Assembly (NCBI RefSeq): GCF_042453785.1
Contig: NC_091676.1
Coordinates: 2,053,501 to 2,117,500 of the forward strand
Direction of reading: 5' to 3'
Length of the DNA: 64,000 nucleotides
From: Malus domestica
Lineage: Eukaryota; Streptophyta; Magnoliopsida; Rosales; Rosaceae
The stretch's first letter is position 1; each line of letters opens with the position of its first letter. Below the pieces are notes generated by a model, which was given only the letters and a program-made list of their open reading frames with translations, was not told the DNA's origin and did not search any database. The position numbers and the translations under genes were made by a program. Of the stretch, positions 1-64,000 are shown in pieces.

Positions 1-93
1 TCGGTTAATTTGGTCTGTTGGGATACGATGTTAAAGGAAGAAGAAAAAAATTGTTAAAATGTTATACAGAACGGAAAATGTTAGGGAAATTAT

Positions 94-261
94 TATTTTT
101 ATTTAAAAACGATATTATTTGCACTAAAAGGAAGTGTGTGTGTTTAACCTCACAATGAGCTAGCAATAATGTGGTTCAAATCTGCCTTTGGTGAGAATCA
201 AATCTAAAATCTCTCACTTACAAATAAAGAATAATATCATTAGATCATAATACTCAGTGAC
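94..261 (-). repeat. tRNA-derived SINE, minus orientation
   Basis: Read on the minus strand it begins with a degraded tRNA-like promoter, with a B-box-like segment resembling GATTTGATTCTC, runs through a body shared with other copies (CCACATTATTGCTAGCTCAT) and ends in ATATCGTTTTT plus an A-rich tail. An 11-bp target duplication flanks it (AGGGAAATTAT at 83-93, AGAGAAATTAT at 262-272, one mismatch). A partial relative lies at 33208-33300. Confidence 0.6.
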
Positions 262-417
262 AGAGAAATTATCTTTTTAAACCATATTTTGGTAGATCTA
301 GATACAAAGTTTTTCTGTAATAATTTAATAAAGAAATTAAATCATTAACTGACAAATCACATTGTATATAAAATAATTTAGGTAGATAATCTATCTAACA
401 TCACTCTACAAAAAATA

Positions 418-572
418 GGGAACTTTAACAAAAAGTTTTCGGTACTGTTCACTTTAACGAAAAACCACATTTTTACATTAAAAAAGTCAATCTTGGTACT
501 AATCACTTTACCATTTATTTTGTTTTTATCATTAAAACTCAAAGTTTTCAAGCCATTTTTATTAGTTTATCT
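418..572 (+). repeat. Short Mutator-like MITE, copy 1
   Basis: One of five copies of an approximately 155-bp AT-rich repeat that begins GGAACTTTAACnAAAA and ends near TTTTTATTAGTTT. The ends form an imperfect inverted repeat. Other copies lie near 6487, 6836, 12247 (reverse) and 59257. Classification comes from the 10-bp target duplications seen at copies 4 and 5. Confidence 0.6.
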
Positions 573-3500
573 TAAAAAATACGCAGCATTTCCTGTAGGT
601 CCCTTCTTCCCCTTTGGATTCTGCATTCTGTGCCAATTTGAGCGTGAGCTCATATCGATGGGCAGCAATGCCTCCTCCCTCTTTGGTGATGGTTTTATCT
701 CGTGACGGTTTACCTGTAAATGAGTTTTGAGGTTGCTGGGTTTGTTCTTCCCTCCTCCTCTTTTGGTCGCCATTTTGGCTTTGGGATAGTACTTGATTGT
801 CTGAGAATATTTCTTGTATATTGAGGTTGTACGGCAAGTAAAAATAATATATAAATATAAACATATTTCTTTTTATGGACTTTGTTATTTGTTAATCACC
901 AGATTTATTTCCAAATCTATTCACCAAAAATGTGTCAACACTTTGCATAATAGTAATAAATAAAAATATAAAGTAAATACCAAGATTAAACAAATCAAAT
1001 ATTGTCACGTAATTCAATTGTTTTTTTCTTTTTTGTCAAACGATATATTATGTTAGATTAGCTACCAATGGAGTTTTAACTCACCATGTCATGGCTCAAT
1101 ATTTTTCCGTAATTCAATTGTTGAATCTGATACTTCTGTAATTAATGAGTTAAAAGTTTTAACTTTGGCAATAGATTTCTTTTCGTGTTCATTTCTTTCT
1201 ATCACAAATGCAATCCACGGTCTTGTATATATAAACAAAGTAATTGCTGTCAATAAAGAGAGCCTTCCGTTTAGTGTTTTCAGAAAATTAAAAAAAAATA
1301 ACGAAAAGAAAAGAAGCACATGGACGTGTTCACAAAGGCGTTAGGAATTTCTTTATTTATCATATTTTTATTTATATTACAATTTTTTTTTCTTATGAAC
1401 AGAAATTTATTGTATCCTTTGCTCTTATTCTTTAATTAATATTGTAATTAAATGAATGACGTTATTTTTGGATGAATCATGATGAGGACCAAGGCAAAGA
1501 GGCCCATAAATAATCTCGATTAGGATGTTAAATTTTTTTTTTCATGGAAAAATAAAATTAGGATGTTAATATATTTCTTTATAAAGGTGAAATTTTTTAT
1601 CAAATATATTGAAAAGCAAATAAAGGAAAATAATCATAGTGCAATGCCACTCTCTCCTAGGAATAAATAGAATTAGGATAATACTTGGCTACCTTTTAAT
1701 TTTGTCAAATGATATTTTAATAGTGAATTGACGTGACAAAACTATCAACTAATTTCCTTAAAATAAATAAATAAAAAAAAACTTATAGCTTTACATAAGG
1801 CGAAGTTTGAATGCAGCTGCACGAGTTTTATCCTCGTTTGGACACATTAGGTTGCCAAATTGATATGGGGGAATGCACACGTTTGATGGGCTGGTTTGGA
1901 TTGGGATGTGGACATTGGATTGAACTAGGCTAGTTTGGAAACTCATCTAGAGTGGTTTTGTGACCCCACTGATTATGATATAGATCCGAGATCGATATTC
2001 AGTCCGTGATACAATAGGCATGAGTTATGTCTAATTTTTTATACAACAACGTATTTGGACGTGATTGACAAATTCGATATCAAATTAGGTTATTTATTTT
2101 GTGATTTAGCCGAACTCTTCATCCTCCTAATGTAAAAATATTGATGTACTAATAAAAAAAATATTTATAATAAAAAGATGAAAGAATAAATTGTTATTGA
2201 ACTCGCCACAAACGAAATTCGACCCTAAGACGTCTTAGGCTCTTACTCACGAGTTGACGATTGGCTGATAATTATATTTTGCTCATCATTACATTCTATT
2301 ATTTTCTTTGGCCGTCAAATATATCACAAGTTTATATATGTTTAGTGGGGGGGAGTATGACTTGAGTGGTTGAATGGAAAAATTAACAAGGGGCCCTTCC
2401 TCTTCTAGTGTGGACCTCCAGGGTGTAAAAGCACTTCTGCTACCACTCACGGCAGTGAGTACTATTAGTGCCAAAATGTATATATATGATATTATATGAT
2501 ATGATGGTGGAGGCCTCATCAATATCAACCAAAGTTGTTAGCTAATAAATAATGCGTTTCAACTTAGTTTATATGCTTCCATGGCCAACAGAGAAAGACA
2601 ATGTGTTGCACGATGGACTCACTACTAAATCTGACCAAATACGTCCACAATTTAGCCATCTAGGTTTGTAGGGCGGGTCAGGCTCAATAAGTTCATCTAT
2701 GTGTGAAGTTTAATCTCAAAAAGCTTCGGTGCTAGGTAATTAAGCCATAATCATCTGTGTTAGGTAGCCATTTTTTATCATTTTTTATAAAATTTATTAC
2801 AAATATTTTTTGTTATTTTAAAAACACTTGTAAACCGAAACGTCTAACTTCTGTATTGACTTACATTGATCACGTTCCAAACCTTCGCAAGTTGCAGATG
2901 GGCACCACCCACAAGGCTACAAGTGAGAATTGCAAATAAAGCCCTGTGGTCCTGTCGGTTAACAAGTTTTGTACACATCAAAATTCAAAAGTAAGACGCA
3001 CGTGACATACGCGTGCAAATCTGGTTCATGTGGCAAATACTGTATTTACAATTTATACCACTGGACATTGTCAACCCAGCTGTTCCTATCCCTGCGCAAA
3101 TTCCATGATGCCCCTCAGTCCTCCCCACTGACCACAAATGCACCATCCGATGCCACATTTGTCCCCCCATTGGCATCATAAAATTCATCCAATTTCCGAA
3201 TCGACCGTAACCTAAAAACCCAACCTCCGATGACTTAGAAATAGGGAAACGATTTTCGGACAGTCGTGTTTATTTCTGGCTGATTATTCTTTTTTGATTT
3301 TTCGACCTAGACGTGAGCGAGAGTATATAAAGAAAGAAAACGATGTTTGTAAATCACTTCCACAAAAGAATGGATTATTCAGATCAAAATGCAATGAGAG
3401 TGCCATTTGTTCACTATGTGATCCGGAAAATTAACTGTTTAGACCTTGCATCGAACAATGTAAGGGATCTTGCAACTGTTATATCTAGCATAAAACTCGT

Positions 3501-3817
3501 ACTACTGAGTGAGATGGAGAGCATTGCACCCGGCCTCCTATTTTCGTACGCATCTTGTTTGAAAACGAAATGTAACTACAAAGTCGAAATTACAAGAACA
3601 ATGCAGATTATTTACTAGGATAGTAGGATTAAAGTCAGTCCTGAAGCAAGAAGGGGAAACATTACCCCAACAACTACAGATTACATTACACAGACAAGTG
3701 ATTAGATTCACTCCAACAAACGACTCGTCGCCCTAAAAACCCCACCAATTAAAACAGAGAAGTTCACTCTCCCCTCCCATACACCTCTACACGCTTGTTT
3801 TTTCCTAGCTGATGAAA

Positions 3818-5455
3818 TTACATGATTGAACAGCTGCTGGTGTTCTCATCACTGAACATGTGAGCAGCAGTGTTATTACTGCCGTAACTAGGCTCACCGC
3901 CGTAGGGGTATGCGGCGGCTGTAGGGGAAAAGGTAGGGCCGGGGCTAGGATAGTAATTGTGGTAGCCAGTACTAGGAGGAACCAAGGGAGACCTATGATA
4001 CATCATCTGTGGCTGTTGCTGCATTGCTGCTTGCCTAGCCTGCATATTCATCATCTGTGATGGGTGGGTGTACCCATTTGGATTCATCAGGATAGAAGAT
4101 GGGTGTTGTTGACCAATTTGCCCCGTGGTATATCCACCACCTGGGAAACCTGCTGCATTAGGGTTTGCCTGAGCCTGAAACCCTCCAAGAACATTGGGAT
4201 TTGCCTCCAAAGCAGCAGCATTTGCAGCGGCATTTCCATGAAAACCGGCCAAATTCATCATCGCACTCAGGTCATTCATGTTTCCTCTTTTAGCTTCGCC
4301 GTTATTGATGTTCAGCTTCAGGGCGGCCATTGTTTTCGGATCAATCCCGCCTGGATTCGCCTTCATGTTCTGATTCGGGGGCCCACCTTTCTTCCCGGGA
4401 TTCACACTTTCAACAATGTTGTTCATCATCTTCACATTGTTGGGAGCTGCAGCAGCTGCGTTGATCACTCCAGCATTTCTCTTTGCATTTGCATTGTTTG
4501 CATCATTTGCTTGCTGCTGCTGCTGCTGCCTGAGCATCCCACGGATAAATCGCAGCTTGTCCTCCTCGCTTTCTTCCTCATCGTCTAAGAAGTCATCATC
4601 TTCCTCGGAGCTGAAAGACGGAAACTTTTGCTGGTTTTTGAAGGCTTCGAAGTTCTTGAGGATGCCCTGTTTCTGCCCTTTGTTGTTGTTGTTGTTCTTG
4701 TCATCTTTGATGCAGTTGTTGTTTCCCTTCTGGCTTTGGTTATTAGATTTCTGGGACCAGATCTCAGCATGTTTCCCAGCTCTGAGCAGTTTCTTGATCA
4801 AAGTTGCAGAATCCACACTTCCAGAAACTGTGACTTTCTGCTGATCAGAATCTATTTTCACTTGGTAAACACCTGCAGGAGAATTGGGTTTCAAAAAAAG
4901 GAAGAAAACTTAATAAGAAATGCACATAAGGGTAAACTTTAAACAGAAATGGGTGAGAAATTTCAATCATTTCCTGAAGAAAAAGTGAGAAATTTATGCA
5001 AAAATTACTCCTAAATTCATCAATGGTAAAATCTTTTTATTTAATTTTACCCTTTTTTCTACTTTTCTCAGTAACCAAACAAGTCTTACAATAATATGCT
5101 TTTAGAAAGAGAAAGTGGTAGTAAGTTAGTCACCAATTAAAATACAAGAACACTACAAAAAGTGAGTACCTTCAATTCTCTGAAGGAGTTTCTTGACTTT
5201 CTGCTTACAACCATCACAGTGAATGTTCACTTTGAGAATACAAGTCTGTAAAAATGCAACAACAAAAATAAATAAATAAAAACCAAACAACTAAAACAAG
5301 AACAAAGATCCTTCGGAAAAAGACCAACATGTTGACTGAATAAAAATAATAATATTTAGTAAGAAATAAATAAATAAGAGAGTGAAAGGAAAGAATGTGG
5401 GTTAATAGAAAAGGACCTGGATTTTGAGGAGCTTAAAGTCATCGTCTTTGGTCAT
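3818..5455 (-). CDS. Heavy metal-associated isoprenylated plant protein (HIPP), long Asn/Gln-rich type
   Basis: Three exons: 5417-5455, 5170-5245 and 3818-4872, joined in frame at GT-AG introns, giving 389 residues. One HMA domain spans about residues 13-78 with the metal-binding CDGC at 23-26. The rest is low complexity: Asn, Gln and Lys rich, an acidic stretch ([17 protein letters not shown]) and a Pro/Tyr-rich tail. The last four residues, CSIM, form a CaaX box for farnesylation, so the mature protein should be membrane-anchored. HIPPs bind transition metals or act as membrane-tethered adaptors in stress responses. The start is the first ATG of a 13-codon exon ending exactly at the donor. 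From memory it resembles At1g23000-type HIPPs, which in Arabidopsis adjoin a HIPP20/22-type gene as here. Family call is firm; exact orthologue is not. Confidence 0.93.
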
Positions 5456-6225
5456 TTCTTCAAAACTCTGTTTGGATGGTAAGAAAGTTCACTTTCTCAC
5501 TCTTTCTTCTCACTCTTTGAGGTGTTGGGAGCTTGCGTGGTTTGAAGTGGTAGCGTAATTGAAAAGGTTGGGCGTGTATTGACCAAAATAAAACATAAAA
5601 AGTAAGTGAGTGAGTTTACTGTTTTTTTGGGTTTCCTGCAACTTTTAGTAGAAGACTGGAAGTAGAGAGAAAAAGATGCTTCTTAATTTATTTATATATA
5701 ATTATTTTTTTATTTCTCCTCAAAAGCAAACAAAAGAAAAGCACATGGGTCTTATCACCAGAGGGCAGAAGCTCAATATTTTATTTGAGAAAAACATTGA
5801 GGGTACACAAAAGAAGAAGGAGAGAAAAGTTTGAATATTCAAATGATGTGATTTAACGTTAAATACTGGACAAGAAAAGAAAATAAATTAAAAAAATGAG
5901 TAGGATTCTCTATCTTCATATTTTCATTCCCTTCTCTCTCATCCTCTCACATATTATTTTTTATCGTATTATTTTTATAAAAAAATTAATATAAGATATT
6001 AACGTGATTTAACTGTAACCATTCAAGTAGGAGGGGAGTGAAGAGGAGGGAGATAATCCTCCTCGTTTAAAAAAAAGTAAAAGAACGACGACTTGGCAGA
6101 TTGAATTTCTATACTTTCTTTCTAAGAACACAGTTTGATACATCAAATTTAATAATATAGGTAATTGAAAACTTAAAGAAAAATCTTACCAAGAACATTG
6201 AAAAGTAGTTTTAAAATGCCACTTA

Positions 6226-6395
6226 GTACTATGGTCTGGTGGTATTCCTCTTCCCTTGAAAGTGAGAGATATTAGATTCGAATCTCATGAATGACGAATT
6301 TAATATCAAATTAAATTACTCATTATGTGCTTTAGTCCAAATTCATATTTTTTTAGTGTAAAAAATTATTAATGTACTCAAAGATTTTTTTTTAA
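6226..6395 (+). repeat. tRNA-derived SINE, plus orientation
   Basis: The left end carries an A-box-like TGGTCTGGTGGTATTCCTC and, about 40 bases on, a B-box-like AGATTCGAATCTC, the layout of an RNA polymerase III tRNA promoter. An AT-rich body ends in a T/A-rich tail near 6395. The head matches the SINE family at 94-261 in opposite orientation. End points are approximate. Confidence 0.6.
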
Positions 6396-6486
6396 ATCAC
6401 TGAAAATAATTATAGGAAAAAATAACCATGCATCAGGCAGGCACACTAAAATATCTCATTTGTCACATGTACCTATTATTTTTATA

Positions 6487-6645
6487 AAAATTTAACGAAA
6501 AGTTTTTGATACTATTTATTTTAACGAAAAATTATATTTTTACACTAAAAAATCAATTATAGTACTATTTACTTTACCTTTTATTTTATCTTTATAATTA
6601 AAACTCAAAATTTTCAAATACTTTTCATTAATTTTCTTTTATTTT
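6487..6645 (+). repeat. Short Mutator-like MITE, copy 2
   Basis: Begins AATTTAACGAAAAGTTTTTG and matches the repeat at 418-572 along its length, including the TTTTTACACTAAAAAATCAA segment and the ACTCAAAATTTTCAAAT segment near the right end. Confidence 0.55.
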
Positions 6646-6835
6646 TATTCAAAAAGGGCATAATTGTTGTGAAATAACAATACATATATATTTGTATTTT
6701 AATTGTGGTACAATAAATAATGTATTCCAAGTCCCATCGGGCTTTGTAAGTAAAAAACACACATGTCCAAACCTGGTTCTAAAAGGTCAAACGTTTTAAT
6801 TTAAATTAAGTTGTCAGTGATTAATTAATTTAGAA

Positions 6836-6990
6836 TTTTAACGAAAATCTTTTTGTACTGTTTATTTTAATAAAAAATTATATTTGTACATTAAAAAGTT
6901 AATCATGATACTATTAACTTTACCATTTATTTTGTTCTTATGGTTAAAACTCAAAGTTTTCAAACATTTTTCATTAATTTTCTTTAATTA
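6836..6990 (+). repeat. Short Mutator-like MITE, copy 3
   Basis: Third copy of the same repeat, 190 bp downstream of copy 2 in the same orientation. It begins TTTTAACGAAAATC and ends near TTTTTCATTAATTTTC. The ends have decayed too far to show a target duplication. Confidence 0.55.
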
Positions 6991-8329
6991 TTATAATGAT
7001 TAAGGCTTTTCTATTTGAGTTCGACTCTTTTCTCTTATTTATTATAAAATATTAATTTAAAAATTATAATTAAGTTGTATTTATTTTCACTTATATGAGT
7101 AAAAAGTATAATAATTATTCATTTTCACTCATAAATAAAAATATTTTAAATTCAAATTGAGTCATCGATAAATCGTAACGTGATAAATTGTTTTCGGCCT
7201 GGCCCATGTTACAGTACCGCACTGAGAAATTGAAAAATAGTGTGAGAAATTGTGTAAAATGATAAGAAACAGGGCACCAATAGTAAATATTGAAAATAAA
7301 AAATTGAACCGTTGGTCACGTATCCGGTGAGTGGGGAGGCGGTGGGGTCACAGTTGGTGAACCGTGGGGTGCAAGACAAATAGGGTTGCAGTTACGAGGA
7401 ATGGATTGGACCGTAGTGGTTTTTCACTTTTTGGATCCCCACATTTACCATTATTTCCGAAAGTTTCCCTCACATTTTCTACTTTTGTGCTTCAACCCAT
7501 ACGGTGTAGAGCCTTTAAATATCAAATACGTGTAAAAATGCAATCTAAATATGAAAATCAAAAGAATTATTGAATGGAATTTACATTTTAAACTTAGAAA
7601 AAAGGAATAATCTATATGAAACGAGAATGCTAAAATAGTGATATTTCAAATGAATTATGTAACCTTATATGAAAATTCAAAACACGTAACAATGCGTGAT
7701 AGGTTTAAAATGCCGATACTTTTACGTTCTATTGCTAAAAGCAAGAAATTGTTAAGAATGTAATAAAGAGGAGAGTAGATGTAGTTAGGGTTAGTTGGAT
7801 TCTTTACTCTTTCAATTGAAGTGCATTCATATATCCAAGTAATTTTTTACCTCATTGACAACATTGTGAGAGCTCCTATAACAGTGGTCCTAATTCCAGG
7901 GACAAGGGTAGTTAGCCAAAGGACGGCAAAATTTGAATAAGACTTTAAGAACTCATCACATTGTTGTAAATGGTGAAGCTAAAGAAATTTTTTTTTTTAT
8001 ATAAATCACATGGTTTAGTAATTGGTGATCGAATTGCTTCTTTTAAATCATGAAACAATGAGTCCACAATCAACCGTTACCTTATGTTATTTGCAAAATA
8101 TAATTTAAAAAAAACGATCACTTAGCATATTTTTGGTGAATACGAGTAAAAATAATTAATAATGAAGAAAAGTATTTATTCATAACTAAAAATAGATTAA
8201 AACCCTAGACGATAGTGTTGAGGTTTGCAGCCGCGCAGCTCTCTACCACCCATCATTCCTTTCGTCTCCCTCACCTCTCTACCACCCATAAGGCCATAAT
8301 AAAAATGGTAAAGTGTTGAGGTTTTGCAG

Positions 8330-8476
8330 CCGCAGTGCTGCTGTTACCATTGCCGGTTCAGGTGTCGGTGGGGCTGCCCTAGCTGCCAGCCTGCCGCTGC
8401 TCTTGCAGCAGAGTATAAGAAGGAAGAACCCAAGGAAGTGAGTGATGACGATATGGGATTCAGCTTGTTCGATTAG
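8330..8476 (+). pseudogene. Fragment of 60S acidic ribosomal protein P1/P2/P3 (C-terminal tail)
   Basis: The reading frame ending at the TAG of 8474-8476 gives [22 protein letters not shown], the C-terminal signature of eukaryotic stalk P-proteins, which recruit translation GTPases to the large ribosomal subunit. Upstream, an Ala/Pro-coding hinge is recognisable only across shifted frames, and the N-terminal helical domain is absent. There is no start codon in a sensible place and no introns, so this is most likely a truncated retro-copy. The GCAGCCGC-containing segment just before it occurs twice (8228 and 8320 region), a small local duplication. Confidence 0.7.
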
Positions 8477-8728
8477 GAGCTCCTTCCAGCAAGATGTAAT
8501 CTAATCTTCAGTTTGATGGTTTTTAATACTTTGAGATTAGTTTTCTTTTTGGCTGATATGCAGTGGTAATTAAAAATCTTGATTTTAAATAATTAAAAAT
8601 AAATTTGACAGTATCTTGTCTTGCTGTCATTCCATATCATGCCACATAGGAATTGGCACATCGATTAAAAAATGCTTGCGTTGTCTTTTATTCCTGTTAT
8701 TGTTGATGTGGTCATTTTGACGCTCTAA

Positions 8729-9169
8729 GGTCTCGTTTGGCAGCTCAGACTGTACTGATTATTTCAGTCGGATAGGATAATTTGTCATCGGATAGTACTT
8801 ACTATTTAATCGAGTGTACTGACTATTTAATCGGGCGTTTGATGAGGTACCGGATTAAAAACTCAATTCATCAAAGATTATCATGTTCATTTACTTCCTC
8901 AAAAGGAGATTGAAGAACTTTTATGACACTAATTTTCACAATTTAAAATTAGCAAGAGAGATGGAAAAAGAGTCAGCTTGATTTTGTTTTCAGCGATCAG
9001 ACTAATTAATACCAACGATTTGGAGTGTATAAGTTATCCGGCGTACGTCGTATAAAATAGGCCAGACTGCATAAATAATTCGGTGCTAATTTAATACGGA
9101 ATAGCACCAAACACCAGATAATATTAAATAGTACTATGCGGTGTGTTATCCGGCATGCCAAACATGCCC
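8729..9169. mobile_element. PIF/Harbinger-type MITE with TAA target duplication
   Basis: A 441-bp element. Left end GGTCTCGTTTGGCA and right end TGCCAAACATGCCC are inverted repeats sharing the TTTGGCA core. TAA flanks both sides (8726-8728 and 9170-9172), the 3-bp duplication typical of PIF/Harbinger. No transposase frame is present. Confidence 0.7.
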
Positions 9170-9804
9170 TAAGGGTTTATTTTGGGGGAGTTACTAAAAT
9201 AGAGCATGTATCTAGGGATTGCAATGAAAAAAACCGAAAAGACGAAGGGAAAGTTCACTTTGTTACCCTTTAAATGGTTCACAAATTCCCAACTCACTTG
9301 GTCATATTTTATCCATTTCTGAGCAATTTTTCAAAGTCCTGAAGTTGCTTTAAACCAGACAGAGAGAGCAGCACGCAATCAGACAAAAGGTGAAAGGTGT
9401 GTATTCCACTTTTCTTGTGTAAGAAGGAAAGTAAGGGCTCTCATTGCCTCCACATTCAATTCCACGCCCTATATTTTGGTCCCGAGCAACTTTTACGAAT
9501 CGAATAAGCAAATTCATCGATAAATAGGGTTCAAGAACGGGTGAGCAAATTGAAAGAACGTTTGTGCGTGGGCAATTGCTAACAGAAATTTTTATTGTGT
9601 CCATAATACATAACAGTACGTTATATGTTATTATATAAGAAAAATTTTCGATATTTAGGTCGTCGTGCTTGTTCCTACCCATTTTTCAATGCAATACACT
9701 ATCATAGACACTAAGAGCATCTTTAATGGGAGTCCATACTTAGGAACTCCCACTACCAATGTTGAGGACTCATAGAGGCTTTAAAGAAATATTCGAGTCC
9801 CTAA

Positions 9805-10120
9805 GGTACCGTTTGGTACGTGGGACGACACGAAATAAAGTGGGACGAGGCGTTATGTCCCACGTTTGGTGCGCTTAAAACGGATGGAATGCACTGTTCC
9901 ACGGGACGAATTTTGGGTGAATTTTCGTTCCTCCTCACCCCCTGGAACGACTCGTTCCACATATGTGGAACACAAAATTATAACATTTCCATCTCCTTCT
10001 TCTTCCTCCTTGTTTCCATCCGAGGGCATCTTTACTCCCTCTCCGTTCCGTCTCGTCCTATCTCGTCCCGTCCCGTCCCATTCTGTTCTGTCCCGTCCTG
10101 TCTACATACCAAACGATACC
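9805..10120. mobile_element. PIF/Harbinger-type MITE, copy A (GGTACCGTTTGGTA family)
   Basis: A 316-bp element with terminal inverted repeats GGTACCGTTTGGTA and TACCAAACGATACC, flanked by TAA at 9802-9804 and 10121-10123. The interior is rich in GGGACGA and TCCCGTCC motifs, which can pair with each other. It is strongly similar to the element at 52880-53180. There is no transposase; the short plus-strand frames here lie inside the element. Confidence 0.85.
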
Positions 10121-10922
10121 TAAAAGAATATTGTTTGCAATGAGAAATCCTTATATTATAATCCCTAAATGTAAGGATTAAAATATTAAAAAATTATTGT
10201 TTATTTTGTTGGAGTATTGTGACCATTGATAAAAATAAACATTCATTTTTCAAGAGAAAGAAAAAGGTTAAATGAGAAGTTGTCCCATGTGGATGGGTTC
10301 AAAATACAAGGAAAAAAACATAAAGAGCATCATCGTTCCTACTCAAAATTAGTAGGAGGTCCACTCTTTGAGTCTCTATATGTTGAGATACTTTGAGGTA
10401 TTCAATTCCGGCCTATTAAGAGCCTTTTGTCTATATATTTAGAAACTATACGGTTGTTGAGACTCCATTTAGAATCTATATTGGTGATGCCTAAAGCATC
10501 GATTTAAAGGTCCCATTCGACCACCATTTTTCTTCTTCTTTTTCTTGGGCCCATGCTAACGGCCCAGATTTATTACCGGGTTACTCTAGGCCATAAGGAA
10601 ATGAACCTAGGATTTAGGCCCAAGTTTTATTATGGTCGTAGTTTAGGTGCAATTAATCGTTGTAGCTTACTAATTGTTATAATTTCGAAACAGGTTGAAT
10701 TCCGCCATAATTTCTACGGATTCAGCACTTGAGGTCCAGGCATGCATATGATGTTTTTCCACCGCAAAAACGTCTAATTTACCTTTTACGTATGTAACTC
10801 GAGAAAAAATGGCAAATCTAACTTTGTATTTGACTTGCAACAATGAGTATACTACAACGGGAGTTAAATTGCAATAATGGGGGCATAAAATAGTGGAATT
10901 TATAATTAGCTCAAACCATCAA

Positions 10923-11050
10923 GATTAGAGAAATGCTAAGAATATTCTCTCAAAAGTTGGACTCTCCATGAATTCTCTGTCACCTCATATTTGTGGAACA
11001 AATGTTAGCACGAGAATCAACGTTAAACTGTGAGATGACAGAAAGTCCAT
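10923..11050. repeat. Foldback MITE-like repeat
   Basis: It contains TCTCTGTCACCTCATATTTG on the left and TGTGAGATGACAGAAAG on the right, which pair as an inverted repeat. The core resembles the element at 53386-53525 (CTGCCACCTCATATTT ... TGTGAGGTGGCAGAG). No target duplication was found, so the ends are approximate. Confidence 0.45.
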
Positions 11051-12246
11051 TTTTGGCTTACAACTTATAATTAAGAAACAAAGCTAGGAAATCAAGATGG
11101 CAAAGCTTAAAAACGATATCGTGTTCAGGTCCATTCTTCAAAGAATATTCATAAATGAAGTGAACATGTTGTACAAGTATGTATGAAGTACCCATTTTTT
11201 TGAATTCAAACTTCCAAAATCCAAAGACGATGAAGCCGACTAACGCAAGGAATCTCCCTTTCCTTTTATACTTTGTGATCGATATTCTTTTTTTCAACCA
11301 AAATAACATGCCAAAGGACCTGCATCTTGACCAAGCATGAAGTATCCACCATAAGCATCGTTTAAACTTTTATAAAGGAACTAATTGATTCATGAGCATC
11401 AAGTCTTTGCCCTTAAGTTTCCGAGGAGCATTTTTTTTTTTCATCTGATGGTGAAGGTACACTTTTTGAAGAACACGTACAGTAAACGAAAGCAGAGAAA
11501 CCTCGCGCACGCATTTGTTGCAGTTGCATGCAACATCTCTCTCACGTTCTGCGACATTGAATATAAGCTGCCCATGATTATATACACTATAAAGATGTTG
11601 CATGCAACGAATGTATATAAATTTTCTCAAACGAAAGAGGGTATGTAGTACACAATATTAATTATCATTTTGACAGGGTCAATTATGTTGATTTCGTATT
11701 TTCGGAATAACTAATATAATCACAAGACTATTGGTTTCGAAATCACAATACTATTGGCTCTTTCTAAATCTGGTGATGTTCCAAATATATGGTATGACCC
11801 AAAAAAGTGAGTATTTTTTTTATATATAATAACATATTGATTCATGCATGCAGCTAAGCATATATTTTGGGGGTGAAAGTTACATGAAGGCTTATCTTCT
11901 CAATGCTTTTTATAGTTGTATATGAATTCTGATCAGAGTAGGTGGAGTAGTGAAAGTTACATGGAGCTTATCCTTTCAGTGCTGTTTTTGAGTTGTGATT
12001 TTACCAGGTGGCAACTCTTATAGAATCTTACTCTTAATTCGGATTAAAACTTTGAAGTGGACTATAGATAAGCTAAGTGCGATTACATGTTACACGTGGA
12101 AACTACCCAGAAGCTTAGGATAGTACGATTTACTGGACATGTATCCACATATATATGACCAAATTTTAAAAGTTCGTATTCTGTTTTTGCTATAATTATT
12201 ATGAAGCTAGATCTAGAACGCTTATGGTGACTAGTATAAAATTAAA

Positions 12247-12399
12247 GGAAAACTAATGAAAAAGGTTTGAAAACTTTGAGTTTTAATGATAAAGACAAAA
12301 TAAATGGTAAAGTGAATAGTACCAGGATTGACTTTTTAGTGTAAAAATGTGGTTTTTCGTTAAAGTAAACAGTACCAAGTGTTTTTCGTTAAAGTTCCC
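12247..12399 (-). mobile_element. Short Mutator-like MITE, copy 4 (reverse)
   Basis: A 153-bp copy of the family seen at 418 and 59257, in reverse orientation. It begins GGAAAACTAATGAAAA and ends TTTTTCGTTAAAGTTCC. A perfect 10-bp target duplication, TAAAATTAAA, flanks it at 12237-12246 and 12400-12409. That length suits Mutator-type transposition. Confidence 0.75.
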
Positions 12400-13271
12400 T
12401 AAAATTAAAGGTATTTTTGTTCAATCAACCTATTTACTTGCTTTTCTATTTAATGAAGATTTTTCATGAAAAAGATCAAAATGATTTATGGTGGACAAAC
12501 TCATGAACCACTTCTATCAATTTTTAATATTGAGAACCAAAGTAAAGAGTTATACTAATCTCATGAACTATTTTGACTAAAAAACTATATTATATTATGA
12601 ATCTTTGATCAAATTCTTCCCAATATATTTTTGCCCAATAATGCCAAATGTAGGAGAAGTTTGTTCTGCATATGGAGCACTTGTACCTTATCCCAAAGTT
12701 CCCAACCGAAGAGGATGAAAAGTACCGATGCATCTTTCTTCCATCTTCAATGGAAGTGCTGGATATAAAACAATTTAAAATAGATGGTTGATTGGTGTTG
12801 GTAGGGCACAAATGCAACATCAGTGTATAAATAATCAAATATAATCATAAAGAATATTTTCAAAAAATTCACAAAAAGGCTTGAAGATTCCGCCACTCTA
12901 TTGCACATATCTAAGAGACAGTGATTTGATTGTTTAATTGTTTCATTTGCAAACATACGTCGAATGATTTGATTTTATATTGTTAATTGGGTATTATTTT
13001 ACCCTTTTAGTGTTACAAAACATACCTAATCTAATATTTAATGAGCACGGAAAGATAATAATATAGATAAAACTTGCATACAACGACCTGATCACCTTAT
13101 TTGTAAGATGAGTTTTTTTTGTATTCCCTTCCGTATTTGACATCAAATAGGGTGAATTTAGGGTGAGTAATATACAACAGGCTCTCTATTGGCGTGACTA
13201 GTTCCGCATGGACAATGATCTGAAATGTCACACGCTAGAATTCCTCCATTTCAAAGATATTTTTCACAAAG

Positions 13272-13272
13272 A

Positions 13273-13294
<22 letters not shown>
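13272..13294. repeat. (TA)n microsatellite followed by poly-T
   Basis: About eleven TA units run directly into a run of roughly 15 T. Nothing else is supported here. Confidence 0.85.
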
Positions 13295-13309
<15 letters not shown>

Positions 13310-13681
13310 AGAGAACCTCGGCGGTACGAGGGAAATTTATTGATAAGAAAAAAGAAGATACACCTAGACAGGGGGGGACATAAACCTAACCCCTCATAGA
13401 ACAAGAGAAAAGAAATACAGCACCAATGATAATAATTTTACGTGATAACATGAGAACACTAAAAAAGTTTACCGAAAATGATCATCATCAAATTAATTAC
13501 GTACAAACCTAAACATCAAGGAGAAAATTAAACAACACAAACAAACCTAAATACAAACAAAACTCAAGGCACAACGTGGCATAGATCGATCATAGTAAGC
13601 ATACAACAATAATTTACTAACAGTAGTCTAATCTAATTAAGCCAGTGAATTTCAACCCTTCTTAATTACTTCTAAATCACT

Positions 13682-14659
13682 TCACATGATAGAACAAGCA
13701 TGTGGATTTTCGTCGCTAAACATAGAGGTATACTTGTCGTCCGGCGCATTCGGGCCCGGAAGTGCCTGAGTCACGTTCCTCACGTAGCCGGAGGGAGCCT
13801 TCTTGTCATAAGCTCCGGCGACATAAGGATATGCCACCAAGTTGTAAGGCACGTACGGCCAAATCTCTGCCTTCTTCCCTGTGCTCTTCACTTTCTTTAA
13901 CACCTTGTTTGGCTCCACGTATCCCGTCACCGTCACTTTGCTCTGCTTTCTGTTCACCTCCACTTGCTTAGCCCCTGAATTTATACATAATAACACGTTA
14001 ATATTGTATTTAATTAATCTAACTAGGTTTAACTAACAAGGGTTCCGTCCCACATATTATAGCTAAGATTCAATTATTATGTCAGATGTTTGAGTACTGG
14101 AGAAGAGAGAGTCAAAGTAAATTTTTCTGTCAGTCGCAGAAAACTTTTGCTTTACGAGGATGCTCAGACACTCTGGGTGTCCAGGCTTTGATGATCATCA
14201 CATGCATGTGTATATGCTTCCTTTTTCTTTCTTATCATAAAAAATTAATCATGGGTTCCTAATCAAGTACCTAATCATGCTGCAGTTAGGGTTGAGTATG
14301 GGTAAATAACATGTATAGAGAAGGAGAAGTTCGAACCTTTCATGTTAGTAACAGCATTTTTTACTCTCCTTTCACAGCCATCACAGTCCATTTTCACCTT
14401 GATTTCAACCGTCTGCAAAATTAAACAAGATTAAGAGCAGAGAGATGTGATTTGTTACGTGTTTAGCCATGAAAAAGCGTAATCAGAAGAGATTAAGGCA
14501 CATGCAAACTACTACATAGAGCAGAATATCACAAGCCAAACAGAGATTTTGTTTTGGTTTTGAAGGTTTTGATGATGTATAGTATACCTGCATTGGCTTT
14601 CGTTTCTTCCTTGGTTTTGAGATTGTGAAATAGTCTGAAAGAGCATCCAGAGCACCCAT
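13682..14659 (-). CDS. HIPP20: Heavy metal-associated isoprenylated plant protein, HIPP20/22 type
   Basis: Three exons, 14588-14659, 14337-14412 and 13682-13974, join in frame to 146 residues with GT-AG introns. The protein starts MGALDALSDYF, has a basic patch (KPRKKRK) and then an HMA domain at about residues 25-90 with the metal-binding CDGC at 34-37. It continues with the family-typical GKKAEIWPYVPYNLVAYPY stretch and ends CSIM, a CaaX prenylation box. It should bind transition metals (cadmium, zinc or copper in studied relatives) at the plasma membrane or in the nucleus. The ending MFSDENPHACSIM closely parallels [13 protein letters not shown] of the other HIPP 8 kb away. A TATA box and a GA repeat lie upstream. 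Clade I HIPP call is firm; the symbol rests on recollection of Arabidopsis At1g71050. Confidence 0.93.
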
Positions 14660-14710
14660 TTCTCCCCACTCTGATAATTCTGATCTGAGTTTTTGAGTTT
14701 TTTTTTTGTT

Positions 14711-14713
<3 letters not shown>

Positions 14714-14741
<28 letters not shown>
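14714..14741 (-). promoter_or_regulatory. (GA/CT)n tract in the 5' leader of the HIPP20-type gene
   Basis: Fourteen GA units on the plus strand read as a CT-rich tract on the transcribed strand, about 55 to 80 bases upstream of the ATG. Such tracts are common in plant 5' leaders and can bind GAGA-type BBR/BPC factors. A regulatory role here is inference. Confidence 0.5.
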
Positions 14742-14745
<4 letters not shown>

Positions 14746-14794
14746 AAGGGAGTGTGTTGCTGCAAAGGCACTGTGTTTGGGGCGAGAACAAAGA

Positions 14795-14802
14795 TATTTA
14801 TA
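14795..14802 (-). promoter_or_regulatory. TATA box of the HIPP20-type gene
   Basis: TATAAATA on the minus strand, about 136 bases upstream of the ATG, with the CT-rich leader between. Spacing suits a short 5' UTR. Confidence 0.5.
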
Positions 14803-14809
14803 ATCAGAA

Positions 14810-16522
14810 TGTAGTGCGACTTGGTCCTCATCTAATAATGCAAAGATTTAAAACTCATTTTTGAGTGTTTGCATTGATAAGAAAATATTGGACTAAAAAC
14901 TCATATTTGAGTTTTAATAATTTATTTATGTTTATTGAAGATTATTCGACTCAAAGTTTAATCTCATTTTTCTTGGTTGAATAAAAAAATTTCTAGTTGG
15001 CAATGGCTCCACCTTAAACTGTAATCTCATATTAAAACTGAAATTTGAATCTCACTTTGCCTCAAAACTCAAATATGAGTTTTAAGGCTCATGGGCGGTG
15101 CAAGTTGAGCTTAACCAAAAGGTTCACATAGTGCAAAAGATAGTGACATGTGTCCTCAATTCCTGCTATTCTTCAAGATATCACGCGCTCATGCTCAACA
15201 ACTTGGCAAAAATTAGAAAAAAAATAAAGTATTCTACTATTCACAAACTTATTTTAACTTCTCATACATTATTATTAATTTTTGTCAATTGATTTTCTTC
15301 AATTTATTCGATTTGAAAATCAAAAATTGAGAAGAATGTGTGAGAGATAGAAATAAGTGTATGAATAGCACCACCTAAAATAAAAAGAAAAATCAAATTA
15401 GCAACTTTTTTTATTAATTTAAAAAACAGGAAAAAGAGAAAAATGAAAGGGAGATATCTGGAAGGATGCAAACTCGATGGTTTGTATATGTTTGACAGCT
15501 TAATTGGAGGCTGTCGTCTTGCTGTTTTCTTGAGCCCAAAGAAAAGGGATTGTTCTGTTCAATGGCCTACTATACAGTGTATGCCTCCTAAATGAAAGTT
15601 AAAGCCAAATCATGCATAAATGTTGACAAAAGAAGGTTTGAAAATGTGGCAATTAATTTATTACTGATGTTTATGTCCACCATGAACTTGGTTTACGCGC
15701 ATCCAATTTAAATAATCAGAACAAAATAGTCCCATTGCAAAAGGAGACCTATGAAAAAAATGCAACGAGACTTCTTAATTCAGTATTTTAATATAATTTT
15801 TTCATAAACTAGTGAAATTGTACAACAATATGAATCTAAGGCACATTATGTATATGTACGAGAATAAATAATTTTTTTAATTTTTTTTCAATTCTCTTTT
15901 GCTGAAAAGCTTAATAAATACATAAACTAAACATACCAAGAAAATACCAGTAGGTCAAAATGAGCATCAAAGCACATGTTTTATTGCGGGGTGTTGGTGT
16001 TGGGGATGGGGGTTGGGGGATGGGTATGGAGGTGATGATTGATGAACCTGTTGCAGATGTTTGCTGTAAGATGGCGACGGTTCTCACTGACACCAAAAGA
16101 GTTTTCAAAGAATAAAAAATTAAATGATCTGGAGCCCCTCTGTCTTGAATCATTTGCTAGGATGAAACCAGTGTTAATTGCTGGACATCAGCCACCTTTT
16201 TTCTCAAATCATACAAGGCGCGGCTACTTCTAGAATTTTGAATGAACCACGTAGTTAATATAAAGTGTGAGACGTAAAGGTTAAAAAGTTATATTTGGCG
16301 AAAAGAGAAATCTGATAAAGGCTTATAAGAGGTTATGCCACTTTTTATATTGCTTGATTTTATAATTGAATGTCAATTTTGTCATAGTATCAGAGCATGT
16401 TGGCTCACATGTGAATGCCAACGGGACACACGTATTTAATGTCACCTAATTTGTGTTGTTCACGTATTTGACTTAAAAATTTGCCTCAAGCGAGGAGGCA
16501 TGTGAGGATGTGAAAGTAAAAG
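14810..16522. other. Intergenic upstream of the HIPP20-type gene
   Basis: No gene recognised. The first 280 bases hold repeated AAAACTCATATTTGAGTTTT-like palindromic units (about 14850-15090), probably a decayed foldback element. A G-rich GGGGTTGGGGATGGGGG-like run lies near 16000. Confidence 0.5.
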
Positions 16523-17482
16523 TGTTGGAAAATATTATTATTTAGATTTATTTTAATGTTTGGTTTTTTGTGCTTAGCCCGTTAGTACTAGGGTTTCGTT
16601 ACCTTGCTTATCAGGGTTAGGCTAGTTTAAAATATATACGGTACTTTGTAACTGTATAGAATAACAAGTCATTCGCAATGTAGCATTTAGGGTTTTGTAG
16701 TCGTTTCGGCATTCTCATTTGTTTAATAATATTCTTATTTTGTTGGTCTTGTTCGTTGCGCACTCTGATATTCAACTTGGTATTAGAGCAGGTTGGATCA
16801 TTCGAGATTTAATCTGTTGTTGATGGGTGCCAATTTATTTGTATCAGTTTTGTTTTAGTCATCTTCCGCTATTTGTGTTTTCGTTTTAGATTTGTTAGTT
16901 GGTATTGATTGTTGGCTAGGAAAAAGTCTGAAATTGTGTAGTCTCACAGCTGCATCTGGATTTGTCCACAACCGTACACCCGCGAAAAAAAAAAGGGGCT
17001 GATGTTGTTGGTTTGCACATAAGGAAAAAAATTAGCATCGGCATCGGCATCGGCATCGGCATTGACATTGGTATTGGTATTGACATTGGCATTGGCATTT
17101 AGAATCTAGCACTTGCACCGATGAAATTTTCGTAGAAATTGGCATCGGAAATTAGCATAATGAAGCTTGCATCCACATCTGCTTGTTGGCAAACTCATGT
17201 CGTGTACCGCCATGAGTTTGAAGATGGGTGTTGGAAAATATTATTATTTAGATTTATTTTAATGTTTGGTTTTTTGGGCTTAGCCCGTTAGTATTAGGAT
17301 TTCGTTACCTTGCCTATTAGGGTTAGATTAATTTTCTATATACATGGTACTTTGTAACTCTATAGAATAACAAGTCATTCGCAATGTAGCCTTTAGGGTT
17401 TTGTAACCGTTTCAGCATTCTCATTTGTTTAATAATATTCTTATTTTGTTAGTCTTGTTCGTTGCGCACTCTGATATTCAAC
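16523..17482 (+). mobile_element. TRIM-type miniature LTR element
   Basis: Two direct terminal repeats of 254 bp (16523-16776 and 17229-17482), each beginning TGTTGGAAAATATTATT, flank about 450 bp of non-coding interior. A primer site TGGTATTAGAGC, complementary to initiator tRNA-Met, starts one base after the left repeat. The purine run GAAGATGGG precedes the right repeat. The interior carries a CATCGG hexamer repeat near 17035-17060. There is no gag or pol. The terminal repeats differ by several substitutions, so it is moderately old. Confidence 0.8.
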
Positions 17483-19254
17483 TAAATGAATCTTACAATA
17501 GCGAAATGAGAAACATTACAAGGCTTATAAGAGCTTGGATTACTCTCCTTATTGCTAATTAATTAATGCCAAGTTCTTTGCAAAGATATTATTCAAATAA
17601 AAGTTTAAACCTCTAAACCACAAGTACGTAAAACAACTGAGCCTACTGCGGTCAATACATATCTTCCACAAAGACGAAAAACACAATAATGGAAGCTGAG
17701 TGTGAGAGAACGAACCTGCAATAATAAATGTCATGCAAAAATCTACAATTTGTATGGTTCTTGAGAACGAGCCGATCAAAACAATCGAATTTATGGGACG
17801 GGTCCAATTAGTCAAGAGTTTAGGTGAGACATCGCTAGCCAAACGTAGGCTTATATCACATCCACTAGGGGAAATTTTCATGGTCTTCTTTTTTGTTTTT
17901 CTGAAATTCAAAATTTTTATGGTTTGCAGACTTCCAGCTCCATAATTCATGTATGTATACATGCATGTCGTTTTCAGAAATTAAGCAGTCGAATGAGTGG
18001 CATCGGAAAGGGTAAAGCTCTTTGCAAAGTAAAGGTTGAGTCATGAAAACAGTATTTTTTCAAAATAAGAGTAATGTTGTGTACAATACACGTTTTCTCC
18101 GACCTTAGCAAACCGGGGATCTTGATTAGCTTGGGGTCATGCAGTCGAGTGAGTGGCATGAGTCAACTCAACATGCAGTGATGATTGTTGGCACGACGGA
18201 AACCCTACCTTGCAAGGGATTCTTTAAAATTTCCAAATTTACATGCATTATTGAGGAAATATTTGCTTACATATTTTTCATGATCGGTTGTCTTTTATTC
18301 CATTACTTTTAGTATAACAATTTAGGAAGAACAAAAGTATATATATATTATAATGGTACACAAGCATGAAAACGAGTAGGGAAATAAAAAGCTAGCTGTT
18401 CAATTATTATGTAGGTGGTAGCCCAGGAATGTTGATTCTTTCTTCCATTTGATCCTGACTTTGCATGTTGGTTTCTTATTTCTCAAACTTTTTAGGTACG
18501 CAAGCAAGCGATATTTAGCTAGAGAAGTAAAATTCGAAATTAAGGACTCATGGGCGTGTAAGTTGCTTTAAACCGTGTAATTATAACATGAAGAGATAAA
18601 GTCTTACCAACTTATAGTTACACGGCCACGACAATCTGTGAACTACGTGCTGTAGATTGACTAAAATTATTAATTTTAGTGCAAAAGAATCGTTAATTTG
18701 AGCAAGTTATCTTTGACAATAAAAAAGCAAGTTATCTTGCTGTTCGATTTTTGAAGGATCCACTGCCATCATCGTGACAACACTAACAACAAAATATAGT
18801 ACAAATTGCGAGTCCTTTGAACAACTTCTGGAATCTCTTGCAAAAAAATTGTAATTTTGAAATAAAAACATGGGACCAGAGATGTTGGAAATTCACTGGA
18901 AACAACGTACGGCCAATGCAAACTGGAGGTGATGATGCATGATCGAATGTTGAGGTGATTGGGTTAGTTGGACTTTTTGGTAAACGTCCTTGTACGCGCC
19001 TCGATCCCTAGACTGCTACTGTCATTATGTAATGGATAAGAAATATCTCCCCTCATTAGTCTCTCTCTCATTCTTTTTCTTTTTATGTGAACATTTACAA
19101 TAAAATCAGGTTAATATTTTATATTAATTTTTTTTTATAAAGATAATAAGACAAAAATAAAGTGTGAGAGGAAGGGAGGGAATGGAATGGGATTAGGATT
19201 ATACTTCTTATGTAACGTACATACAACGTTATAAGTTATAATATATATATATTA

Positions 19255-19504
19255 GGGTGAAGTGCCAATTCATTCCTTAAACTATCACTTTAGTAAAAAT
19301 TAGGTCTCTGAACCTCCAATGTGTATCACATGCAAATAATGTGACTTAAATTGACTAAAAATTAAATATAGTATCTTCGAATCTAATATTAGGGATGTAA
19401 TTGGCAGATTTTTATAATTCAATGACTGATTTTTCTGAAAAAATAGTTTAGGAACCTAATTTTTACTCATGTGATGATTCAGGGATTAAATTAGCAGTTC
19501 ACCC
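19255..19504. repeat. Foldback element with about 50-bp inverted ends
   Basis: The left end GGGTGAAGTGCCAATTCATT and the right end AAATTAGCAGTTCACCC are inverted and stay alignable for about 50 bases, through TAAAAATTAGG. Both sides are TA repeats, so a short TA duplication cannot be told from the flanking microsatellite. No coding capacity. Confidence 0.65.
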
Positions 19505-19505
19505 A

Positions 19506-19530
19506 TATATATATATATATATATATATAT
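19506..19530. repeat. (TA)n microsatellite
   Basis: About twelve TA units directly right of the foldback element. Confidence 0.85.
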
Positions 19531-19706
19531 TGGCTAATCCAGGATTCAAACATTAGGTGGTTCCAATATTTAAAGGTCTATGTTTTTCCTCGAACATTTG
19601 GTGGACTTGTTGCCGTCATTTGGATGATCCTCGGAAGACCTTCACATATATATTTTCTGTACTCTGAATGGTCCTCCTAGACCACATTAGTCCCCATGTA
19701 CATCCG

Positions 19707-19713
<7 letters not shown>

Positions 19714-19739
<26 letters not shown>

Positions 19740-19740
19740 A
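19714..19740. repeat. (TG)n microsatellite
   Basis: About thirteen TG units. Another (TG)n run lies at 52181-52201. Confidence 0.85.
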
Positions 19741-20892
19741 TTTTGTAAAAAAAATGTTTGATCTTTCGTACAAGAAACTCTAACTTGATCAGCATTCGTT
19801 TTCATCTGATACAGGTGAGATCATCACATGATCAACGTGACAACCTCCCTTCCCATAATATATAAGATGCTGATCACCTCAAGCTCCAAGTATATTTTTC
19901 CCGTTTATTTATTTGAGTGTGTATTTTTGTGTATCAGTAAATATATTGTGAATGTAGCAGGATTAATTATAAGGTTAGTCATACTTAGGACACACACAAC
20001 CATACAAATTCCTGTTACTAATTTCTTGATCAGATGGGTTGAAGATGAAAACTACGTAACCAATTATTTTTATAAGGTGCTGGATACAAATATAACCTTA
20101 GAACGTTGAATTAGTCACCCATTACATTATGGATGTAACATACACAATACACTGAATCATATGACAATATCGAAAGAGGCTTGTAACTAATTAGTTAACA
20201 AAATTCACCCTTGCATCCTAAATTTCAAATTTGATGCCCCATGACAATATCGAAATGCCATATTCTAAGAACGATCGCGTTGGATTAGTCACCAATTACA
20301 TTATGCAGGTAACATATATAACCGTGAGAGACACTCAAGCTAATTTTGAATCTGTATTTAAGGAAGAAAACTGCATGATGGATAGATAAATATATAAGAT
20401 GGGTCTACGTCGGGAAGTCAATACATAGCGAGTGAAATAAAATAATTTGTTGCTTGTGCGACCATCGAATTAAACAAGCTAATCACTTCATTAAGTAGAT
20501 TTAAGTACACATCAAACCATTTAATTATGTAAGTGAGGGCTGAAAACAAGAGATATGTAGCAATAACGGTGGTCAAATTGTCTCCTTTCCTTTGTTTTCG
20601 AATGCTTGGCACTCAGCAGCTATATATAGAGTCCTAGAGACTTTCTACTCAAGAAATTTCCATCAAATGTTCATTTATTTCATTCTTTAAAGTGGCTTCT
20701 AAGCAATTGCGTGCATTATTGATCGACGAAGACAAATTTTCCTTCAAAATCGGGGCATTCGGACCACCCCATCCGTAAACATCTCTTACAAAAATACAAA
20801 ATTTTCTGTTTTTTTTTTTTTTGTTCTCACCGACTTCAATGGCAGAGCCAGCATGAGATCATTGGTTGTTGATGGCCCCAACAGCTTCCAAA

Positions 20893-21005
20893 ACATTTTT
20901 TTTTTTTTTTGTCAAACATATTTGTTAGGTTAGATGTTAGAAGGGGTTCAAACCCACGCCGTTATATAAGGGCTTAACATATTTCCACTACTGTGGTAAA
21001 TGGCC
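20893..21005 (-). repeat. tRNA-derived SINE, minus orientation
   Basis: On the minus strand: an A-box-like head (TGGCCATTTACCACAGTAGTGG), a B box GGGTTTGAACCCC, then a body and a 15-base poly-A tail. Imperfect flanking repeats (CAGCTTCCAAAAC and CAACTTTCAAAAC) look like an aged target duplication. Confidence 0.55.
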
Positions 21006-21059
21006 ACTTGCAACTTTCAAAACCTATGAGTATTTGTAGTTTTGAATGGTATTGTATTT

Positions 21060-21390
21060 GACCCTATAAACAGCTAGGGAAAACTAAATTAGAACTTCCT
21101 CCTCATAGTTCCTCTTCTTCTATTTTTTTTATCATCCTTGTCTTTGTTTTCTCTCTTCTTGTGTACGACTCTATTGTCTGCACCAAATGCTCGATGAAAT
21201 GCCTCAGTTAACAAGCCTTGACAGTCTTCAACATTACTCTACAGTTTCCTATATCCACCCTTGACAAGCCTTTACATATCATAGTTATTGTTGACATATG
21301 TCGGGATAAGCCTTCATTAGATGTTGACAAGAATCAACATGTTCCTACACTAGATGCTCGACGAAATGGTCCAATGAAGTTTAATGGTCG
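21060..21390 (+). repeat. Dispersed repeat, copy 1 (inverted partner at 54300-54620)
   Basis: Segments such as GATGAAATGCCTCAGTTAAC and GCTCGACGAAATGGTCCAA reappear reverse-complemented, in matching order, at about 54300-54620. No coding frame or terminal repeat was identified, so the class is unknown. Confidence 0.5.
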
Positions 21391-22233
21391 AAATCATTGT
21401 TCCATTATTTGAAAATTCCAACTCTACCACTGACCGACTTCACACCATTATTAAGAAAACTCTTCTAAAAATACGAGATCCTTTATGTTTTGATCCCACC
21501 CAATCTCAAAGTAATCTCAACTAACGTGAGAACTGTCCTAATCCACAAAATTCCCCTTTCTTTCCTTATGAAGCTTTTTCCTATGCTCTCCGTCCTGGTT
21601 TGGCCTGTTTTTCACACCACATGGGCGTCCCTCCTCTCCCAGACCCTGCGTAAAGCGGGAGCCTTGTGCACTGGGTACGACCTTTATGGGCGTCCCTCCT
21701 CCTAGATCTTCTCCACTTCGATCTGCAGTCACTCTTTACCGCGATTTGTTGTGGTGCATTGAGAAGTTAAGAGTTTTGGTGTTCCTACCGACTAGGGTGT
21801 TCACAACACCACCACTTTCTCTCTAGCTACCTTTTTGCCAGCGTTGCACGTGGACATCTGCTGGTCGAGATGCATTGTAGTAGGGAGTGGCAATAGACCT
21901 CTCGAGTTTCTTTTGGTTTGTTTCCAGTTTCGACCTGAACTCTTGTTTGGACCATTTTTTGTTAGCATTGTAGGTCCAATTTTGTTTATACTTATTTGTC
22001 TTTGGACCATTTTTTGTGTAACTTTGTGCCGTTGGCAATTTTATGGTCTCGGCCCATTACTTATCAATTAATCCACAAAACAAACTCCCTACGCCCTTAA
22101 CTAACTTTTTGACTCCCTTCCTTCCTCAATATATCCCACACCTCCACGTGTCCCAACTTCACCCCGCCAAAAACACCCTTACAAATTCACACACTCCCGA
22201 CTCTGCAACCAAGAAACGAAAAGACCTTCGTCA

Positions 22234-23068
22234 AGGGCCGCCTCCAAGATCTTCCTCTCACTCCTCTCTTTCTCCTCCGCCCTCCGCCCTCCGCCCTCCG
22301 CCCTCCACACCCAAACCCTCGCCAACGCCGTCGAAATCCTCTCGGATTCGGGCTACACCTCCATGTCCCTGACCCTCGACCTCCCCTTCCGCTCCCTCCT
22401 CCATTCCCGCTCTCCTTCCGTCACCCTCTTCGCCCCCAACGACGCCACATTTTCTCACTCCGGCCAGCCGCCGCTGAACCTCCTCCCGCTCTATTTCTCT
22501 CGCCGATCCCTAAAGTCCCTCCCTTCCGGCGCCAAGATCGCAGCTTTACTCTCCGACCGCACTCTCACCGTCACCAACGTTAGCGTCACTGCTTCCCCAA
22601 TTTTTGACGATTGGTCGCTGATCATTTTTGGAATCAAAAGGTTCTTGGATCCGTACTTTCAGATATCCGATTGGAAGCTACACCCCCGAGAACCTCGGTT
22701 GCTTGGCCCCCAAGGAGAACCCAGATCAGAGGATGGAGCTCAGAGACGGTTCCGCCGCGCTGAGATCCAAGGGGTGCTCTGTCATGGCGTCGTTTCTTGA
22801 GCTGCAATTTCATGGTTCTTTCTTCAAGTTCCAGACGATGCTGACTGCCTTTGCTCCGCTTGACCAAGTTCTTATGAACCGGGTCGGAAACTTGAGCGAG
22901 TACTCCTCCATCTTCCATCGTCACGTGGTGACCTGCCGGCTTTTGTGGACCGATTTGGTGAGCTTGAATGATGGGACGGTTCTGAGGACTAATCTCGTGG
23001 GGTTTTCGATCAATATCACCGATGACATCTTGAAGCTCAACGACGTGTCGGTTATCTCGTGGGACTAA
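22234..23068 (+). pseudogene. Fasciclin-like arabinogalactan protein pseudogene (FLA20-like)
   Basis: The expected start reads AGG instead of ATG at 22234, followed in frame by AASKIFLSLLSFSSAL, a signal-peptide-like leader. A first FAS1-type region (TLFAPNDATFS-like at about 22396-22460) and a second (LTAFAPLDQVLMNRVGNLSEY, SSIFHRHVV) follow. The two halves are in different frames, with the shift between about 22672 and 22690 after DPYFQIS. The gene stops abruptly at 23068, where antisense PPR sequence begins. Intact FLAs are secreted, GPI-anchored cell-wall adhesion glycoproteins. A CCGCCCT tandem repeat (22277-22305) sits in the leader. Lost start, frameshift and 3' truncation make this a dead copy. 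Confidence 0.8.
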
Positions 23069-26000
23069 TCTCGTGTACTTATTGTTGGCTCACAGCCAGG
23101 CTCCCTACTTATTTGCTGGAAAATGGAGTAAGCTTCTTCTGTTCTTCGAGCCTTTACCAAGTGGTGCAAGATTATGTCGTAAGTTCGGGCATTGGGACCG
23201 ATTACACATTTACTCATCTCATCCACCACCCTAAACGCATCCTGCATCTGCATCGACCAGCAGTAAGCCCCCACAAGAGCATTGTACGTGGGTGCCTCTG
23301 GTTCGAAACCACTGGCTTTGTTCAGCTCATAAAACTCAAGGGCTTCACTCAACCTCTTTCAGAACCCAACCCATTAATCAAAATGCAGAAGATATGAGGA
23401 GTAGCCTTGACATTCTTCGATTCCATCTCACGAAACAACTCAATCGCTTCATCGTACTTCTTCGCTTTACAATGTGCATTGATCAGAATAGCATATGTTG
23501 TTGTGCCTTGGTCCGTTCGTTAGTGCGGAAACGAGATTCAGATTACAACCTCACCAAAATCACACTCAGTTAAACAGAATAAAATACAAGAAATAAAGAC
23601 ACCGAGAAATTTACGAGGTTCGGCAAAAAATCCTGCCTACGTCCCCGAAGAGATATTGCTCTTCACTATGAGAATAACAGTACAAGTACACATGAGTTAA
23701 ATCAACATAACCCAATCCCAAATCCCTTGCACACCCACTCATAGAATTTTCCCAGTAGCCTCACTCTACCCCTCCCTTACACACCCACTCATAGAATTTT
23801 CCCAGTAGCCTCACTCTACCCCAAGAGTTCTTTCACTAGAATACTTTTCACTCTAGCTCTCTTGATTTTCTCTCACCCGTGCCCATGCTTTCCCATGGGA
23901 GAGCCGAATGCTCTCCCCCTTTAGATGCTCTCTGATGCCTTCTTAGGAGAGAGCCGAATGCTCTCTCTATCTCTCTCTCCACTTCGGCTCTTTGCAGTTA
24001 AATGGAAAGAAAATGAATCAACCTCTCCTTTTTTGCACAGACATAATGATGATGCATCATGCTCCCTTTGCCTTTTACTCAAAACCCAAAGCCACTTTCG
24101 TGGCATGCAAATGGGAAATCAATAAAAAGGCCAAAACAAAATAATCTCATGAAACATCATCATTGTCTTCCACTATTAGCCAAAATGAGATATGGACACA
24201 TTCGGTCACTATTCCGAAAGCATAACACACAAAGTCACTTAATTGTTAACAGCTCAAAATATGAGCCAATCACAACAATCTCCACCTTGGCGAATATACT
24301 GTGCAAAAATCCTTGCACCCATCACCAAAGTCCATTGGCCTTACGTACCAGCATACACATCCTGAATCAACCTCTTTGGTCCTGTTTCGATTCAGTCACT
24401 GCCAATGCATGTGCAGCTGCTGCAAGCTAAAAATCACCATTTAGCTTCAGACAGGATCTCGACACATCCTCGTCTCCTCCAGCAGGTTTTCCTCCTCTTC
24501 ATTGTTTGCAACCTGGAAACTCGTCAGCGCGCCCGTTTCCAGCAACAACCCATCGAGCCAGACAAAATTCCCACACTTCCTCCTACCTCAGGACCATCTC
24601 ATCACCTGTGAATCCCATAGCTCCACCTGCTGCAAAACCCCTGCAACACTCAAGACTAAACATCACCAGGAGAAGTGTTGCTTCGAGTACCTAGATGACA
24701 TACTCAAAGTCTTCCGCCACAAACTTGCTACAACCCGGCCTTGCACTTGTAGCACTGTGGACTCTTGCCTCCGGAACCAGATCTGAACCTGCTGTCTCTC
24801 TCAGATCCTCTTTCCAATTTTCTTCCACGATTCCAACCTTTAATAACTTAAGCAGTCTTGTGCCCACCATCATCCATGGTCTCCTTTGTGTATCATTCCA
24901 CACCAAAGAAGTTTGCACCTGCTCCAAACTTACTGTATTTTTCTATGCAGTAAAGTTTCACAAGGTTCTCGTACAAATCTGAAAGTGAGTTAAGAAGAAA
25001 GAGGCCTTTGGCTTCTTCCTCAACATCAACTTTCGCAGTTGATCTAAGCATCCCTGAACACGGCTTCCATTACTCTCCTTTACCAAGAGTAAAACAGCCC
25101 CTCCCATTAAACTGCTCAACTGACAATTCCATGGTGAACAACAAATCTGGACCTTCAACGAACCAAGCGTCCAACGATGCTCTGATACCAATTGTTGTGC
25201 CTTGGTCCGTTCGTTAGTGCGGAAACGAGATTCAGATTACAACCTCACCAAAATCACACTCAGTTAAACAGAATAAAATACAAGAAATAAAGACACCGAG
25301 AAATTTACGAGGTTCGGCAAAAAATCCTGCCTACGTCCCCGGAGAGATATTGCTCTTCACGATGAGAATAACAGTACAAGTACACATGAGTTAAATCAAC
25401 ATAACCCAATCCCAAATCCCTTGCACACCCACTCATAGAATTTTCTCAGTAGCCTCACTCTACCCCAAGAGTTCTTTCACTAGAATACTTTTCACTCTAG
25501 CTCTCTTGATTTTCTCTCACCATGCTTTCCCATGGGAGAGCCGAATGCTCTCTCCCTTTGGATGCTCTCTGATGCCTTCTTAGGAGAGAGCCGAATGCTC
25601 TCTCTATCTCTCTCTCCACTTCGGCTCTTTGCAGTTAAATGGAAAGAAAATGAATCAACCTCTCATTTTTTGCACAGACATAATGATGATGCATCATGCT
25701 CCATTTGCCTTTTACTCAAAACCCAAAGCCACTTTCGTAGCATGCAAATGGGAAATCAATAAAAAGGCCAAAACAAAAGAATCTAATGAAACATCATCAT
25801 TGTCTTCCACTATTAGCCAAAATGAGATATGGACACATTTGGTCACTATTCCGAAAGCATAACACACAAAGTCACTTAATTGTTAACAGCTCAAAATATG
25901 AGCCAATCACAACATATGTCACATCATCTGGATCGAAACCCTCGTCCCTCATTTCTCCATAAATCTCATTCAACCTCAAAAAGTTCTGTTCTTGGCCCCA

Positions 26001-26742
26001 TCCTTCCAATAAATCGTGTACGACTTGATATCGGGTTCAAACCTTCTCTTCTTCATTTTATCAAACACCTCCTGTGCTCTCTCAACCTGCCTCGACTTGC
26101 TCAGCGTATCAATCAGTCTATTGAAATCCGACCCTTCCACCTTCATTCCAAACTTCTCCATCTTCTCGAACGCATCAATGGCTTCCTTAACCTTCTTCGC
26201 CCTCGCATATCGCCGCGAATCAGCGCAAAAGTCTCTTTACTCAGCAGCCCTTTGATCTTCATGTCGTTCACCAATTCCCACACCATCTTGAACTGTTTGA
26301 TCTTACCCAGAGCTTCAATCAACGCATTGTAGCTCTCCGTGTTGTGCTTAAACCCTTTCCGCTTCTCCACCCACCGGAAGAACGAGAGCGCGAGGACGCC
26401 GGCGTTGCTGAACTTCTTCAAGACCGCCACCACAAGCGTCGGCGAGACGTCCACTGAAGCACCGTTGAGTAAGCTCTCGATTGGAGAACTAGAGCTGCTG
26501 GTGGATAGAAATTTGCAGATTTTATCAGCGCCTTCTGAGACTTTGGGGTTTTTGAGAAGTGGGGTTTTGTCACCGGCGTCATCCAGCACTCGGGTTTTTT
26601 CCAGACCGTCGTGGATTGCTCTGTGAAAACTACCAGCGCGAACACATAGGAACCCAGATGGATTTTGAGTAGGGAGTGTTGGATTGCGAGTGAAGTTTAT
26701 GGATAGTTTTGATACACGAGGGAAAATTCGAGAGAGATCCAT
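23065..26742 (-). pseudogene. P-class pentatricopeptide repeat (PPR) pseudogene, split by an LTR element
   Basis: Reading from ATG 26740-26742: a basic, Ser-rich mitochondrial-type presequence, then PPR motifs such as TESYNALIEALGKIKQFKMV and PEAPTYNALVGAYCWSMQMQ. The frame is lost by single-base deletions near 26215, 25985 and 23355. An LTR element (23499-25914) lies in the middle; its TATGT duplication lets the flanking PPR sequence be matched across it. The 3' end, including the last repeats, is missing at 23065, where it abuts the FLA pseudogene on the other strand. PPR proteins bind organellar RNA; this copy cannot. From memory it resembles At1g71060, whose neighbours are GT14 and EAF genes as here, so it probably decayed in place. 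Confidence 0.82.
23499..25914 (-). mobile_element. Non-autonomous Copia-type LTR element (LARD/TRIM-like)
   Basis: Two direct LTRs, 23499-24277 and 25193-25914, with TGTTGTG...CACAACA ends. The element reads on the minus strand: the primer site TGGTATCAGAGC (initiator tRNA-Met type) is at 25179-25190 beside the right LTR, and the purine tract AAGGTGGAGAT abuts the left one. Flanking TATGT at 23494-23498 and 25915-25919 is the target duplication. The interior of about 900 bp has no gag or pol frame. The LTRs differ at few positions, apart from a roughly 57-bp tandem duplication in the left LTR (around 23729-23830). It is therefore fairly recent and dependent on an autonomous relative. Confidence 0.9.
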
Positions 26743-27363
26743 TTTATTTTATTCTTATTACTTATAAAATGAACGATTTAGATTATGATATTTTAAAGTT
26801 AATACACATTACAAGTGATGGGTGAGTTCGAATCTCGTGGTTCTTAAATTCAAATATCATGAGTGGCGAGTTCGAAACCAGAGGGGGAGAGATTCACTAT
26901 GAATTTAGAACGAGATACAACAGATGAGAGGTGAAAGAATGAATTTGTGATCCAACATTCAAACATGTCCGAACATAATCCGAATCCGAAGTAGACATAC
27001 AATGGCAGCACAAAAAGAGGGAGAGCCTCTTATTAACCCAGTTACTCAAAAGCTACAAGTGGCAATACCATCGGTAACAGCCCGCCATGCTACGGTAAGT
27101 GGCAATACCGTCGGTAACAGCCCGCCATGCTACGGTAAGTGGCAATACCTCAAGCTAACTCACTATGTTTCTCCCTTCTACTCTGCCCCGACGCCCCGTT
27201 ATAAACAATAGTCAAGCATGAGACTGGAAGAACCCACAAAACGAAAAGTGTTCTTGGGGGCCAAAGAATATATCTCCGCGGTTGCCAGTCTCCTAAACTA
27301 ATCAAGTTTAGCTCACAGGAAAACCACACTGGGTATCTGGAGACATTTTCAGCACAGACATCG
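26743..27363. other. Spacer between PPR pseudogene and GT14 gene
   Basis: No gene. It holds a 40-bp tandem repeat at 27060-27149 and probably the 3' UTR of the GT14 gene next to 27364. A tRNA-like GAGTTCGAATCTC at about 26825-26837 may be a SINE relic. Confidence 0.5.
27060..27149. repeat. 40-bp tandem repeat, about 2.2 copies
   Basis: Two near-identical 40-base units (starting AGTGGCAATACCGTCGGTAA and containing CCCGCCATGCTACGGTA) plus a partial third, differing at one position. They lie about 215 bases downstream of the GT14 stop codon. Confidence 0.85.
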
Positions 27364-30300
27364 TCATTGGCATTGATTTGATTGTGCATTCCAGTCATCG
27401 AGAAGGTTAGTAATCGACTCTTCAAACTTCTTTGCTTGGGGCCCAGGCTTCAAGATATTGGCGTCACCCCAATGAGTGCAAGGATCCATCCACCAGCTTT
27501 TCCAGCCCGAGCACCATGCCCCCGGGGCAGCTCGATTTCTCCCACGCTTGAGGATCTTTTTATCGACCATGTCCATCACAGGGTCATCTTTCTCGAATTG
27601 TCGGGCAAAAGCAGCTCCGCTTTGAATCATTTGATCAAAATCCGAGGTGTTGAGGAAGTGGGGTTCCATTTTTGGGGGTGTGTCCCAGATCATGTATCTT
27701 AGATCACTGTTCACAGTTGTGTTCTTGTACTCTGGTGAATTGCATATAACTGAATGGAAATATCCTTCCTGCGACAATATCACATTTGTAAAGTACATGA
27801 GCAGGGTCCGGGGAAGGTTATCCCAACCAAGAATGCAAAATTCCAGAAATGATCTGCTCAGAGTGACCCATGGGGAACCTGCAAATCAGGAAAAAAAATA
27901 GTTTCTAATTAGCAGTTCAACATCTGGACAGCATATCGATATGGGTAATCTTATATAAATGTGTGTTAAGACTTTGCCTGTGAATACTTTAAAAGCATCA
28001 GGGGTTTTCCGCTTCTCTGTAGCATGAAAAATTTGGCTCCTTCTGGCTAGGTATGTTGCCGGATCAACTACTATTGGCTGGACCCTATGCAACCTACATC
28101 AAATATTAAAAACATGGGTTCAGGTTCAATCAGAAATATGTTGCCCCGAAAGCTAAAGAAAAATTAGCGAAAGGGTTTGCCTACTCTTTCCATCCAAGGT
28201 CACTAGTGTGATCAATAAAATTGAGATCTCTTCTGACAGATGAGAATACATGAGACAGATCTGAAAGTACAAAACAGAAGCAGAAGTGAATTAGTTGGTG
28301 TAATTTATCAAGAAAAACAACATAATGCAATCATTTATCGAAAAAAACAGCACAGTGAAATTAGAGTACATATTTCAACTTAAAAGAAATGCCTGAGAAT
28401 AAAGCTATAAGAATAGTAACAGTAACAAGAAATAAGTGAATTATCGTCTCCCTTGGACAGATAACCTTCACAGAATTGTCAAAGATGCACATGATGTGCA
28501 TTGTCACTGATTCACATTGTGAAATGTACCAAGGCAAGAAGCGGGCACAAAGTTGGTGGCCTGGACAACTTCATCGTAAAACATTAAAAGCATTGCCCTT
28601 GGTAAAATCTCTAAGCATTGCTAAGGGGGAGCAAGAAACTAAATCAAATGATTGTTTTTTAATCAGCGCCCCTTTTGGGTATGCAAGTACTAAGAGTCTT
28701 CTCACTACCAACCAGCAGACATCGTCTGGCTAGGTCTTGCCGGTATCACCAACAAGAAAAACGACCAAATGGAAATAGCAACTAACCATGGCTCTTGGCC
28801 CAGGTAACGTCCTAGGCGTAGCATTTTAATTCCTTTTATCTCCATATGTACTATCCGCGTAGATTGTATGCAACCTCGATGCAATTTTTCGTGTTCATTG
28901 GAAGAAGTGACAATAAATAGAATCCTTCAACCTAAGTATTCTTTATATGCTCTATTGCAGTTAGAACCAAGTATGAACAGGAAATGTCTTTAAGACCAAA
29001 AGACTGATATTCACTTTCATACACTTTCTACTTAAAAAAGAAGTTCTTTAGCATTTTCTGCAGTACAGATTATTAATGTTAAAACTCGGGCAATTACTAA
29101 AGATAATAAACCAATATCCAATCTTTCTGCATAAATAAAATCGTGACCAACTAAACTCCCCATAAAATCCCCAAAAAACTCTCTCATCACAAGTGAAATC
29201 AACTAGACTTTAATCAAATACATCAAATCAAACACTTGAAATACATCAAACCTCTCGAGTGAAATCCGAATAAGTGTTCTAGATATCTGTCCTGATACGT
29301 GTTTTCTTTTCGGGGATTTGTTTGTCAAGGATCTGGTCCCTGGATAATTGGGTTGTTTTTTGGCCTATACTAGCAGAAGCTTATACCCAATCAACAACAA
29401 CAAAGCCTTTTCCCACTAAGTGGGGTCGGCTATACCCAATCCATTAAAAAAAAGGACAGTCGACGAGAGCCACCTAAACGTTAGAACAATTTAGCTCAAA
29501 AGTCAACTTCAGAATGACAGCTGCAGAAGCCAAGAGGTTCAGCATAAGGAGCTGACATGACAAGATTAAGTTCACTAAATTTGGTGTTACCAGGTCAAAG
29601 AAACAGCATTCTATTCCTATGCCAAAACATCAAGTTTCTCAATACCCGGCACATCCGACATACCATTTTCCCAATTGTATACGAAAAATAATTGCAGTTG
29701 TTCCTATACAAGAATCAGTTAGGACATCTGGAGGAGGGGGATTTGAAGTATTGACTTTTCGCAGTTGCTCCAAACTGGGCTATGCCAGCCTCCCTCCTAT
29801 ACATAAATGGTTCTAGCAAAAATGGAAACTTTTCGCTTTAATTGAGACTACATATAAGTACTTCCCCAGAAAAACACTTTCCCCAACCCAAAGAGCCAGA
29901 TTCCTTCAGTCAATTTAAACAAAATATTCAATAATAAATGGAATTCCCCAACAAAATCCAATCTTTTTATAGACCATATTTATATTCCCAAGCAAGTTTA
30001 AGGAAAAATGGCCAATAAAACAAAGAGCATACCGTCCTGGGTGATAAGTGGATAATCCATGGCGCTCAAAGTGACGAACCAATCCCACCCACTATCAACC
30101 TTCAACAAAATCGCCGCCGCGCGCAACGTGGTGGCAATATTTGTGGACCCCATGTAAGTGATTCGATCAGGCTTGCCCACCACATCCACATTCCCAAACG
30201 CCTGAATTGCAGGCACAGCCTTGATAGCGGCGGCAAGGCGGCGGCGCTCTTCTTCAGATTCGTCAGCCGAAAGATGCAACAAGTATCGATTTCGGGGATG

Positions 30301-30516
30301 GTAGACGGCGAGCAGCAGCCGGAAGATCCGAGCCCTATCGCCGCGGCCGCCCCATATGTAGTAAGCGAAAGCGGGCGGGTAGTGAGAGCCGTGCTGGACA
30401 ATTGAAGGGAAGGGTTTGGGGGAGCTGAAGGCGGAGATGGAGGAGAGAAGGAGGAGAAGGAGAGAGAGGAATGTGGCTGAGAAGAGCGTTAGGAGCCATT
30501 TCTTCTCAGCTCCCAT
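27364..30516 (-). CDS. GLCAT14C: GT14 family beta-glucuronosyltransferase (GlcAT14-like)
   Basis: Four exons, 30033-30516, 28185-28260, 27978-28093 and 27364-27878, give 396 residues. The second and first introns are GT-AG; the third uses a GC donor (see findings). A type II membrane anchor (residues about 7-27, LLTLFSATFLSLLLLLLSS) is followed by a stem and the Core-2/I-branching fold: YYIWGGRGDRARIFRLLLAVY, LSAMDYPLITQDD, FKVFTGSPWV and a C-terminal WWMDPCTHWG region. Studied GlcAT14 enzymes add glucuronic acid to beta-1,6/1,3-galactan of arabinogalactan proteins in the Golgi. The start is the first ATG and opens directly into the anchor. The large first intron contains a 38-bp LINE insertion. 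It could be the At1g71070 orthologue rather than GlcAT14C; the family is certain, the member is not. Confidence 0.93.
29393..29430 (-). mobile_element. 38-bp truncated RTE LINE insertion with 11-bp target duplication
   Basis: The 38 bases are the reverse complement of the 3' end of the LINE at 50437-51057 (CCGACCCCACTTAGTGGGAA ... then GTTG repeats). TATACCCAATC flanks them at 29382-29392 and 29431-29441. It lies within intron 1 of the GT14 gene. Confidence 0.85.
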
Positions 30517-31138
30517 AATGGGTCGGTTATGTTGGCGGCTCAGCTGGTTGTTGGTGGCGGAGTTGGGGCATATGGGTCGGTTGCTGAGTCAAATAAGTGG
30601 AAATTGGGATGTGGGTTTTGATGGAATTAGGGTTTTCAGACGGATTTAGGTAATGGGTCGGTCAGGATCTTGCAAAAATGGTGGGGAAGCTGTTTGAAGA
30701 TTGGGTCTTTAAAGATTGAGCTGTAGAAAAAGTAACTGTCTTCAACTATTCGTTATGTGTTGGATCAACAACCGTAAATTTCAGCTCTTTCTCTCTCTAA
30801 CGCACACTTTCTCTCTCTAAAAAATTTGCTCTCTCTGGCTGTGTAACAGAGCTAGGGTTAGGGTTTCCAAGTTGGATTTTGTTGCAATGAAGAAGAAGAA
30901 GAAAGAGTTCATCGATTTTTTCCCTGCGGAATTTTTTGATTTGTTTGACATGATCTTATAAAAGTTTATGTTCACACTCTCTGTCTTTAATTTTAAATTT
31001 AATTTGTCGTGTGGCCCCAAATAATAAACTTTCGGGTTGAAAAACATCCCACGCTCGTCAAACGCGCGTGACCGCACGTTCCCTGACCATACTGGCGATT
31101 TGGCTACGTGTTTAAGGCGATTGGCATAGGAATTGAAT

Positions 31139-31326
31139 CCTCTCCGAGGCAAAGCTTCGGGATCTTCTTGTCCCAACAGCATAGGTAATTAAATTTTGAT
31201 CCAACTGATACAAATAGGAAGTATTTTAAAAATTATAATAATTGTAGTCATTGAATCAAAATTTAACGATCCGTGTTGTTAGGTCAGGAGGATCCCGAGC
31301 CTTTCCCTCGAAGAGGATCCAATTCC
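31139..31326. mobile_element. Long-TIR MITE, GGAATTGGATCC family
   Basis: A 188-bp foldback: GGAATTGAATCCTCTCCGAG on the left and its near reverse complement ending AGGATCCAATTCC on the right, with about 75 bp of pairing on each side. Related to the elements at 58172, 60638 and 60856. The flanks (ATTGGCATA and ATTGGAAGA) are only a weak target duplication. Confidence 0.65.
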
Positions 31327-32093
31327 ATTGGAAGATGGGGGCGGCGGGCCACTTTCGTTTTGAGAAATGTTTTAGTTTGCTGGGAATACATTTCAGTACG
31401 ACTTGGTGTATTGAATTAATTGTAGTATGATTCGACGTATTTAATTGTGTTTCCTGTTTACAAAAAAAAGATTTTGCTCATTTTTTCTCCTAGGTACAAA
31501 TTGTACATGAAAAATGCTAAGGAGCTCTTTATAAACTTCTGTCATTCCATCGTTTAACGTCAAACTCTTAACAACATTATAAATAATTGTGTAAGAAAAT
31601 ATAAAGTAGAAAAAATCTATAAAAACTCTTGACTTCTGTTAAGAGTTTCTTATTGTAAATAGCAAATTTGGTGGGTGGAAATAGAGATCTGCATATTGGG
31701 TGACGTGTGTGATGAGGTGATACGATTTTTCTTGTCAAAATAATGTGATGTATTGGGTTTTTCAAAGGCAGATTCAAGATTGGTGATTTATTGGGCCCAC
31801 AGATGGAGATGACTTAAGCATAATTGTTTTCTTTAAGTGCTATTTATAATTAGGGGCATTTTATGAAATTTTACGGATTAAGGAATGTCACGAGCAATTA
31901 AGAGTCATTGACAATAAAATATTTTTTTTATGATACAATAATAACACTAGTAAGTTAGGTTTTCAATTTTAAAACAAGACCAATAATGAATTTGAAGTTC
32001 AACAAGATGCCGTCATCGTATCATGCTTCTAGAAAAACAGCGAACCAACCTTTTGTAGGACTACCTGATTAAGATAACTCATAAATCCAATAA

Positions 32094-32901
32094 GAGCGCA
32101 TTTACTAATCCATAATCAAATTGAGAAGAAATGAATTGAGGAGGAATTTGATTGATGAGGAATTGAAATGAGGTGGAATCAGAATTAGATTCTTGTTGAA
32201 GTTGTTTAATACAACTGTCTGAAATCGGAGTATGAATGATGTTGAGTCTATATAAGTTGTTTATTAATTTACTTCAATTAGAATGAAAACTCAGTTGATT
32301 ACTATATTGCTCTTACATAAATAAATTATTTTCATACTAATTAATTAAATTAAATTCTTAATTAAATTTATATAATAATATTCATCTATATAAAAATATA
32401 TAAATAAGTTTTATTTATTTATTAAAAGAAGGTAGGAATGATGTTGAATCCATATAAGTTGTTTACTAATTCACTTCAATCGGAATGAAAACTAGGTTGA
32501 TTACTACATTGCCCTTACATAAATATATTATTTTCATACTAATTAATTGAATTAAATTTATATAATAAAATTCATCTATATAAAAATATATAAATAGGTT
32601 TTATTTATTTATTAAAAGATGGCATAATGAGTATCAAATGAAGGGCAATGTTGGGATAATAAGAAACAAGTGAGGGCATAATTGGTAAATAAATTTCATT
32701 CCGGATTCCTCAAGTCACAAGGAATTGAAATACCTCCCTTATGTAGGGAGTCCAATTCCTCCAAAATTAGGAGTTGGATTACTTAATGCTTGTGGACCCC
32801 ACATGTACTTTGATTCCCCAAGATTACGTAAACAAATGTGTATCCCGTAATCGGAATCCAATTCCGTAAATTGATTCTGATTACGGGTACGTAAACGTGC
32901 C
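32094..32901. mobile_element. MITE-like element with TAA flanks and internal duplication
   Basis: Left end GAGCGCATTTAC and right end GTAAACGTGCCA are imperfect inverted repeats. TAA occurs at both edges, suggesting a PIF/Harbinger-type element. Inside, a unit of about 195 bp (starting near 32232 and 32431, both with ATATAAGTTGTTTA) is tandemly duplicated. No transposase. Confidence 0.5.
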
Positions 32902-33207
32902 ATAAGAGTGTCTCAAAAGAACATGAAATCCAATGGTATCTATATATAAAGTCAATGGAAATTGTAAATAGTGATTTTGGTGTCACCAAGCTTTAACAAA
33001 AATATTTGGACAAAAATACCCCAAAGACAAAAAAACTTCAAAGGCATCACATAAGGCAGGAGTATTTTACCTCACAATAGGCTAACAATAATGTGATTTA
33101 ATTTCTATATATTTAAACACATTTAAAACATTTTAAGAGGCGTGTAATACCAACTATAAAAAAAACATTTCGCATACGGATAATAATGTGATTAAATTAA
33201 TTATCAA

Positions 33208-33300
33208 ATGATTGTTTTTTTTTTTAACAAACGATATTATCTACACTAAGAGGGAGTGGTATGAGCTTAGCCTCACAATAGCAATAATATGATTCAATCA
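33208..33300 (-). repeat. Partial SINE, minus orientation
   Basis: A T-run followed by AACAAACGATATTATCTACA, AGGGAGTGG and CCTCACAATAGCAATAATATG matches the 3' part and tail of the SINE family at 94-261. Its tRNA-like head is missing. A similar fragment (CCTCACAATAGGCTAACAAT) sits at about 33070. Confidence 0.55.
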
Positions 33301-33762
33301 ATTGTTTATTAAATACTATTTTCTCTATTCTTAATGTAAATTCTATAGAGACCAATTTTATTATGTGAATTCAGCTGTTTTAATTCGTTTAATATCTTGA
33401 CAATATTTCTCTATAAACATTGGCCAATAGGATGCCGCCATGCGTAAGGTAAAACCCTAACACTATGGCCAACCCCATCCCCTATAAATACCTCATATTC
33501 TACCAAATTTCATAAGCTTTCACTACACTAAAAAAGCCCTAAACACTTTATTCTCCTTTTACGTTGTAACCCATACAAGGTATCGGCTTATGACAAAACT
33601 TATGTGGCATCATTATCTAATCTCACAAAATATCAGCATGTACAAATAACAGTACGATTATCTTCTGTTTTTCTTCAAGCTCCGGTTGCCTGCGTAATCA
33701 TCCTTTGGGACTGTTGACTGTCTTCGACAAACTTTCCTGAAAGATTACAATTGCCCGACATC

Positions 33763-36097
33763 TCAGATGGAGTTGACTGAATCGTCATCACTGCCTGCAT
33801 TATTACCACCATTTTCGCTGCCGCTGCTGCTGCTGCTGCTGCTCCCACTACTACTTCTGCTACTGCTGCTCGCACCTCCGCTGCTACTTCTGCTGCTGCT
33901 ACTTGAACTAGAAGTCTCGGTTTTCCTCCCTTCTGCATTCCCCTCGTCTCCAAAAATATCAGAGTGTGCTTCCCTCCCCTGTGCATTCATCACCTGGGCT
34001 CGAAGGGCTGCTGCGGCATTTGGCCCCTTGTCAACTTCATCACCGCTATCATCTACATCAGCAATCTCATTATCACTTTCATTCTGATGTGGCACATTGG
34101 TATCAAATCCAGGATTGGCTTCATCTTCGGCAGCATTCCCATCATCGGGTGATATACTACCGAAAAGGTCTTCAATATCTATATCCTGGTGTTTGTTGTC
34201 AACTTCTTCATTCTTAGGGCCTGGCGAGGCAGCAGATACATTTGGTTGATCAGATGAGTAATCAACGACACCTTTATTGGCAGCTTTCGCACCTGTAGAT
34301 TATGAATAAAACATAAGGATATATGATAACTGCACAAACAAAATAGAGAAAAAAACAGTAGCGGCATCATTAGTTTTTGGACAAGACACAGCATAGAGGA
34401 ATGAAGACATCTGCAAGATGAAATTCTTTATTGTTTTCAGTAGACTTCGAAAAGGCGGGGTGAAGGTCATGTTAGCAAATTCATACGCATGCCAAAGTAG
34501 TCAGGCGGACAACTGGCGACTAATCATGTGACCAAGAATCTAGCTACTCGATTGCTTCCATTTGATTAATGCAGTAAAAAACAAGTAAAAAGAAGTTTCT
34601 TAGAGTCCAGAAAAAGCTCAGCCCAAGAACAGCGCTCGAAAGTTTTTAACATTTAGGATGGGGGTTGGCACAGTAATATTCAAGTTGGTAAAATGATTTC
34701 AGTACAGACATAGTAATATAAGGTAGAACCATTGGGGTTAGACTGAGTGGACTCTTCGAGCGGTCCCAATTAAATCTACATTGGGTTTGGCTACCTCAAA
34801 TGTGTAGTGAAAGGTATTGTGCATATCTAAGTATCAAATCACAATTGTGCACCAAAAGTGTTTGCAACCGGAGAATGGAGAAACTACGCACCCCATTCTG
34901 CGGGACAAAAGAAATAGATTCTTTACGAAAGGGAAAAAAAAAAACACTTGACAGGAAGGTAAGCTGAGACAAAATACGCTCCTCCTTTCCTCTAGGAAAG
35001 AATTAACTCGTCAAGGTTCCAGATTCCAAGCCAAATGTCATTACAGGAAAAAGTTTTGAATTTTAGTTTGTTAGAGCTGAGGGCTCGTTTGGAAGTGCTT
35101 TTAAAATAACTGAAAGCTCTTTTGGTGAAAATGTTTTTGTCATTACAATACCAAATCGTGATCCTATTGATTTTGTCGGAGGAAGTAAATAAACACCATA
35201 CTGTTCTCACTTGCATACGGAGCTTCACGGAGTGAAATGCAACTAAAGAACAGGCAATGTCTACTTAATTTAATCATGGCATTCTGAAGTTTGAATCCGA
35301 TCCTCTCGAGGGAATGGAAAGCATTCTTTGACAAGCGAAAAATCCGATGTATATTTTTATTTCGAAACCAAAACAGAAAAGAACTATCATAAAAACAAAC
35401 CTGGATTCTCAGGCACGCCAACATCTATCCGTTCCACCTCAACCTGATGAAGCAGAAAAGGAACCAAAAGAGTGCAAATTTCAGCTGCTTTTCAATAACC
35501 AAAAACAAAAGATTCAATCTTGAATCATAATATTTCTAATAACCAAAACTCACCGGCACGACGGGGAATGCAGTTCTAGCAGGATTATACTGATGCGTTA
35601 GCTTGGGCGCCTTGCCCACCGGAGAAAGCTGCGGGTCCACGGCCATACCAGCCGCCGATTCCCCAGGCTGGCGGTCATGCCGGAGCTGCTTCACGGAGCG
35701 GTGAAGCCTCTCCAACCGAAACGTCTGGCCGTCTAAGAATAATACGGCGTCGTTGCCCTTGTACTCCTCGCTGCTCCCTTTAAACGTGACATTGGGTTTC
35801 CCCACTTGGTTGTTCTGGAATTCGACCGTAACCCTATTGTCCTTGGTCTTCTTCAGCGCCCCGGGCTTAGTCTTGTCGATCGACGCCGGCTTGAAGTCGT
35901 CTGCGATGGATATCAAAAATCGAAATGGATTAAAAAAGAGGCAGATTGGATAGGATACTTACATCGGATAAATACTTACATCGAAGAGTGCAGTACTTGT
36001 TCTCGGAGCCGTCTCTGAAGGAGGGGCCGAGGGTTAGGTTGTACCAGCAATTGGACTGGGGGCCGGTCTTGGGCTCTTCCTTGGAGTTGCTCGCCAT
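33763..36097 (-). CDS. EAF: ELL-associated factor (EAF) family transcription elongation protein
   Basis: Four exons, 35980-36097, 35554-35900, 35401-35443 and 33763-34292, join in frame at GT-AG introns to 345 residues. The N-terminal EAF domain (about residues 17-115) includes WYNLTLGPSF, the junction LRYDFKPASID, VTVEFQNN and FLDGQTFRLERLHRSVKQLR. The C-terminal half is disordered: acidic segments (DIDIEDLFGS, DNEIADVDDSGDEVDKGP) and a Ser/Arg/Gly tail with long Ser runs ending DDDSVNSI. In animals EAFs bind ELL and stimulate RNA polymerase II elongation; the acidic and Ser-rich tail fits an activation domain. The start ATG opens MASNSKEEPKTGPQSNCWYN, as in plant homologues. From memory the Arabidopsis relative is At1g71080. 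Confidence 0.92.
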
Positions 36098-36944
36098 TGT
36101 TAGTTTGTGGAGAATGTTTCAGGCGAAAGTGGGACGACAGAGGTGGGGCCCACACCTTGCTGACATGGTAAGATGATCGGAGTGACGATGGAAACTCAGG
36201 AGGGGTCGGGACTGGAACTGGAACGTGGGAGAAGGAGATGGCGACGGCTGGTCTCCACGATCAGCGGGCGTGTCTACTGGGGACAACTGTTAAATTCGAT
36301 TCGCAACAACCCGATTCGGATGCGGTTTTGGGCTGGCCCAACCAGAAGTTTATTTCGTTTCTCCTCTTATCCTCGACAGGGACACGCGTCGCTCAAGAGC
36401 GATTTCAATGAAATGGTTCAGTTAGGCGGGCAAAATGTGGGCCAGATGGTTTTGGGCATCGGCGGCAGCGGGGTAGGCCGGGACCTTCACTTATGACAGC
36501 TTTCTTGTATTTGGAGGCTATATGTCAATGCAGAGAATTAGATGGTAAGATCAAAGATCACTTGCCATTTGCCCGAAAGAGAAGTTTTGATTGCTTAGAT
36601 AGATCAAATGATACAATTAAGTATTGTTTCCTTTACCTTACGGTTGTATATTTCCTTGTACACTTTCAGGGCTTTCCAAGGTCTTTTGCATCAATGAGTT
36701 TAGGGGTCTTCAATTTGATCATCAGCATTCTTACGATATTCTAAACGGAAATAAGGTACAAGGAGAATTCCTGTTTGAACTTTCAAGAAAATGAAGCGTC
36801 TTCTCTGTATTAATACAATATAATACCATGTAAGAGGCATAGGGTAAACCCTTTAGCACTACCACCTCAAATTTTTTTTTATTTGAACAAACGATATTAT
36901 CTACAATTTTAAACTTATATGTATATGGTTCTTAAAATTAACGT
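36098..36944. other. Spacer: EAF promoter and left flank of the LTR element
   Basis: Upstream region of the minus-strand EAF gene, GC-richer for its first 400 bases. The plus-strand frame at 36173-36496 has no recognisable domain. A T-run with GAACAAACGATATTATCTAC near 36880 is a SINE tail fragment. Confidence 0.5.
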
Positions 36945-37889
36945 TGTTTATACCATATTTAGGGCCTCGTATTTAGATCTCGTACAAATACTCGGGGGAC
37001 TTAAATGTAATTATGTGATAAAGGAAGGGGCAAATATGTAATAAGTGAGGAGCCCTTATTCTATAAAAGGACTCCTCACCCTAACAATTGAGAGAGGCCT
37101 CACTCTCACTCTCAGAGGCCATTTCTGAAGCCTCTCACCCCCTCTCAAAGCTTCCTCACACCCCCTAAGCTCTAAGCTCTCTCTCTCCCTCTTCAACAGA
37201 GAAATACAATACAATCAGTGTGGACGTAGCCCAAACCTTGGGGTGAACCACGATATATCTTGTGTTATTTACATTTCTTGCAGATTCACGGTCGGATTTA
37301 CGTTGTTCCAAGACCACCCCGGTTTTGTGCATCAACATTTGGCGTCGTCTGTGGGAATCGATACGAAAAGTTGTGTCGGTTCTCTTTCATTTTTTCATCT
37401 CCGTCGTGAATCTGCAAAAATTTGCAAAAACCCAGAAACCAGATCTCAAAATCACTCATCTCTCTCTCTCTGGAAAACACATTGAAGCTAAACAAAAACC
37501 CCACTTCTCGATACACAAACACACTTTGTCTCTCTCTCTCTCTCTAAACTAATCCCTCAGCAAAAACAAAAAAAAAATCCAGAAGAAAAAGAAAGAGATT
37601 CCATCGTCTCAACCATCATCATCATCTGCTCCGCAGCCCCGCCAATCCTCCGCCGCACCCCAATCTTTCCATCGTCTGATCGCTGTCGACGTCCCCAACG
37701 AAGAAGACGAGATCCTTTTCGCAGCTCCTAGCTCTCGTCGCCTCTGTGAGATCAGACACCCAGAAAAACGGCATAGCACCATCACAATCTCCTTCTCTCT
37801 CCCTCTAGGCTCCAGCCATGAGCGAACCATTCGTCGCATGCCCACCACCATGCAGCTTCTTTGTCCTAAGCTTTCATATTTCAACGTCC

Positions 37890-38020
37890 ATGGCTGCCAA
37901 GAACTACATTATTCTCAGAATGTTTGCCTTGCTGGCAACTATTTTACCGGCTGCGAGTTCGATAAAGTTCAGCTATCCGGCGGTTTTCAACTTCGGGGAT
38001 TCAAACTTCGACACCGGGGC
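37890..38020 (+). pseudogene. Captured GDSL esterase/lipase 5' fragment inside the LTR element
   Basis: The frame opens MAAKNYIILRMFALLATILP, a secretory signal peptide, and runs to FSYPAVFNFGDSNFDTG, which holds the GDS nucleophile block of GDSL esterases. Homology ends at DTG, a few residues past the catalytic motif. Only about 44 of some 370 residues are present. An upstream ATG at 37818 is in the same frame. The fragment lies in element orientation. Confidence 0.75.
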
Positions 38021-38143
38021 GTCTTGTCGGCGAGAAGCTCGTTTTTCAAGAACATGTTCTCGGCAAAGAGAGGTTCGGTCTGAAGATGCTTAGATACCGG
38101 AGAAAATCATTGCAGAAACTGAAGAGTGAAAGTCGCCCCTGCC

Positions 38144-38545
38144 AAAATATGCTCGGGGACAAGAACAGGTTTTGAAATATTGTGCCAAGGTTTTAACTGG
38201 GAATCTAGTAAATTTGGAAGACGGTACAAGGAACTCAAAAGTAAAGTTGCAGAATTAGCTTCACTATGTTTCATTGTGATTTGGGTCCCACCTCCTACAG
38301 ATTTTGTGTCGCCTCAAGGGTACATGCCGAGGGATTTATACAATATGAACTCCAGATATGGAAATATGGACGAACTAAAGGAGACTGTGAAGACATTCCA
38401 TGATACCAGTTTAAAAGTTCTTGGAGATGCTGTTCTAAATCACCGTTGTGCAGAATATCAGAATCAAAATGGTGTTTGGAATATATTTGGTGGTCGTTTA
38501 AATTGGGATGAACGTGCAGTTGTTGCAGATGATCCACATTTTCAG
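38144..38545 (+). pseudogene. Captured alpha-amylase fragment (AMY3-like) inside the LTR element
   Basis: An open stretch of about 134 residues matches the start of the GH13 catalytic domain of plastid alpha-amylase: KICSGTRTGFEILCQGFNWE, WVPPPTDFVSPQGYMPRDLY, VLGDAVLNHRCAEYQNQNG and FGGRLNWDERAVVADDPHFQ. The conserved DAVLNHR block is present, but the catalytic Asp/Glu region further on is missing. The match ends exactly at HFQ, where unrelated sequence starts. No intron interrupts it. It cannot make an active enzyme. Confidence 0.85.
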
Positions 38546-38587
38546 GTTAGGGATCCAAAGCAGCTTCCTGCAACCGTTCTTTCAAAT
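38546..38587 (+). pseudogene. Possible SF1 helicase motif fragment next to the amylase piece
   Basis: In the same frame as the amylase piece the codons read VRDPKQLPATVLSN, close to the GDPxQLPAT motif of UPF1/SEN1-type helicases. The match is only about a dozen residues, so this is a weak call. Confidence 0.35.
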
Positions 38588-39289
38588 ATTGAAGTTAATG
38601 TTGAAGGTCGGCTACCGGCGGGTTTATGACCGTGGCTGAAATCAATGCCGAGATTGAGAATGCAAAATCAAGGACAAGTCGATCTTACTGGAGTAAAGAA
38701 AAAGAGAAAAGGTATGAGAATAATGGAAAGGAAGTAGAAAGCAAGCGTGGCTGCCCACCCACTCCATTGTCGACCACCCACATGCAAAAGAGAAGTTTTG
38801 CTCTGCAAGAGCACATGGAAAACAAAAGCAAAAGAAAACAGCCATCATTTTATGATTTCTGAGAAAGCAAAAGGAAAAAATGCTCCACTGATTTCCTGAT
38901 TTCTGAGAAAGCAAAGGAAAGTCATTTTCTGATTTCTAAGAAAGTAAAAGCCATCTGCAATCTGAAGACTCCACTGATTTTATCTGCAAAAGCAGAAGGG
39001 GAAAAGAGACACTCCACATGATTTTCTTGTCTGCCATTTGCAAAAGAGAAAAGAAAATTATGGGTCTGATCCATTGATCGTCGGATTTAATTTTTTTTAC
39101 CGATGTAATTTATTTTTCTTATCTTTCGGAGACATCTGTATAAACCCCATCAGAGGGTAATCATAAAAAACAAAAAAAAAAAAAAAAAAAAGAGCCCAAA
39201 ATAAATAGGCTGGAATGTTGTGTAGGGCAAATGCCCATAAGCCCAAAATAGCTTCAACCAGGTGATCAAAAGTACGCTCAGTACTCCAA

Positions 39290-39480
39290 ATTATACATGA
39301 GCATTACTCATGTCATTCATACATAAACATTCATGAGCATCACTCATGACAATCATACATAAACATTCATGACCATCATTCATGTCAACATTCATGAGCA
39401 TCACTCATGACAACATTCATGAGCATCACTCATGTCAATCAACATAAACATTCATGAGCATCACTCATGTCAAACAACTT
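39290..39480. repeat. CATTCATGAGCATCACTCATG repeat array inside the LTR element
   Basis: At least six diverged units built on ATTCATGAGCATCACTCATG lie in tandem with short spacers (TCAA, ACAA). Each unit is partly palindromic around ATGAGCAT and ACTCAT. Confidence 0.75.
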
Positions 39481-39723
39481 CAAAAGATTCATTTACAGAG
39501 CTCTAGCTACAAAGCTTCACTTGCAAAGCTTCACCTACAAAACTTCAGTGCAGGGTATACAAATACCGCCTCTGACCAACCGCCACTTCGGCCCATACAT
39601 GGATTCAATTTGAAGTCTCCAGCCAACAGACTCTATTGACCGAAGACTTGGGGGACTACATTATGTACCACATATTGGGCCTCAACTGGGCCTCATGAAA
39701 AATACTTGGGGGACTCTAGCCCA

Positions 39724-39963
39724 TTATTTATGTATTAAGGAGCGAACCCTTATTCTATAAAAGGGACTCCCTCACTTTCATTGAAGATCACCCATGATTT
39801 ATGTATTGAGGAGCGATCCCTTATTCTATAAAAGGGACTCCCTCACCACCATTAGAGAGCATCGCCGCCTACTGAGCAACCGTCTCACTGCGAGCATCAA
39901 CTCTAACTCATCACTTATGTATTGAGGAGAGAGCCCTTATTCTATAAAAGGGACTCCCTCACC
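39724..39963 (+). repeat. Three LTR-promoter-like boxes inside the LTR element
   Basis: Three units share TTATGTATTRAGGAG and CCCTTATTCTATAAAAGGGA, then CTCCCTCAC (near 39730, 39797 and 39915). They resemble the TATA-containing part of the element's own LTR (AGCCCTTATTCTATAAAAGG), as if promoter pieces of related elements had accumulated. Confidence 0.7.
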
Positions 39964-40578
39964 TTCAAACGCCACAAGCCGAGCCAACCAAGGCAACACA
40001 AGCTACAAGCAAAGCGGCCTCGCAACATGTGCTACTTCTAGTTGAGCATCATTTCAGATTGGGCACCGCCTCATATCAAGCATTAGTTCTAGACGACATC
40101 TAGTTACTTCGGCCCACACATGGACTGAATTTCAAGTCTCCAGCCAAAAGACTCTCTTGACTGAAGACTTAGGGGACTACTGTTTATACCATATTTAGGG
40201 CCTCGTATTTAGATCTCGTACAAATACTCGGGGGACTTAAATGTAATTATGTGATAAAGGAAGGGGCAAATATGTAATAAGTGAGGAGCCCTTATTCTAT
40301 AAAAGGACTCCTCACCCTAACAATTGAGAGAGGCCTCACTCTCACTCTCAGAGGCCATTTCTGAAGCCTCTCACCCCCTCTCAAAGCTTCCTCACACCCC
40401 CTAAGCTCTAAGCTCTCTCTCTCCCTCTTCAACAGAGAAATACAATACAATCAGTGTGGACGTAGCCCAAACCTTGGGGTGAACCACGATATATCTTGTG
40501 TTATTTACATTTCTTGCAGATTCACGGTCGGATTTACGTTGTTCCAAGACCACCCCGGTTTTGTGCATCAACAAACGT

Positions 40579-42421
40579 ATTATCGTTTGATTGAGACATG
40601 CTTCCTCTACGGCCATATCTTGCTATAGTTGTTGGGATTTGGCGATCAGTATCCTATGTCATGAATATTCTTACTACTCGTGAGGTAGATAATTTTATAT
40701 CTAATACCTTCGGCTCTGTTTCCTCCTTATTTTGCAGGCACCGCATCTCCTTCGGAGGACGTCACATTAGGAAAACAATGGTAGCTCAAAGTAGAATAGT
40801 GTTGTTTTGGTATAGCACCACTTACCTTCTCCTTCAGAAAAACAAACCACAATACCAGCTGCTGGAGGCCGCACCTCTTGACCAAATCCAACCAGCGGTG
40901 CAGCTTGAGCTCTTAAATACCGAACAAGATGAACAAAACGTGCCAAATGAAGTTAATGAACAACCCGTAACAGTTGGAACAGTCGAATTAAACCAGCCAC
41001 CAAGTGAATCACCGCCAATTGACTTTGTCCTAGAAGGTTTGTGATTTCTTTGGCATTAGTAGTGTTGTTATGAGACGTGCCACTGTTAATTGATCTATTT
41101 CATGCAGGTGATAAGTAGAGGAGATATCTTAGCAAATAAGGGAGCGTCGTGCCTTTTCCGACCCAATGAGCCATATTTTCTATGCAACAAGACGATTGAC
41201 GATGCTTAATCGTGTTGCATTATTGTATATCCAAATCAACTTAGAAATCTCACGTATAATGAAGATGCCCTTTCGTATTTGATCGTAGAAATCTGGCTTG
41301 GACATGAATTTCACTGGGATTTTTTTCAGTTTTTTGTATCCAGAGAAAGGCGTGATTTGCACATCCTTTTGTTTGTTAATTACTCATCTTGCAAATGCTT
41401 TTCTATGTTATTAGACATTTGTAGCCGTCGGTTGTGTTTCTTATTCAGTATTGTTTTTTATGTAAATATAGGTTAGGCCAGTTAGCTGAGGTAGGTAAAA
41501 TCGCACAATACCTCATTTGCACTTAAATTCGAGTCTCTACATTGTAGTCATTATAGTTTAAAAAATCTCATTATAAAAAATAAAATAAAAAAGTTAAAAG
41601 TTAAAAACAAAAAGAAAGAAAAAAAAAGTTAAAAGTTTAGAAAAAAAAAAACGTGCATTTATTTCAACGGTACATAAAACGTGGAGAGCAAATCCCTGTA
41701 ACGTTTGTCACGTTGTTGTTCTAATCCGTATGTTTCTGTAGCTTCGAAGATTTGTTCAAACATCATTAAAAGATAGAACACGTTGCTAAATTGACCAAAA
41801 TACCCTCGGAACATGTGATATTAACCATTAAAATATGACACAGGCACTACCAACCATACCCCGAAAGTGTGCCGTAAAGAAAAGCAATGCCTGTGAAAAA
41901 AAGAGATGGCTGCTGACACGCATAAACGGCGGTAACTTACACAGAAGGTATCAAATCAAGAGAAATGCTAAATAAACGCTCTTAAAGTCAAATTCTGTAT
42001 GAATTTTTCGTTTCGTATTTTTACATAATATTTTATAATATTAATATTAAAATTACACTAAAAATACAAGTTAATAAAAAATCCAAAAACATGAGCCGAC
42101 AAAAAAACCTATGGAGAATTCTATTTTTAAGATAGTTCGCTTACCGTTTCTTTAAAATCAAAGGTTTAGGTTTGGGTTGCCGTACCGTCACAATAACTTC
42201 TTGGAGGGTTCGCTCTCATCTCTTGGCTCGTGCTACATGCCAACACCGAAAAAGCCGCGCGCAAATTGCCACGTGTCATTCCTACGCGGTCTCTCTCTGA
42301 TTTGTAGCATCTATGGTTCTATATCTATATATATGTACCATGTACGTACCTCGTTGTCGAACAAAAACACACATCAAAATCTTAATCATCAAACTTTCGA
42401 GAAGGTGCAAGCTTTGTCATC
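40579..42421. other. Spacer between LTR element and first paralogue; no firm gene
   Basis: A 148-codon frame at 40598-41044 has a Gln/Glu/Pro-rich tail (LEAAPLDQIQPAVQLELLNT) but matches nothing I recognise. The rest is AT-rich. Bases 42240-42421 form the promoter of the first paralogue and share AAATTGCCACGTGTCATTCC, with a CACGTG G-box, with the second paralogue's promoter at 51110. Confidence 0.4.
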
Positions 42422-42892
42422 ATGTCTACATCAACGCTAACCTCTGCTCTTCTCTCAGCTCCGCCACCGCCGCAGCGTTTCATTTCCGGCGTTAACCGAA
42501 AGACCGGGTTGCTGGAAATGCGGCGTAGGCGTCGTCCTCTGACGATTTATGCGTCGTCGCGTGGTCATGACAATTACGACGGTAGACTTGTGGACGAGGA
42601 CATGATTGTGCTTCGGATGCGAATTCACGACGCGGAGATGCTGGAGGAAGACAATCACCAACCGCCGTCGAACTGGATGCGGTGGGAGAAGCAATATTAT
42701 GCACACTACAACTGGGACATCTGCGAAGGCGTGGGGTTGTTGCAATCCCAATTGATGAACACTAGGCCTAGCGTGGCGTTGGGAATGCTAGCTCTTGTTA
42801 CAATTAGCGTGCCAATATCCACGGCTGCTTTGATGTTCCCATTGCTGGACATCTTCAAGGGGATCTTAGCAAGTGGGAATATTCATTTTTAG
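42422..42892 (+). CDS. Uncharacterised plant plastid-type membrane protein, paralogue 1
   Basis: A single exon of 156 residues. I do not recognise a named family. Residues 1-45 are Ser/Thr/Arg rich with few acids, like a chloroplast transit peptide. A conserved core follows: YDGRLVDEDMIVLRMRIHD (about 52-70), PPSNWMRWEKQYY (81-93) and LLQSQLMNTRPSVALGMLAL (106-125). One hydrophobic segment (about 118-142) ends in LLDIFKGIL. Two paralogues lie downstream at 51268 and 55205, all on the plus strand. Its 3' flank was split by the LINE block that starts 23 bases after the stop. A CACGTG-containing promoter segment is shared with paralogue 2. The core is conserved while the leader varies, as expected for a functional gene. 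Targeting is inference. Confidence 0.85.
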   Translation: MSTSTLTSALLSAPPPPQRFISGVNRKTGLLEMRRRRRPLTIYASSRGHDNYDGRLVDEDMIVLRMRIHDAEMLEEDNHQPPSNWMRWEKQYYAHYNWDICEGVGLLQSQLMNTRPSVALGMLALVTISVPISTAALMFPLLDIFKGILASGNIHF

Positions 42893-42914
42893 TTCATGTA
42901 AATAGATACACATA

Positions 42915-45900
42915 ACTCCGCCTATGTAATTTTACATTGCCGGTCCCAAGCCCGGATAAAGGAGGAGGGGGAGGGCGTCAGGTAGTCGACAGCCGGCACT
43001 CCATGATCACGTCGAATACTTATGAAAATGAATCCAGAACAAAATCGCGCTAAAGCTAGGGCGTCACCCGTAAGTGGCGCGCTGTGTGGCCCGAGCACAG
43101 TGATAAGTGAGCAAGGGTCGCTGTATCTCCATCGGCACCCGGATGCAGTGTTAAATGAGCAAGGGGGCCGTAGAAACTTCTTTTCGAACGACTCCACTCA
43201 AAGTTGTTTGGGAGCATATGCTCCTATCAACTTTACACGGGACACACAAAAGAAGTACTTTGATCCTATTAGACGGGGGAGGGTGAAGAAGCTAGGACAG
43301 AAGGGTAGAGTTCAAGAGAGCAAAATGCGTTTAGGAACGTGGAATATAGGAACCTTAACGGGAAAATCTATGGAAGTAGTGGAAGTTATGGTGAGGAGAA
43401 GGATAAATATTATGTGCCTACAAGAAACTAAGTGGGTTGGTAGTAAGGCAAAGGATCTAGAAAACTCAGGGTTTAAACTTTGGTATTCGGGCACAAATAG
43501 AACGAGAAACGGTGTTGGCATCATCGTGGACAAGACCTTGACACAAGATGTTGTAGATGTCAAGAGGGTAGGAGATAAAATCATGGCAATCAAGATTGTA
43601 ATAGGACAAGAACTTATCAATGTGATTAGTGCGTACGCACCTCAAGTAGGGTTGGATACGAGTTCGAAGGAGAAATTTTGGGAAGACCTTGGAGACTTGG
43701 TGCAAGGAATTGCTCAGACGGAGAAGTTATTTATAGGAGGAGATCTAAATGGACACGTGGGCAGGGAGACAGGCAACTATGGAGGTTTTCATGGTGGCCA
43801 TGGTTTTGGGGAGAGAAACGAGGATGGGGAAGCTATCTTGGATTTTGCAATGGCATATGATCTCTTCTTAGCCAACACCTTCTTTAAGAAGAGAGAAGAA
43901 CATGTGATCACCTACAAGAGTGGGTCGTCAAAAACACAAATAGATTTTCTTCTAATGAGGAAAGGGGATCGTATAACTTGTAAGGATTGCAAAGTTATAC
44001 CAGGAGAGAGCGTGGCTAATCAACATCGCTTGTTGGTGATGGATGTACATATCAAAAGAGGGAGACAAAAGAACAAGACTTGGAAGTGCCCAAGGACTAG
44101 ATGGTGGAATCTAAAAGAAGAAAAACAAGCCATTTTCAAAGAGAAGGTAATCACCCAATGTGTGTGGGATAGAGAGGGGGAAGCTAGCCAAATGTGGGAT
44201 TCCATGGCTAGTTGTATCCGAAAAGTAGCAAAAGAGGTATTAGGAGAGTCCAAGGGCTTTGCCCCACACCAAAAGGAATCTTGGTGGTGGAATGAGGAGG
44301 TACAAACAAAGGTGAAGGCTAAGAAGGAATGTTGTAAAGCCTTATACAAGGAGATGACCGATGAAAATGGTGAAAGGTATAGAAAAGCGAAGCAAGAGGC
44401 GAAGAAAGCGGTCAGAGAAGCTAAGTTAGCGGCTTACGACGATATGTATAAACGACTAGATACCAAAGAAGGAGAGTTGGATATCTATAAACTAGCTAGA
44501 GCAAGGGAAAAGAAGACAAGGGACCTAAACCAAGTGAGGTGCATCAAGGATGAGGATGGAAAGGTTCTTGCTACAGAGAACGCGGTTAAAGACAGATGGA
44601 GAGGTTATTTTCATAATCTTTTCAATGAAGGACATGAAAGGAGTGCTTCTTTAGGGGAGTTGAGTAACTCAGAAGAGTGTAGAAACTACTCTTTTTATCG
44701 TCGAATCCGGAAGGAAGAAGTGGTTGTAGCTTTGAAGAAGATGAAGCATAGAAAAGCAATAGGCCCAGACGATATACCAATCGAAGTGTGGAAAGTTTTG
44801 GGAGAGACAGGTATAACATGGCTCACTGACCTTTTCAATAGGATTTTGAAAACGAAGAAGATGCCAAATGAGTGGCGAACGAGCACTTTGGTGCCTATCT
44901 ACAAGAATAAGGGCGACGTACAAAATTGCATGAACTATAGGGGTATTAAGCTAATGAGTCATACAATGAAGCTCTGGGAGAGAGTCATTGAGCATAGATT
45001 GAGGCAAGAGACACGGGTTTCGGACAACCAATTCGGGTTCATGCCAGGGCGCTCAACCATGGAGGCAATCTATCTCTTACGAAGATTGATGGAAAGATAT
45101 AGAGATGGGAAAAAGGATTTACACATGGTCTTTATAGATTTGGAAAAAGCGTATGATAGGGTCCCAAGAGACATTCTTTGGAGGATCTTAGAGAAGAAAG
45201 GAGTACGAGTAGCATATATCCAAGCTATAAAGGATATGTATGAAGGAGCAAAGACTGCCGTAAGAACTCATGAAGGACAAACCGAAAGCTTTCCCATAAC
45301 TGTAGGATTACATCAAGGCTCATCCTTAAGTCCTTACCTTTTTGCGTTGGTAATGGATGAGTTAACAGGACATATTCAAGATGATATTCCTTGGTGTATG
45401 CTTTTCGCAGACGATATAGTGTTGATAGATGAAACTCAGGAAGGGGTAAATGCAAAGCTTAACCTTTGGAGAGAAGTGTTGGAATCTAAAGGTCTTCGCC
45501 TAAGCCGATCAAAGACAGAATATATGGAGTGCAAGTTTAGTGCAGATGGAGGCCAAAACGAGTTAGGGGTGAGGATCGGAGATCAAGAAATACCAAAGAG
45601 CGACCGTTTTCGTTACCTAGGATCTATCTTGCAAAAGAACGGAGAATTAGATGGAGATCTCAACCATAGAATACAAGCTGGATGGATGAAGTGGAAGAGT
45701 GCATCTGGCGTGTTGTGTGACCGCCGTATGCCACTGAAGCTCAAAGGAAAATTCTATAGGACGGCAATAAGGCCGGCGATGCTGTATGGCACAGAATGTT
45801 GGGCGGTGAAGCATCAACACGTACACAAAATGGGTGTAGCGGAGATGAGGATGCTTCGTTGGATGTGTGGGCACACGAGAAAGGATAAGATTAGGAATGA

Positions 45901-46179
45901 GGATATCCGGGGTAAAGTAGGAGTAGCCGAAATTGAAGGAAAGATGAGAGAAAATCGGTTACGGTGGTTTGGACATGTGCAAAGAAGGCCTACTGACGCT
46001 CCGATTAGAAGATGCGACTATGGGACAGAGGTTCAGGGCCGAAGGGGTAGAGGAAGACCTAGGAAAACTTTGGAAGAGACTCTAAGAAAAGACTTAGAGT
46101 ACTTGGATCTAACGAAGGACATGACACAGGACCGAGCACAATGGCGTTCTAAGATTCATATAGCCGATCCCACTCAGTG
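42915..46179 (+). mobile_element. RTE-clade LINE, main part with complete ORF
   Basis: Starts at ACTCCGCCTATG immediately after a 17-bp target duplication (GTAAATAGATACACATA, 42898-42914). A short 5' UTR precedes the long ORF at 43022-46180. LINE homology ends about 46179, within the terminal CACTCAGTG, where the usual GGGAAAAGGC and GTTG tail would begin. The matching right-hand duplication is at 51057-51073, after a second LINE piece. Confidence 0.88.
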
Positions 46180-46180
46180 A
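43022..46180 (+). CDS. LINE (RTE clade) ORF: endonuclease plus reverse transcriptase
   Basis: An uninterrupted frame of 1052 codons. From about residue 102 an APE-type endonuclease begins ([44 protein letters not shown]). The reverse transcriptase follows at about 590-850: [10 protein letters not shown]-like block ([20 protein letters not shown]), [45 protein letters not shown] and the catalytic FADD at 795-798. The C-terminal region ([31 protein letters not shown]) is typical of plant RTE elements. One ORF, no RNase H and a GTTG-repeat tail fit RTE. RTE proteins nick DNA and copy their RNA at the target site. The ATG could be later; the first 100 residues show no domain. Confidence 0.93.
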
Positions 46181-46440
46181 CTTGGATTTTCCAAGTCTCC
46201 AACCGAGAAGTTTTCCTCACTCGAAAAATTAAGGGAACACTACCCCAACCTACATGCTCCACTCAGAAAGCTTCAACATACAAGCTTCAACAAAAGAAAA
46301 TTCAAAGAACTTAGCGAAGAAGGCTTTGGTGTATTTAACACAATACGTTGAAATGAAGGAAAACTTATTTATTGATATCCCCGATAAGCTACAAATATGT
46401 ACATATACATGAGTCAAAATAAACAAACAAGATGGAGCCT

Positions 46441-47121
46441 TCACAAAGGTTGCTTAGGAGAAGTCTCAGCAGTCGGTAGAGCCCCAGAAAGAGAAGGCAT
46501 CGGAGGGGGATCATTCGGAGCCTCAGTACTGGACAGAACCCTAGAAGGAGGAGGCATCAGAGGTTGATCATTTGGAGCTTCATTACGCGGTACAGCCCCA
46601 GAAGACGAAGGCAATAAATGCCTTTGGAACAAACCCACAAATCTCTGATGATCAAGTAAAACCTGACCATCAGTTTCCTTCATCTGGTCAAGCTTCCTCT
46701 TCATGTTTGTAGCATAGTCATGTGCGAGTCGGTGCAACTGTTTATTCTCATGCTTGAGCCCTCTAATCTCCTGTTTGAGACTCATCACTTCGGCCGCCAA
46801 TGACTCAACTTGGCGGGTTCGAGCAAATAGGCGTTGGGCCATATTAGACACAGAAACTGCACACTGAACACTGAGAGCCAGTGAATCCTTAACAGCTAAC
46901 TCATCAGACCGTTTGGAAAGTAGTCTGTTATCTTTGGGAGTGAGAAGGTTCCTGGCCACCACCGCAGCGGTCATATCATTCTTCATCACGGAATCCCCAA
47001 CGGTAAGAGGACCAGTAAGGGAGACGAAGGATGGGCGCCATATGTTGTCTGGAGAAGGCGGGGCTGCCTCTTCAACAAGGTTCAAGTCAAAACGACGGTC
47101 GGAGGGGCCAGACATTTTCAA
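46441..47121 (-). CDS. Coiled-coil protein frame within the LTR-derived block
   Basis: An open frame of 226 codons on the minus strand. After an Asn/Leu-containing leader (MSGPSDRRFDLNLVEEAAPP) it has a predicted coiled coil at about residues 95-165 (QVESLAAEVMSLKQEIRGLK, HENKQLHRLAHDY, MKRKLDQMKE). The tail is Pro/Ser rich, with three related units around PPSRVLSSTEAPNDPPPMPS. I recognise no named family. It lies in repetitive, mobile-element sequence, so it is more likely element-borne than a host gene. Its orientation is opposite to that implied by the LTR-like segment at 49981-50422. Confidence 0.5.
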   Translation of the reverse strand: MKMSGPSDRRFDLNLVEEAAPPSPDNIWRPSFVSLTGPLTVGDSVMKNDMTAAVVARNLLTPKDNRLLSKRSDELAVKDSLALSVQCAVSVSNMAQRLFARTRQVESLAAEVMSLKQEIRGLKHENKQLHRLAHDYATNMKRKLDQMKETDGQVLLDHQRFVGLFQRHLLPSSSGAVPRNEAPNDQPLMPPPSRVLSSTEAPNDPPPMPSLSGALPTAETSPKQPL

Positions 47122-47249
47122 AGGTATTGAAGAGAGAAGAGGTCGGACAAATCAAGATCTTAGAAGTGCAAGAATGGAGCTTCTACTGGTGGAGATTCAA
47201 GTGTGCTTTGGAACTTAATGCCAGCCTCTATAAAAAGCTGCACTCGACG

Positions 47250-49040
47250 GAGCTTCAGACATCGAAGAGGCGCCTGCTCAGAAATCGAAGAGGCGTTTGC
47301 TTTCTCAAAAGCTGGGCTGCTTAGAGACCACGAGGGTTGATCTCATAAATCGAAGAGGTGTTTGCTTTCTCAAAAGTTGGGCTGCTCAAAGACCACGAAA
47401 GCCGATCTCAGAAATCGAAGAGGCGCTCGCTTCCTCAAAAGCTGGGCTCCTCAGAGACCACGAGGGCCGATCTCAGAAATCGAAGAGGCACCTACTTTTC
47501 CAGCCTTGTCAGCACCTGTCACACGTACACTCAGCTTTACGGAAATTATGGGTATTCTGTCGAAGACTTCTGGGGAAGTAAAAAACACATGAATCTTACT
47601 GTCCAATCACCCACTTCCCACACGCAGCAATAGCTCATGGGTACCACAGATAACTTTGCCAAAGTTCTCTGCCAAAGTTGAGCACGTGAAGCTTGCAGCT
47701 CCCACTACATCGCTCTGACCAAGAAGGGTAAAAGAATAGCAAAGAAACAGCACTAACAAAGTTTAGACCCATAAATTTTGAAGGTCTAGCTACCATATTA
47801 TTACCCACAAGGGTAAAGGAACAGTACCACTGTTGGATAATTGGAAAGTCCCTGTGTGTCAACCTCTGTGCCTCGTGGCAAGGTAGACTAGCAAACATGC
47901 CCAACCTTTACTCACATTCGAGAAAACACTCCCAATAAGATTGCTTGCTCCAAAATCGAAGAGGCACCGTCCTCCGAATCTCGAGAGCCAGACTCCCAAC
48001 ATGACTACTTTCTCAAAAATCGAAGAGAGGGTAAAGGAACAGTACCATTGCTGGATAATTGGAAAGTCCTTGTGTGTCAACCTCTGTGCTTCGTGGCAAG
48101 GTAGACTAGCAAACATGCCCAACCTTTACTCACATTTGAGAAAACACTCCCAACAAGATTGCTTGCTCCAAAATCGAAGAGGCACCACCCTCCGAATCTC
48201 GAGAGCCAGACTCCCAACATGATTACTTTTTCAAAAATCGAAGAGACACTGCTCCCCGAATCTCGAGAGCCAGACCCCCAGCATGATTGCTTTCTCAAAA
48301 ATCGAAGAGGCATCGTTCTCCGAATCAATCGAAGAGGCGCTCGCTTTCTCAAAAGCTGGGCTGCTCAGAGACCACGAGGGCCGATCTCAGAAATCAAAGA
48401 GGCACCTTCTTTTCTAGCCTTGTCAGCACCTGTCACACGCACACTCAGCTTTGCGGAAATTATGGGCATTCTGTCGAAGACTTCTGGTGAAGTAGAAAGC
48501 ACATGAATCTTACTGTTCAATCACCCACTTCCCACACGCAACAATAGCTCATGGGTACCACAGATAACTTTGTCAAAGTCTCTGCCAAAGTTGAGCACGT
48601 GAAGCTTGCAGCTCCCACTACATCGCTCTGACCAAGAAAGGTAAAAGAATAGCAAAGAAACAGCACTAACAAAGTTTAGACACATAAATTTTGAAGGTCT
48701 AGCTACCATATTATTACCCACAAGGGTAAAGGAACAGTACCACTGCTGGATAATTGGAAAGTCCCTGTGTGTCAACCTCCGTGCTTCGTGGCAAGGTAGA
48801 CTAGCAAACATGCCCAACCTTTACTCACATCCGAGAAAACACTCCCAACAAGATTGCTTACTCCAAAATCGAAGAGGCACCGCCTTCCGAATCTCGAGAG
48901 ACAGACTCCCAACATGATTACTTTCTCAAAAATCGAAGAGACACTGCTCCCCGAATCTCGAGAGCCAGACCCCCACCATGATTGCTTTCTCAAAAATCGA
49001 AGAAGCATCGTTCTCCGAATCTCGAGAGCCAGATACCACA
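47250..49040. repeat. Complex repeat region built on AATCGAAGAGGC units
   Basis: More than fifteen AATCGAAGAGRC motifs are spread through the region. A unit of about 900 bp is duplicated: CCTTGTCAGCACCTGTCACA occurs at about 47504 and 48419, and AGCTCATGGGTACCACAGAT at about 47631 and 48546. A 120-bp sub-block (GGGTAAAGGAACAGTACCA) occurs three times, near 47811, 48029 and 48725. Confidence 0.85.
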
Positions 49041-49980
49041 TACCACTTTTTCAAAGTGCTCTGACAGAGTTAAAACATGTGAAGCTGGCAGCTCCCACTA
49101 CCGTGCTATGACCAAGCAGGGTAAAGGAATAGCATTACTACTTGTTGTTAGGGAGACTCCTATATATGTCGACCTCCATCCCCAACGGACAGGCAGACCT
49201 GCAAAAATGCTCAACCCTTCCTCATATCTGAGAGGGCACTCCCAACGAAGCCTTTCGAAATATTCAGCTTTCTTTCCCCCCGATAATACCTCTGCAAACA
49301 AGCTATACTAGAGCAAGAATATCTCATATCATCAGGGTTAAAAGCAAGAGTATCCCATATCATGCTTTTTCCCTGTCTTTTCCTTTGGCCTTGTTTTTAC
49401 CTGCAAGACAAGGAGAAAGAGAGCAATCAGTCAGCACTTGAAATCAAGCTCCCAGCCAGGAACTGACAGCCTGGAACCCCTTACCTGATTACTTACCTGG
49501 CATTGCTCTCGAGTACTCATCTTCAACATCTTATGTTGCCAGGGAAGATACCGTATCTGCTTGAGGAACAGATAGGGCAAGTGCGAAGGATACAAGGAAG
49601 CATGTGGAGACAAGCGTAACAGCACACGTGCCGATCCATCCATTACTCTGTCAAAAGCAAAAGTATCCCATATCAGCAGGGTCGAACGTACTCTAGATTT
49701 GATGGACTTGTTTTGACCCTCAAATTCTTCAGTCGGCCTTATACTCTGGAGGAAACCAGAAAACCCTCCAGCTCAGTTCAAGAATAAGCCTGTGGAAAGT
49801 TACTTCTTCAAAAGCAAAAGTATCCCATATCATCTCTTCTCATTTTTCTTCTCTTTATCCTTCATGCTGCTGCAAGATGGGGAGAAGGTGAACAATCAGC
49901 CGGAGCTCTGATTGCTTACCTTGTCTGTCACCTCTTTCAGCAAATCCCCTAGCTCGGCGACTTGGGGGACTCCTACTACA

Positions 49981-50422
49981 TGGTTTGTATCGCGCTTGAC
50001 CAAGCCTGAAACTACAAGTAAGCTTCAAGTGAAATTGATACATTACCTTGTGCATCTCCACCAGTTAAAGATATCACCCCTGGATGGAGGAAGAGTACTT
50101 CCAGAGAAGCTGCCACATCTACCTATGAGACAGATAAGGCAAGTCGATACCACACTCCGATACTTAGAAGTTTCGTGATTACGAGATCATTCTCCCACAA
50201 TATTTCCTAATGTCATTTGTACTCTAATGTCATTTGTACTAAATCATTCACTTGTACTCACTAAAGGAGAGCTTGAACCTATGTACTTGTGTAAACCCTT
50301 CACAATTAATGAGAACTCTTCTATTCCGTGGACGTAGCCAATCTGGGTGAACCACGTACATCTTGTGTTTGCTTTCCTATCTCTATCCATTTATATACTT
50401 ATCCACACTAATGACCGGAGCA
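49981..50422 (+). repeat. Probable LTR of the nested element
   Basis: Begins TGGTTTGTATCGCG after the purine tract ACTTGGGGGACTCC, ends GACCGGAGCA, and includes the R-U5-like segment CCGTGGACGTAGCCAATCTG and GGTGAACCACGTACATCTTG. A similar GTGGACGTAGCC / GGTGAACCACG segment occurs in the LTRs at 36945 and 40181, so the families are related. No second copy was found in the block. Confidence 0.45.
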
Positions 50423-50436
50423 ATTTAGCGAAGATC

Positions 50437-51057
50437 ACAAAAAGCGACCGTTTTCGCTACCTAGGATCTATCTTACAAAAGAACGGAGAATTAGATGGAG
50501 ATCTCAACCATAGAATACGAGCTTGATGGATGAAGTGTAAGAGTGCATCCAGCATGTTGTGTGACCGTCGTAGGCCACTGAAGCTCAAGGGAAAATTTTA
50601 TAAGACGGCAATAAGGCCAGCGATGTTGTATGGCACAGAATGTCAGGCGGTGAAACATCAACACGTACACAAAATGGGTGTAGCAGAGATGAGGATGCTT
50701 CGTGGGATGTGTGGGCACACGAGAAAGGATAAGATTGAGAATGAGGATATCCGAGGTAAAGTAGGAGTAGCCGAAATTGAAGGAAAGATGAGAGAAAATC
50801 GGTTCCGGTGATTTGGACATGTGCAAAGAAGGCCGACTGACGCTCCGGTTCGAAGATGTGACTACGGGACAGAGGTTCAGGGCCGAAGGGGTAGAGGAAG
50901 ACCTAGGAAAACTTTGGAAGAGACTCTAAGAAAAGGCTTAGAGTACTTGGATCTAACGGAGGACATGACACAAAACCGAGCGCAATGGCGTTCTAGGATT
51001 CATATAGCCGACCCCACTTAGTGGGAAAAGGCTTTGTTGTTGTTGTTGTTGTTGTTG
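50437..51057 (+). pseudogene. Second LINE (RTE) 3' piece with GTTG tail
   Basis: Matches the last roughly 585 bases of the LINE ORF (from 45593) and continues through the genuine RTE 3' end: CCGACCCCACTTAGTGGGAA, AAGGC, then about eight TTG units. It carries in-frame stops (near 50524, 50542 and 50811) and differs from the main LINE at several percent of positions, so it is a separate, older or faster-decayed copy. A 17-bp target duplication starts at 51057 directly after the tail. Confidence 0.88.
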
Positions 51058-51267
51058 TAAATAGATACACATATTAATTATTTATTTAATTCCAAAAAAG
51101 GCACGCATAAATTGCCACGTGTCATTCCTACGCGGTCTCTTTCTCTCTCTCTCTCTCTCATTTGTAGCTTCTGTATATATGTACCATGTACGTACCTCGT
51201 TGGCAAACAAAGACATACATCAAAATCTCAATCATCAAACTTTCGAAAAGCTGCAAGCTTTGTCATC

Positions 51268-51738
51268 ATGTCTACAGCAATGGTAATCTCTGCTCTTCAC
51301 TCAGCTCTGCCACCGCCGCGGCGTTTCAATTCCAGCGTTAACCGAAAGACGGGGTTGCTGGAAATGCGGCGTAGGCGTCGTCCTCTGACGATTTCTGCGT
51401 CGTCGCGTGGTCATGATAATTACGACGGTAGACTTGTGGACGAGGACATGATTGTGCTTGGAATGCGAATTCACGAGGTGGAGATGGAAGACGAAGACAA
51501 TCACCAACCGCCGTCGAACTGGATGCAGTGGGAGAAGCAATATTATGCACACTACAACTCGGACATCAGCGAAGGCGTGGGGTTGTTGCAATCCCATTTG
51601 ATGAACACCAGGCCTAGCGTGGCGTTGGGAATGCTTGCTCTTGTTATACTTAGCGCCCCAATATCCACGGCTGCTTTGATGTTCCGATTGCTGGACATTT
51701 TTAAGGGGATCTTAGGCGGTGGGAATATTCACTTTTAG
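51268..51738 (+). CDS. Uncharacterised plant plastid-type membrane protein, paralogue 2
   Basis: A single exon of 156 residues, the same length as paralogue 1 and roughly 87 percent identical by eye. The core YDGRLVDEDMIVLGMRIHE, PPSNWMQWEKQYYAHY and LLQSHLMNTRPSVALGMLAL is kept, as is the C-terminal hydrophobic segment ending LLDIFKGIL. The basic, Ser-rich leader suggests plastid targeting (inference). Upstream 5' sequences match paralogue 1 from about 51105, including CACGTG and GTACCATGTACGTACCTCGT, but with an expanded CT repeat at 51140-51160. The 3' flank GTAAATAGATAAACATATTA also matches. The pair is therefore a tandem duplication later split by the LINE block. Confidence 0.85.
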   Translation: MSTAMVISALHSALPPPRRFNSSVNRKTGLLEMRRRRRPLTISASSRGHDNYDGRLVDEDMIVLGMRIHEVEMEDEDNHQPPSNWMQWEKQYYAHYNSDISEGVGLLQSHLMNTRPSVALGMLALVILSAPISTAALMFRLLDIFKGILGGGNIHF

Positions 51739-52180
51739 TCCATGTATGCATGGCTTCATTGCCTTCTGTAAATAGATAAACATATTAATTATTTTCTTAA
51801 TTAATTAATTTCTTGGAAAATTGTTCACTCATATAGCTATATCGAATTAATTTATTAGTTATGTTTCATTATCGAGATAACTTGTCGCAAAGTTTTTGCA
51901 CATGCAATACAATCAAATTTCAACACACAAAATCTTAACTAGTTATTAATTTAAGGGAGACTTTGGATGCGGTCCCTAGTTATGAACAATTTTTTACTGA
52001 AACCTTGTTGTTTTTCAATTTTTGATCCAAGTCCCTAAAATTAATTGATAATTTATTTCTATGTACGTTACTATATTTTTTAAATTAAAAATTAAAATTT
52101 ATAGTTGTTTATAGTAATGAGATTTTAAATAAAAAACCATAATTTGTGGGATTAAAAATATTAAAATATAAATATACTAT

Positions 52181-52460
52181 TGTGTGTGTGTGTGTGTGTG
52201 TAAACATGGGTACATTCATAAAAAATAACCAAAATATTATTGTATCAAAACATGGGTACATTCTTCAAAATGGGTACATTTAGCAAAAATAAAAATGGGT
52301 ACAAATAAATAAAAAAATATGGGTACAATACAAATAAAACTTTAAAAAATATGGGCACAAAAAGAAATTAATATATGGGTACAAATTAAAATTGAAAGGA
52401 AAATTGGTACAAATTAAAAAAGGGTTGCAAATTAAAAATGGGTACAAACTAAAAATAAAA
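52181..52460. repeat. (TG)n run and degenerate TGGGTACA repeat
   Basis: About ten TG units are followed by roughly ten copies of ATGGGTACA or TTGGTACA spaced 15 to 40 bases apart in A-rich sequence. The spacing is irregular, so this is a degenerate dispersed motif array rather than a strict tandem repeat. Confidence 0.7.
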
Positions 52461-52879
52461 ATATATGATAAAAAATTTAGCCATAAATATAAATATACTA
52501 ATTGTAACATTTTTAATATTAAATGAATATATTTAGAAATAAAAAATATTTTATTATTGAAATAATGAATGATATTATTAATACAAAGGACTTTGATCAA
52601 AAATTGAAAAGTAATAAGGTTTTAATCAATAGAGTAGTAAAAATAAGGATGAAAACCTAATTACTCCTTAATTTAATGGTATTTCTTCACACTAAAAAAA
52701 TTCCTAAATTTAAATTCCCCACCCTCATTCATCAACTAACATTTTATGGGCTCTTGAAATCATCATTAATTCCAAAAGAATTTTCTTGGTTTGCTACGTT
52801 TTTGTATTTCCTGGTGGGTTTTGCTGCTGTTGCAGGAGTTACAATGTGCTTCAACTAACTAGCTTCCTCAATACTATTA

Positions 52880-53180
52880 GGTACCGTTTGGTAAGTGGGA
52901 CGGGACGGAACGGAGTGAGACGAGGCGTTTCGTCCCATGTTTGGTGCGCCTAAAACGGGTGGAACACGCTGTTCCATGGGACGAATTTTTGGTGAATTTT
53001 CGTTCCACCTCACCCCCTGGAATGACTAGTTCCACATCCATGGAACACAAGATTATAATATTTCCATCTTCTTCTTCTTCCTCCTTGTTTCCATCCGAGG
53101 ACATCTTTGCTCCCTCTCCGTTCCGTTCCGTCATGTCTCGTCCTATCCCGTCTCGTCTCGTCTGCATACCAAACGATACC
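52880..53180. mobile_element. PIF/Harbinger-type MITE, copy B (GGTACCGTTTGGTA family)
   Basis: A 301-bp element with ends GGTACCGTTTGGTA and TACCAAACGATACC, flanked by TTA at 52877-52879 and 53181-53183. It is closely similar to copy A at 9805-10120 across its length. No transposase. Confidence 0.87.
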
Positions 53181-53385
53181 TTAGGGTTGTCCTCATTCTC
53201 AGTTAAGCTACCCTTAATTAACCAGTATATAATAAAGGCAATGGTAACGAGACTATTTCAAAAGGAATTGTTATTGGCACTCCAAATTCCTTATTCTACA
53301 CTTCAAACTTTCTATATTTATAAAGAAAAATACACTTACGAGGAGAGTAGAATGAAATTTTTTGAGTATCAATAACACTTCCCAT

Positions 53386-53525
53386 TTCAAAAGTGAGACT
53401 TTTTATATGCATTCTGCCACCTCATATTTTTAGAACAATATTTTATAACATTGTCCCGTGAATTGATGTAAATTGTGAGGTGGCAGAGAACTTACAGAGA
53501 GTCCCACTATAGAAAGTCTCATCAG
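53386..53525. mobile_element. Foldback MITE with 10-bp target duplication
   Basis: A 140-bp element whose ends AAGTGAGACTTTTTATA and TATAGAAAGTCTCAT pair, as do the inner CTGCCACCTCA and TGAGGTGGCAG. CACTTCCCAT (53376-53385) and CACTTCTCAT (53526-53535) flank it, with one mismatch. Mutator-like by duplication length. Confidence 0.65.
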
Positions 53526-54299
53526 CACTTCTCATATAATAAGAGAATAATGCTAGGTAATTAACTTATTTCTTTTTCACCATATGAGGTACGGAGATAT
53601 ATAGAATAATGTTATACATTAAATGTTTGATAAAAAAAAAATTATAGACTAAATATACATACTAAATGATGTGTTACTAATACAAAATAAGTACGTTAAT
53701 TGACATTTGAGTTATAATTAAATCATCAACTTTTATATATTTTTAATTTATAAATTTTATCTATAAATTTAATCTTCTTGTTATTACACGATGAAGGTAA
53801 ATCAGACACTAAATGAATTGAGAGGAACTGAAGAGCCAAACATTGCTCATAAGTACAAATATAAGCGGCCGCCCAAGTCAACCCAATTCTACTCCGGTGG
53901 TTCCCCCCAGGTAAACTGCCAATATCATCCCCAATGATTTACAATATAATAAACGAAAGATCCTTTCATTTGTTCTTATATTCCAGGAAGGTTTCTCTGA
54001 AATGAGATGCATGCATGTTCGGTAAATGTAACTTCCAGTTCTCGACTCCCTGTCCAAGCTTTTTTAATTTTTATGCATGATAAGATACAAGCAAATCTGT
54101 TAAAATTATTAAAAATTAAATCGTAATTGTTGTATTGATCAAGAGGAATATCGATGACATATTAGTTAAATATTGTTAATATAGCTTATTATTGACAATA
54201 TAACAATCAAACGTCAGTGACATTTTAAAAACCGACGAATTCATTGAGTGTCGGTGACGGAGTTAGAATTTTTAAATAATAATGTCTTGATTTTGACCA

Positions 54300-54620
54300 A
54301 AAAAACCTCGTTAGACCATTTCATCAAGCACCTGGTCTGAAGATGTCGAGTCTTGTTAACATTATTTGAAGGCTTATGCTAACATATGTTAACAACTACT
54401 ATACTAAGATATGTAGAGGTTTATCAATGGTGGCTACAAAAAACTGTAGAGTAATATTGAAAACAACAAAAATTTGTCAACTGAGGCATTTCATCGAACA
54501 ATTGGTGCACACAATAAAGTCACACACAAGAAAAAAAAAATGGATGACAAAATAATATAAGGAGAAGTAAGAGAAGGTTTTAATTTTTTTTTTGCCCTAA
54601 CCGTTTATAGGATAAAATAC
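54300..54620 (-). repeat. Dispersed repeat, copy 2 (inverted partner of 21060-21390)
   Basis: Reverse complement of several segments of the repeat at 21060-21390, in matching order (for example AACTGAGGCATTTCATCGAA). Diverged; class unknown. Confidence 0.5.
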
Positions 54621-55117
54621 AATACACATATAAATACATAAGTTTTTTTAAATTGTTATAATAAACTACCAATGATTTCATGCTGGATCCATTTAGACGT
54701 TTGGTATTTAAAAAATGATCATTTAATGATTTTTCTAAGCCTTAACGCTTTTCTTGATTAAATCAGAGTCGTCGATTAAAAAAGTGCATCAAATTTGACA
54801 TATACTAAATTGGCAGCACAAGATTAAAGTCTGGTTATCCGTACCCCACAAGTCTCACTCTGTGTGTGATGTGACAGGAGTTAAACTTCCCGAATTTCTG
54901 ACGTAAATAGCGCGTTGAACAAGCTAAGTGTCCCTTAAAATATAAAAACACGTTAAGCCTCCATCTCCATTTTCCCAGTTTCTTAGCTAATAAGCTGTGT
55001 CACATGCCCCACCGCTTTTTCTCCCTAATCTAGAAAATTAGAACCTTTATCTCTTCAATTATTAGTCTATTATTATTATTATTTTAATTGTTAATTTATT
55101 GGCACTACAATTAGGCC

Positions 55118-55123
55118 TATAAA
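55118..55123 (+). promoter_or_regulatory. TATA box of paralogue 3
   Basis: TATAAA (in GGCCTATAAATGTGGG), 82 bases upstream of the ATG at 55205, a normal distance for a short plant 5' leader. Confidence 0.55.
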
Positions 55124-55204
55124 TGTGGGCGCATCCACCACAAAATACCATATCAAATTTCAAGTACACCAATCTTTTCCATTTCTCAATCACCGTAGAA
55201 AGCA

Positions 55205-55666
55205 ATGGCAGCAATTTCACTCATTTCTTCTTCTTCTTGTTCCAACATTCTTTCATTTAATCCGATTTCCAGCACGACCCGAAACCAAATCCGGAAGGTT
55301 TCTTCAACTAGGGTTTTTGCGTCGAGCAGAAAAGGAGGTGATCATGCAGACCAGTACTACCAAAACTACAGCAGCAGGCTGGTGGACGAGAGCATGATTG
55401 TTCTCCGGAAGAGAGTTCACGAAATGAAGATGGTGGAGAGAAACTACGAGCCTCCGTCGGATTGGATGGATTGGGAGAAGCGATATTACACCACCTACGA
55501 TTCGTTTATATGCCAAGTCATGGGCTTCTTGCAGTCCCACTTGATGGACACAAGGCCAAGTTTTGCTTTGGCATTCCTGGCTTTGATCGTTTTGAGCGTG
55601 CCTACTTCAACGCTTATGATTTTCTTCCAACTGTTGGAGCTCGCAAAGGGGGTCGGTCTTCACTAG
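55205..55666 (+). CDS. Uncharacterised plant plastid-type membrane protein, paralogue 3
   Basis: A single exon of 153 residues, clearly related to the genes at 42422 and 51268 but more diverged. The leader is Ser-rich with basic residues (MAAISLISSSSCSNILSFNP), as in plastid transit peptides. Conserved core: SRLVDESMIVLRKRVHEMKM, PPSDWMDWEKRYYTTYDSF and LQSHLMDTRPSFALAFLALI, then a hydrophobic segment to LLELAKGVGLH. It ends a little earlier than its relatives. Conservation across a diverged paralogue identifies the family's core motifs. A TATA box lies 82 bases upstream. Function is unknown. Confidence 0.85.
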   Translation: MAAISLISSSSCSNILSFNPISSTTRNQIRKVSSTRVFASSRKGGDHADQYYQNYSSRLVDESMIVLRKRVHEMKMVERNYEPPSDWMDWEKRYYTTYDSFICQVMGFLQSHLMDTRPSFALAFLALIVLSVPTSTLMIFFQLLELAKGVGLH

Positions 55667-56298
55667 CGGCTATATATATTAATTTGTTTGTATAAATACA
55701 TAGACATGTAGGTTTCCAAATTAATGATATATAAGTTCTTTCATCAAAATTTTCAAGGAAGTTTTGGTTCTTCTCGTTTTTTTTCATCAATAATCATATT
55801 AGAGGCAAGTGATATACAACCCATGAATCTAGTTAGTTTACAAGAAAGTAATTTTCGCACGTTTAACTTATAACATAAATCAAATTAAGATATACAGATG
55901 CTATCTCCGCACATTTTCTTGACTTCCACACCCGAACAAGAAAATGCCACTTTTGTAGCATATGACAGTAAAATGTGAATTAGAAGGATCATTAGCTGCA
56001 TTTTGGATCCACCCACTATACTTTTGACAACTTTTTAACTAAAATATACATCCTGAAATTGATATAATTATTCACTTTAGGCCCTAACAGTAAAAATTAT
56101 AGAAGTGATTTTTGAGTTTGTCCACCATTAATCATTTAATTTAGTCATTATGTGAAAAAATTCTCAATATCCCTGTTAAGTGGAGAGAATATTGATTTAA
56201 CAAAAGTACTCTTAAAAAAGTGGTACGCGTTTGTTCACTAGACAATTTAACGAATATATAGACAGATTTTTCACGGAATGACCAAAACGATCTACGGC

Positions 56299-57204
56299 CA
56301 GGCCTAGTGTGGGTAGGGCGACCATCTGGGGCCCAAAAAAATTAGGGGCACTAAAATGATTAGGGCGGTATATTTACATATGTTTTTAAAAGAGTATAAA
56401 TTTATAAAATTTTGTTTAGTGACAAAGAAATTTGACTGGAATTGGTGGTTTTGTTGTTTAAAATTAATGAAGAGGTCTTAGGTTCAAAACACCATGTGTG
56501 CTTATGTACATTCCAATTTTTACAAATTTCTTTTCCATAACAGTATAAATTATAAAAATTGGCTAGATGATCAAGAGGTTTAATTAGAAGCAATGGTTTT
56601 TGTTGTTTAAAATTAACGAGAGGTCCTAAGTTTGAAATGCTATGTGCATGTTTATTGTTTTCAATTTTTACAAATTTTTGTTTGGTTGTTAATTTATTTA
56701 CTAGCTAGTAGTTATGTGGGTTGCTATTTTTACACATCCATTCCAATTCAAGTCTAATATTCGACAAAGAGTAATGCGTAGACTAAATTTTTAGACCAAA
56801 TTTGCAAATAATATTACGTGTCATCAAAATGTTTAATTTAGTGTTCATTCATTTCTTATACATATCCTTAAAGACTCAAAAACATTATTATTATTGTAGT
56901 CTTATATTGATGAGGTTAGTTTATAAGAAAAAATACCTTATGATTTATACAAAAACATTTTAAAAGTTCAGATGTAAAACAAAACTCATAATCTATCTAC
57001 TTGTAAGCCCAAAGTTTTGGGTTTCCTTCTCTCAATACAAAATAAAATAGTTATTCCGTGTTTCTAAATTATTGAGTTTGAAGTGTTTTTCTAAATATAA
57101 TGTTATTGATATCTTACGTGTGAAAACAAATAATTTTTTTATATGAAGTAAGGGCACATTTTTTGGCGTTACCCCAGACCTCAAAAATCTCTGGACTGCC
57201 CATG
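56299..57204. mobile_element. Non-autonomous hAT-type element, 906 bp
   Basis: A perfect 8-bp target duplication, TCTACGGC, at 56291-56298 and 57205-57212. The left end CAGGCCTAGTGTGGGTAGGG and the right end (reverse complement CATGGGCAGTCCAGAG) are weak inverted repeats starting CA, as in hAT elements. The interior has a diverged duplication around TTTTGTTGTTTAAAATTAA (about 56450 and 56600). No transposase. Confidence 0.75.
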
Positions 57205-58171
57205 TCTACGGCAGATAAATTCAGAAATTTCTTCTATCGATTTTCATTGTAATATATCATGTGAAATTATACTAATATAAAAAACTATCTTAACTGAAAA
57301 GAAACCCAAGTGTGGGCATATCCCTTTGATCAGTTTGAATCTGCGCGTTACAGTTCATCTATATTGGACGCTTGAGTTGGGGCTGCTGGGAATGATTAAT
57401 CATTATTAAGCACAAGCAGACGTCGTCGTCATTATTGTGGGCCACTCAATTTTTTATTTTTTATTTTGTATTGTTTTAGTTTTTGGTTGACACTCAAATT
57501 TTAATTAATTTTCAATAAAAATGTACATTTTTTTTGAAATGATTGAGGAATTGCCGTGGATGCGCACAAACTAAACGGCGAAAACAATTCCATAACCTTG
57601 ACTGATTTATTTTCTATTATTAGATTCCAATCAATTGCAACGATCTTGAAATATTATTGAATAAAATAACTACGACTTGAAAGTCCTATTATTTAGAGAG
57701 AACTCGGATCAACATATACAAAAATTATTTAACCAATGCGGAATGTTTTATATAATTGTAAAAAAAAATTTGTGCGTCCAAAATACAAAAAGGTATTCTA
57801 TATATTACTATACCGTAAAATAAAATAAAAAATCTCAAGTGTTTATCAAATTTTATATTAACATGTGTATTGCTCCGTATTTCAGACATATTAAAACATT
57901 TATCCTAAAATTGTTTAATATTTTTTATTATAATTAGAGGCATAAAATGAGTGGCAAAAATAAATAAATAAATATGATACCTTCTCAAACAACATGAGAG
58001 GCATAAAAATGGTCCCGCTGAAAAATGGCCTTGTAAAGATTGACGAGCAACCAACAGTATTATGATTGCTTCAACAATTTCTAAGACAATAGATGCTAAT
58101 TTTTAACCATCTTAATTGTTAAAGGGGAGAAAAGCATCTATCTATAATAAATCAGCTAACTTCAAAGTTCC

Positions 58172-58392
58172 GGAATTGGATACTCTCCTGATCCGCTTTG
58201 TGAGATCTGAAAGATCAATCGATCGTATTCATTTATTGTATATCGTACGGTTAAAAATTATTTTAAAATTTTAATTTAAAATTAAATATAAATAATACTT
58301 AACGAAAACTAACCATACAATGTACAATAAACAGACATGATTGATTGATCTCCAGATCATGACAAACAGGATCTAGAAAGGATGCTCGTCCC
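58172..58392. mobile_element. Long-TIR MITE, GGAATTGGATCC family
   Basis: A 221-bp foldback. The left arm contains GAGATCTGAAAGATCAATCG and the right arm GATTGATTGATCTCCAGATC; pairing spans about 80 bases. AAAGTTCC at 58164-58171 and 58393-58400 is the target duplication. Confidence 0.7.
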
Positions 58393-59256
58393 AAAGTTCC
58401 AAAGGAACGAAAAAGAAATTAACTTTGTAGGTTCTATCTATATGATGAAGCTGCTTGATTAAATATAATTAAATTTGTAATCAAATAATTAAACACTGCT
58501 CTTCAATCTTCAATTATTCATTAATCTAATATATACTAATTAATAAAACTCTCTTTGTCAACCAAAAGATGATGAAAAGATAAATTAGTCTTCTATCACA
58601 AAAAAAAAATAATGAGCAATAATGTAATTTTACATGTCCAAATTTTATTATTTTTTATTAAAACCTCACATACAGATAATGTTAAAATACATTCAATATT
58701 AAAATTAAAAAAAAAAACAAAAGCAAAAAAACCTCTCATTCCCCACATTCTCTCTATCTCTCCCTCTCTCCTTCTCATTTTCTCTATAAAAAAAATGGGC
58801 GCATACACATTTGCAAATGCTATTATTTTATTATAATTGGAGCGATTGAACCATCAGTTAATTAAAAACAAGTCACCATTTAAAAAATATAAATTGGGGT
58901 TACTAGCCCTTCAAATCCACCAATTAAAATTAGCCCTCATCTTGAAAACAATCTCTACAAACATTTTTTTAACAAAAGTACTTATAATGTTGTATCAATA
59001 ATCTACCAGTATTGCGTCAAACATATATTAATATTATTTCAGTAATGGAAATATTTTTGTCAAAGATAACGAGTAGATTTTGCATTTTAAAAAGGGCTGG
59101 GTTTGTGAAGGGGCTACTAAGCCCAATTTATCCAAAAAAGAGTCGGTTTTATGCACACAAGTTCATCTTTTGACACACATCACTTTCATTTCAAATAAAA
59201 ATTTACACACATATAAAATTTACCCCAAAAGACTTAGTGGTTTAAAATTATGGAAC

Positions 59257-59405
59257 TTTAACGAAAAGCTCTCGGTACCGTTTACTTTAACAAAAAAAAA
59301 ACCACATTTTTACACTAAAAAGTCAATTCTGATACTATTCATTTTACCCTTTATTTTGTCCTTATCGTTAAAACTCAAAGTTTTCAAATTATTTTCATTA
59401 GTTTT
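59257..59405 (+). mobile_element. Short Mutator-like MITE, copy 5
   Basis: Begins GGAACTTTAACGAAAAGCTC and ends TTTTCATTAGTTTTCA. TTTAAAATTA occurs on both sides, a 10-bp duplication like that at copy 4. Confidence 0.7.
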
Positions 59406-60017
59406 CATTTAAAATTACCCCAAAAAACTTCATGATTCATTAAAAAAAAAAACAATTATTTCCTTTGGACACCAATAGAATTTTAAAACAAAAGTGGTAA
59501 CTACAAACTGATTTGGATCAAACTTTAGCGTTGAGTCAAGCTAATCGCGTAGCCGCAATATGATTGGGTAGAGAGAAAGGGTGTCCAAAGAAAAATAAAA
59601 TGGGTGACCTAAACAAAATAAGTAAATGAGGTGTCCACACAAAAAAATTGAGTGTACACAAAACCACTCCAATTAAATACCTAAGTTCGATCTTTCTTAA
59701 TTTGCCATACAAATACAATACATCGGCCTCTGATGATCAAAGCTCCAGCCGGGAAAGTGAGTCCAGTAAGTAGCTTCTAGCTAGGCGTATGCAGCTCCTG
59801 TTGGATTCTCAACAATCGATCTTCAAAGCATGCTCCTCATATGTCATATATCCAGGTAAACCAGCTTCTTCCCAAAGGCATCTTATATATCTCCTTAGTT
59901 TCTGCATGAAGTTCTACTGCAAAATAAATTGTGAGTAAGAAAATCAATTCATAAATCCAATAATTAGTAATCTTTTTACCAAGAAAATAAATTTGAAGTT
60001 GTGGAATGAATAATTAT

Positions 60018-60204
60018 AGGTAAGGAGCTCCCTTCAGTCCAAGACGTGACAGCAATAACCAACCTCTCGGCTCCTGCTTCGTTGGATCAGAAAAACACCA
60101 CTTCTTTTAGCAAATGTATGATGAGTTTTTGAACCAACGAGTCAGCAGCTGAGTGCCAGCCCTTAAACTGCCAAGGACTGGACTGAAGAAGAGCTCCTTT
60201 CATA
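60018..60204 (-). ncRNA. MIR319: MIR319c-type microRNA precursor
   Basis: On the minus strand the 3' arm contains TTGGACTGAAGGGAGCTCC followed by TT (60042 down to 60022), which agrees with Arabidopsis miR319c as I recall it. The 5' arm, about 60178-60198, reads AGAGCTCTTCTTCAGTCCAG and pairs with it with a few mismatches, as a miR319 star strand does. Between the arms lie about 135 bases including GCTGACTCGTTGGTTCA. The long stem with mature RNA on the 3' arm is the known layout for MIR159/319. miR319 cleaves TCP transcription factor mRNAs to control leaf shape and growth. The primary transcript should run from the right; its promoter was not located. Confidence 0.93.
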
Positions 60205-60637
60205 TATATATATATAAACCCACCCACACGACATTATATATAAAACCCTAGGGATTAAATTAACGAAGCGAATACACGACCACATAATATAGGGTTTGCA
60301 TGCATGCATTAATTACAAGCCGTTTTGATCAGCTAGAAGATGCATGCTTGTTCAATAAGTACTATACATAATCATATTTATATAATTTAGGGCTTATTGC
60401 CATAGATCGAAAAGAGAGAAATAACAGAGGGCACAGCTGAGAAAATGGTAAGGGACGAGAAAGGAAGAAGGAGGGCGAGGGTATATACAGCCATAAAAGG
60501 TGAAAACGCCGACATGCAGATCTAAAAAACAGTACTGATTGAGATTGAGGGCAGAGGTAAAGGGCACCAATTCATATCATGTTTGAAAATTTTCGAAGTC
60601 CTTTCAACTCAAACAGGACAACTTTATCTTAATTTTG

Positions 60638-60846
60638 GGAAAGACATCAGCTCCAAATCTCTTCTTCCAAAACCCACGGATTAAGTGATCTGAACTCTTA
60701 AAATTTGATTCAACGGTAAAAAATTATTTTAACTTTTAAAAGTTTTTATTAACTTCTCTATTTTTAACAGTTGGATCAAATTTCAAAGGTCCGGATCACT
60801 TGATCTGTAGGCTTTGGAGAAAAAGATTCGGAGAGGATCTCTTTCC
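60638..60846. mobile_element. Long-TIR MITE E1, GGAATTGGATCC family
   Basis: 209 bp. The left arm GGAAAGACATCAGCTCC ... GATTAAGTGATCTG and the right arm GATCACTTGATC ... GGAGAGGATCTCTTTCC pair over about 90 bases. Flanked by TTAATTTTG (60629-60637) and CTAATTTTG (60847-60855). Confidence 0.72.
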
Positions 60847-60855
60847 CTAATTTTG

Positions 60856-61064
60856 GGAATTAGATCCGCTCCGGACCTTAGTTTCCGGAACCTAGGAATC
60901 AATTTATTTGGACCGCACAAATTCAATCCAATGGTCCCTATTAACTCATTTTTCTGGCCACCACACGAAACCAATGGCTCTGATTTCTTTTACATATCAA
61001 TCAGCGGTCCATATGATTTGTTCCTCAGGCTCCGGACATTAACATCCGGAGCGGATCCAATTCC
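60856..61064. mobile_element. MITE E2, adjacent to E1
   Basis: Also 209 bp. Ends GGAATTAGATCCGCTCCGGA and TCCGGAGCGGATCCAATTCC are inverted with one mismatch over 20 bases. The 9-bp duplication CTAATTTTG is at 60847-60855 and 61065-61073. The left copy is shared with E1. Mutator-like by duplication length. Confidence 0.82.
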
Positions 61065-61073
61065 CTAATTTTG

Positions 61074-63966
61074 TACCATCTCTGCTGACCTAGCTAGCTG
61101 ATTTTACATATCTCATCAGACAGCTGGATCGCTCACCACAAACACTTGTCTGATCAACTCTTATATCTCATGGCTCGCTGCCACAACTACACACATATGT
61201 ACAGCTGAGATTAAATCTTAAATAAAAAAATTATACACTCTTTCAGTCTTTTTAGCATCTTAATCACTCCTATTTAATCTTATTTTTTCATTTGATTAAT
61301 TTAATTTCATGATAAAACATTAAAAGAGGTGTGGGAAAAGTTAACAGTGTATGTGAAATTCATCTTTCAAATAAAAAATTGTTGCATATGCATACAAAAC
61401 TACGACCATATCATCAAGGGTAATTTTATCTACACACTCATTTTTACTTTTCACTTATAATTTTAAATTTTTTGACCATCGTATCAAATGAATTGAAAAT
61501 CAAAGGACAAAAATTATCAAGGAGTATGCAAAAGGTAAAAGAATGTATATATAGCATATATAAGAAAGAAAACTCTTAATATGCTAATCTCAATTAATGT
61601 TATGCAAACCCTAGAGTGTCATTTTGGGAACATGCAAGAGCACTTCTTAATTAACATGTTTTTGTTTCAGTGTAGAAAAGACAAAATAGATATAGGCCTA
61701 TTGTATGCAATTTTTAAAAATAATTTGAACTATTCAGTAGTACGAAAAATGAACGGTCAAGATTGAATTAAAAAAATAACATTTCTGTTTACTTATCAAT
61801 CTAATGGATATAAAGCCAGACTACCAAGTAATCCAGATTATTAAAGACTCATACCTCTATCGTGTGAATCATGTCTTCACCACATAAGATCTCTTATATA
61901 TACCACTATTTTTTCCTTACTTTCTTTAGAACACAATAGTTCTATATGATAAAATACAAAGTTATTGCAGAGCCGTATCCTCGTGTTTTCCTCCAATAGC
62001 ACGGAAACCTTGCTCAGAAGGGGCTCGATAACATGCATTCAGCACAATACCAATTGGTAATCCGCGAAGAGATCAGTTAATTAGTTAGTATAGACGTCTT
62101 AATTATCTTTACAATATATGGACTATTGTTGCAAAACGAAAAAACTCAAAGCTGATGATCATGCAGCATCAGAATACATGATTGATGACCTAATGTGTAA
62201 TAGTATATATGCTCTTTTCGTACGCGTACAACTGTGGACAGAAGATATGGTTGATTCCTTTCCTCAATTCCCGGCTGAGGATGGCAGCCGTTAAATAGGA
62301 GAGAGAGATCCCAAAGGCTAGTTATTTTGAAACCAAAAAAGAAAAGGGCTGGTTCGCTCCAATCCCGAGTCCCCAACGAATGTAGTTCCTTTCCAACCAT
62401 TTCTTTCCCTGGAGGGTAGAGGTAGGGCTAGCTACATGAACAAGTCACTTGGCTACGCGCAGAAAAGAGAGAATATTTGGAAACAAGTAACTGTTACGTG
62501 AGGTGGAGTTTCCAAGAAATAAGAGAGCGTACGTTTGGCAGATTGGGGAAGCTAATTGATGTTTCTGATGACTTGTAGTGTCTGCCAGTACTCTCTCAGT
62601 CTCACACACTCACGCTCGCTTACTGTGTGTTCTTTTTCTTTTCTTTCTGCATATAAATAGAACAAACATTCAGGGAATCTCAGTCCATATATATGTATGT
62701 GTGTCTCTGTGTCTCTGTGTGTATGTATATATCTAACGTACCACTCTACGACTTGTCATTTCACCTCGTTTTTCTTTAGAGTATGATTTTTCTCTTCTTA
62801 TTTTTACTCTCCTTCCCTTCCCTCTTATTTGAACAAATACAGTTAAACCACGTTAATATTTTATATTATTATTTTTAAAATAAAAAAAATAAAAAAAAGA
62901 ATATAAGATGAGGAGATGAAATGGGATGAAAAGAGGAGAAAGGGAAAAAATGTTAGTCTTTGTTCTATACCTTTCCCAGGCTTTTACCAGTGAATTAAGT
63001 TTTATTTCTATATCTTTTTAAAAGTGTTGCTTATAATTAATATATGATTACGATTTTTAGCAAAATTACTTGTATTATTTTTTTTGCGTTGTTGTGCATG
63101 CTAGGCTTCAACCCAAACCTTAGTTCAACCTAGCTAAATCGAACACAGAAGGAGAGTAAAAAAGATTACAATCCACAGTTACAGGCTTACAGCACAGAGA
63201 GCTAGTTTCTGGCTTAAGCTCAAACATTCCTAAAACAGACCCCAACTGATTCAAACAAATTACGACAATCAACCAATCAAAATATGACACTTGGACAAAT
63301 GTACCTGTTAAGAGCTAAGGAATAGCAGTATGCCAGTATCCTATAGTATACTTGTTGGAAAAAAATTATGTTAACTTAAAGTGGGACAAGTCTTGAATGA
63401 ATGCTATTTATGCGTGATTATTTGGGCATGAGTTTTAGGGTATTTATCATTCCCGTGAAGATGATTTGCTATTCACCTATTAAAGGTGAGGTTTGTCATA
63501 TTAATTCGAGAATTTAGAGCGTGTTTAATTTGATCTCAACATGAGATGATAATGAATCACTCACCCACTTGATTTGTTTATCATAAAACCAATTACTTTA
63601 ACGTTTTACTTAATACAAACCTACGCTACTAAACTTGGCAATATGATGTACTTATTTCAACGTAAAATCTTCTTTTTCATTACTTGTGTGTTAGTAAACG
63701 CGTAACATACAACATGTCATGAAATTGTCGACTAACCATATTTTTCTTAAGGAGTTGTCACTCTAATAAAAAATCATCACCCACTTTTCTATATACAAAT
63801 TCTTTTTTATTTTTATAGATTTTAAAATGAGTGATGGTTTTGAAAAGTGTGTGAATATATAAACCTTCCATTGTTGCGGTGCAGTTTCAAATCGTTGCCA
63901 ACCGATATGAAACAAAAATTAGTTGGTAAGGTATATAACCACTTTCGGGTACAACAGAAGCCAATA
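61074..63966. other. Intergenic upstream of MIR319, no gene recognised
   Basis: AT-rich. It probably holds the MIR319 promoter (minus strand). A plus-oriented TATA-like CATATAAATAG at about 62650, preceded by CT-rich sequence, could start an unrelated transcript, but no coding frame follows. The minus frame at 62146-62400 has no recognisable domain. Confidence 0.45.
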
Positions 63967-64000
63967 GCTGGTTTGCCCGAGAGGTTAAGGGGGAAGACTT
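63967..64000 (+). tRNA. Partial tRNA at the window edge (class II type, Leu or Ser)
   Basis: The sequence starts GCTGGTTTGCCCGAGAGG and continues TTAAGGGGGAAGACTT to the end of the window. An acceptor strand (GCTGGTT), an A-box-like TGCCCGAGAGG and a D-arm of class II size fit a nuclear tRNA-Leu or tRNA-Ser. The anticodon is cut off or only begun, so the isotype cannot be read. Confidence 0.6.

Follow-up and report, generated by a model that had tools for sequence, protein, structure and literature searches.

A young non-autonomous LTR retrotransposon in Malus domestica carrying an intron-free alpha-amylase fragment in place of gag and pol

The window analyzed here, a stretch of 64,000 nucleotides from Malus domestica, contains a real LTR retrotransposon of 3,629 bp (positions 36945-40573), bounded by two direct LTRs that end in TG...CA and by a short duplication of the target site. 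We consider it likely that this is a recent non-autonomous plant element in which scraps of spliced host mRNA have replaced gag and pol. A sequence-only reading of the same DNA had seen here a young LTR element, non-autonomous and carrying coding sequence taken from host genes, and that description is borne out by the identity of the LTRs, by the lack of any gag/pol match and by an alpha-amylase match in the interior. The framework of the element consists of the following features.

36940-36944, no strand: target site duplication AACGT, left copy
36945-37337, plus strand: 5' LTR, 393 bp, TG...CA ends, one TATAAAA at 37062
37338-37359, plus strand: candidate primer-binding site TTTGGCGTCGTCTGTGGGAATC, directly 3' of the 5' LTR, judged from sequence
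40171-40176, plus strand: short purine run AGGGGA, a weak polypurine tract, also judged from sequence
40181-40573, plus strand: 3' LTR, 393 bp, TG...CA ends
40574-40578, no strand: target site duplication AACGT, right copy

The two LTRs agree at all 393 positions (0 differences) and AACGT is present on both sides, both as the earlier reading had stated. With no difference among the 393 sites, LTR divergence has a 95% upper bound of ~3/393, which at a substitution rate of 1.3e-8 per site per year places the insertion at less than about 0.3 million years ago, or earlier if the host evolves slowly. LTR identity could also come from gene conversion or assembly collapse. For the two remaining structural claims, a primer site and a purine tract, there are candidates. 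A primer-site-like sequence, TTTGGCGTCGTCTGTGGGAATC, occupies the expected place; ARAGORN found no tRNA genes in the whole 64-kb window. The only purine run before the 3' LTR, AGGGGA, lies four bases from the LTR start and is weak, at 6 bases. The possibility of a Copia- or TRIM-type primer site, pairing with initiator tRNA-Met, was rejected, the stretch after the 5' LTR differing from what we take to be the sequence of that site. A Helitron or Pack-MULE origin was rejected on account of the TG...CA LTRs with their 5-bp target duplication and of the uninterrupted amylase stretch. An exact LTR pattern, one for each collection, had 0 matches in viral and 0 in prokaryotic contigs, collections in which a plant element would be out of place.

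A Pfam scan of the six read-through frames of the internal region (37338-40180, untrimmed, E<=1) returned three families, alpha-amylase (1.1e-8), BTB (0.047) and SEHBP (0.21), the last being the only family matched in the reverse frames. No gag/pol family was found at this threshold across the six frames, in agreement with the earlier statement that the element has no genes of its own, and we judge it, without gag/pol protein domains, to be non-autonomous. The host-like pieces are all in sense orientation, between the primer site and the 3' LTR; they are given below together with the reading frame and leader that precede or contain them.

37092-37817, plus strand: 726-nt stretch without ATG in any frame, from the assumed transcription start to the first ATG
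37818-38093, plus strand: ORF of 91 codons plus stop, opened by the first ATG
37890-38004, end approximate, plus strand: GDSL esterase-like N-terminus, a hydrophobic leader and VFNFGDSNFDTG block, by motif
38012-38068, plus strand: BTB/POZ scrap HRGVLSARSSFFKNMFSAK, NPR1-like, by Pfam PF00651 and PDB
38174-38542, plus strand: alpha-amylase (GH13) fragment without introns, from the N-terminal portion of the catalytic domain, by Pfam and PDB
38552-38587, plus strand: helicase-like motif DPKQLPATVLSN, matching the AAA_11 profile (PF13086) at its final 12 positions
38579-38626, plus strand: possible sulfotransferase scrap LSNIEVNVEGRLPAGL, weak, by PDB 1q44

The amylase stretch, which the earlier reading had named, is the one host fragment that we regard as firm from its similarity. 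It matches PF00128 with 39 bits (E 7.8e-10; 1.1e-8 in the untrimmed frame), at profile positions 23-97 of 446, and PDB alpha-amylases with a best E-value of 1.1e-25; the PDB alignment takes in residues 18-140 of a frame that begins at 38123 (38174-38542). The PDB search with this frame gave 222 distinct sequences at E<=1. Identity to the best chain, 2qpu_A, presumably from barley, is 52/123 aligned residues, and a chain named barley alpha-amylase 2 was matched with E 7.7e-23. The frame is open throughout and continuous over the 123 aligned residues. We assume that the captured amylase is of the plastid type; no plastid-type enzyme is named among the 60 PDB matches listed of the 222. A functional amylase is not supported, as only positions 23-97 of the 446 in PF00128 are matched, and we take the catalytic residues to lie downstream of this span.

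A second host fragment, absent from the earlier reading, is suggested with moderate confidence by the BTB/POZ scrap. Cut down to 32 residues once the first hit was known, the scrap matches PF00651 with 21.7 bits (family cut-off 20.5; E 2.3e-4), the whole ORF with 17.8 bits (E 0.0039), and the untrimmed frame of the six-frame scan with 14.3 bits (E 0.047). All 11 PDB matches of the scrap at E<=10 are BTB-domain proteins, namely NPR1, NACC1, KBTBD4, PATZ1 and a ZBTB17-NACC1 chimera, of which the chimera is the best (E 3.2e-4) and four NPR1 chains reach 0.23-0.36; NACC1 and NPR1 are, we assume, BTB-domain proteins.

The other pieces bear directly on how many genes were captured. Secreted plant GDSL proteins have an N-terminal hydrophobic leader with its ATG, followed by the GDSL block, and the GDSL-like piece is a candidate at motif level, by its motif and this arrangement. 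Of the signal peptide and nucleophile block proposed earlier, the pattern of VFNFGDSNFDTG does occur, once in the window, but the piece has no GDSL match in Pfam or in PDB at E<=10. It presumably comprises the first GDSL block only, and a functional esterase is not supported. The helicase-like motif scores 12.6 bits against a cut-off of 27 (PF13086, E 0.11, 12 residues) and no PDB helicase is matched at E<=10. Since unrelated Pfam families reach similar E-values (GDH_ACT2 on the amylase piece at 0.15 and 0.083, LigA on a flanking ORF at 0.075, and the reverse-strand SEHBP match), we consider this match to be at noise level. The possible sulfotransferase scrap also appears to be at noise level: the only PDB match of LSNIEVNVEGRLPAGL at E<=10 is the sulfotransferase 1q44, with a weak E-value of 0.9 (0.5 when trimmed). 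No credible Pfam match was obtained for 37553-37984 and 38605-38856, nor a credible PDB match for the latter (best E 8.9), and six short peptide strings of the element had no literature match.

These results give some weight to a capture from one gene or two, the amylase and possibly BTB, with the GDSL, helicase and sulfotransferase resemblances all arising by chance, which we regard as somewhat unlikely. The six-frame scan is strong for amylase only, with BTB far weaker; the GDSL piece is without a database match; and the helicase-like stretch at 0.11 stands beside an unrelated family at 0.083 in one Pfam search. We also compared patterns of these motifs in the six frames of the 64-kb window with 200 residue shuffles. 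The sulfotransferase-type pattern was found once, against 0.34 expected per shuffled window. The GDSL-, helicase- and BTB-type patterns also occur once each, against 0.0, 0.005 and 0.0 per shuffled window, so that the GDSL and BTB patterns, seen in 0 of 200 shuffles, count against so small a capture, although the patterns were composed after sight of the sequence and these figures therefore overstate significance. The position of the GDSL block, behind a hydrophobic leader with its own ATG, points in the same direction. For the two or three host genes claimed by the sequence-only reading, the outcome is thus mixed, with amylase firm, GDSL at motif level, helicase at noise level, and a moderately supported BTB piece that it had not named.

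The preferred reading, in which spliced host mRNA scraps entered an LTR element, also has to account for the way in which the pieces are joined. Within the 91-codon ORF, 24 residues are followed by the GDSL-like N-terminus, which runs straight into the BTB piece with a change of frame. The BTB and amylase pieces share this other frame, with stops between them. The amylase, helicase-like and sulfotransferase-like stretches lie in a common stop-to-stop frame of 168 codons, whose first ATG (38324) is inside the amylase. No ORF of the element covers all of the host-like pieces, and a single Bs1-like chimeric gene was rejected because of the differing frames and of the stops between BTB and amylase. 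Blind joins are expected to shift the frame, and the passage from GDSL into BTB therefore counts for template switching.

We infer the existence of a helper element, a passage through RNA, the switching of templates and all captures other than that of the amylase. An LTR of the element would drive transcription, and a related autonomous element would donate capsid, reverse transcriptase and integrase. Within the particle, reverse transcriptase would have moved between two kinds of template, the RNA of the element and host mRNAs packaged along with it, probably more than once in the history of the family. Template switches between unrelated co-packaged RNAs have been described, according to the available text of a review (PMC13317346), and RNA-level capture through template switching is the likeliest route here. 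The step taken by the sequence-only reading, from an intron-free amylase stretch to a capture through RNA, is plausible.

Capture at the DNA level, with genomic exon pieces taken up through recombination or repair rather than through RNA, is in our view unlikely. It keeps some weight because accounts of plant amylase gene structures, in the portions available, gave no intron position that could be mapped onto the captured span; direct evidence for it is nil. The same literature describes introns in cereal amylase genes (two to nine in subfamilies amy3 and amy4 of barley, wheat and rice). The amylase stretch is uninterrupted, and the available text of PMC4717578 reports exons only in gene-carrying TRIMs and in the maize element Bs1, but both exons and introns in Pack-MULEs; both points weigh against a DNA route.

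We also doubt the most elaborate form of RNA capture, a mosaic of five genes (GDSL, BTB/NPR1-like, amylase, helicase and sulfotransferase) assembled by serial mRNA template switching, in which a selected ATG-free leader would feed ribosomes to the 91-residue ORF with its captured signal peptide. Such a mosaic would hold more host genes than any plant LTR element compared here. The leader itself is unusual. With transcription assumed to start ~30 nt after the TATA box (37062), an inferred position, its 726 nt contain 0 ATG in any frame. Dinucleotide shuffles of it contain a mean of 5.9 ATG (2/2000 without any), single-base shuffles a mean of 7.7 (1/2000 without any), and 0/1266 overlapping stretches of the same length from both strands of the window lack ATG. 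The leader may be a heritage from the leader of a partner element, or may reflect selection for translation; it does not in itself point to a product. Against capture from several genes, also in the preferred reading, only amylase is strong in the six-frame scan, in which GDSL, helicase and sulfotransferase have no match at E<=1, and the five-gene reading was lowered because unrelated Pfam families equal the helicase hit in E-value. A literature search, covering titles and abstract openings, found no plant LTR element with five host genes.

The 3' part of the element is occupied by repeats.

39296-39478, plus strand: tandem array of CATGAGCATCACTCATG-type units
39585-39775, plus strand: degenerate repeat, inside the element, of 40106-40315 (80% identical across 133 nt)
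39720-39977, plus strand: TATA-containing 71-nt unit in three copies (39720, 39791 and 39907), resembling the LTR promoter region

The counterpart of the degenerate copy, 40106-40315, spans the border between the internal region and the 3' LTR, reaching into the LTR as far as its TATA unit; the alignment of the two has a score of 140, compared with <=27 in 50 shuffles. This degenerate second LTR start, absent from the sequence-only reading like the ATG-free leader and the sulfotransferase-like scrap, may stem from an earlier recombination or template switch involving a related family. At 39165-39191, inside the element, there is a poly(A)-rich run; it may be the remnant of a captured mRNA tail, or just a simple repeat.

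Read-through transduction of one adjacent gene, 3' or 5', in place of template switching, appears quite improbable: the degenerate second LTR start would allow a 3' extension, and the available text of PMC13317346 puts read-through first among the mechanisms in one section list and records a 3' event from an Arabidopsis TRIM, but the host-like pieces sit between the primer site and the 3' LTR, and a single neighbor could not supply coding-to-coding joins of unrelated genes, should the pieces beyond the amylase be genuine. Provided that the short pieces are genuine, their coding-to-coding joins with changes of frame are better explained by blind switching than by read-through from one neighbor.

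Several gene-capturing LTR elements, as described in partially available sources, are comparable. The maize element Bs1 combines segments from three unrelated host genes, reportedly as a chimeric gene expressed as both RNA and protein (PMC13317346). Our element resembles it as an LTR element with host gene content, with an intron-free amylase here compared to the exons-only capture of Bs1 (PMC4717578). It differs in having no single ORF across the pieces and in the genes captured. GmaRetroS15, a soybean TRIM, contains intron-free fragments of three host genes between both LTRs with a 5-bp target duplication, and is among two TRIMs with exons of more than two genes (PMC4717578). Both LTRs, the 5-bp duplication and the intron-free host fragment are shared with our element, but gene-carrying TRIMs measure 1,172-1,449 bp (PMC4717578), and at 3,629 bp with 393-bp LTRs the element is too large to be a TRIM.

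Larger surveys report 425 LTR elements of maize that contain gene fragments and go back to at least 189 captures (PMC2774510), and 672 captured genes in LTR elements of rice and 1,343 in those of sorghum (PMC3726574); like these, the present element is an LTR element with a host gene fragment. Under the criteria of the maize survey (PMC2774510), 0/425 carried more than one standard nuclear gene, although Bs1 is itself from maize. The earlier view that several host fragments in one element are uncommon in plants is thus supported by the maize count and tempered by Bs1 and GmaRetroS15, with three genes each; from these sources, multi-gene capture by plant LTR elements is rare but already known. 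The Retand Gypsy lineage also has tandem repeats upstream of the 3' LTR and young non-autonomous members (PMC11963269), features that our element shares. It differs in having no reverse transcriptase by which to place it and in its total length of 3,629 bp, when the pol-to-3' LTR region of Retand alone measures 2,933-6,566 bp (PMC11963269).

Other features were observed elsewhere in the window. A MIR159 microRNA precursor, of what we take to be a plant microRNA family, lies at 60011-60208 on the minus strand (106 bits); along with the overall appearance of genes and repeats, it marks the window as plant DNA. Direct repeats of 275 and 300 bp, 98-99% identical and ~1.65 kb apart, occur at 23498-25819 and are possibly another young duplication or element. 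A type-P1 twister ribozyme (42909-42973, plus strand; 67.4 bits, cut-off 67.2) sits at the 5' end of a LINE whose ORF (43007-46177) has endonuclease and reverse transcriptase domains. This LINE is flanked by an 18-bp duplication, TGTAAATAGATACACATA, at 42897 and 51056, the ribozyme match beginning inside the left copy, and a 655-bp direct repeat (90%) is found on both of its sides (42246-42900 and 51092-51746). The end of the LINE ORF is duplicated (45594-46179 and 50438-51023, 93% identical), with ~4.3 kb between the copies, including tandem arrays at 47277-49033, and a (TTG)n tail continues from the second copy, not from the first; this looks like an insertion or duplication inside the LINE. 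A twister at a LINE 5' end is of a kind already known, as twister ribozymes at RTE retrotransposon 5' ends are mentioned as work in preparation in the available text of PMC7761336.

By itself, the element leaves the known picture unchanged. Retroelements that join pieces of several mRNAs nevertheless offer exons a direct path to being shuffled, and the sources consulted describe few plant LTR elements with more than one captured gene. In a copy with identical LTRs, the joins could be compared with parents that are still recognizable, and switching at short shared strings could be checked.
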